Below, in pieces: positions 1-64,000 of a DNA stretch of 64,000 nucleotides. The translations under genes and the position numbers were made by a program. Under the pieces are notes generated by a model that saw only the letters and a list, made by a program, of their open reading frames with translations, did no database searches and was not told the origin of the DNA. Source of the DNA: Sandaracinus amylolyticus (GTDB lineage: Bacteria > Myxococcota_A > Polyangia > Polyangiales > Sandaracinaceae). The stretch spans positions 6,324,001 through 6,388,000 of the forward strand of contig NZ_CP011125.1 of NCBI RefSeq assembly GCF_000737325.1. The letters are read 5' to 3'. Positions within the stretch are counted from its first letter, which is position 1, and every line of letters starts with the position of its first letter.

Positions 1-183
1 TCCCGAGTCGTCGACGAGCAGCACGAGATCGACGTTGCGGAAGCCGCCGGTCGTGAGCCGCACCTCCTGCACGTTCCCGAGCCGCGGGACGATCGCCCCC
101 GTGTTCCGCTCGAAGCAGCCCGTCGTGATCACCAGCGCGATCAGGACGGACAGCACCGCCCCGAGCCGATTGCCTGAATGCAT
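1..183 (-). CDS. vWA-domain lipoprotein, N-terminal part only
   Basis: The reverse strand from the ATG at 183 is open for 61 codons to the window edge, so the C-terminal part lies outside. The product starts with a lipoprotein signal peptide: a short basic n-region, a hydrophobic stretch [16 protein letters not shown] and Cys at residue 23. After about 25 residues it reads [11 protein letters not shown], which looks like the first beta strand and MIDAS motif (DxSxS) of a von Willebrand factor A domain, a metal-dependent adhesion fold. The gene is divergent from the sigma-54 regulator at 298, with 114 bp between the two starts. The function of the whole protein cannot be read from this fragment. 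Confidence 0.72.
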
Positions 184-297
184 CGCTCCACCTCCGGACG
201 ATCGGCGCACCGGCCGCTGCGCTCGCGCGACCTCGCCGTCGTCGTGTGCTGCGTCGTCGCTGCCCGCGCGCGTTTCCAACGGGTATGCTCGCGCCGG

Positions 298-1659
298 ATG
301 AGCGCGCGCGTCCTGGTCGTCGACGACGAGGAGAACCTGCGGCTCGTGCTGCGCACGATGCTGCGGAAGCACGGCTACGAGGTGGAGACGTGCGCGAGCG
401 CGGAGCAGGCGCTCGAGACGATCGACGCGAGCGCGCCCGACTTCGTGATCGCCGACGTGCGGATGGGCGGCATGAGCGGCATCGAGCTCACGAAGGAGCT
501 CAAGCGACGCGGCGCGGACGCGGTCGTGATCGTGATGAGCGCGTTCGGCTCGGTCGATCTCGCGATCGAGGCGATGAAGGCGGGCGCGTACGACTACGTG
601 AGCAAGCCGTTCAAGCAGGACGAGGTGCTGCTCGCGCTGCGCAAGGCGGAAGAGCGCGAGCAGCTGCGCCGCGAGAACCAGGCGCTGCGCGAGGAGCGCG
701 CCCAGAGCGCCCGCTTCGAGACGATGATCGGCCGCAGCGAGGCGATGCACCGCGTCTTCCGCGTCGTCGATCGCGCGGCCGAGGTCGCGACGACGGTGCT
801 GATCCAGGGCGAGAGCGGCACGGGCAAGGAGCTCGTCGCGCGCGCGCTGCACGATCGGGGTCCGCGCAAGAGCAAGGCGTTCGTCGCGGTGAACTGCGGC
901 GCGATCCCGGAGTCACTGCTCGAGAGCGAGCTCTTCGGGCACAAGCGCGGCGCGTTCACCGACGCGACGAGCGACAAGACGGGGCTCTTCGAGGCAGCGC
1001 ACGAGGGCACGATCTTCCTCGACGAGATCGGCGAGCTCCCGCTCGCGCTGCAGGTGAAGCTGCTGCGCGTGCTGCAGGAAGGAACGCTGCGGCGCGTCGG
1101 CGAGACCAAGGATCGCAAGGTCGACGTGCGCGTCGTCGCGGCGACGGTGCGCGATCTCGAGAGCGAGGTGCGCGAGGGCACGTTCCGCGAGGACCTCTTC
1201 TATCGCCTCAACGTGCTGCCGCTCACCGTGCCGCCGCTGCGCGATCGCAAGGACGACGTGCCGCTGCTCGTCGATCACTTCGTCGCGCGCAACAACACGC
1301 GGCTCGGTACGCGCGTGCGCGGCGTCGACGAGGCCGCGCGCAAGATGCTGCTCGCCTATCACTGGCCGGGCAACGTGCGCGAGCTCGAGAACGTCGTGGA
1401 GCGCGCGATGGTGCTCGCGGAGCGCGACGTGATCGGCGAGGTGGATCTCCCGGAGCGCGTGAAGCGGAAGGAAGACGCGCGCCTCGTCGCGCTCGCGAGC
1501 GACGAGCTCTCGATCAAGAAGACGGCGCGCTGGATGGAGGAGACGCTCATCCGTCGCGCGCTCGAGCAGACCGGCGGGAACCGCACGGCGGCGGCGAGGC
1601 TGCTCGAGATCAGCCATCGCGCGCTGCTCTACAAGATCAAGGACTACGGGATCCGCTGA
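298..1659 (+). CDS. NtrC-family sigma-54-dependent response regulator
   Basis: The 453-residue protein has the full NtrC layout. The receiver domain (residues 4-115) carries acidic D9/D10, phospho-acceptor D53 in IADVRM, a Ser/Thr switch position and K103 in SKPF. The AAA+ domain (about 140-370) has Walker A GESGTGKE (171-178) and Walker B FLDEIGE. A Fis-type helix-turn-helix ends the protein ([19 protein letters not shown]). It should couple a sensor kinase signal to transcription from sigma-54 promoters. The sigma-54-contacting loop reads GAFTDA (218-223) instead of the canonical GAFTGA. The start at 298 gives the standard receiver N-terminus; the open frame further upstream adds 40 residues with no domain character. 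No partner kinase is adjacent. Confidence 0.93.
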
Positions 1660-1666
1660 TCGCTCG

Positions 1667-2164
1667 TCAGCCGAACGTCACGAGCAGCGCGCGTCCCTCG
1701 ACGCTCGCGCCCTCGCTCACGTGCACCTGCGCGATGGTCGCGTCGCCCGGCGCGCGGAGCTCGTTCTCCATCTTCATCGCCTCGACGACGACGAGCGGCT
1801 GGCCCGCCGTCACGCTCTCGCCCGCCGCGCACAGCACGCGCACGACACGGCCCGGCATCGGCGCGCGCAGCTCCTTCGCGCTCGCGCCACCACCCGCGCG
1901 CTTGCGATCCGCGCGCGCCCGCTCGCTCAGCACGTGCGCGACCGCGCGCGCCGCGCCCGCCGCGAGCTGCACCTCGTCGCCACCCGCGTTCGCCACGATC
2001 ACGTCGTGCACGCGCGCGCCGAGCCGCACGCTCACGCCGCCCGGCACCGGCCGCACCTCGCCGTCGACCTTCGCACCGTCGAGCGTGACCGCGATGGCTC
2101 CGCTCGGCGCGATGGTCACGTCCACCTCGCGCTCGCGCCCGTCGATCGTGACCCGGTACTTCAT
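1667..2164 (-). CDS. biotin carboxyl-carrier domain protein (biotin-dependent carboxylase subunit)
   Basis: This 165-residue protein ends in a biotinyl/lipoyl domain (about 98-165) with the classic acceptor motif VVEAMKMEN; K131 would carry biotin. The N-terminal 80 residues form a small beta-rich region like the one preceding the carrier domain in methylmalonyl-CoA decarboxylase gamma and propionyl/acyl-CoA carboxylase alpha subunits. A Gly/Ala/Lys-rich linker lies between (81-98). It would shuttle carboxylate between a biotin carboxylase and a carboxyltransferase. Neither partner is in the window, so the cognate carboxylase is unknown. It converges on the response regulator gene with 7 bp between stops. 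Confidence 0.85.
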   Translation of the reverse strand: MKYRVTIDGREREVDVTIAPSGAIAVTLDGAKVDGEVRPVPGGVSVRLGARVHDVIVANAGGDEVQLAAGAARAVAHVLSERARADRKRAGGGASAKELRAPMPGRVVRVLCAAGESVTAGQPLVVVEAMKMENELRAPGDATIAQVHVSEGASVEGRALLVTFG

Positions 2165-2298
2165 CGCGCGCGGACCCTACTCTCCGCGTGCGCGCCGCTC
2201 AAGAGCCCGATCGTCCCACGCACGTGATGCCGTCGCGAGTGACGCCGATCACGATCGGTCCTTGAGACGATCTCGCGGCTACACCATCATCGCCCGCC

Positions 2299-2745
2299 GT
2301 GAAGATCTTCATGATCGTGGGGAGCGAGTCGGGCAACGCCGAGATGGTCGGGGACGTGGTGAAGGACACGCTCGACGCGCTCGGCCACGAGACCGCGCTC
2401 TTCAAGGAAGGCGGGCTCGGCGACGCGGATCTCGCGGCCCAGTCGGTCGTCCTCCTGATCACGTCGAGCACCGGCATCGGCGACATCCCGCAGAACATCG
2501 AGCCGCTCTTCGACGAGCTCCGCGATCAGCGCCCCGATCTCTCGCGCGTGCGCTACGGGCTCGTGGGCCTCGGCGATCGCAACTACAAGGACAGCTTCCT
2601 CGGCGGCCCGAAGAAGTGGGACGCGCTGCTGACCGAGCTCGGCGCGAAGCGCGTCGGCGAGCGCCTCGAGCTCGACGCGACCGACAACCCGTGCCCCGAC
2701 CAGGACGCCGCCGAGTGGGTGCGCGGCTGGGTCGCGCAGTTCTGA
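2299..2745 (+). CDS. flavodoxin-like protein (MioC type)
   Basis: The 148-residue protein has the short-chain flavodoxin fold. An N-terminal strand runs into the FMN phosphate-binding loop IVGSESGNAE (residues 6-15), a second loop STGIGDIPQN follows near 55-65, and LVGLGDRNYKD (about 90-100) matches the isoalloxazine-binding region. It probably carries electrons via FMN in the cytoplasm; the partner oxidoreductase is not evident. Translation starts at GTG 2299: the conserved MKIFMIVGS N-terminus begins there, whereas the next ATG at 2311 would remove the first beta strand. The 134 bp upstream hold the divergent start of the biotin-carrier gene. Confidence 0.9.
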   Translation: MKIFMIVGSESGNAEMVGDVVKDTLDALGHETALFKEGGLGDADLAAQSVVLLITSSTGIGDIPQNIEPLFDELRDQRPDLSRVRYGLVGLGDRNYKDSFLGGPKKWDALLTELGAKRVGERLELDATDNPCPDQDAAEWVRGWVAQF

Positions 2746-2816
2746 CGACGGAGCTGGCCCCGGGCGCGCCCGCGGAATACCTTCGGCCCGCGCGCCCGTT
2801 CGGCGTCCATCCGCTC

Positions 2817-3293
2817 ATGCGATCGATGCGTCCACTCGCCCTGATGTCCCTGCTCGCCGTCGCCTCCACGGGCTGCGCCGCGCGGATGATCCCGAACACC
2901 GACGTCGAGGACACCGACGACAACCGCGAGGTCGTCGAGTTCGTCGAGCAGTACCGACACGCGATGGAGGCCCGGAACCCCGGGCAGATCCTGCGCCTCG
3001 TGTCCGAGAGCTACTACGACGACAACGGCACGCCGACGACCGAGGACGACATCGACTACGGCCTCCTGCAGGAGCGCGTCGCGCGGCTCGCGGAGGACGT
3101 GATCGAGGTGCGCTACGAGATGCGCTACCGCCGCGTCACGTTCCGCAGCGATCGCGTGGTCGTCGACTTCACGTACACTGGTCGCTTCAAGGTCCAGACC
3201 GCCGAGGGCGAGCGCTGGGCGCGACGCCTCGCCGACAATCGCCTCGAGCTGGTGCGCGAGAACGGCGAGTACCGGATCGTATCTGGGTTGTAA
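2817..3293 (+). CDS. small conserved lipoprotein, NTF2-like
   Basis: The 158-residue product begins MRSMRPLALMSLLAVAS followed by TGC, a type II signal peptide with the lipid-anchored Cys near residue 20. The mature part is acidic and alternates helix and strand: an early helix EFVEQYRHAMEARNPGQIL, then strands around YEMRYRRVTFRSDRVVVDFTY. This is the pattern of small SnoaL/NTF2-like or Cif-type lipoproteins that bind a ligand or stabilise an envelope complex. I do not recognise a specific family. The upstream open frame is far longer but is only a shadow of other genes; the signal peptide fixes the start here. Confidence 0.78.
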   Translation: MRSMRPLALMSLLAVASTGCAARMIPNTDVEDTDDNREVVEFVEQYRHAMEARNPGQILRLVSESYYDDNGTPTTEDDIDYGLLQERVARLAEDVIEVRYEMRYRRVTFRSDRVVVDFTYTGRFKVQTAEGERWARRLADNRLELVRENGEYRIVSGL

Positions 3294-3351
3294 GCCTGCG
3301 TTCCTCGTTTACGGCGAGACCGGACCTCGCGTAGGATCCGTGTCTCGCTGA

Positions 3352-4878
3352 ATGGCCGGCCCGGGCGACAAGAAGCAGCTGGGGAAGATCCTCCTCAAGC
3401 AGAAGCTCGTGACGCCCGGTGAGCTCGACGACCTGCTCGATCAGCAACGACGCAGCCCCGGGACACGCCTCGCGTCCGCAGCGATGCGATCGGGCAAGCT
3501 CGAGGAGGTCGATCTGCTGCGCGCGCTGAGCGAGCAGCACGGCGTGCCCGGCATCGATCTCTCGCAGGTCGTCGTCCCGACGCAGAACCTGCGGCTCGTC
3601 CCGATCGACGTCGCGCGGCAGTCGCTCATCCTGCCGTTCTCCGTCAAGGACGAGGAGATCTTCCTCGCGATGGCCGACCCCGACGATCGGCGCGTCATCG
3701 ACGAGATCGAGTTCGTCACCGGCCGCACCGTGCACCCGTACGTCGCGCTGCACGATCACCTCGCGGAGGTGATCGACGCCGCGTACCAGCAGCTCGATCG
3801 CGGCGAGCCGCACTACGTCGGGCCCAACGCGCCGGCGGACTACCTCGAGTCGCTCGGCATCCGCAGCGCCGCGCCGCCTCCGCTCCCGCGAGCGCGCACG
3901 CGCGCCGTGATCGGCAGCGACGATCTCGACGCGCAGGCGACCCCGCCGGGCGTTCCTCCTCCGCGCCGCATCACGAACGCCGGCACGCGCCCGGGAACGC
4001 AGCCCGGCACGCGCCCCACGGAGCGACGCCTGCCGACGCTCGACCCGGTGTTCGACTCGCGCGTCGGCCCGCTCCCGAAGGAAGAGATCGCCAGCGCGCT
4101 GCGCGCGCCCGATCGCGTGAAGCGCGTGCTCGTCGTCGACGACGAGGACGACATCCGCCGCATGCTCCGCCGCGTGCTCCAGGAGCGCGGCTACCAGGTG
4201 CTCGAGGCCGCGAAGGGCGGCGACGCGCTCCAGATGGTGCGCGAGCACGTGCCCGATCTGATCCTGCTCGATGCGATGCTCCCCGAGATCCACGGCTTCG
4301 ACATCTGCCGTCGCATCAAGGGCAGCCAGAAGTACGGGCACATCCCGATCATCATGCTGAGCGCCATCTATCGCGGATGGCGCTTCGCCGAGGACTTGCG
4401 CGAGTCGTACGGCGTCCAGGTGTTCCTCGAGAAGCCGTTCAAGATCTCCGACGTCACGCAGGCGATCGAGCGCGCGCTGGAAGGCACCACGAACGAGCGC
4501 GACGAGGACGAGGAGCTCTCGTCACAGGCGTCCGACGCGCTGACGTCGGGCATCGAGGCGTACAAAGCGGGGAACATCGACGACGCCATCGCACACTTGC
4601 GGAGAGGTGTGGGGATCGACCCGCTTTCCTTCCGCCTCCACTACCACCTCGGATTGCTGTACGGTCGGCGCGACAATCTGTTCGAGGCTATCCACGAGAT
4701 GGAGACCGCGGTGGACCTCGCGCCGCGCAACTTCGCAGCCCTGAAGAACCTCGCGGTCCTCTATCAACGCGCAGGCTTCAAGCACCGCGCGATCGAGATC
4801 TGGGAGCGCGCGATCGGCAGCGCCCCGGACGAAGAGACGAAGCGCGGAATCAAAGAACACCTGATGAGCCTGCTCTAA
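3352..4878 (+). CDS. MshEN domain - receiver - TPR fusion protein
   Basis: This 508-residue protein has three parts. Residues 7-148 form a GspE/PilB N-terminal (MshEN) domain, the module that binds c-di-GMP in MshE-type ATPases; the first half reads LGKILLKQKLVTPGELDDLL. A Pro/Arg-rich linker (170-250) follows. Residues 257-378 are a receiver domain with D263/D264, phospho-acceptor D307 in LLDAML and K361 in LEKPF. Residues 395-495 hold about three TPR units (AYKAGNIDDAIAHLRRG, HLGLLYGRRDNLFEAI). No ATPase or DNA-binding output is present, so it is likely an adaptor that reads c-di-GMP and phosphorylation and binds partner proteins. It precedes the GltJ-like gene by 70 bp in the same direction, suggesting a link to motility or envelope machinery. 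Confidence 0.85.
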   Translation: MAGPGDKKQLGKILLKQKLVTPGELDDLLDQQRRSPGTRLASAAMRSGKLEEVDLLRALSEQHGVPGIDLSQVVVPTQNLRLVPIDVARQSLILPFSVKDEEIFLAMADPDDRRVIDEIEFVTGRTVHPYVALHDHLAEVIDAAYQQLDRGEPHYVGPNAPADYLESLGIRSAAPPPLPRARTRAVIGSDDLDAQATPPGVPPPRRITNAGTRPGTQPGTRPTERRLPTLDPVFDSRVGPLPKEEIASALRAPDRVKRVLVVDDEDDIRRMLRRVLQERGYQVLEAAKGGDALQMVREHVPDLILLDAMLPEIHGFDICRRIKGSQKYGHIPIIMLSAIYRGWRFAEDLRESYGVQVFLEKPFKISDVTQAIERALEGTTNERDEDEELSSQASDALTSGIEAYKAGNIDDAIAHLRRGVGIDPLSFRLHYHLGLLYGRRDNLFEAIHEMETAVDLAPRNFAALKNLAVLYQRAGFKHRAIEIWERAIGSAPDEETKRGIKEHLMSLL

Positions 4879-4948
4879 CGGCCCCGTTGACCAGCTCAGA
4901 CCTTTCCTTCCGTCGACCCGCCCTCTCGCACGGTGGAGCGCATTTCGG

Positions 4949-6838
4949 ATGAAGTTCCTCTGCCCCAACTGCAAGGCGAAGTACCAGATCGCCGACGAGA
5001 AGGTCGCCGGTCGCACGCTGAAGATGGATTGCCGTCGATGCGGCAACAGCATCGTGCTGCGCGCGGATCAGGCGATCGACGAGACGTCCTCGCCCGACGC
5101 GAAGGCCAGCGCCTCCGTCGCGCCGACGCCCGCGGCGTCCGCGGGGACGAGCCGTCCGGGCGCCGCGCGCCCTGCGCCCGCGTCGACCAGCCGCGGCGGG
5201 TCGGGCCTGCTCAACCCGGCAGGGGCATCGCGCCGCACCCAGCGCGGGGGATCGCACGTCGGCCCCGCGCCCACGCGCCCTGCCGCAGCGCCGCGCTCGG
5301 CGCTCGGCGCCGACTTCCGGCGCAGCGTCGCGGCGGGCCCGCCCTCGCTGACGCCCGAGGCGCCGCGCACGACGGCGCTCGACCAGTGGCACGTCGCGAT
5401 CAACGACGTCCCGGTCGGCCCCATGCGCCGCGAGGAGATCTCGCGGAAGATCTCGACCGGCGCGGTCACCGGCGACTCGCTCGCGTGGCGCGAGGGCTTC
5501 GACGACTGGCGCCCGCTGAAGGACATCCCCGAGCTCGCCGCGCTGCTGCGCAAGAGCGAGGCGCGCCCGCCGACGATGCCGCCCGCGAAGCCGCCGGCCC
5601 CGGCGCGTCCCGCGGCGCCCTCGGCACGCCCGGGCGGCGCGACCGCGTCGCGTCCCGGCACCGCGCGCCCGGCGACCGCGTCGAGCACGAGCTCGGCCGC
5701 GACCCGCTCGGCGCCCTCGACCGCGGCGGCTGCGCGGAATTCGAACGTCGTGCCGATCGGCGGGCGCCTCGGCGCGTCGGCCGCACCGGCGCTCGACGAC
5801 GAGGGCTTCGACGATCTCGAGGGCGAGCCCACGCGCGTCGCGAGCTCGCTCGATCTCGCGGACGAGGCGCAGCTGATGGCGCCCTCGATCGCCCCGGCGC
5901 CCGCGACCAAGGCGAAGTCGGTGCCGCCGCCCGCCGCGGTCGAGCTCGACGAAGCGCTGCCCGATCCGTTCCCGAGCGCGCCCGTCGCGGCCCCGAAGTC
6001 GACGCCGGTCGCGCCCGCGGTGTCGGTGCTCGCGACGAGCGCACCGGCGCCGGTCGCGCAGCCGCGCGCCGAGCGCGAGCGCCGTGGCCTTCCGGTCGGC
6101 GCCTGGATGGGCATCGCGAGCGCGCTCGGCTTCGGCGTCGTGATGGCGCTGATCATCGCGCCGCGGCTGCTCCCGGCCGCGACGCCCGGACCGATGGTGG
6201 CGGTGACGACGCCGCCGGTCGCGACCCAGCCGCAGCAGCCGCGCGAGGCGCCGGTCGAGGTGCCCGCGCAGCCGGCGCCCGAGGCCGCCGCGCCGACGCC
6301 GGAGACGCCGGCGGCACCGGCGCCCGAGCAGCCGACCGAGACGGCGCGCGCCGGCCACGGCCGTCGCGGCGCGAGCGCGGGCAGCACGCCCGCCACCACT
6401 GCGACCCCGCCGGCGACCGCGCCGACGAAGGCCCTCGATCCGGCGTTCGCGCGGTTCGCGGACGAGGGCTCGTCGGCGGGCGTCGCGCCGATCGCGCCGC
6501 GCCCGACCGCGGGCGAGCGCACCGGCGGCGGCGGCGGCGATGGCAGCGGCGAAGGGCTCGAGCCGGCGCAGGTGCGCGCGGTCGTCTCGCGCGAGCAGCG
6601 CGGCCTCCAGAGCTGCTGGGAGCTCGCGATCCGCGGCATGCGCGACGTGCCCACGACGCGCATGGACGTCGACATCACGATCGGCGGCTCGGGCACGGTG
6701 ACGCAGGCGACGGCGCGTGGCGTCGGCGTCGGGAACCTGTCGGACTGCATCGAGCGGAACGTGCGCCGCTGGCGCTTCCCCTCGTCGGGCGGCTCGACCC
6801 AGATGAGCTTCCCGGTCGTCTTCCAGAGCACCAACTAG
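4949..6838 (+). CDS. GltJ/AgmX-like gliding-motility protein (zinc ribbon, GYF, TM, TonB-like C-terminus)
   Basis: The 629-residue protein begins with a zinc ribbon of the MJ0042 type (C5, C8, C28, C31 in CPNC...CRRCG). A GYF_2 domain lies at about 144-200 ([25 protein letters not shown]). A very long Ala/Pro-rich linker leads to one membrane helix at about 384-404, a second Pro-rich periplasmic linker, and an AgmX/PglI-type C-terminal domain (537-629) with the paired cysteines of SCWELA and [12 protein letters not shown]. The same order and similar length occur in Myxococcus GltJ (AgmX), where the zinc ribbon and GYF domain face MglA in the cytoplasm and the C-terminus acts in the periplasm. 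Many myxobacteria have paralogues, so orthology is not proven. No other glt or agl genes flank it. Confidence 0.82.
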
Positions 6839-7315
6839 CCCCGGGGGGGCTGCGCGCCCCCCCTGTCGACCCCCCGAGCTGCGCGCGGGTCCTCAGCCCG
6901 CTTGCGATCTCGGCCGCCAACCGGCGCGGCGGGCCCGGGGGCTGCGCGCCCCCCTGTCGACCCCCCGAGCTGCGCGCGGGTCCTCAGCCCGCTTGCGATC
7001 TCGGCCGCCAACCGGCGCGGCGGGCCCGGGGGCTGCGCGCCCCCCCTGTCGACCCCCCGAGCTGCGCGCGGGTCCTCAGCCCGCTTGCGATCTCGGCCGC
7101 CAACCGGCGCGGCGGGCCCGGGGGCTGCGCGCCCCCCCTGTCGACCCCCCGAGCTGCGCGCGGGTCCTCAGCCCGCTTGCGATCTCGGCCGCCAACCGGC
7201 GCGGCGGGCCCGGGCGCTGCGCGCCCCCCGTCGACCCCGAGCTGCGCGCGGGTCCTCAGCCCGCTTGCGATCTCGGCCGGCAACGGCGCGGCGCCCGGGA
7301 GTCGCGCTGTAATCA
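6839..7315 (+). repeat. five tandem copies of an 88-92 bp GC-rich repeat
   Basis: A block containing GCGGGTCCTCAGCCCGCTTG recurs with the same anchor at 6890, 6981, 7073, 7165 and 7253, i.e. spacings of 91, 92, 92 and 88 bp. Each unit carries two hairpin-forming segments (GGGGC-TGCGC-GCCCC, and GCGGG...CCCGC). The array begins directly at the stop codon of the GltJ-like gene. Units differ by only a few bases, so expansion is recent. The open frames across it arise from base composition and are not genes. A diverged relative lies at 51102-51210. It may act as a terminator or processing region for the upstream mRNA. Confidence 0.9.
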
Positions 7316-7478
7316 CCGCGGTTCTCGGGCGCGAGGATCGCCTCCTCGCCGTCCTGGAGGCGAGTCGGCGTCGCAGAATCGCGTCTTGGCGGCGCCGGAG
7401 GCGATTCCGCGCTGCAGAATCGCGTTCTGCCGCCGAATTCGACGGCTCGCTGCGCCGTCAGTGCCGTGTCCCTGCGCT
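7316..7478. other. non-coding spacer with two related 20-bp segments
   Basis: Between the tandem array and the stop of the next minus-strand gene there is no plausible ORF. The segment TCGCAGAATCGCGTCTTGGC near 7374 and CTGCAGAATCGCGTTCTGCC near 7412 are near-copies about 38 bp apart. Nothing else is recognisable. Confidence 0.5.
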
Positions 7479-7826
7479 TCAGCGCATCAGCAGGCGGACG
7501 GCGAAGTAGACGACCACCGCGACGATCGTCGCGATCGCCACCGTCATCGGCCAGCTGAGCCCGCCCGCGGGCGGCGGCGCCACCGGACGCGGCGCGGCGG
7601 ACGGGACCGAGTGCACCGTCGCGCGATCGTCTCCGCCGACACCGGGCGCGGTCGCCGGGCCGGTCGTCGGCGACGGTGCCTGCGCGACGTCGTCGAACCC
7701 GCGATCACGCAGCGAGCCCTCGTCCCACATGGCCGTGGGCTCGTCGGCGGCCCAGCGCGGCGCTTCGCTGCTCTGCGTCGCGCTTCCCTCGCCGGCTCCC
7801 CCCGGCTTGTCGCGGCCCTCGCTCAC
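7479..7826 (-). CDS. small tail-anchored membrane protein, unknown
   Basis: The GTG at 7826 opens a 115-residue frame. The N-terminal 80 residues are hydrophilic, rich in Asp, Gly, Pro and Ala. The C-terminus is a single membrane helix [20 protein letters not shown] followed by LLMR, with no signal peptide, as in tail-anchored proteins. The ORF continues far upstream as a shadow of the antisense gene at 7935, so the start is not certain; an ATG at 7729 would give a shorter product. The GTG sits 108 bp from the divergent start of the YyaL-like gene. No family is recognised. Confidence 0.6.
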
Positions 7827-7934
7827 CGGGCGGCAGTCTCGCAGAAATGGTCTCCGAGGCCAATCGATCGGAGCGTCGCGACCGCAGCTCGGGCGCGCGT
7901 TGCCGGCGCGACGGGGGCGCTCCATGTGCCGCCC

Positions 7935-9983
<2,049 letters not shown>

Positions 9984-10052
9984 GCCGTCGTCCCCGTTGC
10001 GCGCCGCGCGCGCCCCGAAATACGCTCGCGGCCGTTCAACGAGGGGGGACAC

Positions 10053-10742
10053 ATGGCGACGGCGAAGACGACGCGGACGAAGCGGGGACCGACCGAGCTG
10101 ACGCAGATGGCGCTCGCTGCGCTCGAGCTCGCGACCGAGCACCGCGCGCGCATCGATCCGAGGCTCCCCGCGGGGCTGCGCGACGGGCTCTCGCGCGACA
10201 TCGCCGCCATCGGCACGCTGGTGCCCGAGGCGCTGCAGACGCGCGCCGAGCGCGGCGCGGCGACCGCCGAGCAGAACGGCGCCGCCGCGCGCGCCAAGGA
10301 GCTCGTGATGGCGATCCGCCGGACGATCTCGAGCGCCGACGAGCTCGGCGCCAGCGCGCAGCGCGCGTGGGGGCTCGGCCTCGAGGTGCGGCCCACCGTC
10401 GTCAAGTCGGTGCTCGCCGCGGGCGATCAGATCGTGGCGCGGGCCGCCGCGAAGCCCGACGAGGCGCGCCTCGCGGGCGTGCTCGAGAGCGACCTCGACG
10501 CGCTGCGCGCGGCGCTCGCCACGACGCGGGGCGCCGACACCACGCAGGAGTCGCGCAAGCACGGCGCGAAGAGCGCGACCGCGGCGCGCGACGCGGCGAT
10601 GCGGCGCATCGAGCAGTCGGTGCGGAAGATCAGCGCGGTCGGTCAGCTCGCGTTCGTCGGGGACGGCGAGCTGGCGAAGAAGTTCGACGCGCTGGTGCCC
10701 TCCACCCGCCGCAAGCCCGGCAAGAAACCCGATCCCAGCTGA
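10053..10742 (+). CDS. helical protein of unknown function
   Basis: A purine-rich ribosome site (GAGGGGGAC) lies 7 bp before the ATG. The 229-residue product starts with a basic tail (TAKTTRTKRGP) and is then almost entirely Ala/Glu/Arg-rich helix, ending in a Lys/Pro-rich tail (TRRKPGKKPDP). There is no signal peptide or membrane segment, so it is cytoplasmic. Basic ends and long amphipathic helices suggest nucleic-acid binding or a structural role, but no family is recognised. It is 13 bp upstream of the AraC-type gene and may be cotranscribed with it. Confidence 0.75.
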   Translation: MATAKTTRTKRGPTELTQMALAALELATEHRARIDPRLPAGLRDGLSRDIAAIGTLVPEALQTRAERGAATAEQNGAAARAKELVMAIRRTISSADELGASAQRAWGLGLEVRPTVVKSVLAAGDQIVARAAAKPDEARLAGVLESDLDALRAALATTRGADTTQESRKHGAKSATAARDAAMRRIEQSVRKISAVGQLAFVGDGELAKKFDALVPSTRRKPGKKPDPS

Positions 10743-10755
10743 CGCCGCCCTCGAC

Positions 10756-11760
10756 ATGCCATCTGCAGCACGCACCAGCGACGCACACCACTTCGTCGGC
10801 ACCCCGCTGATCCACACGCGGTCGCTCGACGAGGCGGTGCAGATGCAGTCGTCGATCAACTCGCCGGTGCGCGTCGAGCCGCTGCGCGGCCGCGATCCCT
10901 TCGAGTTCCGCGCGTCGCGCCTGCAGCTCGGCGACGTCGCGATCGTGATGAGCGGCTACCGCGCCGAGATCCGCGCGCACTCCGCCCACGTCACGCAGCG
11001 GTTCGGGCTCGTCGTGCCGGTGCGGAAGGGCGGCGAGTCGCAGCAGTCGGGGACCACGGCGCCGCTCGTCCCCGGCCGCAGCGGCGCCATCGTCTCCCCG
11101 AACGCGCCCGCCGGGTTCACGCTCGGCGCGGGCTATCGCGGCATCCAGCTCTCGATCCCGCTCGCCACGCTCCGCGCGAGCTTCGAGGCCCTCGCCGGCG
11201 CCTCGGGCCGCGGCGCGCCGTGCTTCGAGGTCGCCATCGATCTCACCCGCGGCGGCGGCGCTTCGGTGCTCCGCCTGCTGCGCTCCGTCCTCGACGACGT
11301 GCGCGCCGGCTCGAGCGTGCTGACCGCACCTCCGGTCGCGGCGCGGCTCGCGGACACCATCGTCCACGCGATCCTGCTCGGCCTGCCGCACACCGAGAGC
11401 CACCTCCTCGTCGAGCCGCGTCGAGCCTCGGAGCCCGCGCTGCTGCGACGCGCCGAGGAGTACCTCGCGGCGAACGCCGACCGCCCGGTCTCGAGCGCCG
11501 AGCTCGCGCGCGCGATCGGCGCGAGCGGACGCGTCATCGCCGCGGCGTTCCGCGCGCACCGCGACGCCTCGCCGATCGCGTTCCACCGCCAGCGGCGGCT
11601 CGAGCTCTCGCGCCGCCTCTTGCTCGAGTCGCCCGAGCGATCGGTCACCGACGTGGCGCTCGCCTGCGGCTTCGTGCACCTCGGGCGGTTCAGCGTCGAG
11701 TACCGCGCGCGCTTCGGCGAGAGCCCCTCGGACACGCGCCGCCGCGCCGCGAGTGGATAA
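10756..11760 (+). CDS. AraC-family transcriptional regulator
   Basis: The 334-residue protein has an N-terminal cupin-like AraC_binding_2 domain (about 15-200) and a C-terminal pair of helix-turn-helix motifs (about 230-330). The second HTH has the family signature: SVTDVALACGFVHLGRFSVEYRARFGESPSDTRR. The first HTH reads PVSSAELARAIGASGRVIAAAFR. It should bind a small ligand and activate a promoter. The target cannot be assigned: the next gene, a Cys-rich lipoprotein in the same direction 76 bp away, is one candidate. Confidence 0.92.
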   Translation: MPSAARTSDAHHFVGTPLIHTRSLDEAVQMQSSINSPVRVEPLRGRDPFEFRASRLQLGDVAIVMSGYRAEIRAHSAHVTQRFGLVVPVRKGGESQQSGTTAPLVPGRSGAIVSPNAPAGFTLGAGYRGIQLSIPLATLRASFEALAGASGRGAPCFEVAIDLTRGGGASVLRLLRSVLDDVRAGSSVLTAPPVAARLADTIVHAILLGLPHTESHLLVEPRRASEPALLRRAEEYLAANADRPVSSAELARAIGASGRVIAAAFRAHRDASPIAFHRQRRLELSRRLLLESPERSVTDVALACGFVHLGRFSVEYRARFGESPSDTRRRAASG

Positions 11761-11836
11761 CGCGCGCGCTCGAAGCGGATAGCGCGCGCCGCGCGCCGCC
11801 GGATACACGGGTCTCGCTCACCGAGGAGGTCCGTGC

Positions 11837-12916
11837 ATGGGGCGCAGCTGGTCGAGGTCGTTCGGGGTCGCTCTTCTCGTCGCCCTCGCGGCGGGGTGCG
11901 GAGACAGCGGGGGCGACGGCGGGAGCGACGCCGGCGGCGGGAGCGACGCCGGCGCCCCTCCGCTCGACGGCGGACGAGGCCCCGACGCGCGCGCCCCGAT
12001 CACCTGCGGCGACGGCACCTGCGACGACGGCGAGGACTGTCCCGCCGACTGCACGGCAGGCCCCGAGTGCGGCGACGGGACCTGCGACGAGTCGGAGGTC
12101 GACTCGTGCGCCGTGGACTGCCCGAGCTGCGAGGGAATCACCGACTGCGGCGAGTGCCAGGAGTGCGCGCAGCAAGGACGATGCGCGACCGTGCGGCAGA
12201 ACTGCGGCCCCGACTGCATCGCCCTCGGGCGGTGCCTCAGCGGGTGCGCCGACGATGAGGTCTGCGCGCGGGAGTGCGCGTCGGCCGCCCCGGGGTCGGC
12301 GCAGAGCGAGTACTTCGACCTCGCCCAGTGCGTGGCGTGCGGTCCCTGCGAGACCGCGTGCGGAGCAGCGGCCTTCTGTCCCGACGGGCCGGCATGCGGC
12401 GATCGCACGTGCAGCGCAGGCGAGACGCCGGGGTCCTGCCCGGCCGATTGCGGGCCGAGCACGTGCGGCGACGGCACCTGTGGCGCTGCGGAGACGAGCG
12501 CCTCCTGTCCGGCCGACTGCCCGCCCTGCCCCGACGGCGTCTGCGCCGCCGGCGAGTCGCTCGCGTCGTGCCCCCAGGACTGCGCAGTCTGCGGAGACGG
12601 CGCGTGCACGCCCGGCGCCGAGTCGACCGAGAGCTGCGCGGCGGACTGCCCTTCGAGCTGTGAAGCCGAGGGCGCGAGCTGCGAGGCGTGCGTCGAGTGC
12701 GCGGTCGACTCCGTGTGCGAGGCGGCGGGGCTCGACTGCGCGGCGACGGCCGGCTGCGCGGCGCTCTTGAGCTGCGTGAACGAGTGCACGACCGACGCAT
12801 GCGCCCAGGCGTGCGCCGCCGCGGCGCCCCTCCCGGCCGTCGCCGCGTACGGCGCCTACTCCGACTGCGTGTTCTGTGACGGGTGCCAGACCGCGTGCGA
12901 GGTGACGGACTGCTGA
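11837..12916 (+). CDS. Cys-rich surface lipoprotein with CGDGxCxxGE repeats
   Basis: A strong ribosome site (GAGGAGGT) precedes the ATG by 7 bp. The 359-residue product has a lipoprotein signal ending LAAGC (Cys21), a Gly/Asp/Ala-rich linker (22-54), then at least five copies of a motif CGDG-TC-x5-8-C-PADC between residues 55 and 270. A Cys-rich C-terminal third (SCEACVECAVDSVCEAAG, LSCVNECTT) resembles an earlier stretch near 95-160, so a second longer repeat is present. More than 50 cysteines imply a heavily disulphide-bonded outer-surface protein. Such proteins are frequent in Myxococcota and have no known function. A hairpin follows the stop. Confidence 0.85.
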   Translation: MGRSWSRSFGVALLVALAAGCGDSGGDGGSDAGGGSDAGAPPLDGGRGPDARAPITCGDGTCDDGEDCPADCTAGPECGDGTCDESEVDSCAVDCPSCEGITDCGECQECAQQGRCATVRQNCGPDCIALGRCLSGCADDEVCARECASAAPGSAQSEYFDLAQCVACGPCETACGAAAFCPDGPACGDRTCSAGETPGSCPADCGPSTCGDGTCGAAETSASCPADCPPCPDGVCAAGESLASCPQDCAVCGDGACTPGAESTESCAADCPSSCEAEGASCEACVECAVDSVCEAAGLDCAATAGCAALLSCVNECTTDACAQACAAAAPLPAVAAYGAYSDCVFCDGCQTACEVTDC

Positions 12917-12921
12917 TCGCG

Positions 12922-12941
12922 GAGGAACGGCAGCGTTCCTC
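12922..12941 (+). terminator. 8-bp perfect hairpin after the Cys-rich lipoprotein gene
   Basis: GAGGAACG and CGTTCCTC form a perfect 8-bp stem with a 4-base loop, 5 bp after the stop codon at 12916. There is no T-run, as is usual in such GC-rich genomes, so intrinsic termination is possible but unproven. Confidence 0.55.
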
Positions 12942-12977
12942 ACCCGAGCCGGCGTGACGGCGGGTCGCGCGACGCCG

Positions 12978-13228
12978 CGCGCGACCCGCAAGACACTGCG
13001 CGCGACCCGCAAGACACTGCGCGCGACCCGCAAGACACTGCGCGCGACCCGCACGACACTGCGCGCGACCCGTAACTCACTGCGCGCGACCCCCACGACA
13101 CTGCGCGCGACCCCCACGACACTGCGCGCGACCCGCACGACACTGCGCGCGACCCCACGACACTGCGCGCGACCCCCACGACACCGCGCGCGACCCGCAC
13201 GACACTGCGCGCGACCCCCACGACACTG
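12978..13228. repeat. minisatellite: 12 tandem copies of a 21-bp unit
   Basis: Twelve units beginning CGCGCGACCC and ending in ACACTG follow one another; eleven are 21 bp and the ninth is 20 bp. Variation is concentrated at positions 11-15 (GCAAG, GCACG, CCCACG, GTAACT). The unit length is divisible by three, so all frames look open and give false ORFs with repeated peptides on both strands. The single 20-bp unit breaks the phase, arguing against coding. It fills the 336-bp gap between the lipoprotein and amidohydrolase genes; its last copy ends 24 bp before the next start codon. Confidence 0.95.
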
Positions 13229-13252
13229 CGCGCGGGCGAGTATCTTCGCGCG

Positions 13253-14410
13253 ATGCGGGGCACGCCTCGAGGGAGCCGGCTCGGGCTGGTGGTCGCGGTC
13301 GCCGCGATGACGATCGCGATCGCGTGGCGGGTGTGGCCCGACGCGCCGCGCGCGAGCACGCGCCGCTTCGCCGACATCCCGCGCATCGACGTGCACGTGC
13401 ACGTCCCGCCGGCGCTCGCCGAGCGCGCGCTGCGCACGTTCCGCGAGCACGGCGGCGTCGTGATGGCGCTGAACGCGTCGGGCGGGCATCCGAACGGCGG
13501 CGGGCTCGAGGAGTCCGCCGAGGCGATGCGACGCACGAACGGCGCGCTGCGCCCGTACTGCCATCTGGATCTCTCGCGCGTCGAGCGCGCCGACTTCGCG
13601 GACTACGCGCGTCGCTCGCTGCACGCGTGTCGCGACGCGGGCGCGGTCGGGCTCAAGGTGTTCAAGGCGCTCGGGCTCGGCATCTCGCTCGCCGATGGAT
13701 CGCTCCTCGCGGTCGACGATCCGCGGCTCGACGTGGTGTTCGAGACGGCGGGCGAGCTCGCGCTGCCGGTGCTGATCCACAGCGGCGATCCCCAGGCGTT
13801 CTTCGAGCCCGCGACGCGCGACAACGAGCGCTGGGACGAGCTCTCCGCGCATCCGTCGTGGAGCTTCCACGGCGCGCGCCCCGACGGTCACGGCGCGTGG
13901 CCGAGCTGGCGCGAGGTGTTCGAGCAGTACGAGCGACGCGTCGCGCGCCATCCGCGCACGCGCTTCCTCGGCGCGCACTTCGGCAACGCGCCCGAGGAGC
14001 CCGAGACCGTCGCGCGCATGCTCGACGCGTATCCGAACCTCTTCGTCGAGACCGGCGCGCGCATCCCGGAGATCGGCCGCCACGATCCCGCGCGCATGCG
14101 CGCGCTCTTCGTGCGCCACCGCGAGCGCATCCTGTTCGGCACCGACTTCCAGATCGGCGCGCGCGGCACGCTGGTGCTCGGCTCGGCGGGGCGCGAGGCA
14201 GATCCGCCGTCGCGCGTGCCGGTGTTCTACGAGGCGCACTTCCGCTACTTCGAGACCGCGGATCGCCGCTTCGCGCATCCGACGCCGATCCAGGGCGACT
14301 GGACGATCGACGGGCTCGATCTGCCGCGCGACGTGCTCGAGGACCTCTACTGGCGCAACGCGACGCGCCTCTTCGGGATCAGCGCACCGCCAGGACGATC
14401 CACGCCGTGA
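13253..14410 (+). CDS. membrane-anchored amidohydrolase (amidohydrolase_2 family)
   Basis: The 385-residue protein has an N-terminal hydrophobic helix (about 10-27) acting as signal anchor. The metal-dependent hydrolase barrel begins with the HxH metal motif IDVHVHVPP (about 44-50). Further family landmarks are GLKVFKALG (Lys strand), VLIHSGDP (metal His), RFLGAHFGN (metal His) and the last-strand Asp in ILFGTDFQIG. Related enzymes are decarboxylases or lactonase-type hydrolases of aromatic or sugar substrates; the substrate here is unknown. Export to the periplasm is unusual for this family. The last 32 bp overlap the end of the convergent kinase gene. Confidence 0.88.
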   Translation: MRGTPRGSRLGLVVAVAAMTIAIAWRVWPDAPRASTRRFADIPRIDVHVHVPPALAERALRTFREHGGVVMALNASGGHPNGGGLEESAEAMRRTNGALRPYCHLDLSRVERADFADYARRSLHACRDAGAVGLKVFKALGLGISLADGSLLAVDDPRLDVVFETAGELALPVLIHSGDPQAFFEPATRDNERWDELSAHPSWSFHGARPDGHGAWPSWREVFEQYERRVARHPRTRFLGAHFGNAPEEPETVARMLDAYPNLFVETGARIPEIGRHDPARMRALFVRHRERILFGTDFQIGARGTLVLGSAGREADPPSRVPVFYEAHFRYFETADRRFAHPTPIQGDWTIDGLDLPRDVLEDLYWRNATRLFGISAPPGRSTP

Positions 14411-15668
14411 TCAGGATGACGAGCGCGATGCCGATCGCCGCGCCGATCACCGCGATCGACACGCTGCGCTCCGGCTTCTCGTCGTCCTCGTCGACCAGCG
14501 TGCGCGTCGCGGAGTCGCTCAGCGAGGGCTCGCGGTGGCGCTCGCGCGGCGGATCGCTCGAGGAGCGCGGCAGCTCGATCTCGCCCGAGAGGATCGCGGG
14601 CAGCGTGCCCGTGATGTTCGCGGCGCCGGGACGCAGCGGCGCCTTGTCCTCCGCGTCGAACATGCCGCCGATGATCAGCGCGACGCGCGCCTCGCTGACG
14701 TTCTGGCCCGCGCGATCGAGCCACGCCTCGAGCGCGCGCTGCATCTCGGCCGCGCTCTGGTAGCGATCCTCGGGGCGCTTCGCGAGCGCCTTCGCGACGA
14801 TGTGCTCGAGCGCCTCGGGGAGCTCGGGGCGGACCGAGCGGATCGACGGCGCAGGCTCCTCGACCACCGCGCTCATGATCATCGGGAGGCTCTCGCGGCC
14901 GTGCAGCGAGCGCCCGCAGAGCGCCTCGTGGAGGCACACGCCGAGCGCGAAGATGTCGCTGCGCGCGTCGATCGGCGCGCCGCAGAGCTGCTCGGGTGAC
15001 ATGTACTCGTACTTGCCCTGCGGGTGATTGCTGGCGATCTGCGCCTGCGCGCTCGTCTTCGCGATGCCGAAGTCGAGCAGCTTCACGTCGCCCTTCCAGC
15101 CGAGCATCACGTTGTGGGGCGAGACGTCCTGATGGATGATCGCGAGCGGCTTTCCGTCGATGCCGCGCGCGTGGTGCACGTACTCGAGCGCCGCCGCGAT
15201 CTTCGCGATGACGTGCACCGCGATCGGCACCGGCAGCCCGCCGTGCTGCTGCGAGCGACGGATCACGTCGCGCAGCGACACGCCGTGGACCCACTCGAGC
15301 GCCATGTACGTGAGGCCCTGGTCCTCGCCGCACTCGTAGACGTGGCAGACGTTCGGGTGGAAGAGACGCCGCGCGATGCGCCCCTCCTCGACGAACATCC
15401 GCACCATCTCGGCGTCGTGCTGCATCTCGGTGAGCACGCGCTTGACGACGACGTGGCGCACGGTGCCGTCGCCCTGGCGCGAGCGCGCGAGGTAGAGCTC
15501 CGCCATGCCTCCGCGCGCGATGCGGCCGAGGATCTCGAAGCCTCCGAGCCGCGCGATCGCCGGATAGTCGGGGACCTCCTGGGTCCCGAACATGTCGGTG
15601 CCGATCGTGGTGCGGCCGTACTCCCCGTCGTCGCCCCACCCCTCGGCGCCGTCTTCGCCGGCGCTCAT
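14379..15668 (-). CDS. membrane-anchored Ser/Thr protein kinase (PknB/Hanks type)
   Basis: The 429-residue protein has an acidic N-terminus, then a kinase domain (about 45-310). Seen are the Gly-rich loop RIARGGMAELYLA, the catalytic Lys in VVVKRV, a catalytic loop IIHQDVSPHN, DFGIAK, and the APE-like segment MSPEQL. The loop has Gln instead of Arg before the catalytic Asp (non-RD), while DVSPHN is the wording usual in myxobacterial kinases. A linker leads to one C-terminal membrane helix VIGAAIGIALVILITAWIVL at the very end, so the kinase faces the cytoplasm and only 3-4 residues are outside. There is no PASTA or other sensor domain. The ATG at 15668 is chosen because upstream codons run into unrelated sequence. 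Confidence 0.92.
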   Translation of the reverse strand: MSAGEDGAEGWGDDGEYGRTTIGTDMFGTQEVPDYPAIARLGGFEILGRIARGGMAELYLARSRQGDGTVRHVVVKRVLTEMQHDAEMVRMFVEEGRIARRLFHPNVCHVYECGEDQGLTYMALEWVHGVSLRDVIRRSQQHGGLPVPIAVHVIAKIAAALEYVHHARGIDGKPLAIIHQDVSPHNVMLGWKGDVKLLDFGIAKTSAQAQIASNHPQGKYEYMSPEQLCGAPIDARSDIFALGVCLHEALCGRSLHGRESLPMIMSAVVEEPAPSIRSVRPELPEALEHIVAKALAKRPEDRYQSAAEMQRALEAWLDRAGQNVSEARVALIIGGMFDAEDKAPLRPGAANITGTLPAILSGEIELPRSSSDPPRERHREPSLSDSATRTLVDEDDEKPERSVSIAVIGAAIGIALVILITAWIVLAVR

Positions 15669-15718
15669 CGCCGACGAGGATACGACGGCGCGCGCGGCGG
15701 AGGAAATCGGGCGATCGC

Positions 15719-16033
15719 TCAGCTGGTGGCGGGCGCGGGCGCGAGGTCCTCCTCGCGCAGCGAGCGATCGATCCAGAACGTCGCGAAGGGCACGAGCGAG
15801 GTCGCGAACACGAGCGCGCTGCGACGCCACGACCACGAGCGCGCGTCCGCGGCGCGGAAGAGCGCGATGAGGAACGCGACGAAGAGGATGCCGTGCACCG
15901 GGCCCGCGACGCGCACGGCGAGCGGGATGCCCCACACGTACTTGAGCGGCATCGCGACGAAGAGGAGGACCAGATAGGAGATGGCCTCGATGATCGCGAC
16001 GAGGCGCAGGCGAGCGATCGGGGTGCTCAGCAT
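15719..16033 (-). CDS. DUF3817 small integral membrane protein
   Basis: The 104-residue protein (from the ATG at 16033; another ATG at 16045 adds four residues) has three predicted membrane helices. It opens with RLRLVAIIEAISYLVLLFVAMPLKYVWG and continues GPVHGILFVAFLIALFR and SALVFATSLVPFATFWIDR, the pattern of the DUF3817/YdzA family. Its role is not established. It lies between the kinase and apbE genes on the same strand, 40 bp below the apbE stop, and may share their transcript. Confidence 0.85.
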   Translation of the reverse strand: MLSTPIARLRLVAIIEAISYLVLLFVAMPLKYVWGIPLAVRVAGPVHGILFVAFLIALFRAADARSWSWRRSALVFATSLVPFATFWIDRSLREEDLAPAPATS

Positions 16034-16073
16034 GGCGGAGAGCATGGGGCCGCTCGCGTGCGAGCGCGACTGC

Positions 16074-17264
16074 CTACCGCGGCAGCCGACCTTCCGCGTC
16101 GAGCTCGACCCGCATCGTGAGCCGCTCGCGCACGCCCGGTGTCGTCCAGACCTTCAGGTCCGCGTCGATGATCACCGCCTCGACGCGCTCGGGCAGGCGC
16201 TCGAGCATCGCGAGGCAGCGCTCGGGGCCCATCACGAAGCAGCCGGTGTCGAGCCCGTCCGCGAGCAGGCCGGTCGGCGCGATGATCGTCACCGACGTCG
16301 TGCCGCGCGCGGGCAGGCCCGTCGTGAGATCGATGATGTGGTGCCAGTGCGTTCCGTCGGGCGCGCGGAACGCGTGCTCGTAGTCGCCGGAGGTCGCGAT
16401 CGATGCGTCGGTCGCCTCGACGAACCCGATGTAGTCGCTGCGTCGCGGGTGTTGGATGCCGACGCGCCATCCGCGGTCGCCGCGCGCGCCGTGCACCAGC
16501 ACCTGGCCGCCGCCGAAGATCATGAAGTCGCGGAAGCCGTGCTCCTGCAGCACCGCGCTCGCGCGATCGACCGCCCAGCCCTTCGCGATGCCGCCGAGCC
16601 CGATCGCCTGGCCCTCGCGGCGCAGCATCACCGTGCTCGCGGCCTCGTCGACGATCACGTCGCGCCAGCTCACGAGCGGCAGGCGCGCGCGCACCGCGTC
16701 CATGTCGGGCACGCGCGCTTCGCCGGGCTGGAACAGATAGAACTCGCGCAGCGCGGCCCACGTGATGTCGTACGCGCCGTCGGTCCACTCCGCGATGCGG
16801 AGCGACTCGCGCACGTTCGCCATCGTGTCGGCGCCGACGCGCACGGGCTCGCGACCCGCGGCCTCGTTGATGCGCGTGACCTCGCTGTCGGGGCGCCACT
16901 CCGAGAGCACGATGCCGAGCCGCTCCACCTCGTCGAGCGCGGCCTCGATCGCGCGGTGCGCGCGCGCGTCGTCGTCCGAGACGATCGTGATCTGATAGAG
17001 CGTGCTCATGATCGGGCGGCTGCCGCGCACGATCGGCACCTCGCTCGCCGGCGCACGCTGCGGCTCGGGCTCGCGCGACGGCTCGGGCGCGCGCGACGTC
17101 TCGCGCTCGCGCCGCGGAGGCGGAGCCGGCTCCTCCGACGCGCTCGATCCGCAGCCCGCCAGCGCGAGCGTCAGCGCGAGAGCGACACCGGAGCGAGCGA
17201 GGCGACGTCGAGCGAGCGGCGGCAAGCGGGCCCGGAGCCTGCCCCAGCCATCCGAGCGCGACAA
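16074..17264 (-). CDS. apbE: FAD:protein FMN transferase (ApbE), lipoprotein
   Basis: ApbE transfers FMN from FAD to a Thr of partner flavoproteins in the periplasm. The 396-residue product has a long basic n-region and lipobox LAGC (Cys38), a Pro/Glu/Arg-rich linker, and the ApbE domain. Landmarks are RPIMSTLYQITI (entry strand), SEWRPDSEVTRIN, the central GLGGIAKGWAVDRA, FGGGQVLVHG, and the C-terminal HIIDLTTGLPARG with TGLLADGLDTGCFVMG. No obvious target (NqrC, RnfG, urocanate reductase type) is nearby, so the substrate is unknown. The stop of the histidine kinase gene lies 3 bp upstream, making the two genes one operon. Confidence 0.93.
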   Translation of the reverse strand: MSRSDGWGRLRARLPPLARRRLARSGVALALTLALAGCGSSASEEPAPPPRRERETSRAPEPSREPEPQRAPASEVPIVRGSRPIMSTLYQITIVSDDDARAHRAIEAALDEVERLGIVLSEWRPDSEVTRINEAAGREPVRVGADTMANVRESLRIAEWTDGAYDITWAALREFYLFQPGEARVPDMDAVRARLPLVSWRDVIVDEAASTVMLRREGQAIGLGGIAKGWAVDRASAVLQEHGFRDFMIFGGGQVLVHGARGDRGWRVGIQHPRRSDYIGFVEATDASIATSGDYEHAFRAPDGTHWHHIIDLTTGLPARGTTSVTIIAPTGLLADGLDTGCFVMGPERCLAMLERLPERVEAVIIDADLKVWTTPGVRERLTMRVELDAEGRLPR

Positions 17265-17267
17265 GCA

Positions 17268-19136
17268 TCAGGGCTGATCGCGGCGCGGGAGCTCGACCAC
17301 GAGGCTCGCGCCCACGCCGTCCGCGGGGGTCTCGACGTGCACGTCGCCCCCGTGCAGCTCGACGAGCGTCTTGACGAGCGCGAGCCCGAGGCCGAGGCCG
17401 GCCTCCCTGCGCCCGCCGTCCGAGCCCGCCTGCCGGAAGCTCTCGAAGATGCGAGGGCGCTCGCTCTCGGGGATGCCGGGCCCGGTGTCGCGCACGGTGA
17501 TGCGCACGCGGTCGGGGGAGCACGTCACCGTGATCGCGACGCGCCCTCCGCGCGGCGTGAACTTGATCGCGTTGCCGACGAGGTTCGAGAGCACCTGCTG
17601 GAGCCGCGCCGCGTCGCCGAGCACGAGCGCGCGCTCTCCGCGGCACCCTGCGCTCGAGAGCGCGATCGACTTCGCGAGCGCGGCGGGCTCCCACGACGCG
17701 ACCGCGTCGGACGCGAGCGCCGCGACGTCGATCACGTCGAGCTCGAGGCGCATCTTCCCCGCGAGCACGCGCGACATGTCGAGAAGGTCCTCGATCAGCC
17801 GCGACTGCGCGTGCGCGTTGCGATCGAGGGTCGCGAGCGCGCGATCGACCTGCGCGGGGTCGAGCTTCCCGGAGCGGATCAGCGAGAGCCAGCCGAGCAT
17901 CGCGTTCAGCGGGCCGCGCAGCTCGTGCGAGACGAGCGCGAGGAACTCCTGCTTCGCGCGGCCCATCGCCTCGGCCTCCGCGCGCGAGCGGCGCGCCTCG
18001 TCGAGCAGCCGCTGGCGCTCGACCGCGTGCTCGTGCTCGTCGGTGACGTCGAGCACGGCGCCGGTGAGCCAGCGCAGCGTTCCGTCCTCGGTGCGCAGGC
18101 CGCGCGCGCGACCGCGGACCCATCGCGTGGTGCCGTCCGGCCGGAAGACGCGGCATTCGATCGGGGCGACCGATCCGTCCATCATCGCGCGATCGAGCTC
18201 CGCGCCGAGCCGCTCACGATCGCCGGGATGCACCCACGCGAGCGTCTCGCCGTAGGCGTGGACGGAGGGCTCGGCGGGGCGACCGAGGATGCGGTTGAGC
18301 GTCGCGTCGCGCACCGTCACGAGGCGCTCGCGATCGACGCGGAAGGTCCCGATCTGCGCGGCGGCGTTCGCGGCCTCGAGCCGCTCCTTCGCGTCCTCGA
18401 GCTCGCGCACCAGCCGCCGCACCATCGTGCGCTCGCGGAGGTGACCGAGCGCGTGCACGACGCGGCCGCCGGAGCGCACCAGGACGGCGCGGTCGAGCAC
18501 GTCGCCCCACGTGCCGTCGACACGCTGAAGTCGATACTCCGACCAGAAGAGCTCGTCGTCGCGCGCGATCGACTCGCGCAGCGTCCGCGCGACGCGATCC
18601 CGATCGTCGGCATGGATGTGCGTGTGGAACACCGCACGCGTGTGCCCGAAGTGCTGCGCCGCGGGCACCGTGCGCACGCGGCGGCGATCGATCCACGACA
18701 TCGAGTCGGTCGCGACGTCCCAGACGTAGTCGACCTCGTCGGGCGCACCGACGTCGTCGCGGACCGCGAGATCGGGGATCGCGAACGCGCGCTCCACGCC
18801 GACCTCGAGCGCGGCGATGTGCGCGTCGAGCGCGCGATCGACGGTGCTCGACAGCGCTCGCAAGCGGACCGCGGCGTCGGAGTCACAGAGCGTGAGGTCG
18901 CGGAGCACGGCGCCGAGATGCACCAGCGCAGCGGTCGTGCCTGCGAGCTGGTGCGCGGAGGCGACGTCGTGGCACGGCGCGGGCTCGAGATCGCACGAGC
19001 CGTCGAGCGAGCCCATGCAGCGCTCGAGGAGCGCGAGCCGCTCGGCGTCGCGATCCGGCGCGCCCCCGTCGCGGGCCGACCATCGTGCGAGCACCCGTTC
19101 CCGGAGCGAGCTCGTCAGTGCGCCCTCCACCGCCAT
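17268..19136 (-). CDS. soluble PAS-domain sensor histidine kinase
   Basis: The 622-residue protein has no membrane segment. Residues 1-115 are helical and may be an Hpt-like or RsbU-like region (AHQLAGTTAALVHLGAVLRD). Two PAS-type domains follow (about 130-235 and 255-367), the second with the PAC ending GTTRWVRGRARG...LTGAVLDVTDE. The dimerisation box FLALVSHELRGPLNAMLGW holds phospho-acceptor H404. The ATPase domain has N-box NLVGNAIKFTPRGG, G1 DTGPGIP and G2 GLGLGLALVK. No receiver domain is fused and no response regulator is adjacent, so the partner is elsewhere. It is followed after 3 bp by apbE and is divergent from the DUF4159 gene. Confidence 0.92.
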   Translation of the reverse strand: MAVEGALTSSLRERVLARWSARDGGAPDRDAERLALLERCMGSLDGSCDLEPAPCHDVASAHQLAGTTAALVHLGAVLRDLTLCDSDAAVRLRALSSTVDRALDAHIAALEVGVERAFAIPDLAVRDDVGAPDEVDYVWDVATDSMSWIDRRRVRTVPAAQHFGHTRAVFHTHIHADDRDRVARTLRESIARDDELFWSEYRLQRVDGTWGDVLDRAVLVRSGGRVVHALGHLRERTMVRRLVRELEDAKERLEAANAAAQIGTFRVDRERLVTVRDATLNRILGRPAEPSVHAYGETLAWVHPGDRERLGAELDRAMMDGSVAPIECRVFRPDGTTRWVRGRARGLRTEDGTLRWLTGAVLDVTDEHEHAVERQRLLDEARRSRAEAEAMGRAKQEFLALVSHELRGPLNAMLGWLSLIRSGKLDPAQVDRALATLDRNAHAQSRLIEDLLDMSRVLAGKMRLELDVIDVAALASDAVASWEPAALAKSIALSSAGCRGERALVLGDAARLQQVLSNLVGNAIKFTPRGGRVAITVTCSPDRVRITVRDTGPGIPESERPRIFESFRQAGSDGGRREAGLGLGLALVKTLVELHGGDVHVETPADGVGASLVVELPRRDQP

Positions 19137-19229
19137 GCAAATCGATGCATAGCCCCGTGCCGACAGAGAACGACATCACCGCAAACGATCAGGCACGCCG
19201 CGAGCGCGTGCGCTACGTTCCGGAGCCCG

Positions 19230-20054
19230 ATGCGAGCTCGCTGCGGCACGCTGCACCAGCCTTCCCAGCACCCGCGCGGTGTCGCGCGCACCGCGATGAC
19301 GCTCGCGTGCGCGCTGATCGCCGCGGCGCTCGCGCCGCACGCGATGACCCCGACCACGGCGCGCGCGCTCGGCGAGTCCTCGCTGTTCGACGTGCGCTCG
19401 GTCGACTACGAAGGCGGCCACCCGCGGCCGCGCGAGACCGCGCCGCGACGCCTCGCGTGGGAGGTCCGCAAGCGCACGAGCATCGACACGCGCCTCGAGC
19501 CCTCGCGCGTGCGCCTCGACGATCCGTCGATCTTCGAGACGCCGTTCCTCTACTGGAGCGGCGACGCCGCGTTCCCGCCGCTCTCCGAGCCCGAGATCGC
19601 GGGGCTGCGGCGCTTCCTCGGGTTCGGCGGGTTCGTGCTGATCGACGATGCGTCCCCCGAGGACGATGGGTTCGACGCGTCGATCCGTCGCGAGCTCGCG
19701 CGCGCGATGCCCGACGCGCCGCTCGCGCGGCTGCCCGCGCAGCACACGGTCTTCCGCTCGTTCTACCTGCTGCAGCGTCCCGAAGGACGCGTGGCGGGGC
19801 CCGATCACCTCGAGGGCATCACGCTCGGCGATCGCGTCGCGCTGGTGTACTCGCGGCACGATCTCGGCGGCGCGTGGGCGCGCGACAACCTCGGTACGTG
19901 GGAGCACTCCGTCACGCCCGGCGGTGAAGCGCAGCGCGAGCGCGCGATCCGCCTCGGCGTGAACCTCGCGATGTACTCGCTCTGCCTCGACTACAAGGAC
20001 GATCAGGTGCACGCGCCGTTCATCATGCGGAGGCGCGGAGCCGCGATCCCGTGA
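19230..20054 (+). CDS. DUF4159 secreted/periplasmic protein
   Basis: The 274-residue product has an N-terminal hydrophobic stretch ALIAAALAPHA after a basic region, consistent with a signal peptide ending near ARALG. The mature part matches the DUF4159 layout: FDVRSVDYEGGHPRPR, TSIDTRLEPSRVRLDD, PFLYWSGD, then LRRFLGFGGFVLIDDAS, and the late HDLGGAW. DUF4159 proteins have a glutamine-amidotransferase-like fold without a clear active site and sit in MoxR/DUF58/vWA gene clusters. Here the ATG at 19230 is used; one at 19296 is possible. Its stop overlaps the next gene by 4 bp, so they are co-translated. Confidence 0.85.
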   Translation: MRARCGTLHQPSQHPRGVARTAMTLACALIAAALAPHAMTPTTARALGESSLFDVRSVDYEGGHPRPRETAPRRLAWEVRKRTSIDTRLEPSRVRLDDPSIFETPFLYWSGDAAFPPLSEPEIAGLRRFLGFGGFVLIDDASPEDDGFDASIRRELARAMPDAPLARLPAQHTVFRSFYLLQRPEGRVAGPDHLEGITLGDRVALVYSRHDLGGAWARDNLGTWEHSVTPGGEAQRERAIRLGVNLAMYSLCLDYKDDQVHAPFIMRRRGAAIP

Positions 20055-22294
20055 GCGACGCTCGCCTCGCGCTCGAGATCCCCGGTGGTGTGATCAGCGC
20101 GCTGCTGATCGCGCTGGCGCTCGTCGCCGTCGTGGTGATCGGGCTGCGGCACCTCGGCGTGAGCGACGCGCGGCGGCGCCGCACTTTGATCGCGCTGCGC
20201 GTCGCGACCGCGGTCGTCGCGCTGCTCGTCGCGATCCAGCCGACGTGGTCGGGCGAGCGGCTCGATCAGCGCCCCGGCCGGCTCGCGGTGCTCTTCGACG
20301 CGTCGCGCAGCGGGATCGTGCGCACCGGCGACGAGGAGGACGCGCGCACGCGCGCCGACGAAGCGGAGTCGCTCGCCGCGCGATGGTCCGGCGCCCAGCG
20401 CGAGCGCGCGCCCGACGTGTACACGTTCGGCGCGGCGCTGCGTCCGGCGCGGCTCGAGACGCTCGCGGAGGAGCTCGCGCCGATCGAGGACGACACGCGC
20501 CTCGCCGCGGCGATCGAAGCCGCCGCGGAGCGCCCTGCGGGCGACGAGCTCGGCGCGGTGCTCGTGGTCTCCGACGGCGCGGATCTCGCGGGCGGTGCGC
20601 TCGACACCGCGACGCGGCTCGGGCTGCGCGTGCACGCCGTCGCGCTCGGCGCGGACGCAGCGCTGCGCGACGACGCGATCGCGGAGGTGCGCGCAGATCG
20701 CGTGGGGTTCCTGCGGCGCACCGCGATGGTGCGCGTGACGGTGCGACGTCTCGGCGAGAGCGCGGGCGAGATCCCGGTCGCGCTGATGCGCGGCGAGGAG
20801 ACGCTGCGCGAGACCACGGTCGTGGTGCCCGAGGACGGCGAGGCGACGGTCGACCTCGCGTTCACGCCGGATCGGCTGGGGCGCAGCGTCTATCGCGTCG
20901 TGATCCCGACCGCGCCGGGCGACGCGGTGCCGCAGAACAACGAGCGCGCGTTCCTGGTGCGCGTCGCGCGCGACAACCTGCGCGTGCTCTTGGTCGCCGG
21001 TCAGCCGAGCTGGGACGAGCGCTTCCTGCGCGCGTTCCTGACGCGCGATCCCACGACGGACCTCATCTCGTTCTTCATCCTGCGCAACACGTCGGACATG
21101 ACGATGGCGCAGCCCGAAGAGCTCGCGCTGATCCCGTTCCCGACGGACGAGCTGTTCCACGAGCACCTCGGCAGCTTCGACGTCGTGCTGTTCCAGAACT
21201 TCGAGTACGCGCCGTATCAGATGGCGGGCTATCTGCCGCGCATCCGCGACTACGTGATGCGCGGCGGATCGTTCGCGATGATCGGCGGACCGCTCTCGTT
21301 CTCGGCCGCGGGATACGCGGAGACGCCGATCGCCGAGGTGCTCCCGGTCGGCGTGCTCCCGCGCGGGACACCGGACACGCAGGCGATCACGACCGATCGA
21401 TTCCAGCCCGTGCTCGCCGAGGACGCATCGCGCCATCCGCTCGTCGCGCTGTTGCCCGATGCGCGCGCGAACGCAGCCGCATGGGCCGCGCTCTCGCCGC
21501 TGCAGGGGCTGAACGTGACGACCGAGGTGCGCAGCGGCGGGCAGCGCTTGTTGCAGCACCCGACACGACGTGACCTCAGCGGCGCGCCGCTCTCGGTGCT
21601 GGTGAGCGGGAGCGCGGGGCGCGGGCGCGTGATGGCGCTGATGACCGACACGTCGTGGCGCTGGGGCATGACGAGCGGCGGTCAGCAGGGCGATGCGTCG
21701 GCGTACGAGCGGTTCTGGGATCGCGCGCTGCGCTGGCTGTCGCGCGATCCGGCGCTCGAGCCGGCGCGCATCGAGACCGATCGCGAGAGCTACGGGCCCG
21801 GCGCGCGCATGCGCATCGACGCGACGCTCGCGGACGAGCGCTACGTGCCGCTCGCGGCGCGCGAGGTGACGATCACGGTGCTCGGCGAAGCGGATCGTCC
21901 GCTCGCGTCGGCCGACGCGCGCACCGACGGCGAGGGACGCGCGCGCGTGGAGCTCGTCGCGCCCGACGAGCCCGGCGGATATCGCGTGGTCGCGGTCGAG
22001 CGGGGCGCGACGGATGTGCTCGCGGAAGAGGTGTTCGTCGTGGAGAGCGGCGGCCAGGAGCTCGCCGATCCGCGGCCGCGGCCCGACGTGCTGCGCGAGC
22101 TCGCGGCGCGCACCGGCGGAGAGATCTTCGAGGACCCGGAGCAGGCGCCGGATCTCGAGCGCTTCGACGCGACGCGCGTGCGCTCGCTCGGCGTGGTCAC
22201 GGAGCGGCCGCTCGCGAGCCCGTGGGCGTTCCTGTTGCTCGTCGCGCTCTTCGGCGCGGAGTGGATCCTGAGGAGGCGCTGGGGCGCGCGCTGA
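20051..22294 (+). CDS. vWA-like/glutamine-amidotransferase-like membrane protein (BatA/DUF58-cluster type)
   Basis: The GTG start overlaps the upstream TGA (GTGA). The 747-residue protein has two N-terminal membrane helices (about 12-33 and 46-64) and one at the C-terminus (WAFLLLVALFGAEWILR). Between them are a degenerate vWA-like domain (AVLFDASRSGI replaces the normal MIDAS; later AVLVVSDGADLAGG), a beta-sandwich (about 220-310), an amidotransferase-like domain starting LRVLLVAGQPSWDERFLRAF with YVMRGGSFAMIGGP, and an Ig-like segment. This architecture occurs with DUF4159 in planctomycete and myxobacterial MoxR-vWA clusters of unknown role. MoxR, DUF58 and BatA genes are absent next door. 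Confidence 0.85.
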   Translation: MSDARLALEIPGGVISALLIALALVAVVVIGLRHLGVSDARRRRTLIALRVATAVVALLVAIQPTWSGERLDQRPGRLAVLFDASRSGIVRTGDEEDARTRADEAESLAARWSGAQRERAPDVYTFGAALRPARLETLAEELAPIEDDTRLAAAIEAAAERPAGDELGAVLVVSDGADLAGGALDTATRLGLRVHAVALGADAALRDDAIAEVRADRVGFLRRTAMVRVTVRRLGESAGEIPVALMRGEETLRETTVVVPEDGEATVDLAFTPDRLGRSVYRVVIPTAPGDAVPQNNERAFLVRVARDNLRVLLVAGQPSWDERFLRAFLTRDPTTDLISFFILRNTSDMTMAQPEELALIPFPTDELFHEHLGSFDVVLFQNFEYAPYQMAGYLPRIRDYVMRGGSFAMIGGPLSFSAAGYAETPIAEVLPVGVLPRGTPDTQAITTDRFQPVLAEDASRHPLVALLPDARANAAAWAALSPLQGLNVTTEVRSGGQRLLQHPTRRDLSGAPLSVLVSGSAGRGRVMALMTDTSWRWGMTSGGQQGDASAYERFWDRALRWLSRDPALEPARIETDRESYGPGARMRIDATLADERYVPLAAREVTITVLGEADRPLASADARTDGEGRARVELVAPDEPGGYRVVAVERGATDVLAEEVFVVESGGQELADPRPRPDVLRELAARTGGEIFEDPEQAPDLERFDATRVRSLGVVTERPLASPWAFLLLVALFGAEWILRRRWGAR

Positions 22295-22298
22295 GCGC

Positions 22299-23276
22299 TC
22301 AGGGCGCGTGCGCTTCGACCTCGCCGAGGCGCGCGTGGATCGCGGCGCGCGCATCGACGACGTCGCGCGCGAGACCCGCGCGCTGCGGCGGCCAGGTGAG
22401 CGAGAGACCGCGCGGGTACTGCGCGCGCACCGCGAACGTGGTGCGACGCGCGCCGGGATAACGGACGACCTCGAGCGCGCTCGGGGTCGTGCTCGAGAGG
22501 TCGAGCTCGCCGAGCCCGAACGCGAGCGCGGCGCGCATGCGACGACCCGCCGCGAAGAGATCGTGCGCCTCGCCGATCGCCTCGTCGTAGCCGAGCTCGC
22601 GACCGAACGTCATGCCGCGCGAGATCGCGAGGTCACGCAGCGCGCGCGCGTCGCGGACCATGTACGGCACCGTCTCGCCGCGTCGTCCTTCGAGGCTCCC
22701 GATGTCGATCCACAGGCGTGCCGGGACCACACGCGCGCGACGCATGCGCGCGAGCGCGTCGCGGCTGCGCCACCACAGGCTCGGCGACATCGCGATCGCG
22801 CGGCCGAACCGATCCGGGCGATGCAGCGCGAGCCGCACCGCGGCGAGCCCGCCGTACGAGTAGCCGATCGACGCAGTGCCCTCGCGATCGCTCCGAACGC
22901 GCAGGCGCGATGCGACCGCGGGCGCGACCACGTCGGCGACGAAGTCCGCGTATGCCTCGGCGTGCTGCGCGAGCTCGTGGCGTCGACGCTCGAGATCGAC
23001 GGTGTCGATCGCGACGACGACCCACGGCGTGACCACGCCCTCGTCGATCAGCGCGCGCAGCGTGCGATCGATCCCGAAGAGCGAGAACGCGGCCTGCCCG
23101 TCGTGGACGTAGAGCACGGGGAGCGGTGTCGCCCCGTGCTCGCGCGGGACCCACGCGACCACACGGCGCGCAGGATGTCGTGCATCGCCGAGCGTGCCGA
23201 TCTCGACGAAGCGATCCTGCGCGGCGCACGGCGCAGCACACGCGAGCAGCACGACGAACGCCAGAAACGCGCGCAC
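22299..23276 (-). CDS. secreted alpha/beta-hydrolase, esterase-D/enterochelin-esterase-like
   Basis: The 325-residue product has a signal peptide (MRAFLAFVVLLACAAPCAAQ, cleaved after AQ). The esterase domain starts PLPVLYVHDGQAAFS and has the nucleophile elbow ASIGYSYGG with S140. The acid and His residues are less clear: D172-like SLEGRRGET and the DAHDLFAAG-type EAHDLFAAGRR near 245 may supply the histidine. Relatives hydrolyse siderophore or acyl esters. The C-terminal 60 residues form an extra beta domain. GTG start at 23276; this codon lies in the 3' arm of a hairpin (23272-23304). An ATG at 23289 is in another frame. It is downstream of, and codirectional with, the membrane protein gene at 23326. 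Confidence 0.82.
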   Translation of the reverse strand: MRAFLAFVVLLACAAPCAAQDRFVEIGTLGDARHPARRVVAWVPREHGATPLPVLYVHDGQAAFSLFGIDRTLRALIDEGVVTPWVVVAIDTVDLERRRHELAQHAEAYADFVADVVAPAVASRLRVRSDREGTASIGYSYGGLAAVRLALHRPDRFGRAIAMSPSLWWRSRDALARMRRARVVPARLWIDIGSLEGRRGETVPYMVRDARALRDLAISRGMTFGRELGYDEAIGEAHDLFAAGRRMRAALAFGLGELDLSSTTPSALEVVRYPGARRTTFAVRAQYPRGLSLTWPPQRAGLARDVVDARAAIHARLGEVEAHAP

Positions 23277-23304
23277 GGAGCCAGGACATCCCCGGCTCCG
23301 TGCG
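23272..23304 (-). promoter_or_regulatory. 11-bp perfect hairpin that includes the esterase start codon
   Basis: CGCACGGAGCC and GGCTCCGTGCG pair perfectly across an 11-base loop. On the minus-strand mRNA the GTG start of the esterase gene is inside the 3' arm, 20-50 bases after the stop of the upstream gene. It could be a terminator of the upstream gene or could mask the esterase start. Confidence 0.55.
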
Positions 23305-23325
23305 TGTTCCCGAGCTTCGACGCGA

Positions 23326-24336
23326 TCAGAACGTGCCGGTCACACCGACGACGCCGCTTCCCGCGCCGCCCGATGCCATCGGCGCGATCGAAGGACCACG
23401 GCCCGCGGGGACCTCGAGCTCGAGCTCCGAGCGCGGCGCGTCGTCGCCGGTGCGCGCATCGCCGCCCTCGCCGCGCGCGCGCAGCCGATCACGCAGCTCT
23501 TCGTACGCCGACCAGCGACGCTCGGCCTCGGTGCTGCTCAGCAGCGTGATCACGCCGCTGATCGCCGAGATGCCCGCGCCGATGAGCACGAACCAGTCGA
23601 ACGTGTTGCGGATCTCGAAGTTGTTCGGGCCGAGGTAGATCGGGATGATCGCGAGGCCGACCGCGACGTTCAGCGAGCCGTCGATGATGCGCGAGAGGCG
23701 CGCGCGATCCGCGAGGCTCGCGAGCTCGCGCTCGCCGTAGTCGAGGCGCGCCTGCACCTCGGCCATCGTCGTCATCGGCATGTGCGAGTACGTGATCGCC
23801 GCGCCCGACGGGTTCGTCATCAGCACGAGGCTGAGGATGCCGCGCACCGCGCTCGCGCCGCCGTACGTGAAGAGGTACGGCGACATGTTCAGGCCGCCCG
23901 GGCCCGCGGGCTCCTCGAGCAGCAGGATGCCGATCGTGATCGTGAGGCCGCCGGTGAGGATGCCGAGCACGCCGTCGACGATGCTCCCGCCGCCGCGCGC
24001 GGCGAGCACCTGGAAGTCACTGTCGAGCGCGCGCAGCCGCGTCGCGATGCCGCTCGGGATGCGCACGCCCGCGTCCGTCGTCAGCGGCGCGCGACGTCGC
24101 GCGTCGGGCTGTCCGGGGTACTGGATGCCGGGCTGGGCGCTGCCCGGAGGCGGCGGCACGTCGACGCTCTCGTACGAGCTCGGCGGCTGCGCCGGAGGCG
24201 TCGTGGATGGCGCCCGTCCTCCCGTCGTCGCGCTGGGGTCGCCCACCGGCGAGCCGAGGTCGCGGGCGGACTGTGCGTGGACACCACGCGGGACGACGCT
24301 GATCGTCAGCGCCGTTGCCGCGAACCAGAACCACAT
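23326..24336 (-). CDS. exported multi-pass membrane protein, unknown
   Basis: The 336-residue protein begins with a signal peptide (MWFWFAATALTISVVPRGVHAQ), then a Ser/Pro-rich linker (25-95). Four hydrophobic helices follow: SIVDGVLGILTGGLTITIGILLL, ASAVRGILSLVLM, IDGSLNVAVGLAIIPIYL and WFVLIGAGISAISGVITLL. The pairing of Gly-rich helices suggests an internal repeat of two helices each. The C-terminus is charged and Pro/Gly-rich. No family is recognised. The longer open frame to 24447 is rejected because it adds a basic stretch before the signal peptide and runs over the radA promoter region. It is divergent from radA. Confidence 0.75.
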   Translation of the reverse strand: MWFWFAATALTISVVPRGVHAQSARDLGSPVGDPSATTGGRAPSTTPPAQPPSSYESVDVPPPPGSAQPGIQYPGQPDARRRAPLTTDAGVRIPSGIATRLRALDSDFQVLAARGGGSIVDGVLGILTGGLTITIGILLLEEPAGPGGLNMSPYLFTYGGASAVRGILSLVLMTNPSGAAITYSHMPMTTMAEVQARLDYGERELASLADRARLSRIIDGSLNVAVGLAIIPIYLGPNNFEIRNTFDWFVLIGAGISAISGVITLLSSTEAERRWSAYEELRDRLRARGEGGDARTGDDAPRSELELEVPAGRGPSIAPMASGGAGSGVVGVTGTF

Positions 24337-24434
24337 CGCTCGCGAGCGCACGAGCAGCAGTATAGTCGCCGGCTTCCGCGGGAGCGAGGCACGCGATCGC
24401 AACGCGCGCACGACGAGCCCGAGAAGGCCTCGCG

Positions 24435-25826
24435 ATGACCAAGGCATCGAGCAAGGACAAGACCGTCTTCACCTGCACCGCGTGTGGTGCGGCGAGCCCA
24501 CGCTGGATGGGCCGCTGCGCGACCTGCGGGGAGTGGAACACGTTCGTCGAGGAGCGCGCGCCTGCGAAGAGCGCGCGGAGCACCGCGGCGAACGTCGCGG
24601 GTGATCACCTCGCGCGGCCCACGCCGATCGGAGAGGTCCCACCCGACGGAGCACGCAGGATCGCGACGGGCTCGGAGGAGCTCGACCGCGTGCTCGGCGG
24701 TGGCGCGGTGCTCGGCGGCGTCGTGCTGCTCGGCGGCGATCCCGGCATCGGCAAGTCGACGCTGCTCATGCAGGCGCTCGCGGGCATCGCGCGCGGCGGC
24801 GCGAAGGCGCTCTACGTGACGGGCGAGGAGAGCGCGGCGCAGGTCGCGATGCGGGCGTCGCGGCTCGCGCTCCCCGGGATGGAACGCGTGATGGTGCAGG
24901 CGACCACGGAGCTCGAGGACATCGAGCGCGCGATCGGCGAGCTCGAGCCCGCGACGATCGTCGTCGACTCGATCCAGACGGTGCGCTCGGGCGCGCTCGA
25001 GAGCGCGGCGGGCAGCGTCGGTCAGCTGCGCGAGGTCGCGGCGCGGCTCGTCGAGATCGCGAAGCGACGCGGGCTCTCGCTCTTCCTGATCGGTCACGTG
25101 ACGAAGGAAGGGATGCTCGCGGGGCCGAAGGTGCTCGAGCACCTCGTCGACACGGTGCTGACCTTCGAGGGCGATCCGAGCCTCGCGTACCGCGTGGTGC
25201 GCGCGACGAAGAACCGCTTCGGCCCGGCGCACGAGATGGCCGTGTTCGAGATGGTGCGCGAGGGCTTGCGCGAGGTGCCGGACCCGAGCGCGCTGTTCCT
25301 CGCGGAGCGTCCGTCGCGCGCGCCGGGCTCGGTGGTGCTGCCGAGCGCGGAAGGAACGCGGCCGGTGCTGATCGAGGTGCAGGCGCTCGTCGCGCCGGCG
25401 CGGATGGGACCGCCGCGTCGCGTGTCGACGGGCATCGAGGGGAGCCGCTTGTCGATCCTGCTCGCGGTGCTCGATCGCAAAGCGGACGTGCACGTGCTCG
25501 ATCAGGACGTGTTCGCGTCCATCGCGGGCGGTGCGCGCGTCGACGAGCGCGCGGCGGATCTCGCGCTGGCGATCGCGGTGGTGTCGAGCCTGCGGGATCG
25601 CGCGATCTCCGAAGGGCTCGCGGTGTTCGGCGAGGTGGGCCTCGCGGGCGAGCTGCGCGCGGTGCCGCGCGCATCGAGCCGTCTCCAGGAAGCCCGCAAG
25701 ATGGGCTTCTCGAAGGTGATCCTGCCCCGCGGGAACCTGACGCAGACGACGCCGGAAGAGCGCGCGGGGCTCGAGCTGGTGGGCGCACCGACGCTGACCG
25801 ACGCGCTGATCGCGGCGTTCGAGTGA
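24435..25826 (+). CDS. radA: DNA repair protein RadA
   Basis: RadA is a RecA-like ATPase with Lon-type C-terminus that drives branch migration in recombinational repair. The 463-residue product has the N-terminal zinc finger (C14, C17, C28, C31), Walker A GGDPGIGKST (K107), Walker B TIVVDSIQT, the RadA signature KNRFG near residue 260, and the LonC-like domain from about 330 (DVFASIAGGARVDERAADLA, FGEVGLAGELRAV). Length is normal (about 450-460). It is divergent from the membrane protein gene at 24336 and convergent with the small gene at 25831; a 10-bp palindrome TGACGCGTCA spans both stops. Confidence 0.97.
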   Translation: MTKASSKDKTVFTCTACGAASPRWMGRCATCGEWNTFVEERAPAKSARSTAANVAGDHLARPTPIGEVPPDGARRIATGSEELDRVLGGGAVLGGVVLLGGDPGIGKSTLLMQALAGIARGGAKALYVTGEESAAQVAMRASRLALPGMERVMVQATTELEDIERAIGELEPATIVVDSIQTVRSGALESAAGSVGQLREVAARLVEIAKRRGLSLFLIGHVTKEGMLAGPKVLEHLVDTVLTFEGDPSLAYRVVRATKNRFGPAHEMAVFEMVREGLREVPDPSALFLAERPSRAPGSVVLPSAEGTRPVLIEVQALVAPARMGPPRRVSTGIEGSRLSILLAVLDRKADVHVLDQDVFASIAGGARVDERAADLALAIAVVSSLRDRAISEGLAVFGEVGLAGELRAVPRASSRLQEARKMGFSKVILPRGNLTQTTPEERAGLELVGAPTLTDALIAAFE

Positions 25827-25830
25827 CGCG

Positions 25831-26070
25831 TCAGCCCACGCGCGCGAGGTGATCGGGCTCGACCCAGATCGAGTGCACGAAGTCCTGGGTGCCGACGACG
25901 TGACCGACGTGGAGCTCGACGAGAAATCGCGAGCCCTCCATCGGTTGGATGGCTTGGACGACGAACGTTCGGCCGAGGCACGCCTCGAAGAGCGACTTCG
26001 TCGAGAGCTGCTCGTCGTCTCGCAGGCCGTCCGGAACGCTGACGAGCCGCACCCTGTCGCCGGGCTTCAT
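25831..26070 (-). CDS. small protein, last gene of the cytochrome/carrier/protease operon
   Basis: The ATG at 26070 lies 2 bp after the stop of the metalloprotease gene, so it is almost certainly co-translated. The 79-residue product is MKPGDRVRLVSVPDG-initiated, has no signal peptide and alternates short beta strands (TFVVQAIQPMEG, RFLVELHVGHVV, SIWVEPDHLARVG). This resembles a small SH3-like beta barrel such as those that bind peptides or modify other proteins. No family is recognised. Confidence 0.72.
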   Translation of the reverse strand: MKPGDRVRLVSVPDGLRDDEQLSTKSLFEACLGRTFVVQAIQPMEGSRFLVELHVGHVVGTQDFVHSIWVEPDHLARVG

Positions 26071-26072
26071 CG

Positions 26073-27488
26073 TCACTCGAGGTGCGCGAAGCGTCGGGCT
26101 CGTGCGCACTCGGTCTCGGTGAGCCTTCGCGGGCCGAGGATCGTCGAGTCGCTCGCGTCCGAGTCCATGAGGCGCCACGGCTGATCGGGGCCGAGGTGAT
26201 CGGGGTGCAGCGGGTGATCGAGGAGCACGTGGCCGAGCTCGTGCGCGAGCGTGAACGCGGCGCGGGCGCGTGCGATCCCTTCGCGCGAGATCAGCACGAC
26301 GTTCGCGATCGAGCCCGGCGCGCCCGCCGCTTCGCCCGAGACGAACGCCTCGCCGTCGCGCGTTCGGCCGGTGAATTCGCTGACGACGAGCACGTCGATC
26401 GTGCGCTCGTCCTCGTCCGTGATCGCGCGGACGAGCGCGCGCTCCTCGAGCGTGCCGGTGAGCGCGGCCATGTTGTCGAACTCGCGCAGTCCATCGCCGA
26501 GATCGACCTCGGCGATCGACACGCGCTGCTGCGCGTCGGTGGAGAGCGGCGCGTCGTCGTCGCGCGTGATCGTGACGAACGATCCATCGCGTCGGCGCAC
26601 CACGACGTCCGCCGAGCGATCCGCGCCGTTCTCGGTGCGCTCGTTCTCGAAGACTCGCGCGACGAAGCGCGCGCGGCGAAGCGCGGTCGCGATCGCGAGC
26701 GCGGTCTCGACCGGTCGCGCACCAGGCCGCGTGGTGATCGCCGGGATCGCGCGGCCGTCGACGCGCATGCGGATCACGCCCCCGCCGCGCGCAGGAAGAC
26801 CGTCGACGTCGGCGACGCTCAGCATCGACGCGCTCGGCGGGTCCACGACCGCGACGTCGAGCTCGAGCGGATCGCCGAAGCCGATCCCGCACTGCGCCCA
26901 GACCTCGTTCGCGATCGTCACCTGCTCGCGCGCCAGCGCTGCCGCGCGCGCTTCGTCGCCGCCGATCGCGGGGCGCCCTCCGACGTCGTTGCGCACGATG
27001 CGCATCCGCAGTCTCGCGCGGCGGGGCGGCGCGACGCGGATCTCGTACGTCACGCCCGCCGCGGTGACGCGCACGAGGTCGCCGAGCGCGACGAGCAGCA
27101 CGCGATCGGTCACATCGGGCGCCTCGGCGTCGAGGTCCGTCGTGACGAGCCGCAGGAACGCAGACCGCGACACACCTCTCTCGCGACGCAGCGGAACGTG
27201 CTCCTGGGCGTGTCGCGTGATGCCGAGCGCATCGACGCTCTCGATCGACGCCTCGTCGGCGTCGATCCCGACGAGCTCGATGCGCACGTCGCGCGCGTCG
27301 CTGCTGCCGTCGAACGACCACACGCGCGGGAGCGCCGCGTCGTTGGGGATGCGCAGCGAGGGCATCAGCACGGCGCGCGACGGATCGAGCGGAGTGTTCG
27401 CGCCGTTCAGGAGGCGCACCTCAGCGCGCTCCTGCGCGCTCGCGCTGATCGCGACGAGCACGATCAGCGCCGCGATCCACTCACGCAT
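26073..27488 (-). CDS. secreted zinc metalloprotease-like protein (HELGH)
   Basis: From the ATG at 27488 the 471-residue product starts MREWIAALIVLVAISASAQ, a signal peptide. The N-terminal 170 residues are beta-rich. The C-terminal part has FTLAHELGHVLLDHPLHPDH, a zincin motif HExxH with a third His/Asp ligand region, placed near residue 425. It probably cleaves proteins or peptides outside the cytoplasm. The same frame runs upstream for another 96 codons through three 93-bp repeats, each with its own ATGCGTGAG. Starting at the first would give a protein with a 31-residue repeat and an internal signal-like segment, so I prefer the last ATG. The gene follows the carrier/HEAT/cNMP gene and precedes the small gene at 25831. 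Confidence 0.8.
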   Translation of the reverse strand: MREWIAALIVLVAISASAQERAEVRLLNGANTPLDPSRAVLMPSLRIPNDAALPRVWSFDGSSDARDVRIELVGIDADEASIESVDALGITRHAQEHVPLRRERGVSRSAFLRLVTTDLDAEAPDVTDRVLLVALGDLVRVTAAGVTYEIRVAPPRRARLRMRIVRNDVGGRPAIGGDEARAAALAREQVTIANEVWAQCGIGFGDPLELDVAVVDPPSASMLSVADVDGLPARGGGVIRMRVDGRAIPAITTRPGARPVETALAIATALRRARFVARVFENERTENGADRSADVVVRRRDGSFVTITRDDDAPLSTDAQQRVSIAEVDLGDGLREFDNMAALTGTLEERALVRAITDEDERTIDVLVVSEFTGRTRDGEAFVSGEAAGAPGSIANVVLISREGIARARAAFTLAHELGHVLLDHPLHPDHLGPDQPWRLMDSDASDSTILGPRRLTETECARARRFAHLE

Positions 27489-27770
27489 GAGGCGCAACAT
27501 CGGCTCGCGGGCGACGGGCCCTCCCGTACGCGTGCTCCGCACGCTCCCGTGCGCGCCCGGCGCCGGCGAGCACTCACGCATGGGACGCCAAATCGGCTCG
27601 CGGGCACCGCGCCCTCCCGTACGCGTGCTCCGCACGCTCCCGTGCGCGCCCGGCGCCGGCGAGCACTCACGCATGGGACGCCAAATCGGCTCGCGGGCAC
27701 CGCGCCCTCCCCTCCGCGTGCTCCGCACGCTCCCGTGCGGGCCCGGTGCCGGCGAGCACTCACGCATGGG
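27478..27770 (-). repeat. 93-bp tandem repeat that multiplies the protease start codon
   Basis: The segment containing CACTCACGCATG recurs at 27478, 27571, 27664 and 27757, exactly 93 bp apart. On the minus strand each copy carries ATGCGTGAG (ATGs at 27767, 27674, 27581, 27488) in the same frame, because 93 is 31 codons. In the first copy this ATG overlaps the stop of the upstream gene (ATGCGTGA); in the last copy it leads into the signal peptide. The two central copies are nearly identical. Confidence 0.95.
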
Positions 27771-30700
27771 ACGCACGGCGATGGCCCGCGTCGCGCAGCC
27801 GGCGTACCAGCACGCGCACGATGCCCTGCACGATCGGCGGACGCGTGACCATCAGCTCGCGTAGATCGGCGCCGCGCAGCCGCAGTAGCTGCGCGTCGCT
27901 CACGCAGAGCGCGTCGCCGCTGCGCGGCTGATGGTCCAGCACCGCGAGATCGCCGAAGAATTCGCGCTCTCCGAGCTCCGCGATGCGCACCCCACCCTGC
28001 TCGATCGCGATCGTCCCACGCACCACGAGATAGAGGTCCTCGCCGGGGTCGCCCTCGTGGAACACCGCCGCGCCGGCGCGCTGCTCGACCTGCTCGAGCA
28101 CGTCGGCGACGCTCAGCAGATCCTCGCCCGAGAGGCCCTCGAAGAGCGGCACGCTGCGCAAGAATCGGATGCGTTCGATGCGCGGGATCATCGGGCGATC
28201 GATCTCGGCGAGGTCGGGGAAGCGCTGCTCGAAGCGCGCGCCGTACGTGAGCAGCGCGCAGCGACGCAGGTGAGCATCGTCGAGCAGCACGATCGCGTCC
28301 AGCGGGTCCTCGATCGCTTCTCGATCGACGAGCCCGACGCGGCGCGCTGCGTCGATGCGCTCGCGCAGCGAGAGCCGCTCGAACACCGGCACGACCTTGC
28401 GCGCGATCACGGGATCGAGCGCCATCTCGAGCAGCTCCGCGACCTGAGCGTCACGCTCGCGCGACGGCGCACGGCGCGATGCCTCGATCGCCGACACGAG
28501 GCGCGGGCTCGCGCCGCGCAGCAACAAGAGCTCGAGCACCTCCGCGCGCGACGCCTCGATGCGCAGCTCGACCTCGCGCGCGAGGAAACGAACGTGGGGC
28601 TCGAACTCCCAGTCCGGCACCCCGTCGTCGCGCGCGATGCCCGCGAGGATCGACGCGAGCAAGAACGATCGGCGCACCTCGCGCTCGACGAGCGGCAGCG
28701 TGACCTCGGGCTCGAGCGGCGCGCGACGTCCGGCGCGGATCGCATCCGCGAGCGCGAACGTCGCGTGATGTCGGATCGCGGGATCACGATGCTCGAGCAG
28801 CCGCTTGAGGAGCGCGTCCGACGATGCCGCGCCCGGCGAGCGCGCGATGCGACGCGCGATCTCGGTGAGCGACGCGAGCGTGCTCGCGCCCGCGGGACGC
28901 GTGTGATCCCCGAACGCGACCTCGCCGACCTCGACCAGCACTCGCGCCACCGCGGGGCCCGTCGCCGGGTCCTTCAGAAGGACCACGACGTCGGGCAACA
29001 GGGTGAGCAGACCGAGCGCGATCACGCGCTCCGCGGCGTGGATCCGCACGTCGGGCGCGGCGTGCGCGAGCAGCGCGCGGAGCGTCTCCTGCATTCCTTT
29101 CGCGTGCGCGGCCTCGACCGTGAGCTCGTCGAGCGCGGTGCCACGCGCGCCCGGGTCCTCACCGCGCAGCGCGGGCAGCAGCGCCGCACCGAGGGCCGGT
29201 CCGTCGTGCGTGCACCGCAGACACAGCGCGCGCGCGATCGAAGCGACCTGCAGATCCGCGTCGTGCTCGGCGCGCGCGAGCGCGTCCTGGATTGCGCGAT
29301 CGGAGCGTGCGGTCGCGAGCTGTGCGATCGAAGGGCGCATCGCGCTCACGATGGCGCGACGGACCTCGACATCGATCTCGCGCCCCAGCGCGCGCGCCAG
29401 ATGCCGCGCGCCCGCGAGATCCGGAATGCGCGAGAGCGCCTCGGCGCTGGCCGCGCGCACGCGCGCGTCTGCGTGCACCAACCCGAGCGCGATGCGATCG
29501 ATCTGCACCGCGTCGCCCGAGAGTCCGAGCATCTCCGCGGCGAGCATCGCGCGCGCGGCGTCACTCCCGCGGATCTCGCGCTCGAGCAGCTCGATCACGT
29601 CGCGCTCGAGCGGCGCGAGGCGCGGCGCACGACCGACCCCCAGGAACAACCGCCGCTCGTCGACCGCGCGCTCGAGCGCGCGCAGGTACGTCTTCCGCGC
29701 GCTCGTCGCGATGACGATCACGGTGATCGTCGAGAGCACGAGCACGAGCGCGGCGAGCCATCGCTCGTCCACGTGCTCGGGAATCGCCGCGAGCCCGAGC
29801 GCGCACACCGCGTATCCCACCGGCGCGAGCACGCCGCGCGTCGCCGCGCGCGCCTGGGCACGACGCGCGTGCGAGAGCGGCGTCTGCATCTGCTCCTGCG
29901 CGTTGGACCACAGCGCCTGCTTCAGCACGCGCCCGGTCCCGCGCAGCAGCACCGCGGACGTCAGCCCCGGCACCAGCGTCGCGAACACCGCCGCGATCGC
30001 GGTGACGAGCGGCGTCGCGATCAGCGCGCGCGTCGCGCCGAGCGCACCGAGCACACGCGCCGCGGGCCCGGCGAGCAGCAGGATCCCGATCGCGCTCGTG
30101 ATCGCGTAGTAGCGCCCGATGAACGCGCTGATCGCCTCCGCGTCACCGAGCGTCTCGCGCGCGGTCGCCATCACGTGGAAGTCCATCACCTCTTCCACGA
30201 CGAGCGCGAGGATCGAGAGCACCGCCATCATGCGCAGCAGCGGCACCTTCGCGACGAAGCGGAACGCCTCTGCCAGCGGCGCGCTCACCTTGGTCCCTCG
30301 GCGATCGCGCTCGTCGAGATCGAGCCGCGCCATCACGCGCGCGACCCACCACGCCGCGCCGAGCAGCACCGGCGCGAGCAGCAGCAGTCCCTCGCTCGCG
30401 ATCACCTCGACGATCGGCTGCACCGCGAGCCCCGCGATCGTCCACGCGAGCGCCGCGCCGATCCCCGCCACCGGCAACAAGCGTCGCGCCGTGCGCGCAT
30501 CCGTCGCCGCGCTCGCGACCGCCCACACTTGGATCACGAGCACGCCCGACGCGGCCTCGATCACGACGTAGAGCACGAACGGGATACTTGGTTGGTCGAC
30601 CAACAAAAGCGCGCGCAGCACGACCATCGCGATGGCCGACCACGACAGCGAGATCGTCCCGAGCCGCGCGGTGCCGAGCCGCTGCGCGTACGCGACCGTC

Positions 30701-30909
30701 AGCGACGAGAGCGACGCGAGCAGCACCGACGACGCCGCGAACGCCCACGGGATCATCGAGCGCGGGTACGCGACGAGGAAGATCCCGCTCTGCGCCGCCT
30801 TCATGAGCGAGAGCGCCGACGAGAGCAGGAAGATCAGCGCGAGCATGCGCACCGCGCGCCCGCCCTGCCCCTCGGGCAGGTCCAACCACGCGGCGACGAA
30901 GCGGCTCAC
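27760..30909 (-). CDS. nucleotide-carrier-like membrane protein fused to HEAT repeats and a cNMP-binding domain
   Basis: The GTG at 30909 overlaps the upstream stop (GTGA). The 1049-residue protein has about 11-12 membrane helices in residues 1-430, similar in pattern to NTT-type ADP/ATP carriers and MFS proteins (MLALIFLLSSALSLMKAAQS, VLYVVIEAASGVLVIQVWA, RVLKQALWSNAQEQMQTPL). Residues about 440-880 are HEAT-like helical repeats (VRAASAEALSRIPD, AIRHHATFALADAIR). Residues about 913-1049 are a cyclic-nucleotide-binding domain: PLFEGLSGEDLLSVADV, FHEGDPGEDLYLVVRG, then FFGDLAVLDHQPRSGDA. In the phosphate cassette the usual Glu is Asp and the usual Arg-Ser/Thr-Ala is RSG. It may be a transporter or a signalling platform in the inner membrane. 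Confidence 0.85.
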   Translation of the reverse strand: MSRFVAAWLDLPEGQGGRAVRMLALIFLLSSALSLMKAAQSGIFLVAYPRSMIPWAFAASSVLLASLSSLTVAYAQRLGTARLGTISLSWSAIAMVVLRALLLVDQPSIPFVLYVVIEAASGVLVIQVWAVASAATDARTARRLLPVAGIGAALAWTIAGLAVQPIVEVIASEGLLLLAPVLLGAAWWVARVMARLDLDERDRRGTKVSAPLAEAFRFVAKVPLLRMMAVLSILALVVEEVMDFHVMATARETLGDAEAISAFIGRYYAITSAIGILLLAGPAARVLGALGATRALIATPLVTAIAAVFATLVPGLTSAVLLRGTGRVLKQALWSNAQEQMQTPLSHARRAQARAATRGVLAPVGYAVCALGLAAIPEHVDERWLAALVLVLSTITVIVIATSARKTYLRALERAVDERRLFLGVGRAPRLAPLERDVIELLEREIRGSDAARAMLAAEMLGLSGDAVQIDRIALGLVHADARVRAASAEALSRIPDLAGARHLARALGREIDVEVRRAIVSAMRPSIAQLATARSDRAIQDALARAEHDADLQVASIARALCLRCTHDGPALGAALLPALRGEDPGARGTALDELTVEAAHAKGMQETLRALLAHAAPDVRIHAAERVIALGLLTLLPDVVVLLKDPATGPAVARVLVEVGEVAFGDHTRPAGASTLASLTEIARRIARSPGAASSDALLKRLLEHRDPAIRHHATFALADAIRAGRRAPLEPEVTLPLVEREVRRSFLLASILAGIARDDGVPDWEFEPHVRFLAREVELRIEASRAEVLELLLLRGASPRLVSAIEASRRAPSRERDAQVAELLEMALDPVIARKVVPVFERLSLRERIDAARRVGLVDREAIEDPLDAIVLLDDAHLRRCALLTYGARFEQRFPDLAEIDRPMIPRIERIRFLRSVPLFEGLSGEDLLSVADVLEQVEQRAGAAVFHEGDPGEDLYLVVRGTIAIEQGGVRIAELGEREFFGDLAVLDHQPRSGDALCVSDAQLLRLRGADLRELMVTRPPIVQGIVRVLVRRLRDAGHRRASHA

Positions 30910-32429
30910 CGCTCTTCGCGCGCCCACTCGGGCGGCGGCTGCGATGCCCACTCGGGCCGCGGATCCATCGGCACGCGCACGCCGCAGCCGTGGTTCACCG
31001 CGATCGGTCCGTCGGGCACGAGGAAGCCGTCGGTGATGCCGGGCATGCCGGTGATCTCCGTCGGGCCGGGGCAGCCCTGCTCGATCCACGCGCGCACGAG
31101 CGCGATCTCGTCGTCGGGGATCGACGGGAGGCCCATCGGCATGCCGGGCTCGTGATCGGTGTACGCGGGTCGCTCGTGATCGTGGAACGGAAGCACGTGA
31201 TCACGACGCTCCTCGTCCCGCCGTCGCAGCATCACCTCGAGCAGGAGCGGCATCGACGCGTTCTCCCAGGTCTCGAGGTACGACCACTGGCGATCCTCGA
31301 TGCCCGGCATGCCGCTGACGAGCGCTTCGTAGGTGCGGAAGTGCACGCGCTCGCTGGGCCAGCCCCACCCACCCGCGTTGCCCGGCCCGAGATCGCGCTC
31401 GTGATCGTTCATGTGACAGTGGACGCACACGCGGCCGAGCACGCGCTCCTTCACCTCTTCCCACGACACCGGGCGCTGCACCGCGGGCGGCAGCACGAAC
31501 TCGTCCTTGGGCGGCATGGGCTCGAGCTCGGGATCCGCGAACCACAAGAAGTCGCGGATGAGCTCGGCGTCCTCGCGCCGCACGCGCAGGTTCGGCATCA
31601 GCGTGCCCGGCGCGATGCGCTGGGGATCGACGATCCAGTCGACGACGACGTCGGCGTGCATGCGCTCGCGCACGAAGCGCAGGTTGGGCGCGAGGCGCGC
31701 CGGGATGCCGGCGCCGCGGATCTGCTCCTCGGTGCGGCCCAACCGGATGTTGCCGACGTAGTGACAGGCGTTGCAGCCGCGCTCCTGGAAGAGCTGTCGT
31801 CCGCGCGCGATGCGCGACTCGTCGCGCGCGAGCTCGGGCTCGGGTGACGCGCTCGTCTCGCCGAACGGATCGCGCACCTCGGCGACCGCCGCGAAGTAGC
31901 GCGTGATCGCGCGGACGTCGTCCTCGCTCGCGGCGATGCGCACCATCGTCTCGTGCATCGTCGGTCGCACGTCGAAGGGCGCGGCGACGTAGTCGCGGAT
32001 GAACTCGGGGCGCAGGCGCCGCGCGATGCCGGTGAGATCGGGGACCGCGAGGTAGTGCTCGATGTTGCGCTGATAGCGCTCGATCGTGTCCTCGCCGTAG
32101 CGCGACGCGATGGTCCGATAGCGACGATCGTCGCGCGGCAGCCCGTCGAGGAACACGTGGCAGCTCACGCAGTGCTCGCTGCGACCCGCCGCCGCGATCT
32201 CGTCGACGACGTGACATCGCGTGCACTCGAGCCGCTCGATCACGGCGCGCCCTTCGCTCAGCGCCTCGGTGCGCGCGTCCGCGTCCCACTGCACGTGGTA
32301 GCGCTCGAGCGCGAGCGGCGTCCGTGGCGGCGCTTCGACCGGCGTGGGCGCGGGCCCGTCGCTGCACGCGCACGCGCTCGCCAACAACACGCTCACGCAC
32401 GAGAGCAGCCCCAGACCCCAGCCACGCAT
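30906..32429 (-). CDS. multihaem cytochrome c lipoprotein
   Basis: The 507-residue product has a lipoprotein-type signal peptide (MRGWGLGLLSCVSVLLAS followed by AC, Cys20). It carries four c-type haem motifs: CTRCH (69-73), CVSCH (87-91), CNACH near 206 and CVHCH near 336, and a distal 'HGCGV' near the C-terminus. The middle third resembles mono-haem cytochrome c modules (SRIARGRQLFQERGCNACHYVGNIRLG, with NLRFVRERMHADVVVDWI), typical of proteins with c_oxidase/SO-like electron-transfer roles. It should act in the periplasm or outer membrane. It is first in a four-gene operon with the carrier/HEAT/cNMP gene, which it overlaps by 4 bp. Confidence 0.9.
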   Translation of the reverse strand: MRGWGLGLLSCVSVLLASACACSDGPAPTPVEAPPRTPLALERYHVQWDADARTEALSEGRAVIERLECTRCHVVDEIAAAGRSEHCVSCHVFLDGLPRDDRRYRTIASRYGEDTIERYQRNIEHYLAVPDLTGIARRLRPEFIRDYVAAPFDVRPTMHETMVRIAASEDDVRAITRYFAAVAEVRDPFGETSASPEPELARDESRIARGRQLFQERGCNACHYVGNIRLGRTEEQIRGAGIPARLAPNLRFVRERMHADVVVDWIVDPQRIAPGTLMPNLRVRREDAELIRDFLWFADPELEPMPPKDEFVLPPAVQRPVSWEEVKERVLGRVCVHCHMNDHERDLGPGNAGGWGWPSERVHFRTYEALVSGMPGIEDRQWSYLETWENASMPLLLEVMLRRRDEERRDHVLPFHDHERPAYTDHEPGMPMGLPSIPDDEIALVRAWIEQGCPGPTEITGMPGITDGFLVPDGPIAVNHGCGVRVPMDPRPEWASQPPPEWAREER

Positions 32430-32534
32430 CCGGCCCGCGAGGATACCGTGGCCGGCTCGCGTCGGGCGCGCGGATGCGGTATGCGGCGAGCGCATCTCTT
32501 TCCGTCGTTCCGAGGTATTCGAGTGCACTGGGAC
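32430..32534. other. divergent promoter region of cytochrome operon and lgt
   Basis: The 105 bp between the two starts contain no ORF or repeat. They must hold the promoters of both operons, but no confident -35/-10 pair is visible. Confidence 0.4.
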
Positions 32535-33578
32535 ATGAACCCGATCATCGCGCGGATCGGCGCGATCGAGCTCCGCTGGTACGGCCTCCTCTTCGCGACG
32601 GGCCTCCTGCTCTGTGCGTGGAAAGCGCCGCACTACTTCAAGCTCTGGGGCCTTCCCAAGCACCACGCCGAGCGGCTCACGCTGTGGGTGCCGATCGGCA
32701 TGCTCCTCGGCGCGCACTACATCCACCTGATCTTCTACGAGTGGGACGGCCTCTTCGATCTCTCGATCGAGGTGAACAGCCTCTGGCCGCTCGACGTGCA
32801 CCTCGGTCGCTTCTGGGCGCTCGGATCCGGCCTCGCGAGCCACGGCGGCGGCCTCGGGTGCCTGCTCGCGCTGTGGATCTTCTGGCAGCGCAACGGCAAG
32901 CAGCTCGGCATCGCGTTCCATCGCTACGCCGACGCCGTGATGATGGTCGCGATCTGGGTGTTCCCGTGGGTGCGTCTCGGGAACTTCTTCAACCACGAGC
33001 TCGTCGGTCGCGTCACCGAGGGGCCGTGGGCCGTGCAGTTCACCGACTGGGGCCGCGACGCGACGGGCGCGTTCGTCGCGCGCGGGTACCTCGAGCCGCG
33101 CCATCCGGTCGTGCTCTACGAGGCGATCCTCTACTTCGCCGAGCTCGCGTTCGCGACGCTCTGGTTCCAGCCGCGCTTCGCGCGGAAGCTGCGCCCGGGC
33201 GCGACCTTCTATCTGTTCCTCATGATCCACTTCACGCTGCGCTTCATCGCGGAGTTCGCGAAGGAGTCGCAGGGCGTCGACGACGGCTGGCTGCTCAACA
33301 TGGGCCACCTGCTCTCGCTGCCGATCGTGCTCGTCTGCGCGTACCTGATCTTCGGCACCAAGCGCTTCAACATCCTCACGCCGCTCACCGCGGAGGAGAA
33401 GGCGAAGATCGACGAGAGCGCGCGCCTCGCCGAGGAGTACGACGCGCGCCTCGACGCGGAGAAGAGCGGTGAGCCGCTGCCCGAGAGCGCCGCGAAGGAA
33501 GAGAAGCCCGACGCCGCCGCGGCGCGCGCGAAGGCGCGCAAGAAGGGCAAGCCCAACAAGGGAAGGGCCGACGCGTGA
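32535..33578 (+). CDS. lgt: prolipoprotein diacylglyceryl transferase
   Basis: Lgt attaches diacylglycerol to the lipobox Cys of prolipoproteins in the inner membrane; many lipoproteins in this window depend on it. The 347-residue protein has about seven membrane helices and the family motifs: RWYGLLFATGLLLCAW at the N-terminus, LGLASHGGGLGCLL (HGGG region), and VRLGNFFNHELVGRVT, which corresponds to the GRxGNFxNxE signature with Arg kept and Gly changed to Leu-Gly. The C-terminal 60 residues are a soluble Lys/Ala/Glu tail not typical of E. coli Lgt. The stop overlaps moaB by 4 bp. Confidence 0.95.
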   Translation: MNPIIARIGAIELRWYGLLFATGLLLCAWKAPHYFKLWGLPKHHAERLTLWVPIGMLLGAHYIHLIFYEWDGLFDLSIEVNSLWPLDVHLGRFWALGSGLASHGGGLGCLLALWIFWQRNGKQLGIAFHRYADAVMMVAIWVFPWVRLGNFFNHELVGRVTEGPWAVQFTDWGRDATGAFVARGYLEPRHPVVLYEAILYFAELAFATLWFQPRFARKLRPGATFYLFLMIHFTLRFIAEFAKESQGVDDGWLLNMGHLLSLPIVLVCAYLIFGTKRFNILTPLTAEEKAKIDESARLAEEYDARLDAEKSGEPLPESAAKEEKPDAAAARAKARKKGKPNKGRADA

Positions 33579-34111
33579 AGGGCCCCGGCATCGACGAGAG
33601 CATCGCGTTCGTCCCGGTGTGCGTCGCGGTGCTCACCGTGAGCGACTCGCGCGACGACGAGACGGATCACTCGGGGCGCTTGCTCGCGGAGCGCGCGCGC
33701 GACGCGGGGCACCTCGTCGTCGCGAAGCTGATCCTCAAGGACGATCGCGAGCTCATCGAGGCGCAGCTGCGCGCGTGGATCGCGAACCCGGGGATCGACG
33801 TCGTGCTCATCACCGGCGGCACCGGGATCACCGGGCGCGACGTGACGCCCGAGGCGGTGTTCGCGGTCGCGGAGAAGGAGATCCCGGGGTTCGGCGAGCA
33901 CTTCCGGTTCATCAGCCACAAGTCGATCGGGCTCGCCGCGATCCAGTCGCGCGCGCTCGCGGCGGTGGCGAACGCGACGCTGATCTTCGCGCTCCCGGGC
34001 TCGACCGGCGCGTGCCGCGACGGGTGGGACGAGATCCTGAAGCTGCAGCTCGACAGCCGTTACCGGCCCTGCAACTTCGTCGAGCTGCTGCCGCGCCTCA
34101 ACGAGCGCTGA
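33575..34111 (+). CDS. moaB: molybdenum cofactor biosynthesis protein B
   Basis: MoaB adenylylates molybdopterin in cofactor synthesis. The 178-residue product begins with GTG overlapping the lgt stop. Family landmarks are VAVLTVSDSRDDETDHSG, the molybdopterin loop VLITGGTGITGRDVTPEAV, and ALPGSTGACRDGWDEIL. Length is normal. Pairing with lgt has no known functional meaning. No other molybdenum genes are present in the window. Confidence 0.95.
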   Translation: MKGPGIDESIAFVPVCVAVLTVSDSRDDETDHSGRLLAERARDAGHLVVAKLILKDDRELIEAQLRAWIANPGIDVVLITGGTGITGRDVTPEAVFAVAEKEIPGFGEHFRFISHKSIGLAAIQSRALAAVANATLIFALPGSTGACRDGWDEILKLQLDSRYRPCNFVELLPRLNER

Positions 34112-34494
34112 TCGAAGCGGAGAGATCCACCACAGAGAGCCGCAGAGGACCGCAGAGAGATTCGAACCCATCCTCTGTGGCTCTCTGCGGCGCTCTGCGG
34201 TGAGTTGCTTCCGCGTCCGAGACGAGCGCACACCGTCGCCGGTGCCGCTCGACTCCAGCGTCGAGGTCGACCGCTCCCATCGCGCTGTCCGCACGCCGCG
34301 CCCACCGACCAGAACCTGGACACACCCCTGCGGCGCCCTGCGGTCCTCGTGCCGCATCCGCGCGATCGCTGCGATCTCGAGCGAGCAGATCGTCCTCGGT
34401 GGCCACGCTGGCCGCTCCGGCCCTTCGAGGCACGTCGGTTGCGAAGGTGCTCGCCCGCCGAGTCGGACGCTCGGCATCGCAAGGGGTGGAACGG
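34112..34494. other. non-coding region with imperfect inverted repeat
   Basis: No plausible gene lies in these 383 bp. At 34129-34157 and 34173-34201 there are 29-bp arms (24 of 29 positions complementary) built of three near-copies of a 10-bp unit CCGCAGAGAG, with a 15-bp loop. It could terminate moaB. The rest is featureless; the promoter of the next operon must lie in it. Confidence 0.6.
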
Positions 34495-35412
34495 ATGCGA
34501 GGGAGGACATGCCTTCTCGCGCTCGCGCTGGTCGGCGGCGGATGTGCCGCCGAGACCGCGGACGCGACCGAAGCGAGCGACGATCACGGGCACGACGCCG
34601 TGTTCTCGTTGCTCGATGCCGCGGAGATCGAGAGCGAGCTCGACGGCGCGACGGTGCACGACGCGGAGACCGAGTTCGTGCGCCTCTCGTACCTGTATCG
34701 CTCGCCCGCGCCGATGCAGATCGAGATCGCGACGAGCCTCGACGGCACGACGTGGTCGGAGTGGCGCGAGGGTGTGATCTCCGAAGAGGCGTCGGACGAG
34801 GAGTACGGCGTGTGGGTCGCCGACCTCGACGTCATCGACGACGCGAGCGCGCGCTACTGGCGCGTGCGCGGCGTGGACGTCGAGTCGCTGCCCACCGAGC
34901 TCGCGGTCGACACGCTCGACGCGGAGGAGCTCGCGTCCGATCTCGAGAGCGAGCTCGACGTCGATCCCGACGGCACCGAGATGCTCGAGGACGCGACCGT
35001 CGGCGTCGCGACCGAGTCGCTCGTCAACTTCCGCCGCTATCGCTTCGACCTCGGGCGCGTGGGTCGCTCGTGGCTCTGGCTGCTCCGCACCGCGCGCCGT
35101 CGCGGCTGGAGCGGGTCGCTCTACGGCTCGCGCACGGGCCTCCGCACCTACGCGCAGCAGGCCTCGCTCTGGAACCTCTACCAGAGCGGTCGCGGCGCGC
35201 CGGCCTTCCCGCCGTGGGGCCCGTCGCGCCACCTCGTGCGCAACGTCCGCCGCGTCGGCACGTGGTACCAGGCCGTCGACACGAACGACGTGCCGCGCCT
35301 CATCCGCATCGCGCGCGGGCTCGGCGTGTCGCTGCACCGCCCCTACTCGCGCGAGCCGTGGCACGTCGAGGCGCGCCGCTCGTTCGGTCCTCCGCGCGGG
35401 TGGCGTCCTTGA
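34495..35412 (+). CDS. D,D-carboxypeptidase-like lipoprotein (peptidase M15/VanY type)
   Basis: The 305-residue product starts MRGRTCLLALALVGGGC, a lipoprotein signal with Cys17. Residues 55-165 are an acidic beta-rich domain (YLYRSPAPMQIEIATS, TWSEWREGV). The C-terminal 120 residues are M15-like: SRTGLRTYAQQASLWNLY (substrate strand), GPSRHLV (first metal His), QAVDTNDVP (metal Asp) and EPWHVEA at 287-293 (catalytic Glu and last metal His), the last being the best landmark. The spacing between the His and Asp is longer than in VanY. It likely trims peptidoglycan stem peptides in the periplasm. The open frame to 34399 is rejected for lack of a signal peptide. Confidence 0.82.
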   Translation: MRGRTCLLALALVGGGCAAETADATEASDDHGHDAVFSLLDAAEIESELDGATVHDAETEFVRLSYLYRSPAPMQIEIATSLDGTTWSEWREGVISEEASDEEYGVWVADLDVIDDASARYWRVRGVDVESLPTELAVDTLDAEELASDLESELDVDPDGTEMLEDATVGVATESLVNFRRYRFDLGRVGRSWLWLLRTARRRGWSGSLYGSRTGLRTYAQQASLWNLYQSGRGAPAFPPWGPSRHLVRNVRRVGTWYQAVDTNDVPRLIRIARGLGVSLHRPYSREPWHVEARRSFGPPRGWRP

Positions 35413-36248
35413 GCGAGAGAACCTCCTCGCTCGATCGGACGAGCGCGAGCGTCGCGGGTGCGATGCTCGCGCTCGGCGCGCTCATCGGCATGTCGTTCGT
35501 GCTCGGATGCAAGGTCGCGAGCGACGCCGATCCCGATGCCGGCGAGCTCGAGGACGTGCCGTACGTCGAAGAGACGTGCACGCCCGACGCGGACGACACG
35601 TTCTGCCCCGCGTACGCCGAGGCGTTCTGCGCGGCGCACGTCGCGTGCTGCACCGACCCCGACTTCCGCTACGAGTCGATGCAGCTCTGCGTGCAGCGCA
35701 CGACCTGCATCTGCACGTCGTTCCGCAGCGGCGAGGCGGCGACGTCGGGCGCGATCACGTTCGACGAGGAGGCCGCCGACGCGGTGCTCGCGACGCTGCG
35801 CGCAGCGCCGGAGTCGTGCCCGGTGCTCGACGATGCGGGCGCGATCCTCGCCGACGCCGCGTTCCGCGGCTCGCTCGGCGAGGGCGCGGATTGTTCTCCC
35901 ACGGAGAACGACTACTCGAGCCTCCTCGCGTGCGGCGACGGGCTCTACTGCTACGTCACCGACTTCGGCGACGAGACGACGCCGCCGCGCGCCGACTGCC
36001 GGCGCTACGTCCCCGAGGGCGGCGAGTGCGACGTCGGCGCGGAGTGCGCGCGCGGCTTCTACTGCGCGCCCGGTGCGGACATCGATTCCCCAGGCGTTTG
36101 CCGGCCCTACCTCGCGGCCGGTGCCGACTGCGAGATCGACGCGGAGTGCGCGAGCGATCTGTGCGACGAAGAGACGTACACGTGCGTCGCTCGCAACGCC
36201 GACGACACGTGGTGCGTGGACGCTGCCCCCGAGCTGCCCGCGGAATGA
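35409..36248 (+). CDS. Cys-rich lipoprotein, unknown
   Basis: A TTG at 35409 overlaps the upstream TGA. It gives an n-region SERTSSLDRTS, hydrophobic core AMLALGALIGMSFVLG and a Cys lipobox. An ATG at 35463 is possible but would leave no charged n-region. The 279-residue product has about 24 cysteines, including CPAYAEAFCAAHVACCTDP, CICTSF and the late ECARGFYCAPG and ECASDLCDEETYTC, the latter two being the same EGF-like or disintegrin-like motif used twice. These motifs match the Cys-rich surface proteins common in Myxococcota. Function unknown. It forms an operon with the M15-like gene and the next gene. Confidence 0.75.
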   Translation: MSERTSSLDRTSASVAGAMLALGALIGMSFVLGCKVASDADPDAGELEDVPYVEETCTPDADDTFCPAYAEAFCAAHVACCTDPDFRYESMQLCVQRTTCICTSFRSGEAATSGAITFDEEAADAVLATLRAAPESCPVLDDAGAILADAAFRGSLGEGADCSPTENDYSSLLACGDGLYCYVTDFGDETTPPRADCRRYVPEGGECDVGAECARGFYCAPGADIDSPGVCRPYLAAGADCEIDAECASDLCDEETYTCVARNADDTWCVDAAPELPAE

Positions 36249-36268
36249 TCGACGAGCTGGAGGACTGT

Positions 36269-37783
36269 ATGCGCCAGGAGAACAATCTCGGACGTGCGCT
36301 GGTGGCGGTGATCGCCCTCGCGATGCTCGGATGCAGCAACGAGGTCGGCCCACCGGCGAGCGGATCGTGGATCGAGATCCTCGAGCTCGAGGAGACCCCC
36401 GACGCGCTCGACGTCGAGTCGCTCGACACGTTCGAGTCGGTCGAGGTGCTCGAGGATCGGCTGGTGTTCGACTTCGACGGAGCGTCGCCGCTGCGCGTCG
36501 ATCACGTCGTCGCCGGCAACACGACCGACGGCTATCTGCGGCGCATCACGTCGATCGAGCAGGCGCCCGACGGGCGCGTGGTCGCGATGACGCGCCAGGC
36601 CGCGCTCCCCGAGTACTACCGGCAGCTGCACTTCCTCTTCCACTACCGCCCGCACCGCGTGGATCAGCCGACGGTCGCGGAGCCCGGCGTCGCGACCGAG
36701 TCGCTCGGCGGTGGATGCATGGACACCACGCCTTGCGAGATCACCGGTGGGCGCAGCTTCGGCACCGACACCGCGGGGTGCACCGCGGAGTACGGCGGCA
36801 CGCTGTTCGCCGGGCCCTTCCTCGAGACCGACCTGACCGCGAGCCTCGAGTTCGATCACGGCATCGACATCGACGGTCCGAGCGTGTGGCCGCCGAGCAT
36901 CGGCTCGGTCTCGTTCGAGCCCGACGCGTACTTCGTGGTCGACGGCTCGGTGCGCGCGGGCATGCGCCTCGAGGGCACCGGCGGCGCGCAGCTCTCGTGC
37001 GACGCGGACTTCGCGGCGCTGCTCGGCGGCGGCACGGCGCCCGAGGTGCGCCTCGCGGCGTTCGCGGTCGGCCCGGTGCCGGTCACGCTGAGCGCGGTGC
37101 CGATCCTGAACGGCTCGTTCAGCGCGGCGGCGGACGCGGGCGAGATCAGCGCCGAGGCGGGCGCCGAGGCGAGCGCGCACGCGGAGTTCGGCGTGAAGGA
37201 CGGCGAGAATCACATCGACGGCCCGACCTTCGAGTTCGACTCGTTCGCCGAGGTGTCGACGTCGCGCGCGGGATCGCTCTCGGCGAGCGGCAGCATCACC
37301 GCCGGCCTCCAGCTGCGCCTGCAGGTCGGCTGGGACTTCTCGGTGGGCCCGGCGGACGTCGACCTCGGCGCGACGGGCACGGTCGATCTCACCGGCACGC
37401 TCGGCGTGGAGTTCACGTCGGAGACCGCGGGCTGCGCGTGGAACGTCGACCTGCCGTGGTCGTGCGAGGCGCAGCTGGGCGTCGAGCTCGAGCTCGCGGC
37501 GAACGCGTTCGGCGCGGGCTTCGACTGGTCGCACGGGCACCAGTGGGATCCGATCACGCTCGCCGAGGGGTCGCTCGGCTCGCTGAGCGGAACGCTGCCG
37601 TGGTGTGGCGAGCCTCCTCCGACGACCTGTGAGGAAGGTGCGGCCACCTGCACCGACGAGCTGCTCGACAACGACGTGTGCGCCGGGATGATGGGCTTCC
37701 GCGCTTGTGGCGCGGGCCAGTACGAGCGGTGCACGTGCACCGCGTCGGGCTGGACCGGCTGTCACTCGTGCATGGCGCTCTGA
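36269..37783 (+). CDS. large exported lipoprotein with beta-rich body and Cys-rich tail
   Basis: The start at ATG 36269 is preceded by GGAGG 6-9 bp upstream; an ATG at 36245 overlaps the previous stop but has no such site. The 504-residue product has signal MRQENNLGRALVAVIALAMLGC. The body is Gly/Ala/Ser-rich and predicted beta (LSAVPILNGSFSAAADAG, AGLQLRLQVGWDFSVG), with paired cysteines CMDTTPC and CAWNVDLPWSC. The C-terminal 60 residues hold eight cysteines (CEEGAATCTDELLDNDVC, CTCTASGWTGCHSC), like the Cys-rich tails of myxobacterial surface proteins. No catalytic motif is seen. Third member of the 34495 operon. Confidence 0.78.
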   Translation: MRQENNLGRALVAVIALAMLGCSNEVGPPASGSWIEILELEETPDALDVESLDTFESVEVLEDRLVFDFDGASPLRVDHVVAGNTTDGYLRRITSIEQAPDGRVVAMTRQAALPEYYRQLHFLFHYRPHRVDQPTVAEPGVATESLGGGCMDTTPCEITGGRSFGTDTAGCTAEYGGTLFAGPFLETDLTASLEFDHGIDIDGPSVWPPSIGSVSFEPDAYFVVDGSVRAGMRLEGTGGAQLSCDADFAALLGGGTAPEVRLAAFAVGPVPVTLSAVPILNGSFSAAADAGEISAEAGAEASAHAEFGVKDGENHIDGPTFEFDSFAEVSTSRAGSLSASGSITAGLQLRLQVGWDFSVGPADVDLGATGTVDLTGTLGVEFTSETAGCAWNVDLPWSCEAQLGVELELAANAFGAGFDWSHGHQWDPITLAEGSLGSLSGTLPWCGEPPPTTCEEGAATCTDELLDNDVCAGMMGFRACGAGQYERCTCTASGWTGCHSCMAL

Positions 37784-37867
37784 AGAGATCGCGCACGAGC
37801 GTTCTCGCTGCCACGTCGCGCGCGACGCCGCTATGTTGGTGGCCCACTCGCGGAGGTCTCGGAGATC

Positions 37868-38629
37868 GTGTCGGCACGAGTCGAGTCGAGCGCCCGCAAC
37901 GAGCCCGCTGCGCAGCGCAGCAGGGCGGTCGTCGCGGGCGTGGTGTGCATGGCGCTCGGAGCGGGGTGTCTCTTCGTCTACATGCAGCAGTACGAGCAGC
38001 ACGTGACGGGCGGCGCGTACGTGCAGGTCGCGGTCGTGACGCGCGACGTGCCGCTCGGGACTCCGCTGCGCGAGGACGCCCTCGCGACGCAGGACATGCC
38101 CGAGCGCTACGTCGAGCAGCGCCACGTGCGCGGCGCGGACGTGCCGCGCGTCGTCGGCGTGCGCGTGTCGAGCGCGCTGCGCGCGGGCGAGACGCTCCTG
38201 TGGTCCGATCTCGTCACGTCGGAGGAGCACCGCGATCTGTCGAGCCTCGTGCGCGACGGGCAGCGCGCGGTGAGCATCGAGGCGGACGCGACATCGACGT
38301 TCGGCGGGCTCTTGAGGCCCGGTGATCGCGTCGACGTCGTGCTCACGACGCGCGAGGGCAACCACGACGTCGCGTCGACGATCCTGCAGAACGCGCTCGT
38401 CCTCGCGACGGGCGCGGACATCGGCGCGGATCTGCGGCGCGATCGTCAGGGCACGACGCGCGCCGGGCAGGTGACGCTGAGCATGACGCTCGAGCAGAGC
38501 CAGACGCTCGCGGTCGCCGCGGCGCGCGGTGAGCTGATGCTCGTGCTCCGCAACCCCGACGACATCACGATCGTGCAGGGGCTACCCTCGCGGTCGAGCG
38601 ACGATCTCGCGCGCGCAGAACGCCGGTGA
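37868..38629 (+). CDS. cpaB: Flp pilus assembly protein CpaB (RcpC)
   Basis: CpaB is a periplasm-facing Tad component. The 253-residue product from GTG 37868 has one membrane helix AVVAGVVCMALGAGCLFVYM (20-39), then an SAF-like domain: VQVAVVTRDVPLGTPLREDALA (52-75) and the RPGDRVDVVLTT strand. This matches CpaB/RcpC. It starts the Tad operon seen here and overlaps tadB by 4 bp. The secretin (CpaC), TadZ (CpaE) and ATPase (CpaF) genes that normally follow it are absent; tadB is next. Confidence 0.9.
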   Translation: MSARVESSARNEPAAQRSRAVVAGVVCMALGAGCLFVYMQQYEQHVTGGAYVQVAVVTRDVPLGTPLREDALATQDMPERYVEQRHVRGADVPRVVGVRVSSALRAGETLLWSDLVTSEEHRDLSSLVRDGQRAVSIEADATSTFGGLLRPGDRVDVVLTTREGNHDVASTILQNALVLATGADIGADLRRDRQGTTRAGQVTLSMTLEQSQTLAVAAARGELMLVLRNPDDITIVQGLPSRSSDDLARAERR

Positions 38630-39501
38630 TGACGACCGTGGCGGAAGGCGGCGTGTCGTCGCTCTGGCTCTGGGTCGGCGTGATCGCCTCGAGCATCGGG
38701 CTCGCGCTCTTCGTCGGCGGGACGATCGCCGGCGGGGACAGCCCGCTGCGTCGCGCATGGAACGAGCGCGCGGCGAAGGACGACGCGGATCTGCGCTTCG
38801 TGCGCGCGCGCATCGGCGGCGATGCGTACCTCGCGCTGCAGGTGCTCGCGGTCGTCGCGGGCGCGATCGGGGCGGCCGTGCAGGACGCGCTGTGGCTCGG
38901 GATCGCGCTCGGCGGCGTGGTGCTCGCGCGCGTGATGCTCGCGCGCCGACGTGCCCAGCGCATCGCGACGATCGAGGCGCAGCTCGAGACGTGGCTCGGC
39001 TCGCTCGCGAACGCGCTGCGCTCGACGCCGTCGCTCGGTGAAGCGCTCGCGGTCACGACCGACGTGGTGCGCGGCCCGATCGCGGAGGAGGTCGACACGC
39101 TGCTCAAGCAGACGCGCCTCGGCCTGCCGCTCGATCGCGCGCTGCTCGACTTCTCGGATCGCATCGCGAGCCCGCTCGTGACGAGCGCGCTCGCGGCGCT
39201 GCTCGTCGGGCGTCAGACGGGCGGCGATCTGCCGGCGATCCTCGAAGAGACGTCGGCAGGGCTGCGCGAGATGACGCGCCTCCAGGGCGTGCTCGACGCG
39301 AAGACGTCCGAGAGCCGCATGCAGGCGTACGTGATGCTCGCGATCCCGTTCGTCGTGCTGTTCGCGATCCATCGCATCGACTCCGCGTGGCTCGAGCCGC
39401 TCTCGTCGACGACGGTCGGACTGCTCGCGACGATGGTCGCGGCGGGCCTGTGGCTGGCGGCGGTCGTGCTCGCGCGACGCATCCTGGACGTGAGCCTCTA
39501 G
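38626..39501 (+). CDS. tadB: Tad platform protein TadB
   Basis: The GTG at 38626 overlaps the cpaB stop; ATG 38629 is the next codon. The 291-residue membrane protein has an N-terminal helix, two more near 70-105 and two C-terminal ones (YVMLAIPFVVLFAIHRI, TVGLLATMVAAGLWLAAVVLA). Between them the T2SSF/GspF domain reads LETWLGSLANALRSTPSLGEAL and GRQTGGDLPAILEETS. In Tad systems TadB and TadC form the inner-membrane platform that couples the TadA ATPase to pilus growth. tadC follows after 2 bp. Confidence 0.93.
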   Translation: MMTTVAEGGVSSLWLWVGVIASSIGLALFVGGTIAGGDSPLRRAWNERAAKDDADLRFVRARIGGDAYLALQVLAVVAGAIGAAVQDALWLGIALGGVVLARVMLARRRAQRIATIEAQLETWLGSLANALRSTPSLGEALAVTTDVVRGPIAEEVDTLLKQTRLGLPLDRALLDFSDRIASPLVTSALAALLVGRQTGGDLPAILEETSAGLREMTRLQGVLDAKTSESRMQAYVMLAIPFVVLFAIHRIDSAWLEPLSSTTVGLLATMVAAGLWLAAVVLARRILDVSL

Positions 39502-39503
39502 CG

Positions 39504-40400
39504 ATGATCGGCGTCAGCGCGTTCGCTGCGGTGTTGCTCTTCGCCGGCGGGCTCGGGCTCGTCGCGGGTGGGCTCGCGACCGAGCCGGTGCGGGGCCCGG
39601 TGCTGCTCGGCATGCGCGGCCTCCGGCGCGGCGAGCTGCTCGCGCGCGGTGGGTTCCTCGCGACCGTGGATCCGGTCGTGCGCTGGCTCGCGCGATGGAC
39701 GCGGCACCTGCCCTTCGCGGGGCCGCGCGTGCGTCTCGAGAAGTCGCTGCGCGAGGCGGGCGACTGGAGCGGCTACGACGTCGACGAGCTCCTCGCGCTC
39801 TCGTTCCTCGGCGCGGTGCTCGCGACGACCGGCGCGGCGGTGATGGTGCGCATCACCGATCTGCCGGGGACGATCGTGCCGTTCGCGGCGGCCCTCGGTG
39901 TGTACCTCCCGTTCCAGCACGTGAGCGCGACCGCGGCGCGCCGACAGCGCGAGATCGATCGCTCGCTGCCCGGCGCGGTCGATCTGATCGCGCTCGCGAT
40001 GAGCGCAGGCCTCGATTTCGTCGCGGCGATCGCGCAGGTGATCGCGACCGGGAGCAAGCAGCAGGAAGCGCTCACCGAGGAGCTCGCGTACGTGACGCGA
40101 CAGATGTCGCTCGGGGTCACGAGGCGTCGCGCGCTCGACGAGCTCGCGGCGCGCGTGCCGATCGAGCCGGTGCGCAACTTCGTGGGCGCGATCCAGCAGG
40201 CCGAGGAGAAGGGCACGCCGCTCGCCGACACGCTGAAGCAACAGGCCGCGACGTTGCGCATGCGGCGCAGCGTGCAGGGCGAAGAGGCCGCGTCGCGCGC
40301 GGCGGTGCTGATGATGCTGCCGCTCGTGCTGGTGATGTGCAGCATCCTCGTGGTGCTGATGGCGCCGTTCGTGATCCGAGGGCTCGATGCCGGGTTCTGA
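39504..40400 (+). CDS. tadC: Tad platform protein TadC
   Basis: The 298-residue protein has an N-terminal helix, two helices near 90-135 and a C-terminal one (AVLMMLPLVLVMCSILVVLMAPFVI). The T2SSF domain is REIDRSLPGAVDLIALAMSAGLDFVAAIAQV and AIQQAEEKGTPLADTLKQQAATLR, the second-half motif typical of TadC. It pairs with TadB in the platform. It overlaps the following gene by 14 bp. Confidence 0.94.
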   Translation: MIGVSAFAAVLLFAGGLGLVAGGLATEPVRGPVLLGMRGLRRGELLARGGFLATVDPVVRWLARWTRHLPFAGPRVRLEKSLREAGDWSGYDVDELLALSFLGAVLATTGAAVMVRITDLPGTIVPFAAALGVYLPFQHVSATAARRQREIDRSLPGAVDLIALAMSAGLDFVAAIAQVIATGSKQQEALTEELAYVTRQMSLGVTRRRALDELAARVPIEPVRNFVGAIQQAEEKGTPLADTLKQQAATLRMRRSVQGEEAASRAAVLMMLPLVLVMCSILVVLMAPFVIRGLDAGF

Positions 40401-41055
40401 CGACGTGAAAGACCCGACGACCGATCCGCTCGCCGACGCGGAGGACGTCGAGTTCCACGACGAGACGACGGTCGCGGAGCCGTCGCCCGTGTCGTCGGCT
40501 TCGAAGGCGGTCCCCGCCGAGCCGGCTGCGCTCGCGCTGCCACCGACGGTGATCGCGGAGGTCGAGGAGGACGCGGGCAGCGCGCCGCTCGCGAGCGTGC
40601 CGACGCGGACGCTCGGCCTTCCCGAGACCGTGATCACCGCGCCGATCGAAGAAGCGGGCCCGAGCGTGTCGACGCTGCGCTTTCCCGCGGCGCGCACGCG
40701 TCCGAGCGCGCTCGAGATCGTGGGGCGCGTGGTGGTCGGCGCGGCGATGACGTTCGGTGTGGGCGTGATCGTCGCGCACTTCGTCACGTCGGGCGCGGCG
40801 ATCGCGAACGGACCGCTGCACGTCGTGGTCGAGGCGAGCGACACCGCACCGACCACCGACGCCGTGACGCCGCGCGCCGCCGACGTCGATACGACGGCGC
40901 GCCTCGACACGCTGGAGCGCCAGGCCGCGGAGCACCTCGCGAGCGGTCGCCTCGAGGAAGCGAGCGAGGTGTACGCGACGCTCGCGGCGCGTGCGCCGCA
41001 CCAGCGCGCATACGGGATCGCGGCGCGCATCCTCGCCGAGAGGGCGCAACGATGA
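40387..41055 (+). CDS. Tad-operon membrane protein with helical C-terminal domain
   Basis: The 222-residue product starts 14 bp before the tadC stop. An acidic, Pro/Ala-rich cytoplasmic segment (1-105) is followed by one membrane helix IVGRVVVGAAMTFGVGVIVAHFV and a periplasmic helical domain. The last 50 residues (RLDTLERQAAEHLASGRLEEASEVYATLA) look like one TPR-like hairpin. This is like the TPR protein TadD in being Tad-linked, but the layout differs (TadD is a lipoprotein with several TPRs). Function unknown; its tight coupling argues for a Tad role. The next gene overlaps by 4 bp. Confidence 0.75.
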   Translation: MPGSDDVKDPTTDPLADAEDVEFHDETTVAEPSPVSSASKAVPAEPAALALPPTVIAEVEEDAGSAPLASVPTRTLGLPETVITAPIEEAGPSVSTLRFPAARTRPSALEIVGRVVVGAAMTFGVGVIVAHFVTSGAAIANGPLHVVVEASDTAPTTDAVTPRAADVDTTARLDTLERQAAEHLASGRLEEASEVYATLAARAPHQRAYGIAARILAERAQR

Positions 41056-41738
41056 GGCGCGCGCTCCTTTGCGTCGCTGTGCTCGCGGTCCTCGGCTGCG
41101 ACGTCGTGCAGCCCGGAACGCATCGCGTCGTGGTGCGCGCCACGCGCGACGGCGCGCCGATCTCCGGCGTCGCGATCACCGAGGGCGGCCTGCTGATCGG
41201 TGAGACCGGCGAGGACGGCGCGCTGCGCCTCGACGCGGAGCGACCCGAAGGCGCGACGCTCGAGCTCGTCGCGCGCTGCCCCGACGATCTCCGCGCGCGC
41301 CCCGATCACTTGCGCGGGCGCGTGCGCGCGTGGTCGCGGCGAGACGCGGAAGGACGCGTGTCCACGCCGCCGCTCGAGTTCGAGGTGCGGTGCGAGCGGC
41401 GGGTGCGCGACGTGGTCGTCGTCGTGGATGCCGGCCGTCCCGATCTCGACGTGCAGGTCGACGGTCACGTGGTCGCGCGCACCGACGTGGCCGGGCTCGC
41501 GCACGTCGCGATCGAGCAGCCGCCGGGACAGCGCTTCGTGGTGCGCATCGACACGTCCGCGCACCCCGATCTCGCGCCGCCGAATCCGGAGCAGCGCTTC
41601 ACGGTCGGTGCGGAGGACGAGGTCTTCTACTGGTCGCGCCCGTTCGAGGCGGATCGCGAGGAGTCGGTCGCGTCCGCCGAGCCCTCGCGCCGTCGTCGTG
41701 GTCGTCGCGGCGGCGGCGGGATCGAGAGGCTGCGATGA
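41052..41738 (+). CDS. Tad-operon lipoprotein with two beta-sandwich domains
   Basis: The 228-residue product starts MRRALLCVAVLAVLGC, a short lipoprotein signal (Cys16). Two carboxypeptidase-regulatory-like beta sandwiches follow: TRDGAPISGVAITEGGLLIGETGEDGALRL and PDLDVQVDGHVVARTDVAGLAHV, each ending in the GxTxxDG/AGxA turn of such domains. The C-terminus is Arg/Gly-rich (RRRRGRRGGGG). Located between tadC and the pilin gene, it is a candidate outer-membrane pilotin or surface-exposed accessory. The following pilin gene overlaps by 4 bp (ATGA). Confidence 0.75.
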   Translation: MRRALLCVAVLAVLGCDVVQPGTHRVVVRATRDGAPISGVAITEGGLLIGETGEDGALRLDAERPEGATLELVARCPDDLRARPDHLRGRVRAWSRRDAEGRVSTPPLEFEVRCERRVRDVVVVVDAGRPDLDVQVDGHVVARTDVAGLAHVAIEQPPGQRFVVRIDTSAHPDLAPPNPEQRFTVGAEDEVFYWSRPFEADREESVASAEPSRRRRGRRGGGGIERLR

Positions 41739-41938
41739 CGATGCGCCGGACGAAGACGCGTCGCGCGCCGGGCGAGCCCGCGCTGCACCACGACGAGCGT
41801 GGTGCCTATCAGGTCGAGTACCTCGCGGTGCTCGTGCTCGTCTCGCTCGTGACCGCGTTCGCGATCGCGACGGTCGCGATCCCGCTGGTGCTCTATCACG
41901 CCTCGATCCGCGAGGCGGTCACGTCGCCGGTGCCGTGA
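41735..41938 (+). CDS. Flp-type prepilin, major or minor pilin
   Basis: The 67-residue product has a 23-residue leader ending in DERG, then AYQVEYLAVLVLVSLVTAFAIATVAI. Cleavage after Gly leaves Glu at +5 followed by Tyr, the signature of Flp/Tad pilins (G/xxxxEY), and the helix forms the pilus core. The mature pilin would be about 44 residues, like Flp. It lies inside the Tad operon, overlapping the lipoprotein gene and followed 1 bp later by tadE. It is the only Flp-like gene in the window; whether it is the major subunit cannot be seen from sequence. Confidence 0.8.
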   Translation: MTMRRTKTRRAPGEPALHHDERGAYQVEYLAVLVLVSLVTAFAIATVAIPLVLYHASIREAVTSPVP

Positions 41939-41939
41939 C

Positions 41940-42587
41940 ATGCGCAGCGTGTGGAAGAGCGAAGAGGGTGCGGCGTACGTCGAGTTCCTGCTCGCGTTCG
42001 TCCCGATCCTCACGCTCTTCCTCGGGCTCGTGCAGATCGGTCTGCTCTACGCGGGGAACCTCGTGGTGCAGCACGCGGCGCATCGCGCGGTGCGCTCCGC
42101 GATGACGGTGCTCGACGACGATCCCCGCTACTACGAGGGCGAGCCGCGGCTGGTGATCGACGGGCGCAGCGCGACGGCGGACGAGCTCGCGGATCAGCTC
42201 GCGCGGCGCGACGATCCGTCGTCGGCGCCGCGCCGGCGCCCGCTCTCGCGCCGGGCCGCGATCGAGCTCGCGGCGATGACGGTGATCGCGGCGATCGAGC
42301 CGCGCGACGGCGACAGCATCGCCGACGCGCTCGGCACGCCCGATCTCGCGATGCGCGCCGACGCGGTGCGCGCCGCGACGACGATCGACGTGCGCGTGCA
42401 TCGACCGAGCGGCGACGCCGTGCCGCCCGAGGTGCGCATCCGCATCACGCACGGCTTCGCGTGCCGCGTGCCCGTGGTGCGCCGGCTGATCTGCACCAGC
42501 GGTCGACGCCCGATCGAGGCCGACGACTGGGGCACGGTGCACGTCGGCGACATGAATTACGGCGACGGCGACTGGGGGGCCCCGTGA
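41940..42587 (+). CDS. tadE: TadE-like pseudopilin
   Basis: The 215-residue product begins with a short leader RSVWKSEEG and the prepilin-type helix AAYVEFLLAFVPILTLFLGLVQIG, with Glu at +5 after the Gly. TadE-type proteins are minor pseudopilins processed by the Tad prepilin peptidase. The periplasmic part is mixed alpha/beta with a C-terminal pair of cysteines (CRVPVVRRLICTSG). Its last 31 bp overlap the 3' end of the opposite-strand gene at 42557. Confidence 0.88.
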   Translation: MRSVWKSEEGAAYVEFLLAFVPILTLFLGLVQIGLLYAGNLVVQHAAHRAVRSAMTVLDDDPRYYEGEPRLVIDGRSATADELADQLARRDDPSSAPRRRPLSRRAAIELAAMTVIAAIEPRDGDSIADALGTPDLAMRADAVRAATTIDVRVHRPSGDAVPPEVRIRITHGFACRVPVVRRLICTSGRRPIEADDWGTVHVGDMNYGDGDWGAP

Positions 42588-43399
42588 GCGCCTGCGATCG
42601 CCACCAGCGTTCCGTCGTCGCGCAGCACGAGGTGCACGCGCCGTCCGCCGCGATCGGCGACGAGCACGCGCGCGCCGAGCTCGTCGCCGGACGCCACCGG
42701 CGCGCTCCAGCCGCGCGAAGGAAGCGCGCCCTGCGCCCATCGCTCGAGCGCCTCGGGATCGTCGTGCACGTCGTAGATCACCATCTGATCGCGCCCGTCC
42801 TCGCGCACGAAGCTGAAACGCCGGCGCGCGCCCGACGGCAGCGGAAGCTCGGGGACGTCGTCGCCGCGTGTGTCCGCGTGCGCGAGATCGTCGTAACGAA
42901 CCGCGGCGTCCGTCCACACGATCACGAAGCGCACGCCGGTCGCATCGCGCCGCGCGTACGCGTAGCGCATCGCGCCGCTCGCCGCGCGATCGAGGCACAC
43001 CACGAAGCCGCGATCGTCCTGCATCACGCTGGTGATCCCCGCGGTCTCCTCGGAAGGAGCCGATGCGATGACTGACGGCGCACGCATCGCGTCGGCGAGC
43101 GCGAGCGGATCGATCGGCGGCGACGCGCACGCCGCGCGCGCCACGTCGAGCGTGCGATCGAGCGTGCCCGCGCTGCGCCCCGCGACCGCGCTCACCGCGA
43201 CGCCGTTGAGCCGGAAGCGCGTCGCGCGCGGCGCCTCGGGATCGATCATCGCGCCGTCGAGCAGCTGCGCGCCGAGCACGCCGAGCCCCGCGTCGTCCTC
43301 GCGCGCCGGCGGCGCGCTGCGCATGCCGATCCACGCGATGGCGATCATCGCCGACGTCATCAGCCCGGCGCCGACGATCGCGACGCGTCGATCCTGCAT
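42557..43399 (-). CDS. opposite-strand membrane-anchored protein inside the Tad operon
   Basis: The 280-residue product has an N-terminal helix VAIVGAGLMTSAMIAIAWIGM after a short MQDRR start, then a periplasmic domain with two cysteines in a loop (ARAACASPP, VCLDRAASG). The sequence has clear protein character: balanced hydrophobic strands (GFVVCLDRAAS, VRFVIVWTDAAVRYDD, RVHLVLRDDGTLVAIAG). No known family is recognised. It runs head-on against the Tad genes on both sides: its 3' end overlaps tadE by 31 bp and its start is 52 bp from the next Tad gene's first ATG. It may be a regulator or anti-sense brake on the operon. Confidence 0.72.
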   Translation of the reverse strand: MQDRRVAIVGAGLMTSAMIAIAWIGMRSAPPAREDDAGLGVLGAQLLDGAMIDPEAPRATRFRLNGVAVSAVAGRSAGTLDRTLDVARAACASPPIDPLALADAMRAPSVIASAPSEETAGITSVMQDDRGFVVCLDRAASGAMRYAYARRDATGVRFVIVWTDAAVRYDDLAHADTRGDDVPELPLPSGARRRFSFVREDGRDQMVIYDVHDDPEALERWAQGALPSRGWSAPVASGDELGARVLVADRGGRRVHLVLRDDGTLVAIAGAHGAPQSPSP

Positions 43400-43451
43400 C
43401 GCCGCGCAGCATAGCCGCGCGTCGCTGATCCGCGACGAGGGCGGCGCGATC

Positions 43452-44585
43452 ATGGTGGTCGGCCTCTTCATGTCCGTCTTCCTCGTCGGCGCGCTCTACG
43501 CGCTCGCCGGCGTGGGCGCGACGGTCGCGTACCAAGAGCGCATGCAGCAGGCCGCGGACGAGGCCGCGTTCTCCGCGGCGGTCGGTCACGCGACGAGCAT
43601 GAACGCGATCGCGACCGTGAACGCGGCGAGCTCGGTCTCGCTCGCGGTGCTCGCAGGCGCGACGCTCACCGAGAGCGCGGCCGATCTGTGTGTGCGCTTC
43701 GGGATCATCACCGGCGAGGGCAACCCGCGCAGCGAGTACCCCGCGCCCGACGGCTTCTGCCGCCAGCTCCTCGATCGCTACTCCGGCGCGCGCGCCGAGA
43801 TGCAGCCTCAGCTCGTCGAGGAGCTCCGGCGCGGCACCGACGCCGCCGACGCGGTCGCGCGCGAGACGCCGCGCCTCGCCGCCGACGAGGTCGAGAGCGT
43901 GCTGCGCTCGCGGCTCGGTCGCGACCTGCGACACGGCTTCTTCGTGCGCCGCCCGATGGCCGCAGTGCCCTCGGGGACGGCCGCGTTCTGCGCGCTCGCG
44001 AACCTGCACACGCATCGGCTCGCGGAGATCGCGATGGGCCTCGACATGGCGTACCGCATCATCGGCGAGGACAACGCGCACATCGGTCGGGACCTCCCGT
44101 ACTGCCCCGAGGTCGACGGCGTCGACGCGTACGTGCCCGCGCCCGCGAACCGCCCCGTGGGCACCGAGCCCTACCAGGTTCGCGTCATCGCGATCGGCGA
44201 CAGCCCGCGCCTTCGCGTGCTCGAGCAGGGCGTGAACGTCGCGCGCATCTTCAGCACGCAGTGGGTCGACGTCGGGCGCGGATCGCCGAGCGACATGGGC
44301 ACGGTCGCGAGCGTCGTGGTCGCGCAGGCCGAGTACTACTCGACGTGGCACCTCGCGAACTCCGGCGACGATCTCGCGGAGCACTCGGTGGAAGAAGAAG
44401 CGTTCCGCACCGAGTGGCGCGCCCGATTGCGCCGCTGGCGCTTCCCGACCGGCGGCTCGGCCGATCCCGCGATCGCCGACCCGCTCTACGAAGAGTGGCT
44501 CCGCAGCACGGTGCTGCCGGAGTGTGGCGGCGCATGCGCCGACGTCGTCGACGATCTCTGGGCAGCACGTGATGCGCTTCATTGA
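43452..44585 (+). CDS. TadG-like pseudopilin with uncertain start
   Basis: The frame holds the TadG-type N-terminus: RDEGGAIMVVGLFMSVFLVGALYALAG, then a long periplasmic region with cysteines and the helix EAAFSAAVGHATSMNAIATVNAASS typical of 'Tad-like' proteins. From the first ATG (43452) it is 377 residues. The conserved RDEGGA lies upstream of that ATG, and the only initiation codons before it are a CTG at 43425 and an ATG at 43338 that overlaps the divergent gene, so the true start is unclear. It overlaps the following gene by 14 bp. It should cap or initiate the Flp pilus. Confidence 0.78.
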   Translation: MVVGLFMSVFLVGALYALAGVGATVAYQERMQQAADEAAFSAAVGHATSMNAIATVNAASSVSLAVLAGATLTESAADLCVRFGIITGEGNPRSEYPAPDGFCRQLLDRYSGARAEMQPQLVEELRRGTDAADAVARETPRLAADEVESVLRSRLGRDLRHGFFVRRPMAAVPSGTAAFCALANLHTHRLAEIAMGLDMAYRIIGEDNAHIGRDLPYCPEVDGVDAYVPAPANRPVGTEPYQVRVIAIGDSPRLRVLEQGVNVARIFSTQWVDVGRGSPSDMGTVASVVVAQAEYYSTWHLANSGDDLAEHSVEEEAFRTEWRARLRRWRFPTGGSADPAIADPLYEEWLRSTVLPECGGACADVVDDLWAARDALH

Positions 44586-45117
44586 CGACAAGCGAAGGCG
44601 CGCCGGCGCGCGATCGCTGCTGCGCGACACGCGCGGCGGCGTGCACACCGAGGGCGCGATGGTCGCGGTGTTGCTCGCGACGCTGTTCGGTGGGTTCCTG
44701 TGGATCCACGGGCGCACGCGCGCCGAGATCGACGCCGTGCGCAGCGCCGGCCGCGATCTCTGGCGTCCCGCGCTCGAGGGATGCGACGACGGCGCGCCCG
44801 CACCGGCGCGCGGATGGATCGGCGGCTACCGCGGTGTGCAGCGCGACGTCGCGCCCGAGGCCGCCGATCGTCTCGAGGACGTGCGGACGTCGGACACGGT
44901 CACGAACGAGGTGCGCCACGCGCGGCGCCCCGAGATCCTCGGCGGCGGCCTCGTCGAGGTGCGCACGCGCGCGGGCACGGCCTGCAACACCGCGATGGTC
45001 GAGGGCGAGATCGCGTGGCAGGGCCGCGTCGTCGAGCTCTTCTGCGAGCGATACCCGCTGGAGCCGAACTGGGGAGCCGGCTGCGATCTCGGAGAACGAC
45101 CTCCGAGCGGCGAATGA
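44572..45117 (+). CDS. third Tad pseudopilin, TadF-like
   Basis: The ATG at 44572 (a GTG at 44569 is also possible) lies before the stop of the previous gene. The 181-residue product has a basic leader (RFIDDKRRRAGARSLLRDTRG), then GVHTEGAMVAVLLATLFGGFLW with Glu at +5 after Gly, so it is another class III prepilin. The periplasmic domain contains four cysteines. TadE, TadF and TadG usually occur as a trio, so this is the likely TadF position. The Tad operon ends here; a dispersed repeat follows immediately. Confidence 0.75.
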   Translation: MRFIDDKRRRAGARSLLRDTRGGVHTEGAMVAVLLATLFGGFLWIHGRTRAEIDAVRSAGRDLWRPALEGCDDGAPAPARGWIGGYRGVQRDVAPEAADRLEDVRTSDTVTNEVRHARRPEILGGGLVEVRTRAGTACNTAMVEGEIAWQGRVVELFCERYPLEPNWGAGCDLGERPPSGE

Positions 45118-45177
45118 CTTGCCGGAGTGCTCGCCCCCCAGGTCCCGGACGGGAGGGAACGGCGGGCGAACCGATTT
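45118..45177 (+). repeat. dispersed intergenic repeat, copy A
   Basis: Starting right after the stop at 45117, the sequence CTTGCCGGAGTGCTCG then CAGGTCCCGGACGGGAG then GGGCGAACCGATTT is shared with copy B at 53563-53648. Both copies follow the stop codon of a plus-strand gene at once. Confidence 0.8.
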
Positions 45178-45178
45178 C

Positions 45179-46345
45179 TCAACGAGACGCTGCGGCGCAA
45201 CGCACGTCGCGCGTCTCGATCGCGAGCCCACCATCGCGCCGCGCGTAGGCCACCACGAACCCATCTGCGCGCCGCGCGACGTCCGCGACGAACGCACCCT
45301 CGATCGCGACGCGCGGCGCGATCGCATCGCCGGCTCCGTCGCGCACCTCGAGCTCGAGCCGCTCGCCGCCCCCCACGATCGCCGCCGTCCTGCGCGTCGC
45401 GAACGGCTGCGGCGGCGCCTCGCCCGGCGGCACCGCGCGCACGTCGCCGCGGACCTCTCCGTCCGCGCCGATGCGCACGAAGATCGGCCGCGCGAACTCG
45501 AACGCCGCGATCACCGAGAGCGCGCCCGCGTACCACTGGAACGACTCGAGCACGAGCGCCTCGTGCAGCGCCTCCACGTCGTGCTCGTCGAGCTGCGTCG
45601 AGAGCACGACGCCGCTGGTCGCGTCCTCCGCCGCGCCGTGCCGCCACAGCACGGCCCAGCTCCCGCCCGACACCGCGAGCCCGAGGATCTCCGTCGCTTG
45701 CTCGCGCGCGTCGATCCCGTCTCCCAGCGCACGCGTCGTCACCTCGAGCGAGCCCTCCCCCGCCGCGATCCGATCGAGCTCCGGCTGCGGGCCCGCGCTC
45801 GTCCGCGCGATCCACACCGCGTCGCCGCTCGCGCCCACGCGCACCGTGCGCAGCGCGCCGGGCAGCTCGATGATCACCGCCTCCGAGCGCACGCCCGCAT
45901 CGGGCCCGAGGAGACGCGCGGCCAGACAATGGGTCGCCTCGTGACCCTCGGGGCACGCACCCCGCGTGATCACCACGAAGCGCTCGCCGTCGATCGCCTC
46001 GAGCGCGAAGAGCCCTTCCGCGCCCGGCATCGCGATCGGCTGCGGCGCCGCACCCTCGACCACGCGCGACGCGATCGCCGACACCGACCCGGCGTCCGCG
46101 TCGACCACGATCATCTGCGAGGTGTCGCCCACCGCGATCGCGACGCCGCGCACACGCGACAGACCGCTCGCGAACCGCGTGGGCTCGCCCGCCGTGCACT
46201 GCGCGACGAACCTCGGATCGTGCCGCGGCGCCGGCGACGTCGTCGTCGCTTCACGCGGCGGTGGCGGCGCGCCTTCGCGCTCCCCACCGCCGCACCCAGC
46301 CATGATCGCGATCGCTGCGATCCCTCCGAGAGCGAGCCTGCGCAC
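45179..46345 (-). CDS. lipoprotein with WD/propeller-like beta repeats, unknown
   Basis: The 388-residue product starts MRRLALGGIAAIAIMAGC, a lipoprotein signal (Cys18), with a Glu/Pro-rich linker. The mature part is a series of four-stranded beta units such as SRVRGVAIAVGDTSQMIVVDAD, SAGALRTVRVGASGDAVWIARTS and LGLAVSGGSWAVLWRHG, which suggests a six- to seven-bladed propeller. Cysteines are few (MTGAC, THCLAAR). No catalytic motif is seen. Its 3' end meets the Tad operon's end, and its start is 34 bp from the hydroxylase gene on the same strand. Confidence 0.72.
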   Translation of the reverse strand: MRRLALGGIAAIAIMAGCGGGEREGAPPPPREATTTSPAPRHDPRFVAQCTAGEPTRFASGLSRVRGVAIAVGDTSQMIVVDADAGSVSAIASRVVEGAAPQPIAMPGAEGLFALEAIDGERFVVITRGACPEGHEATHCLAARLLGPDAGVRSEAVIIELPGALRTVRVGASGDAVWIARTSAGPQPELDRIAAGEGSLEVTTRALGDGIDAREQATEILGLAVSGGSWAVLWRHGAAEDATSGVVLSTQLDEHDVEALHEALVLESFQWYAGALSVIAAFEFARPIFVRIGADGEVRGDVRAVPPGEAPPQPFATRRTAAIVGGGERLELEVRDGAGDAIAPRVAIEGAFVADVARRADGFVVAYARRDGGLAIETRDVRCAAASR

Positions 46346-46378
46346 GAGACGCGCGTCTACCAGCGCGCGCCTCGCGTG

Positions 46379-46975
46379 TCACGCGCTCGCGGGCTCGGCC
46401 TCGATCGGCGCGCTCTCGCTCGCGTCCGCCGGCTGCGCGGCCTTCTCGGCCGCGCGCTGCTTCCGGCGCTCCATCGCCTTCTGCATGCGCGCGCGATCCT
46501 CGAGCTCGCGCTGCGTGCCCACGTACGGCACGCGCGTGCCCATCAGGACGTCGAACCACGGGTGCGTCACGCACCAGTTCTTGTCCTGGTCGGGCCCCAT
46601 GTGATGGTCGTAGTGCCAGGGCAGGTGCTCGCGCGCCCACTCCGGGTCCATGTGCGAGCGCTTGTGCTTCCGGTAGTAGTCGATCGCGCTGAACACCACC
46701 GTCGCGGTGAAGAACGGCGCGATCGGGAAGAGCGGCAGGTGCGCCGCCGCGCCGAGCGTGAGCATCAGCGCCTCTTTGCCCTGCGCGTGCCAGCCGAACA
46801 CCGAGCGGTCGTAGTCGGGATCGTGGTGCCCGTGGAGGCGCACGTTCCGGTGGTGCTCGACCCAGTGGAACTGCCACAAGCCGCCCTTCTTCCGGCCGCG
46901 CTCGTGGAGGATGTACTTGTGGATCACCCACTCGCTCGCGTTCGCGTAGAGCAGCCCGAGAGGAATCCCGATCAC
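46379..46975 (-). CDS. fatty-acid hydroxylase/sterol desaturase-like membrane protein
   Basis: The 198-residue protein has a short membrane start (IGIPLGLLYANASEW), then His boxes typical of integral-membrane di-iron hydroxylases: EWVIHKYILHE, HWVEHHRNVRLHGHHD, and HLPWHYDHHMGPD. A central membrane segment FPIAPFFTATVVFSAIDYYR lies between boxes. It would hydroxylate or desaturate a lipid. The C-terminal 50 residues are a Lys/Ala/Glu tail. The family name is given at the superfamily level because the third box is partly altered. It is divergent from a TetR gene with a palindrome between them. Confidence 0.83.
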   Translation of the reverse strand: MIGIPLGLLYANASEWVIHKYILHERGRKKGGLWQFHWVEHHRNVRLHGHHDPDYDRSVFGWHAQGKEALMLTLGAAAHLPLFPIAPFFTATVVFSAIDYYRKHKRSHMDPEWAREHLPWHYDHHMGPDQDKNWCVTHPWFDVLMGTRVPYVGTQRELEDRARMQKAMERRKQRAAEKAAQPADASESAPIEAEPASA

Positions 46976-47011
46976 GACGCACCTCCCTCGCTCGGCCCCG
47001 TCACACCAAAC

Positions 47012-47029
47012 GATGACCGGACAGTCATC
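47012..47029. promoter_or_regulatory. likely TetR operator between hydroxylase and TetR genes
   Basis: GATGACCGGACAGTCATC is a palindrome with 6-bp arms (GATGAC/GTCATC) around a 6-bp core. It sits in the 156-bp intergenic space between the divergent hydroxylase gene (start 46975) and the TetR gene (start 47132). An AT-rich stretch CTTTTATG follows, as in a promoter core. Location and symmetry fit a TetR-family operator that controls both genes. Confidence 0.65.
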
Positions 47030-47131
47030 CTTTTATGTGACATCCCACGCGCCGTGTCCAGTCGGACTTCGGCGCGTGCGGTCCGGGCGTCGTCGGCATC
47101 GCCGGGCGAAGAAGGAGTCGCCGCGGTCGCC

Positions 47132-47782
47132 GTGAAGCGCGCACCGAAAGAGCGCCCCGGCCCGCCGGGCGGCAAGCGCGACGTCAACCGCAAGCAGCGG
47201 ACGCAGGCGATCGCGCACGCCGCGCTCGGGCTCTTCCTCGAGAAGGGCGTCGAGGCCGTCACGATCGACGACATCGCGCGCGAGGCGGACGTCGCGAAGG
47301 GCAGCTTCTACCGCTACTTCGAGGACAAGACCGAGCTGGTCGACGCGATCTTCGAGCCGGTGTCCACGCTCGTGCGCGCGGCGATGCAGCGCTGCGAGGA
47401 CGCGCTCAACGCGGCGAACGATCGCGAGTCGCTGGTGCAGGCGTACCAGGGGCTCGCGCGCGATCTGATCCCCGTCGCGGTCGGCTATCTCGACGTCGTG
47501 CGCTTGTATCTGCAGGAGAACCGCGCGCCCGGTCACGGCGCCCGCGCGCCAATCCGCGCGCTCGCGCTCGACATCGAGAAGAACGCGGTGAAGCTCACCG
47601 AGATCGCGGTGCAGAAGGAGCTGCTGCGCGTGCCCGATCCGCGCATCTCCGCGCTCGCCGTCGTCGGCGCGATCGAGCAGCTCGCGCTCGGCTTCCTCCA
47701 CGGTCGCCTCGACGCACCGCCGCCGCAGGTCGCGAGCACGCTGATCGATCTCGTGCTCGAAGGTCTGCGGATCCGTCGATGA
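47132..47782 (+). CDS. TetR-family transcriptional regulator
   Basis: From GTG 47132 the 216-residue product has a basic N-terminus, then the TetR helix-turn-helix: AIAHAALGLFLEKGVEAVTIDDIAREADVAKGSFYRYFEDK. The C-terminal ligand domain is all-helical (LDVVRLYLQENRAPG, LTEIAVQKELLRVPD). GTG is supported by GAAGGAG about 12 bp upstream. It is divergent from the fatty-acid hydroxylase and likely represses it and itself at the palindrome 47012-47029. A membrane protein gene overlaps its stop by 4 bp. Confidence 0.9.
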   Translation: MKRAPKERPGPPGGKRDVNRKQRTQAIAHAALGLFLEKGVEAVTIDDIAREADVAKGSFYRYFEDKTELVDAIFEPVSTLVRAAMQRCEDALNAANDRESLVQAYQGLARDLIPVAVGYLDVVRLYLQENRAPGHGARAPIRALALDIEKNAVKLTEIAVQKELLRVPDPRISALAVVGAIEQLALGFLHGRLDAPPPQVASTLIDLVLEGLRIRR

Positions 47783-48234
47783 GCACCGAGCGCTCGACCA
47801 CGACGGTGCCCGCGGGCGGCGAGCCCAAGGGCACGCCGATCCGCAGCGTGCTCGCGATCGTCGGCGGATGGATCACGCTGTTCGTGCTCGGCCAGCTGTT
47901 CCTCGGCGTGATCGCGTCGACGATGCCCGGCGACATCCCGTCGGGCGAAGGCACGCAGCCCACCGAGCGCGGCCTCGCGATCTGGCTCGCGGGGATGCTG
48001 CCGAACGGGATCGTCGCGGGCGTGATCACGGCGCGGCTCGCGGGCTGGGCGCCGATCGCGCACGCCGCGGTGCTCGGCGGGATCATCGGGTTCTTCGGGA
48101 TGGTCAGCAGCGACGAGGCGCGCGGTCTCCCCGCGTGGTTCGCGATCGGTCGCGCGCTGATGCCCGTCGTGTCGATCGTGCTCGGCGGCGTCGTCGCGCG
48201 CGCGATCGACGTACGACGCGGCAAGCGCGCATGA
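47779..48234 (+). CDS. small membrane protein, co-translated with TetR gene
   Basis: The ATG at 47779 overlaps the TetR stop (ATGA). The 151-residue product has four membrane helices: AIVGGWITLFVLGQLFLGVIA, GLAIWLAGMLPNGIVAGVITA, AHAAVLGGIIGFFGMV and ALMPVVSIVLGGVVARAI. It has the look of a 'hypothetical integral membrane protein' that occurs with many TetR genes, but no family is recognised. It overlaps the epimerase gene by 4 bp. Confidence 0.78.
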   Translation: MSTERSTTTVPAGGEPKGTPIRSVLAIVGGWITLFVLGQLFLGVIASTMPGDIPSGEGTQPTERGLAIWLAGMLPNGIVAGVITARLAGWAPIAHAAVLGGIIGFFGMVSSDEARGLPAWFAIGRALMPVVSIVLGGVVARAIDVRRGKRA

Positions 48235-49190
48235 ACCGCACGGTCCGCGCCGAGCGCTGGCCGATCGCGGGCACGTTCACGATCGCGCGCGGCGCGAAGA
48301 CCGAGGCCGAGGTCGTCGTCGTCGAGCTCGTCGACGGCGCGCACGTCGGCCGCGGCGAGTGCGTGCCCTACGCGCGCTACGGCGAGACGACGGCGAGCGT
48401 CATCGCGGCGATCGACGAGGAGCGCGCGCTCGATCGACGCTCGCTCACCGCACGCGGCGCCGCGCGGAGCGCGCTCGATCTCGCGCTGTGGGATCTCGAG
48501 GCCAAGCGCACGGGGCGCGGCGTCGCGGAGCTCGCCGGGCTCGACGTGCCCGCGCCGTTCGTGACCGCGACGACGATCTCGATCGACACGCCCGAGCACA
48601 TGGCGAGCGCGGCGCGCGCGCTCGATCGTCCGCTGCTGAAGCTCAAGCTCGCAGGCGACGGCGCCGATCTCGATCGCGTGCGCGCGGTGCGCGACGCAGC
48701 GCCGCGCGCGATGCTGTGGGTCGACGCGAACGAGGGCTGGGACGCGACGACGTACGACGCGCTCGCGCCGAGGCTCGCCGCGCTCGGCGTCGCGCTCCTC
48801 GAGCAGCCCCTCCCGGCGGCGCACGACCACGCGCTGCGCGGACGCGCGCGCCCGATTCCGATCTGCGCGGACGAGTCCGCGCACGACGCGCACACGATCG
48901 CGTCGCTCGCCGATCGCTACGACGCGGTGAACGTGAAGCTCGACAAAGCGGGCGGGCTCACCGGCGCGATCGCGACGATCGACGCGGCGCGCGCCGCGGG
49001 CCTGCGCGTCGCCCTCGGATGCATGGTGTGCACGTCGCTCGCGATCGCGCCTGCGTGCCTGCTCGTCTCGCGCGCCGACTGGATCGATCTCGACGGCTCG
49101 ATCCTGCTCGCGCGCGATCGCGAGGGCGGTGCGCGCTTCGAGGCGGGAAGGCTCGTCCCTCCGTCGCGCGCGCTCTGGGGTGCCGGCTAG
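48231..49190 (+). CDS. dipeptide (L-Ala-D/L-Glu) epimerase, enolase superfamily
   Basis: The 319-residue product is a member of the muconate-lactonizing branch. Landmarks are the capping-loop Thr/Ala and PYARYGET (the 20s loop), catalytic Lys pair in LLKLKLAG (about 136-140), metal ligands in WVDANEGW, LLEQPLPA and ICADESAHD, and the second catalytic Lys in NVKLDKAGG. The final DLDGS motif fits Ala-Glu epimerases, which recycle murein peptides. It probably converts an L,D to L,L dipeptide, but specificity cannot be fixed from sequence. It is third in the TetR operon. Confidence 0.87.
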   Translation: MNRTVRAERWPIAGTFTIARGAKTEAEVVVVELVDGAHVGRGECVPYARYGETTASVIAAIDEERALDRRSLTARGAARSALDLALWDLEAKRTGRGVAELAGLDVPAPFVTATTISIDTPEHMASAARALDRPLLKLKLAGDGADLDRVRAVRDAAPRAMLWVDANEGWDATTYDALAPRLAALGVALLEQPLPAAHDHALRGRARPIPICADESAHDAHTIASLADRYDAVNVKLDKAGGLTGAIATIDAARAAGLRVALGCMVCTSLAIAPACLLVSRADWIDLDGSILLARDREGGARFEAGRLVPPSRALWGAG

Positions 49191-49229
49191 AACTGGCGCT
49201 CGATGCGCAGTCGCGGTACCGCAGCGAGC

Positions 49230-49508
49230 ATGCGCGAGACCGTGATCGCGATCGGATTGCTGTCGATGCTGGCCGGGTGCGGCGGGGCGCGGACGCGCGT
49301 CATCGGCGAGCACGAGGTGCGCTGGGAAGGCGAGCGGCACGACGCGCGCCTCGCGATCGACGGACGTCCGGTGCGCGTCGTCTGGGACGAGGTCGCGGGC
49401 GCCTATCGCGCGCCGGGCTGCGACTTCGGGCCCGCAGCCACGCTCGAGTCGCTCGCCGAGCAGGTCGTCGCGACCTCTCCGCAGAGCTGCGAGTCGCTCG
49501 AGCGATGA
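49230..49508 (+). CDS. small lipoprotein, unknown
   Basis: From ATG 49230 the 92-residue product starts MRETVIAIGLLSMLAGC, a lipoprotein signal; an upstream ATG at 49203 adds nine residues without improving it. The mature part has GEHEVRWEGERHDARLAIDGRPVRVVWDE, a beta-rich fold, and two cysteines near the end (APGCDFG, QSCESLER). A perfect 13-bp hairpin follows the stop. Confidence 0.7.
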   Translation: MRETVIAIGLLSMLAGCGGARTRVIGEHEVRWEGERHDARLAIDGRPVRVVWDEVAGAYRAPGCDFGPAATLESLAEQVVATSPQSCESLER

Positions 49509-49509
49509 T

Positions 49510-49545
49510 CGACGAATCGTAGCATCACGAGTCTACGATTCGTCG
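49510..49545 (+). terminator. 13-bp perfect hairpin after the small lipoprotein gene
   Basis: CGACGAATCGTAG and CTACGATTCGTCG pair perfectly across a 10-base loop, beginning 1 bp after the stop at 49508. No T-run follows. It is the strongest terminator-like hairpin in this part of the window. Confidence 0.65.
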
Positions 49546-49647
49546 CATCGCGCCGCGGAAGCCGCTTGGGTTTTCCGCAGAATCGCGCGCTCTTCACGCT
49601 GGCGCGCCCGCTGCTCGGACGCCTCGCTCGAACGAGGAGGCACCGAG

Positions 49648-51090
49648 ATGAACCTGCAGATCCCGAAGCGTCGTCGTCGTGCGTGGGGGCTCGCCGCGGC
49701 CGCGGTCGCGCTCGCCACCGGCGGCATCGTCCTCTCCACCACGCCGGAGCCCGCGAGCGCCGTGCCCGCGCTCGTCGCGCCGACCGTTGCGTCGCCCACG
49801 ACCGCGAGCGGCGCGCCGCGCGTCGCGCTGCAGGGCCCGCGCGTCGACGGCTTCTTCGCGTTCACCGAGGGCGCGGCGCTCGAGGGCGGCGTGCGCGCGC
49901 TCTACGCCGAGCTGCGCCTCACGGGGGAGCAGGGCGGCGTCGCGCGCCGCGCGCCGGTCTCGCTCGCGGTCGTGCTCGATCACTCGGGGTCGATGAACGG
50001 CGACAAGATCGTGCAGGCGCGCGAGGCCGTCGTGTCGCTCCTCGCACGCATGCACGACGACGATCGCCTCGCGGTGATCGTCTACGACCACGAGGCGCAG
50101 GTGCTGCAGCCGCTCGCGAGCGTGCGCGAGCTGCGCGAGACGCTTCCCGCGCGTGTCCGCGCCGTCACCGCCGACGGCGGGACGAACATCCCCGCGGGCC
50201 TCGATCTCGGCGCGCGCGCGCTCGCCGCCGCGCCGAGCGATCACGTGCGACGCCTGGTGCTCGTCTCCGACGGACAGGACGGCTCGGGCGAGGCGCTGCC
50301 CTCGATCGCGACGCGCGTCGCGTCGCGCGCATCGGAGCGCGTGACCACGTCGTCGCTCGGCATCGGCGTCGACTACGACGAGCGCTTCCTCGGGACCGTC
50401 GCGGACTCGGGCCGCGGCAACTACGCGTTCCTCAGCGACGGCGCGCAGCTCGATCCGTTCCTCCGCCAGGAGCTCGAGCAGGCGTCGAGCACGGTCGCCG
50501 ACGACGTGGTCGCGGAGATCGATCTCCCCGCGGGCGCGATGCTGCGCCACGCGCACGGCGCAGTCGCGTCGATCGAAGGCACGCGCGTGCGGCTCCCGCT
50601 CGGGACGCTCTTCGCGGGCGAGCGCCGCAAGGTCGTGCTCGAGCTCGCGGCGCCGATCGGTGCGTCGGGCTCGCTCGCGAGCAGCGCGGTGCGCGTGCGC
50701 TACGTGACCGTCGAGGACGGGACCGCGCGCGCGATCGACGGCGGTGTGGCCTCGGTGCGCGCGGTCGCGAGCGCGAGCGAGGTCGAGGCGTCGCGCGACG
50801 TCGAGCTGCACGCCGACGCGCTCGCGACCGCGATCGATGCGCAGCAGGTCGCCGCGATCACCGCGTGGCAGGAGGGCCGCCGCGACGAGGCGCTGCGCAT
50901 GACCGACACCAACCTCGCTGAGCTCCAGCGCGCGAACGCGGCCGCGCCCTCCCCTGCGTACGCCGCGCGCATCGACGCGCTTCGCCGCGATCGCTCGAGC
51001 TTCGAGCAGACGGAGGCGGCTTCGGGCGCGGGACGCTCGTACTCGCTGAGCCGTGGTGCCGCGCGCCGCGCGTCCGCGGAGGCCTTCTGA
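49648..51090 (+). CDS. secreted von Willebrand factor A-domain protein
   Basis: The 480-residue product has a signal peptide (basic RRRRAW then GLAAAAVALATGGIVLS). The vWA domain starts PVSLAVVLDHSGSMNGDKI, with a full MIDAS D111-x-S113-x-S115, and has the later Thr (ADGGTNIPAGL) and Asp (LVLVSDGQDGSG) ligands, so metal binding is likely. After it comes a beta-sandwich with Ig-like strands (about 290-360) and a C-terminal helical region. An acidic ligand or surface partner is expected but unknown. A good ribosome site (GAGGAGGCACCGAG) precedes the ATG. Confidence 0.88.
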   Translation: MNLQIPKRRRRAWGLAAAAVALATGGIVLSTTPEPASAVPALVAPTVASPTTASGAPRVALQGPRVDGFFAFTEGAALEGGVRALYAELRLTGEQGGVARRAPVSLAVVLDHSGSMNGDKIVQAREAVVSLLARMHDDDRLAVIVYDHEAQVLQPLASVRELRETLPARVRAVTADGGTNIPAGLDLGARALAAAPSDHVRRLVLVSDGQDGSGEALPSIATRVASRASERVTTSSLGIGVDYDERFLGTVADSGRGNYAFLSDGAQLDPFLRQELEQASSTVADDVVAEIDLPAGAMLRHAHGAVASIEGTRVRLPLGTLFAGERRKVVLELAAPIGASGSLASSAVRVRYVTVEDGTARAIDGGVASVRAVASASEVEASRDVELHADALATAIDAQQVAAITAWQEGRRDEALRMTDTNLAELQRANAAAPSPAYAARIDALRRDRSSFEQTEAASGAGRSYSLSRGAARRASAEAF

Positions 51091-51101
51091 TGCTCGCGCC
51101 T

Positions 51102-51210
51102 GGTTGCCGGGAGCGGTCTTGGAAGGCCCCTCCCCCCGCCCGGCGGAGCCGGATCGGGTCCCCCCACCCCGAACACTCCGCGCGGGGCCCCAGCCCCGCT
51201 TGGGGCAACC
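51102..51210. repeat. dispersed intergenic element, relative of the 6.8-kb array
   Basis: The element is bounded by GGTTGCC and GGCAACC (7-bp inverted repeat) and contains the hairpin GCGGGGC-CCA-GCCCCGC. Its part CGCGCGGGGCCCCAGCCCCG aligns with the array unit core GCGCGGGTCCTCAGCCCGCT at 6839-7315. It abuts the next start codon by 1 bp, where no ribosome site is visible. Confidence 0.7.
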
Positions 51211-51211
51211 G

Positions 51212-52030
51212 ATGACTCGCTACACGCTGGTGTCGATCGGCGTGCTCGGGCTCACGCTGCTCGTCGCGGAGACGCTGCGCGCGATGCCTGCCGGTCCTGC
51301 AGCGCTGGGCCTCGCGCTGTTCGGCGCCGCGCTCGCGCCGATGATCTCGGGCGCGCCGACGCCGCTCGCGGTCGGGCTCGGCGCGATCGCTGCGCTGGCG
51401 TGGGCGTGGCTGCGGCCCGTCGCGCCGATCGCCGCCGGCGCGGTGGTCGCGGCGATGATCTACGCGTCGCGCGCGCTGCGCTCGCGCGACGTCGCCGCGG
51501 TGATCACGCACCTCGCGATCGCCGCGATCGGCGGTGCGAGCGCGACGTGGGTGCTCGCGCGCTTCGGCGACGGCGACGCGTGGGTGCGCGTGATCGCGAT
51601 CACGACGGCGATGTTGCTCGTGTCGTTGCCGTTCGCGCTGCACGCGGAGGACGCGCGGGTGTCGGCGCTCGTCTCGCTCGCGCGGCGCAGCCGCGGCCCC
51701 GCGCGTTGGCGTCTCCTGCGCGCGGCCGCGCTGCAGCGTCGCGCGATCGAGAACGCGTTCCCGCTCGCGCGCGACGAGCGGCGCCGCATCGAGCGCGCGC
51801 TGCGCACGGTGCATCGGCTCGGCGAAGCGCGCGCGGACGCGGGCGTCGCGGACCTGGTCGCGATCGATCGCGCGCTGGGCGCGCACGTCGCGGGGATCGC
51901 GCGGCTGATGCGCGCGCTGCGCGCTCGATGGGCGTGCGGCGAGGCGATCGACGGCGGCGACGCGCGCGAGCTCGACGCGGCGCGCGAGCGCGCTGCAGCG
52001 GAAGCGGCCGCGCTCGAAGAGCTGGCGTGA
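51212..52030 (+). CDS. integral membrane protein, unknown
   Basis: The ATG at 51212 follows directly after the repeat element; no ribosome site is seen, which is odd. The 272-residue product has four to five N-terminal membrane helices (LVSIGVLGLTLLVAETL, GPAALGLALFGAALAPMI, LAVGLGAIAALAWAWLRPVA, VVAAMIYASRALRSR) and a long charged C-terminal helical part (DERRRIERALRTVHRLGEA). No family is recognised. The vWA gene upstream and the S1 gene downstream are on the same strand. Confidence 0.75.
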   Translation: MTRYTLVSIGVLGLTLLVAETLRAMPAGPAALGLALFGAALAPMISGAPTPLAVGLGAIAALAWAWLRPVAPIAAGAVVAAMIYASRALRSRDVAAVITHLAIAAIGGASATWVLARFGDGDAWVRVIAITTAMLLVSLPFALHAEDARVSALVSLARRSRGPARWRLLRAAALQRRAIENAFPLARDERRRIERALRTVHRLGEARADAGVADLVAIDRALGAHVAGIARLMRALRARWACGEAIDGGDARELDAARERAAAEAAALEELA

Positions 52031-52104
52031 TCTCCTGGAGATCGCTCGCAATTCCGCAGATCGAGGGCGGCTCGGAGGGCGCGTGCTACGGTGCGCGCCC
52101 TCAT

Positions 52105-53559
52105 ATGAGCAGCAGCGGTGGACGGAAGGGCGAGAGCTTCGCGGACCTCTTCGCGCGCGGAGACGTGCCGGTCGCGAAGCAGCGGCGCCTGTCGGTGGGT
52201 GAAGAGGTCGAGGGCGTGGTCGGTCACGTCGGGCCCGACTCGGTGTTCGTCGATCTCGACGACAAGCAGCAGGGCTACTTCGAGTCGATCGACCTGAAGG
52301 ACGCGCGCGGCGAGATGACCGTGAAGGTCGGCGATCGCGTGAAGGCGTGGGTCGTCGGGCTCGACGGCGGCCAGATCAAGCTCGGCAAGCGCTTCGGGCG
52401 CGACGTCGCGAGCACCGATCGCTTCCGCGCCGCGTTCGAGCAGGGCGCGCCGGTCGAGGGCAAGGTCACCGGCGTGAACAAGGGCGGCGCCGAGGTCGAT
52501 CTCGGCGGCATCCGCGGGTTCTGCCCGTTCTCGCAGCTCGACAACCAGTACGTGCAGGACCCGTCGACGTTCATCGGGCGCTCGCTCTCGTTCGTGATCA
52601 CGAAGCTCGACGACCGCGACGTGGTCCTCTCGCGCCGCCAGCTCCTCGAGCGCGAGGCGAAGGACGCGCGCGAGCGTGTGCTCGCGACGCTGGCGATCGG
52701 CAGCACCGTGAAGGGCCGCGTCTCGCAGCTGCGCGAGTTCGGCGCGTTCGTCGATCTCGGCGGCATCGAGGGCCTCATCCCGATGCGCGAGCTCTCGCAC
52801 GACCGCGTGAAGCCCGAGGACGTCGTGCAGCTCGGCGACGTCGTCGAGGTGCAGGTCAAGAACGTCGAGAAGAAGACCACCGACAAGGGCGAGAAGGTCG
52901 AGATCACGCTCTCGCTCAAGGCGCTCGCGGCCGATCCGTGGAGTGCGATCGAGGCGGTCGCGCCGGTCGGCAAGGTCGTCGCGGGCCAGGTGAGCCGGCT
53001 CGCGGAGTTCGGCGCGTTCGTGCGCATCGCGTCGGGCGTCGAGGGGCTCTTGCACGTGTCGGAGCTCGGCGCGCGCGTGCGTCGTCCCGAAGAGGCCGTG
53101 CAGATCGGGCAGTCGCTGCTGGTGCGCGTGCTCTCGGTCGACGTCGCGCGCAAGCGCATCGCGCTCGCGCCTGCGAGCGAGGGCGCGGCGGTGGGCGCCG
53201 AGGATCGCGGCGGCGCGGGCGTGATCGTCGGCTCGGTCGTGAAGGCGATCGTCGAGAAGGTCGAGAACTACGGCGTCGTCTGCCAGCTCGCGGGCACCAA
53301 GGGCCGCGCGGGCCGCGCGGTGATCCCGAACGCCGAGACGGGCACGCGCCTCGGGGCGGATCTCCGCAAGGAGTTCCCGGTCGGTCGCGAGGTCACGGCG
53401 AAGGTGATCGAGGCGAGCGACAACCGCACGCGCATCAGCATCAAGGCCGCGGTGGAGGACGCCGAGCGCGCGGACTTCGACTCGTTCCGCGCCAAGGGCG
53501 GCGGAAGCGGCATGGGCACGCTCGGCGATCTGCTGAAGAAGAAGCTCGGGAAGAGCTGA
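52105..53559 (+). CDS. S1-domain RNA-binding protein with five S1 modules (ribosomal protein S1 type)
   Basis: The 484-residue protein has five S1-like domains at about 32-92, 113-180, 196-275, 288-358 and 372-452. The third and fourth have the standard form (VSQLREFGAFVDLGGIEGLIPMREL; VSRLAEFGAFVRIASGVEGLLHVSEL); the others are more divergent. It ends GTLGDLLKKKLG, a tail seen in myxobacterial S1 proteins. It probably binds mRNA and aids translation. It could be the ribosomal S1 or a paralogue; the main S1 usually has six modules. ATG 52105 follows a weak ribosome site. A dispersed repeat follows the stop. Confidence 0.88.
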   Translation: MSSSGGRKGESFADLFARGDVPVAKQRRLSVGEEVEGVVGHVGPDSVFVDLDDKQQGYFESIDLKDARGEMTVKVGDRVKAWVVGLDGGQIKLGKRFGRDVASTDRFRAAFEQGAPVEGKVTGVNKGGAEVDLGGIRGFCPFSQLDNQYVQDPSTFIGRSLSFVITKLDDRDVVLSRRQLLEREAKDARERVLATLAIGSTVKGRVSQLREFGAFVDLGGIEGLIPMRELSHDRVKPEDVVQLGDVVEVQVKNVEKKTTDKGEKVEITLSLKALAADPWSAIEAVAPVGKVVAGQVSRLAEFGAFVRIASGVEGLLHVSELGARVRRPEEAVQIGQSLLVRVLSVDVARKRIALAPASEGAAVGAEDRGGAGVIVGSVVKAIVEKVENYGVVCQLAGTKGRAGRAVIPNAETGTRLGADLRKEFPVGREVTAKVIEASDNRTRISIKAAVEDAERADFDSFRAKGGGSGMGTLGDLLKKKLGKS

Positions 53560-53562
53560 GTC

Positions 53563-53648
53563 CTTGCCGGAGTGCTCGTCCCGCAGGTCCCGGACGGGAG
53601 CGCGCGGAGCGCGCGGACGGTAGGGACCCGCGGGCGAGCCGATTTTCG
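53563..53648 (+). repeat. dispersed intergenic repeat, copy B
   Basis: Three bp after the S1 stop, the sequence CTTGCCGGAGTGCTCG then CAGGTCCCGGACGGGAG then GCGGGCGAGCCGATTTT matches copy A at 45118. Copy B has an extra 25-bp insert (GCGCGCGGAGCGCGCGGACG) with its own short inverted repeat, so the two copies differ in their middle. Confidence 0.8.
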
Positions 53649-53698
53649 GCAGCGCCGGGAATTCGCCACGGCGCGGCGCCGGGACCAGAATTGGTCTC

Positions 53699-54025
53699 GT
53701 GCGCCGCGTTTCGTTCGTCCTCGCGCTCGTGATCGCATCCAGCGCGGGCTTCGCGCTCGCCCAGGCATCGAGCGTGGAAGTGCAGGGCTCGCGCCCCGAG
53801 TGCGTCGCGGTGCTCGCGGAAGCGCGCATGCAGGCGTTCGGCTGGGACCACTACGTGCGGCTGCGGAACGGATGCGCGCAGCCGATGACGTGCCGCGTGT
53901 CGACGAACGTGAACCCGACGCCGCAGTCGTTGCCGCTCGCGGTCGGCGAGACGCGAGAGACGCTGATGTGGCGCGGCTCGCCGGCGAGCACGTTCGTCGC
54001 GAACGTGGAGTGCGCCGCGCGCTAG
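53699..54025 (+). CDS. small secreted protein, unknown
   Basis: GTG 53699 opens a 108-residue frame with a signal peptide RRVSFVLALVIASSAGFALAQ. The mature part has four cysteines (RPECVAVL, NGCAQPMTCRVS, VECAAR) and beta strands (HYVRLRNGCAQ, ASTFVANVECA). A fold of two disulphides is likely. Its stop TAG is part of a 10-bp inverted repeat shared with the end of the convergent AAA gene. Confidence 0.72.
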   Translation: MRRVSFVLALVIASSAGFALAQASSVEVQGSRPECVAVLAEARMQAFGWDHYVRLRNGCAQPMTCRVSTNVNPTPQSLPLAVGETRETLMWRGSPASTFVANVECAAR

Positions 54026-54094
54026 AACGTCGCTCGGTTCGACGCCGTCGAGGACGCACGCCGCGATGGGCGCGAAAGCCGCAACGACGTTCTA
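54023..54094. other. 10-bp inverted repeat including both stop codons
   Basis: TAGAACGTCG at 54023 and CGACGTTCTA at 54085 are exact inverse copies. The left arm starts with the plus-strand stop of the small secreted gene; the right arm ends with the stop of the minus-strand AAA gene. The 52-bp loop separates the convergent genes. Confidence 0.6.
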
Positions 54095-55030
54095 GTCCCG
54101 GAGGATCTTCCAGCGCACGACGTCCCAGCGCAGGCGCGCGGCCTCGGCGGGACGATCCGCGAGGAGCGCCTCGAGCATCGGCTCGACCTCGAAGCGCCAA
54201 ACGTCTTCGATCTCGTCCGCGAGGTGCTCGCGCAGGAAGAACGAGACGCCGAGCGAGCGATCGGGATCGCGCACCAGCTGCTCGATGCGGTGCAGCACGC
54301 TCAGCAGGCCCTCGACCTCGAACCCAGTGCGCGCGTGAAAGCGCCGCAGCACCTCGAGGTCCGGCGTCACGCGCAGGTACGCGAAGCGCCGTCGCAGCAC
54401 GAGATCGCCGCCCGACCGCGCGCCGTCGGTCGACGACATCGTGCCGATGATCCGCACGTTCGACGGCAAGACGAACGGCGAGTCGCCCGCCGCGAGCGGC
54501 ATCGGCTCGCCGCGGTACTCGAGCAGATGCACGAGCTCACCGAGCACGCGCCCGACGTCCGCGCGATGCATCTCGTCGAGCACCAGCACGCAGCGCCCGC
54601 GCCGCTCGTACGCTTTCTCCGCGAACTGCAGGAAGCGACCGCGCATCAGCGGCCACTGCACGGTGCCGTCGGCGCGCGTGAGCGGGCGATAGCCCTGCAC
54701 GAAGTCCTCGTAGGTCGTGCTCGCGTGCAGCACGAGCTGCCGCGTGAAGCCGTCGCCGCCGCCGACGAGGTGACGCGCGAGCTCGCGCGCGAGGTAGCTC
54801 TTTCCGCAGCCCGGTGGGCCGTGGAGGATCGCTTGGCCCTTGCGCTCGATCGCGTCGACCCAGCGCCGAAGGAGCGCGGGGTCGCGCCCGGTCTTCTCGG
54901 CGACGCGCTCGATCGCGTGCACCGGCTGCAGGCGCCGGCCGGTGATCGCGTCCTCGCCGGCCCAGTCGGCGGCGGGCGCTCGGAGCTCGCCCTCGTCGTC
55001 CTCTTCGTCGTCGCGATGCGCGCCGCTCAT
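54092..55030 (-). CDS. McrB-like AAA ATPase without an McrC partner
   Basis: The 312-residue protein has an acidic N-terminus and an AAA_5-type ATPase domain: Walker A ILHGPPGCGKSYL (K77), the McrB-like ASTTYEDFVQGYRPL, Walker B CVLVLDEMHRAD, and the sensor segment VRIIGTMSSTDG. The GYRP-type strand and loop resemble the McrB/dynein-related branch. No DNA-binding domain is fused and no mcrC-like nuclease gene is next to it, so restriction activity cannot be claimed. It is convergent with the small secreted gene and divergent from the flippase-like gene. Confidence 0.85.
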   Translation of the reverse strand: MSGAHRDDEEDDEGELRAPAADWAGEDAITGRRLQPVHAIERVAEKTGRDPALLRRWVDAIERKGQAILHGPPGCGKSYLARELARHLVGGGDGFTRQLVLHASTTYEDFVQGYRPLTRADGTVQWPLMRGRFLQFAEKAYERRGRCVLVLDEMHRADVGRVLGELVHLLEYRGEPMPLAAGDSPFVLPSNVRIIGTMSSTDGARSGGDLVLRRRFAYLRVTPDLEVLRRFHARTGFEVEGLLSVLHRIEQLVRDPDRSLGVSFFLREHLADEIEDVWRFEVEPMLEALLADRPAEAARLRWDVVRWKILRD

Positions 55031-55120
55031 GCGACGAACATTGTCCTCGCGAGCGCCGAGCCGAGCAATCGACGCGACGCCCTCGACAGCGCGGCGCTCG
55101 GGCCCCACGCTGCCCGGCCG

Positions 55121-56092
55121 ATGGAGGCGGCCCCGAGACGCACGTCGCTCGCAGGCACGCTGATCCGCGTCGTCGTCGCGCTGGTGGGCTTCGGGGTGCT
55201 CGCGTGGACGGTCCACGACGCGGGCGCGGAGCGCATCGTCGAGATCCTCCCGCACGCAGCCGCGTGGCTTCCGCTCGCGCTGCTGCTCGAGGCCGTGCGC
55301 ATCGCGACCGACGCGTACGCGACGCGGCTCGTCCTCGGCGAGCGCGGCCGCGCGATCCCGTTCACGCGGCTCTACTTCGTGCAGCTCGCGGCACAAGGCG
55401 TGATGGGCGTCGTGCCCGCGGGGCGCAGCGCGAGCGAAGCGGCGAAGGCGACGCTGCTCTCGGCGTGGATCCCGCCGCAGGTCGCGATCGCGATGGGCAC
55501 GACGAACCAGGCCAACGTGCTCATCAGCTCGGCGGCGTTCTCGCTCTTCTGCATTCCGGGCGCGCTCGCGACGTCCTCGGACGCCGGGCTCGCGTGGGCG
55601 ATCTTCGCGCACTTCGTGGTGCTCATGGCGTCGGGCGTCGGGATGCGCGTCGCGGCGACGCACCCCGAGATCGAGCGCTTGCTCGCGCGTCGCTGGCCGA
55701 AGCTCGGCGAGAAGGCGCGGCTCTTCCACGAGGCATCGCGCGACATCCCCGTCGTCGCGCTCGGTCCCGTCGCGATGATGTTCACGGGCCGCGCGATCCA
55801 GATGGTTCAGTACGCGGTCCTCGCGCACGCGGTGGGCATCGACATCAGCGTGCTCGGTGCGCTCGCGGTGCAGGGCGTGAACCTCGTCGCCGCGGCGCTC
55901 GGCGTGTTCGTGCCGGGCCAGGTCGGCACCGCGGAGCTCGTGTTCCGGATGTCCGCCGAGGCGCTCGGCACGACGCCCGCCGCCGCGGTCTCGCTCGCGC
56001 TGCTCGCGCGCGTGCCGCAGCTGACGTTCATCGCGATCGGCCTGACCACGCTGATGCTCTGGCAGAGCCGGCGCCGCGCCGGCACCGCCTAG
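55121..56092 (+). CDS. flippase-like membrane protein (LPG_synthase_TM/UPF0104)
   Basis: The 323-residue protein has eight or so membrane helices. Landmarks of the lysylphosphatidylglycerol-synthase TM superfamily are LIRVVVALVGFGVLAWTVHD at the start, a middle VVPAGRSASEAAKATLLS and the late VNLVAAALGVFVPGQVGTAELVFRM, in which PGxxGxxE is the family signature. It may flip lipids or lipid-linked precursors. The ATG 55121 is chosen; a longer N-terminus is possible. It is divergent from the McrB-like gene. Confidence 0.87.
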   Translation: MEAAPRRTSLAGTLIRVVVALVGFGVLAWTVHDAGAERIVEILPHAAAWLPLALLLEAVRIATDAYATRLVLGERGRAIPFTRLYFVQLAAQGVMGVVPAGRSASEAAKATLLSAWIPPQVAIAMGTTNQANVLISSAAFSLFCIPGALATSSDAGLAWAIFAHFVVLMASGVGMRVAATHPEIERLLARRWPKLGEKARLFHEASRDIPVVALGPVAMMFTGRAIQMVQYAVLAHAVGIDISVLGALAVQGVNLVAAALGVFVPGQVGTAELVFRMSAEALGTTPAAAVSLALLARVPQLTFIAIGLTTLMLWQSRRRAGTA

Positions 56093-56120
56093 CGGGCGCG
56101 GCGCGCCGGCGGCGCGCGAC

Positions 56121-56552
56121 TCACCGCCGCATCGCGAGCTCGGCACGCGCGGCGAGCCGACCGAGGCCGGGCGCTGGGCTGCCGAGGGCACGCTCGACGT
56201 GCGCGATCGCGCTCTCGACGGCCGCGTGCGTCGAGCTGTCGTAGTGCGGCTTGCGGACCCAATCCAGCGCGGTCTGCGCGGCGCGCAGCGTCGCGGAGTC
56301 GCTGACGACGACGTTGATCGCGTCGCGGCGGATCGTCGCGCGCAGGTCGGCGAGGCGTCTCCGCACGAGCGCGCTCGGCATCGGCATGCCCGAGCGGATC
56401 AGCTGGAGCAGCACCGGCCGGACCCCAGGCGGGATCGTACGGTTCATCTCGTCGATCGCATCGGCGTACGCGATCCAGTCGGCGTCGGTTCCAGGCGGCG
56501 CGAGCCCCACCACCGCCAGACCGCGCTCCTGGTCGAAGTCGACGAAGAACAT
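56121..56552 (-). CDS. small STAS-like or SpoIIAA-like protein, unknown
   Basis: The ATG 56552 gives 143 residues with no signal peptide. Its pattern of strand-helix-strand (FFVDFDQERGLAVVGLAP, DWIAYADAIDEMNRT, RPVLLQLIRSG, INVVVSDSATLRAAQTALDWV) looks like SpoIIAA-like (STAS) proteins that bind small lipids or regulate other proteins. No firm family. It lies between the flippase-like gene and recQ, same strand as recQ and 62 bp after its stop. Confidence 0.7.
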   Translation of the reverse strand: MFFVDFDQERGLAVVGLAPPGTDADWIAYADAIDEMNRTIPPGVRPVLLQLIRSGMPMPSALVRRRLADLRATIRRDAINVVVSDSATLRAAQTALDWVRKPHYDSSTHAAVESAIAHVERALGSPAPGLGRLAARAELAMRR

Positions 56553-56614
56553 GTCCGCGAGTGTGCCCGAGCACGCGCGGCGCACGCCACTCGGGCGCCG
56601 CGACACGCTCCGGC

Positions 56615-58690
56615 TCAGCCGCCCTCGTCCAGCGCGGCGAGGAAGCGCTCGCCGTACGCCGCGATGCGCGCGGGGCCCATCCCGCGCACCTGCGCCATCT
56701 CGTCGATCGTCGTCGGTCGTCGCTCCGCGATCTCGACCAGCACGCGATCGTGGCAGACGACGTACGCCGGCACGTGCTGCTCCTTCGCGATCTCGAGCCG
56801 CACCGCGCGCAGCCGCTCGAACGCCGCTGCCGTCTTCGAGCTCAGCCCCGCGACCGCCGCCGTCGTGCGCGCGCTCCCGTCGCGCTCCACGCGCGTGCCG
56901 CCGCGCCCCTTCGGCGCCTTCGTCGTCTCGACCGGCGGAAGGAGCACGCGCACCGGCTCCTGCGCGCGCATCACCTTCGCGCCGAGCGCGCTGAGGTACG
57001 GCATCGGGAACTCGCTCGCCGTGATCTCGACGAGCCCCGCCGTGACCATCCGGCGCAGCAGCGAGATCAGCCACTCGCGCGAGTGACCCTTCAGGATCCC
57101 GAACGTGCTCAGCTCCGTGAACCCGAGCTTCTTCTGACGCTCGTCGCTCACGCCGTGCAGCATGTCGGCGACCGCGAGCATGCCCGCGCGACGCTGGGCG
57201 CGCGCCACGCCCGCGAGCGCCTTGCGCACGATCAGCGCCTCCTCCTCGCCGATCTTCCGCTCGCCCTCGCCCTCGCGCTCGAGGCGCTCGCACACGTCGC
57301 AGTGGCCGCAGCCACCGAGCAGCTCCTGCTCGTCCCCGAAGTACCGGAGGATGAAGTCGTGCCGGCAGCTGCCCGCCTCGACGTAGCGCAGCAGCTCGCG
57401 GAACAGGTTCCACTGGCGATCGCGCTCCGCGGGATCGACCTGCTGCCCGTCGCGACCGTGCTCGATCAGCCTCCGCCGCAGCCCGATGTCGTTCGACCCG
57501 CTCAGCAGGAGGCCCCACGCCGGCTGCCCGTCGCGCCCCGCACGGCCGACCTCCTGGTAGTACGCCTCGATCGAGCCCGGCGGCGCGACGTGCACGACGC
57601 ACCGGATGTCCGGGCGATCGATGCCCATGCCGAACGCGTTCGTCGCGACCACCACGTCGAGCTGACGCTTCGCGAAGGCCTCGCTCACCACGCTGCGCTG
57701 CTCGGGCTCGAGCCCCGCGTGGTACGCCGCGACGCGATACCCGCGCGCCGCGACCAGCCCCGCGACCTCCTCCGTCGACCTGCGCGTGCCCGCGTAGACG
57801 ATCGCCGCGCCCTTCGGCTCGCGCGGGCTGCCGAGCGCGTCGTCGATCGCGCGCATCATCCAGCTGCGCCGCGAGCTGCGCCCGTCGCACTCGATCGCCG
57901 ACAGGTGCAGGTTCGGGCGCGCGAACCCGCGCAGCACGACCTTGGTTTCCCCGTCCGGTAGGCCGAGCTTCTCGAGGATCTCCGCCCGGACCGCCGGCGT
58001 CGCCGTCGCGGTGCACGCGACCACGCGCGGCGGCGCGAGCGCGCGCAGCACCTCGCCGATGCGCAGGTAGTCGGGCCGGAAGTCGTGCCCCCACTGCGAG
58101 ATGCAGTGCGCCTCGTCGATCGCGACCAGCGGCGGGCGAAGCCGCGCGAGCTTCTCGACCACGCCCGGCGCGGCGAGCCGCTCCGGCGCGATGTAGACGA
58201 GCGCGAACTTCCCCGCGAACAGATCGCGCTCTCTCGCGCGCCGCTCGTCCGCATCGACCGTCGACGCCAGGTACGTCGCGGGGATGCCGCGATCGTTCAG
58301 GCTGCGGACCTGATCCTCCATCAGCGCGATCAGCGGCGAGATCACGATCGACGTGCCGCCGAGCACCGACGCGGGGAACTGGTAACAGAGCGACTTCCCG
58401 CCGCCCGTCGGCGCGAGCACCAAGCAGCGCCCGCTCCCGTGCAGGATCTCCGCGACCGCCTCGCGCTGCCACGGCCGAAAGCTCGGAAGGCCGAAGCGCT
58501 CGCTCAACTGGCGATCGAGGTCGTCGTCCCGGCCGCGCGCGGCATCGTCACGGCTGTGCTGCGTGCGCGCGTTCACGGCCGGGGCGGCTAGCACGACGGG
58601 CGGGTCGTGACCAGCATCGCGCCCTTCCGGCGCGGGCGCGGGATCGTCATCGGGATCGGCGAGAGGCACGAGGGCGAAGGCAGCTGTCAT
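56615..58690 (-). CDS. recQ: ATP-dependent DNA helicase RecQ
   Basis: RecQ unwinds DNA 3' to 5' in repair and recombination. The 691-residue protein has motif 0 (GLPSFRPWQREAV), Walker A APTGGGKSLCYQ (K99), DEAH-box AIDEAHCISQWGHDFRPDY, motif VI AYYQEVGRAGRDG and the RecQ zinc motif CRHDFILRYFG...CGHCDVC. The last 75 residues are an HRDC domain (RLEIAKEQHVPAYVVCHDRVL). The N-terminal 55 residues are an Asp/Pro-rich extension not found in E. coli RecQ; the true start might be further in. Its ATG overlaps on the opposite strand the ATG of the next gene (58689). Confidence 0.95.
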   Translation of the reverse strand: MTAAFALVPLADPDDDPAPAPEGRDAGHDPPVVLAAPAVNARTQHSRDDAARGRDDDLDRQLSERFGLPSFRPWQREAVAEILHGSGRCLVLAPTGGGKSLCYQFPASVLGGTSIVISPLIALMEDQVRSLNDRGIPATYLASTVDADERRARERDLFAGKFALVYIAPERLAAPGVVEKLARLRPPLVAIDEAHCISQWGHDFRPDYLRIGEVLRALAPPRVVACTATATPAVRAEILEKLGLPDGETKVVLRGFARPNLHLSAIECDGRSSRRSWMMRAIDDALGSPREPKGAAIVYAGTRRSTEEVAGLVAARGYRVAAYHAGLEPEQRSVVSEAFAKRQLDVVVATNAFGMGIDRPDIRCVVHVAPPGSIEAYYQEVGRAGRDGQPAWGLLLSGSNDIGLRRRLIEHGRDGQQVDPAERDRQWNLFRELLRYVEAGSCRHDFILRYFGDEQELLGGCGHCDVCERLEREGEGERKIGEEEALIVRKALAGVARAQRRAGMLAVADMLHGVSDERQKKLGFTELSTFGILKGHSREWLISLLRRMVTAGLVEITASEFPMPYLSALGAKVMRAQEPVRVLLPPVETTKAPKGRGGTRVERDGSARTTAAVAGLSSKTAAAFERLRAVRLEIAKEQHVPAYVVCHDRVLVEIAERRPTTIDEMAQVRGMGPARIAAYGERFLAALDEGG

Positions 58691-59294
58691 GACGAATGGC
58701 TCGGTCTCTGGGCATCATCGGCGCGTGGTGGTCGACGCGCTCTCTCCACGACTGACGGCACCCCTCCTCGCGATCGCGCTCACGCTCGCGATCGCCTCCG
58801 GCGCGTCCGCGCAGGACGACGCGCCGCCTCCACCCGTCGACGTCGCGCGCCCGTTCTTCGCGGGCGGCGGCATCGGCGTCGGCGTGCGGCTCGACGGCTT
58901 CGTGCCCGCCGCGTTCCGCATCGTCGAAGAGGTCGGGCTCCACCTCGACGGCGTGCCGGTCGGTCCCTTCGTCGCGCTCATGCTCGCGCAGGACGCCTCG
59001 TCGTACTTCTCGATGCAGATCGGCGTGCGCGTCGGCTGGGACCTCGAGCTGCTGCGGCGCCCTGACTTCTCGATCGTCGTCTCACCGAGCCTCGGCGTCG
59101 CGTTCGCGTTCGACGTCGGCACGCCCACCGGCGACTGGGCGTACTTCCTCGTGCAGCCCGCGCTCGGCGTCGGCGTGCTCCTCCTCGATCGCGTGCTCGC
59201 CATCTGGCTGCGCCCGATCGGGGTCGACGTCTACGTCGGCGAGCAGATCCACGGCGGCTGGGCCTCGGTGCTCGGCGCGTCGGTCGCGTTCTGA
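58689..59294 (+). CDS. small exported protein, possible outer-membrane type
   Basis: The 201-residue product has a signal peptide ending SGASAQ. The mature part is rich in alternating beta strands (PFFAGGGIGVGVRLDGFVP, YFSMQIGVRVGWDLELL, FSIVVSPSLGVAFAFDVG, FLVQPALGVGVLLLDRVLAIW), which suggests an eight-stranded barrel or an outer-membrane-like protein, ending with Phe. Starts at GTG 58725 or 58728 are also possible; the ATG at 58689 overlaps the recQ start. Confidence 0.72.
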   Translation: MTNGSVSGHHRRVVVDALSPRLTAPLLAIALTLAIASGASAQDDAPPPPVDVARPFFAGGGIGVGVRLDGFVPAAFRIVEEVGLHLDGVPVGPFVALMLAQDASSYFSMQIGVRVGWDLELLRRPDFSIVVSPSLGVAFAFDVGTPTGDWAYFLVQPALGVGVLLLDRVLAIWLRPIGVDVYVGEQIHGGWASVLGASVAF

Positions 59295-59316
59295 AGCGCG
59301 TTCCGAAACACGAACC

Positions 59317-60039
59317 GTGATAAGCACGCACCGCGTGACGAGCGCCTTCGATCACTTCACGTCCACCGCCGCGAGCTTCGTGCGCGGACAGTCCGGCGCG
59401 CGCGTCGGCGCGCTCGGTCCACGACCGCTCGAGCCCTTCCTCCTCTGGGAGTTCGAGGCGTGCCCGTTCTGTCGCAAGGTGCGCGAGGCCCTCTCGATCC
59501 TCGACCTCGACGCGCTCGTCTTCCCGTGCCCGCGCGGCGGCACACGCTTCCGCGACGAAGCGCGCGCCCGCGGCGGCAAGACGCAGTTCCCGTTCCTCGT
59601 CGATCCCAACGCCGACGATCGCGCGCTCTACGAGTCCGACGCGATCATCGCGTACCTCTTCGCGCGCTACGGGCACGGCCGCGCGCCGCGGCGCCTCACG
59701 CTCGGTCCGCTCACCCTCGCGACCTCCGCGCTCGCCTCCGGGCTGCGCCTCCCGCGCGGACGCGCCGCGCGCCCCAGCCGCGCGCCCGACGCACCGCTCG
59801 AGCTCTTCGCGCACGAGGCGTCCCCCGACGCGCGCCTCGTGCGCGAGGTCCTCTGCGAGCTCGAGCTCCCGCACCTCTCGCGCTCGTGCGCCGAGGGGAG
59901 CCCGACGCGCGACGCGCTGCGCACCCACCACGGCGACGTCGCCCTGCCCTTCCTGCACGACCCGAGCGCGGGCGTGTCGATCCACGGCGCGCGCGACGTG
60001 ATCGCGCACCTCGAGCGCACCTACGCGCTGCCCGCCTGA
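59317..60039 (+). CDS. double glutathione S-transferase N-terminal (thioredoxin-fold) protein
   Basis: From GTG 59317 the 240-residue product has two thioredoxin-like GST_N domains. The first (about 40-118) starts LWEFEACPFCRKVREALS with a CPFC motif and has the cis-Pro/ESDAIIAYL region. The second (about 160-240) reads LELFAHEASPDARLVREVLCELELP, lacks the CxxC pair, and ends VSIHGARDVIAHLERTY. No GST helical domain is present. The arrangement resembles GrxA/GST_N repeats in some bacterial 'glutathione S-transferase N-terminal' proteins. It likely acts on cytoplasmic thiols. Confidence 0.82.
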   Translation: MISTHRVTSAFDHFTSTAASFVRGQSGARVGALGPRPLEPFLLWEFEACPFCRKVREALSILDLDALVFPCPRGGTRFRDEARARGGKTQFPFLVDPNADDRALYESDAIIAYLFARYGHGRAPRRLTLGPLTLATSALASGLRLPRGRAARPSRAPDAPLELFAHEASPDARLVREVLCELELPHLSRSCAEGSPTRDALRTHHGDVALPFLHDPSAGVSIHGARDVIAHLERTYALPA

Positions 60040-60053
60040 GGAGATCCCGGACG

Positions 60054-61016
60054 ATGGAACGCCTGAGCATGCTCGACGGAGCGACGCGCATGACCGAGCC
60101 CGGCATGCGCATCCTGATCACCGGCGTCACCGGCCTCGTGGGGGCGCGCCTCGCCGCGCAGCTGCTCATGAGCCGCGTCGAGATCGTCGCGCTGTCGCGC
60201 GACCCCGCGCGCGCCCAGGAGAAGGTCGCCGCCGTCAGCCGCGCGTGGAAATGGAGCCCGGAGCTCGCGGTGCCCGAGCAAGCCGTGCAGGGCCTCGACG
60301 CGGTCGTGCACCTCGCGGGCGAGAGCGTCGCGGGGCGCTGGACCGACGAGAAGAAGCGCGCGATCGAGCAGAGCCGCGTCGAGGGCACCCGCCGCGTCGT
60401 CGAGGCGATCGCCGCGCTGCCCGAGAACCAGCGCCCGTACGTGCTCGTGTCCGCGAGCGCGATCGGCTACTACGGCGAGACCGGCGAGCGCGACGTGCGC
60501 GAGGGCGATCCTCCGGCCGACGACTTCCTCGCGAAGGTCTGCGTCGAGTGGGAGCGCGAGGCGATGAAGGCCGAGGCGCTCGGCGTGCGCGTGGTGACGC
60601 CGCGCCTCGGCCTCGTGATGTCGCCCGAGGGCGGCGCGCTCCAGCGCATGCTCCCGATCTTCAAGATGGGCTTCGGCGGCAAGCTCGGTTCGGGTCGCCA
60701 GTGGTGGCCGTGGATCCACCTCGACGACGTGATCGGCATCCTCCAGCACGCGATCGCGCATCGCGAGCTGCGCGGCGCGATCAACGCGACCTCGCCCTCG
60801 CCGGTGCGTCAGTCGGAGTTCGCCGACGTGCTCGGGCGCGTCGTGCGTCGCCCCTCGTTCCTCCCCGCGCCGGCCTTCGCGATCAAGACCGCGCTCGGCG
60901 AGTTCGGCAGCGAGGTGCTCGGCTCGCGAAAGGTGCTCCCGACGCGCGCGCTCGAGAGCGGCTACCGCTTCAAGTTCCGCGAGCTCGAGCCGGCGCTGCG
61001 GGACCTCCTCGGGTGA
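60054..61016 (+). CDS. TIGR01777 (YfcH-like) NAD-dependent epimerase family protein
   Basis: The 320-residue product has the Rossmann motif ILITGVTGLVGARLA, family sequences VVHLAGESVAGRWTDEKKRAIEQSR and SASAIGYYGETGERDVRE (with Tyr of the SDR active site), then the C-terminal DUF1731 (RRPSFLPAPAFAIKTALGE, LPTRALESGYRFKF). These are standard for TIGR01777 proteins; their substrate is unknown. The start at 60054 has a good Rossmann N-terminus after 13 extra residues. The HEAT gene overlaps its stop by 4 bp. Confidence 0.93.
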   Translation: MERLSMLDGATRMTEPGMRILITGVTGLVGARLAAQLLMSRVEIVALSRDPARAQEKVAAVSRAWKWSPELAVPEQAVQGLDAVVHLAGESVAGRWTDEKKRAIEQSRVEGTRRVVEAIAALPENQRPYVLVSASAIGYYGETGERDVREGDPPADDFLAKVCVEWEREAMKAEALGVRVVTPRLGLVMSPEGGALQRMLPIFKMGFGGKLGSGRQWWPWIHLDDVIGILQHAIAHRELRGAINATSPSPVRQSEFADVLGRVVRRPSFLPAPAFAIKTALGEFGSEVLGSRKVLPTRALESGYRFKFRELEPALRDLLG

Positions 61017-61633
61017 ATCGTGTAGGCTGTTCGCTCGTGCGGCTCCCGACCTTCGCGCTCGCGCTCGCGCTCTTCACGACGACGGCATCGGTCGCGACCG
61101 CATCGGTGGCGAGGGCACAGGACGAGGTGGGGCCCGGGCGCGAGGATCCTGCGCCGCCCCGCACGCGCGCCGACGTGATCGCGCTGCTCTCGGGCTTCGA
61201 GAGCACGCCGACGCTCGATGCGTGGCGCGCGATGGGCCCGACCACGATCCCGCTGCTGCGCGCGACGATCGACGACGCGCGCACGCCAGGGTTCGTGCGG
61301 CTGCGCGCGGTGCACGCGCTCGGCGCGTTCACCACGAGCGAGGTGCGCACGACGTTGCGTCGTCTGCTGCGCCGCTCCGAGGGCCTCGTGGTGCGCGAGG
61401 CGGTGCTGGCGCTCACCACCGCGTTCGGTGCAGCGTCGGAGCCCGACGTCGCGCCGCTGCTCTCGCACTCCGACACCGCGGTCCGCGAGGCCGCCATCGA
61501 TGCGCTCGGGCGGATGGGGACCGCCGGCGCGCGCTCGCGCTTGCAGGCGCATCTCGCGCAGGAGCGCGACGAGGTCCTGCGCGAGCGCGTGCAGGAACGA
61601 CTTCGGGGGGGTGCAGGGAGCAGCCCCGGATGA
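61013..61633 (+). CDS. exported HEAT-repeat protein
   Basis: GTG 61013 overlaps the epimerase stop (GTGA); a GTG at 61037 would also give a signal peptide. The 206-residue product has signal LPTFALALALFTTTASVATASVARAQ. The rest holds three to four HEAT-like units (LLRATIDDARTPGFVRLRAVHAL, LRRSEGLVVREAVLAL, LSHSDTAVREAAIDALGRMG). HEAT repeats mediate protein-protein contacts; here in the periplasm. It is 19 bp upstream of the hydrolase. Confidence 0.82.
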   Translation: MNRVGCSLVRLPTFALALALFTTTASVATASVARAQDEVGPGREDPAPPRTRADVIALLSGFESTPTLDAWRAMGPTTIPLLRATIDDARTPGFVRLRAVHALGAFTTSEVRTTLRRLLRRSEGLVVREAVLALTTAFGAASEPDVAPLLSHSDTAVREAAIDALGRMGTAGARSRLQAHLAQERDEVLRERVQERLRGGAGSSPG

Positions 61634-61652
61634 CGGAGAAGGAACCCCTCGA

Positions 61653-62675
61653 ATGATCCTCCGCACCGAGACCGTCGAGCAGGCGATCGACGGCAACGAG
61701 CGCGGGATCTTCGTCAAGGACGTCGTGATGACCCCGGGGCCGCATCCCCTGGGGATGGTTCGCAAGCGCGCCGTCGCCGACGGCGTGACCACGCGCGGCT
61801 GCGTGATCCTGATCCACGGGTTCGGTCAGAACCGCTACACGTGGCACTCGTCGCGTCGCTCGTTCGCGAACTACCTCGCGCGCGAGGGCTGGGACGTGTT
61901 CAACGTCGACCTGCGGGGCCACGGTCGTTCGCGACGCTTCGGCGCGCCGCGCCCGAAGGTCATGTACGAGTACATCGAGGAGGACGTGCCCGCGTTCGTG
62001 CGCGAGGCGATGGCGCTCTCCGGGCACGACGAGGTGTTCCTCGTCGGCCACTCGATGGGCGGGCTCATCGCCTACGCCGTCGGCAGCACGTCGATGCGCG
62101 AGCACGTGCGCGGCCTCGTGACGATCGGCTCGCCGTATCGCTTCGGTCAGGGCAGCGCGCTCTTGATGCTGCTCCGCGACGCGGCCGCGGCGATCGGCTG
62201 GACTGGCCTCTTCGACTCGAACCCCGCGCTGCCGGTGCGCTTCGTCGGCAAGCACCTCCAGAAGCGCGCGGCGCTCTGGGACAACCGCATCCTGCCGCTG
62301 CCGATCCGCGGCTGGGTGCCGGGCGGGGTCGAGAAGGAGGTACTCGACGAGTACCTCAGCAAGACGTTCGAGCACACGAGCCTCTCGGTCGCGCTCGACA
62401 TCTTCAAGGCGGGCTCGCGCCAGGGCTTCAAGAGCCTCGACGGGATGATCGACTACTCGACGGCGTTCGAGATGCTCGACCGGCCGCTCTTGGTCATCGC
62501 GGGCATCGAGGACCAGCTCGCGCCGCCGGAGTCGGTGAAGCCCGCGTTCGAGTCGAGCAAGTCGCACGACAAGACGTACCGAGCGTGGCCGCTGGGCCAC
62601 CTGGATCTCGTGATGGGCCGCGAGGCGACGCGAACGGTGTGGCCGATGGTCCGCGACTGGCTCGCTCGGCGTTAG
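61653..62675 (+). CDS. alpha/beta-fold hydrolase
   Basis: A good ribosome site (GGAGAAGGA) lies 10 bp before the ATG. The 340-residue product has the oxyanion-region HGFGQNRYTWH, DLRGHGRSR, the nucleophile elbow LVGHSMGGLIAYA (Ser in GHSMG) and the later acid/His segment IAGIEDQLAPPE and WPLGHLDLVMG. It has no signal peptide. It belongs to the lysophospholipase/peroxidase-like hydrolase fold; substrate unknown. It probably shares a transcript with the epimerase and HEAT genes. Confidence 0.9.
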   Translation: MILRTETVEQAIDGNERGIFVKDVVMTPGPHPLGMVRKRAVADGVTTRGCVILIHGFGQNRYTWHSSRRSFANYLAREGWDVFNVDLRGHGRSRRFGAPRPKVMYEYIEEDVPAFVREAMALSGHDEVFLVGHSMGGLIAYAVGSTSMREHVRGLVTIGSPYRFGQGSALLMLLRDAAAAIGWTGLFDSNPALPVRFVGKHLQKRAALWDNRILPLPIRGWVPGGVEKEVLDEYLSKTFEHTSLSVALDIFKAGSRQGFKSLDGMIDYSTAFEMLDRPLLVIAGIEDQLAPPESVKPAFESSKSHDKTYRAWPLGHLDLVMGREATRTVWPMVRDWLARR

Positions 62676-62809
62676 GCCACGGCCGCGCGGGGAGAGGCTT
62701 CGGCGAGGGCGCGGGGAGAACGCACTCGCTCTCTATGACAGCGCGCGACGCGCGAGGTCGCGAAGCGCCCTCGCTCGTCACGCGCGATCCGGGCTCGCGC
62801 TCCGCGCTC

Positions 62810-62868
62810 GCCGTCGCCGTCGCACCCGCCGTCGCCGTCGCACCCGCCGTCGCCGTCGCACCCGCCGT
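62810..62868. repeat. 18-bp tandem repeat, three copies and a partial
   Basis: GCCGTCGCCGTCGCACCC is repeated at 62810, 62828 and 62846, with a fourth incomplete unit to 62868. Unit length is six codons, so false ORFs arise. It lies in the 257-bp gap between the hydrolase stop and the next start. Confidence 0.9.
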
Positions 62869-62932
62869 CCATCCCGCACTCGACCGGGGCGCGCGCCGCT
62901 GCGCGCGAACGCCTCGTGATAGCGTCCGACGC

Positions 62933-64000
62933 ATGCTCAGTGCGTCGCGGATCGCGCCGGCCTTGGCCCTCTCGCTGCTCGTCCTCGCGCCAGCGCTCGC
63001 CCGCGCGCAACACCCATTGGTCCGCGTGCAGGTCACACAGCGCGGCGACTTCGCGCTGATCGGCAACACGCTCGCCCACGATTGCTCTCCCGCGACGCCC
63101 GCGCCGCTCGTCGGCACCGTGGGCTCCTGCGGCACCCAGACCGGCGACCCCTCTCCCGACGTCTTCTGGACGACCGACGCCGGCGGCGCGACCGCGAGCG
63201 ACACGATCACGTCCGCCGCCGCCCGCAGCACCGCGGTCCTCGACCTCCCCGCGGGCGCCGTCGTCACGCACGCGTACCTCTACTGGGCCGCGATCCGCAC
63301 CGCTCCCGACGACACCGTCACGCTCGTGCGCCCCGACGGCTCCTCGGGCGACGTCACCGCGGTCAGCTTCTGGGTCGCCCCGCCGGACGTCTACCAGGGC
63401 GTCGCAGACGTCACCGCGATCGTTCGCGCCCACGGCGCCGGCGCCTACACCGTCGGCGACGTCGGCTCGCGGGAGATCGCCAACGTCGCCTCCCCGACCG
63501 CGTTCGCCGGCTGGTGGATGGTCGTGCTCCATCGCGTCGAGGGCGCGCCGCTCCGGCACCTCGCGGTGCTCGACGGGCTCGCTCCGGTCTCCAGCGGGAT
63601 CCGCCGGATCTCCATGCTGAGCGGCCTGCGCCCGCGCCCCGCGGGGTCCCCCGTGCGCCTCGGCGCGGTCACCTACGGGGGCGACGCCGTGTACACGGGC
63701 GACCAGCTCCTCTTCCAGAACGTGCCCGTCTTCGACGCGCAGAACCCCTTCGACAACTTCTTCAACGGCACGCGCAGCACGTCGGGCGCGCCGACGTCGT
63801 CGAGCGGCGATCTGCCCCGGCTCAGCGGCGCGGCCGCGAGCATGTCGGGCATGGACATCGACGTGGTCGACGTCCTCGCGCCGCTGCCGCCTGGCGCGAC
63901 CTCCGCGACGATCGAGGCGCGGGCGACGAGCGACGTGCTCCACCTCGCCGGCTTCGTCGCCTCGATCGCCGCGAGCGGCCCCGACTTCTCGGGAGCGACG
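62933..64000 (+). CDS. large secreted protein, N-terminal part (repeat-rich surface protein)
   Basis: The ATG 62933 gives a signal peptide RIAPALALSLLVLAPALARAQ; the frame then runs open for 356 codons to the window end, so the C-terminus is outside. The mature part begins GDFALIGNTLAHDC, then GTVGSCGTQTGDPSPDVFW and a beta-rich series (TVTLVRPDGSSGDVTAV, AGAYTVGDVG). Similar openings occur in large myxobacterial and halophilic exported proteins with several DUF-type sandwich domains, sometimes ending in a Cys-rich or sorting tail. Function unknown. Confidence 0.78.
   Translation, partial: MLSASRIAPALALSLLVLAPALARAQHPLVRVQVTQRGDFALIGNTLAHDCSPATPAPLVGTVGSCGTQTGDPSPDVFWTTDAGGATASDTITSAAARSTAVLDLPAGAVVTHAYLYWAAIRTAPDDTVTLVRPDGSSGDVTAVSFWVAPPDVYQGVADVTAIVRAHGAGAYTVGDVGSREIANVASPTAFAGWWMVVLHRVEGAPLRHLAVLDGLAPVSSGIRRISMLSGLRPRPAGSPVRLGAVTYGGDAVYTGDQLLFQNVPVFDAQNPFDNFFNGTRSTSGAPTSSSGDLPRLSGAAASMSGMDIDVVDVLAPLPPGATSATIEARATSDVLHLAGFVASIAASGPDFSGAT

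Follow-up and report, generated by a model that had tools for sequence, protein, structure and literature searches.

The junction between a gene for a carrier of the TLC ATP/ADP transporter type and a downstream gene for a secreted-type, metalloprotease-like protein raises the question of why a start codon for the second gene is present there four times. In the window, by which we mean the whole stretch of 64,000 nucleotides that was analysed, the sequence CTCACGCAT, which reads ATGCGTGAG on the minus strand, is found only at positions 27480, 27573, 27666 and 27759, and the four copies are exactly 93 bp apart and in one frame, as an earlier note on this DNA had stated.

The array and the two genes that flank it

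The two genes and the parts of the array are listed in Table 1. TRF reports a 93-bp array at 27478–27774 with 3.2 copies, 94% matches and a score of 517, and the three full units are identical to each other at 82–89 of the 93 positions in pairwise comparisons. Each unit is made up of an imperfect palindrome of about 79 bp and 14 bp of host sequence. All three cores have GCGTCCCATGCGTG(AG) in front of them, the last one is followed by a near-copy of it, GCGCCTCATGCGTG(AG), and about 14–16 bp of target is repeated on both sides of every copy in the window. What had been described as four repeat copies holds for the short ATG-bearing spacers, of which there are four; the repeated element itself is present in three copies.

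The first base of element copy 1 is the A of the carrier stop TGA (27762–27760), and this stop overlaps the first ATG (27767–27765) inside the first ATGCGTGAG motif, an arrangement that the earlier note had read correctly. Host target repeat 1, the upstream copy, holds the ATG that overlaps the carrier stop, and repeat 4 carries the last ATG (27488–27486), which opens MREWIAALIVLVAISASAQE. One more in-frame ATG, at 27500–27498, is contributed by the last element copy at its 3' end. The reading frame of the protease is open through all copies of the array and runs in frame up to the ATG at 27767, giving 564 aa. The name metalloprotease is used because of a HELGH motif in the translated sequence; the downstream protein has no Pfam match. 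The window holds in addition a 21-bp tandem repeat at 12966–13234, with 12.9 copies and 91% matches in TRF.

Table 1. Location of the two genes, the element copies and the host target repeats in the window.
Feature	Position	Strand	Remarks
HELGH protein, secreted-type, metalloprotease-like, 471 aa	26073..27488	-	G002 ortholog 93% identical, same start
TLC ATP/ADP transporter-like protein with cNMP-binding domain	27760..31089	-	Pfam PF03219, PF00027
Element copy 1 (about 79 bp, subfamily A)	27682..27760	-	nhmmer 57.7 bits, E 3e-16; covarying family hairpin
Element copy 2 (about 79 bp)	27589..27667	-	nhmmer 59.7 bits
Element copy 3 (about 79 bp)	27496..27574	-	nhmmer 60.1 bits
Host target repeat 1, GCGTCCCATGCGTG	27761..27774	-	direct repeat; single copy in G002 empty allele
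Host target repeat 2, spacer of element copies 1 and 2	27668..27681	-	direct repeat
Host target repeat 3, spacer of element copies 2 and 3	27575..27588	-	direct repeat
Host target repeat 4, GCGCCTCATGCGTG, downstream copy	27482..27495	-	12/14 to other repeats
Single subfamily-B copy, same family	53571..53646	+	11 nt past a TGA stop

The orthologous junction in a sister species

The window's own genome (G000, 10,327,335 bp) was compared with a sister genome of the same genus (G002), which appears to be that of Sandaracinus defensii; the published genome sizes are 10.33 Mb for S. amylolyticus (PMC5010890) and 10.754 Mb for S. defensii MSr10575 (PMC9306752). The G002 ortholog of the downstream gene begins with MREWVAALIVLVAISASAQ, its start codon corresponding to the last ATG of the array, with a dN of 0.039 and a dS of 0.267 between the two genes. 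The carrier stop and the protease start overlap in G002 as ATGCGTGA, and just upstream of the protease start the sequence reads CGCGTCGCATGCGTGAGTGGGTCGCC, a plain 8-bp overlap. No element, no remnant and no duplicated target was found at this orthologous junction. The simple overlap of 8 bp, proposed before as the ancestral state, is thus intact in the sister species, and the last ATG, which had been taken as the functional start, is the conserved start of the protease, being shared with the ortholog. In the filled allele of the window both genes are intact, and the C-terminus of the carrier, RRASHA followed by the stop in both species, was left unchanged by the insertion.

Gain in G000 is favoured over loss in G002, because G002 has neither a remnant nor a duplicated target, and from this one sister genome we infer that the array is a lineage-specific insertion. 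With a probability of roughly 0.87 the array constitutes an inserted, non-autonomous and hairpin-forming small mobile element, belonging to a family so far seen in two Sandaracinus genomes. The pair of empty and filled alleles would then show how a small mobile element, and not gradual drift, has separated a stop/start overlap by 279 bp in one lineage. Gradual drift or local duplication as the origin of the array is rejected in view of the empty allele in G002.

According to the proposed course of events, one copy would have integrated at the TGAG within ATGCGTGAG and duplicated the ATG-bearing target, and slippage or unequal recombination between target repeats that flank a strong palindrome would have led to three copies. 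The ATG would have been multiplied because it lies within the repeated target, and all ATGs share one frame owing to the unit length of 93 bp, which is a coincidence. An overlap of stop and start codons is the classic configuration for translational coupling, and a ribosome that ends at the carrier stop would now meet an ATG 279 nt ahead of the signal peptide. The protease might start at the conserved last ATG or at the newly formed one at 27500, in either case with coupling weakened, or translation might restart at the first ATG and give a 93-residue Arg/Pro-rich extension that probably would mask the signal peptide. Where an annotated protein has an in-frame repeat extension at its N-terminus, this may be the product of such an insertion.

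A dispersed family of palindromes next to stop codons

A search of the window's own genome gave 51 matches to this repeated stretch. An HMM was built from the window units and then rebuilt from the family, and it has a conserved core of about 79 bp, AGTGCTCG...CGAGCCGAT, with two subfamilies (A and B), the copies of which occur singly or as head-to-tail arrays of 2–5. A two-ended pattern has 151 matches in G000 and 287 in G002, with 6 and 5 in the reversed control; none was found in the draft genome G001, and the other genomes of the order, 183 being searched in all, are at background counts. Genome G030 has a single weak match to the element model (E 6.6e-4). One copy is located on the sister species' second replicon, which is probably a plasmid (L070; G002 contig 2, 209,732 bp, 2679–2775). 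No gathering-level Rfam match was obtained in the window and no relevant one in five other loci, and a published description of this family was not found in the open-access literature that was searched. Two complete sister genomes with hundreds of matches, and with many differences in presence and copy number, offer material and a chance to study palindromes adjacent to stop codons outside the REP/RAYT model.

The core forms a long hairpin that has an apical stem of 6 bp and two internal loops rich in purines, and the element has the foot GGAGT and the target tag T[C/G]AG. Among the 53 sequences of subfamily A, 95.3% of the cells are paired and 9 pairs show double changes, and none of 500 shuffles reaches either value, while subfamily B is less variable and gives the hairpin weaker covariation support. 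Folding z-scores of the single window copies are unremarkable, between -0.4 and -0.9, and the claim of a hairpin is based on covariation.

The 129 sampled sites (205 units) lie mostly between genes, the genes being called by a simple codon-composition script, which makes these counts approximate. For genes that run into the element from the left, the distance from the stop to the core is 10–11 nt at about 43 of 65 sites, and a similar cluster of stops is found 10–13 nt away on the right side; divergent intergenic regions hold few elements (7 of 129 sites). The stops next to elements are of the form TGAG in 58 of 85 cases as compared to 98 of 404 background stops (p = 3e-14). In 42% of the cases an array spacer matches the left flank of its own site at 80% or more, as compared to 4.9% for the flanks of other sites, and locus-specific flanking direct repeats of at least 9 bp are present at 16 sites, with 1.6 expected. 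No terminal inverted repeats were seen in the flank consensus or in the aligned sites.

Pairs of empty and filled sites were found in both directions between the two species, namely the window vs L075, L009 vs L084, L024 vs L076, L058 vs L208, L072 vs L201, L153 vs L199, L158 vs L204, and others. In the empty alleles the native stop is present without the element, and the insertion is just 3' of T[C/G]AG, as seen in L072 vs L201, L153 vs L199, L058 vs L208 and L158 vs L204; by a hand count, made by eye, the tag is present in the empty allele of about 15 of 22 pairs. The short tag at the insertion point, CTCAG or CTGAG, recurs at the 3' end of the element. Target repeats are of about 5 bp (L072 and L153), 13 bp (L058), 14 bp (L009) and 14–16 bp (the window), and some pairs have no clear target repeat. 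The window copy obeys the TGAG rule, but the TCC..GCTGG arm that usually separates tag and core is missing from it, so that it is not a typical full-length insertion. At the site in G002 orthologous to the single subfamily-B copy of the window no element was found. One convergent junction (L018:2957–3034 and L088:1200–1371) has a single A copy in G000 and, in G002, two B copies that are oriented the other way, an arrangement suggestive of independent insertions at a single stop codon. At many shared sites (L013, L028, L033, L034, L037 and L038) the G002 ortholog retains no more than a hairpin remnant with an internal deletion, and elements thus seem to degenerate through deletions inside the palindrome.

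As a tentative and possible generalization, a bacterial mobile element may specifically target stop codons, at TGAG and in either orientation with the native stop remaining usable, and its target duplications may seed tandem hairpin arrays, which where a stop and a start overlap would change a coupled gene start into an in-frame multi-start array. The spacing of 10–11 nt after stops and the scarcity of copies between divergent genes could also be expected if the family were a structure of mRNA 3' ends, such as a stability hairpin, a terminator or a ribosome-stalling element, kept by selection at gene ends and with the window copy as a by-product or co-opted. The conserved internal-loop motif and the covarying stem fit such a role, and in E. 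coli many REPs are located within 15 nt of a stop codon, where they reduce translation, according to work that PMC12306157 cites. Genes enter the sites from either side, however, with 30 of the arrangement +E+ and 26 of -E-, the clean pairs have a native stop without any element in the sister species, and many sites differ between the species, the hairpin often being internally deleted in one of them. The species differences, the internal deletions and the element-free stops argue against strong selection to keep the hairpins, and we regard a selected 3'-end structure as rather unlikely to explain the family, though it can be combined with mobility. A rule of orientation, as for terminators, is rejected, since genes run in from both sides.

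For every orthologous array that was mapped the two species have unequal copy numbers, e.g. 3 vs 1, 4 vs 1, 2 vs 1, 3 vs 0, or an array vs none or a remnant, which bears out the earlier suggestion that the copy number can change. The earlier note had pointed out that copy changes keep the frame since the unit is 31 codons long. This is as expected by chance, as 25 of the 76 distances from one unit to the next across the family are divisible by three. The unit length therefore needs no special explanation, and selection for 31-codon units is rejected by the same count. The start codon had been seen as tandemly duplicated as a functional unit; instead, the ATG lies in a target repeat of about 14 bp that flanks a foreign palindromic element present throughout the genome. 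The corresponding reading, that the gene junction was duplicated locally in tandem and acts as a copy-number switch that tunes coupling and protease export, could draw on the open frame through all copies, the exact 31-codon unit and a copy number that is labile at the level of the family. It is very improbable considering that 79 of the 93 bp belong to an element that recurs at many other loci, with the same habit beside unrelated genes, that the junction of the sister species has no such sequence, and that multiples of three are no more frequent than by chance. Nothing in the data supports selection for frame or tuning by copy number. A second dispersed repeat with a different consensus is located at 6845–7293 in the window (period about 92 bp, 4.9 copies, G+C-rich core of about 63 bp), with 23 matches in G000 and 37 in the sister genome.

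Relation to known elements and candidate enzymes

The family was compared to described systems. REP, BIME and REPIN sequences with their RAYT (TnpA_REP) are likewise high-copy, mostly intergenic or extragenic palindromes that can occur in arrays and have a short tag near the hairpin, and with GTAG REPs it is often the terminus of the repeat that provides a stop codon (PMC3733652). A REP is however a hairpin of 20–40 bp with the tag GTAG or CGTC, in contrast to the core of 79 bp and the tag T[C/G]AG in Sandaracinus, and REP arrays alternate in orientation whereas those in Sandaracinus are head-to-tail with locus-specific spacers. The Y1 transposase gene of the REP/RAYT system was not found in the Sandaracinus genomes. 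YPAL/RU-2 of Yersinia and other enterobacteria is also a palindromic small mobile element that has no TA termini and is not A+T-rich, and its target duplications vary between 3 and 26 bp according to a review (PMC2229807). Orthologous sites that are filled in one genome and empty in another, together with target repeats, are common to both, but YPAL has 168 bp against about 79 bp here, and the likeness is one of description. YPAL targets are at or near dyad symmetry and not at the TGAG of stop codons, and the review mentions no tandem expansion (PMC2229807), in contrast to the tandem arrays in Sandaracinus. Bacterial MITEs such as RUP and Correia/NEMIS are likewise non-autonomous, dispersed, of about 100 bp and accompanied by target repeats. 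Terminal inverted repeats such as a classical, DDE-mobilised MITE shares with an autonomous IS were not seen in the flank consensus or the aligned sites. The Sandaracinus family differs from MITEs in its very high G+C content and in its placement at stop codons, and its target repeats, of about 5 to 16 bp among clean pairs, are not of the fixed length of a classical MITE. The family is new but of a known kind, i.e. REP/YPAL-like small palindromic mobile elements.

With regard to the enzyme, the family might have been spread in trans by a single-strand (HUH, Y1) transposase of the IS200/IS605 or REP type with T[C/G]AG as a cleavage tag at both ends, which is a sub-hypothesis compatible with a mobile element. 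The insertion 3' of CTCAG or CTGAG with the tag repeated at the 3' end of the element, the hairpin and the lack of visible terminal inverted repeats are in line with this. The Y1 domain PF01797 has on the other hand no match in G000, G002 or G001 while 5 of 14 control genomes are positive, and some sites repeat 13–16 bp of target, which such enzymes are not known to produce; a transposase of this type is thus unlikely to be the mobiliser.

A reverse transcriptase was also considered as mobiliser and rejected: RVT_1 genes are present, but no copy was detected by the element model in the DNA around ten of them. A reverse-transcriptase element of about 2.07 kb (L044:915–3089, G000 around 9.087 Mb) is about 99% identical among the six copies compared, and in L044 one of its ends and a 79-bp hairpin element are separated by about 20 bp. 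This recalls the group II introns of class C, which insert after hairpins. The abundant RVT_1 type looks like an intron that was once inserted beside an element.
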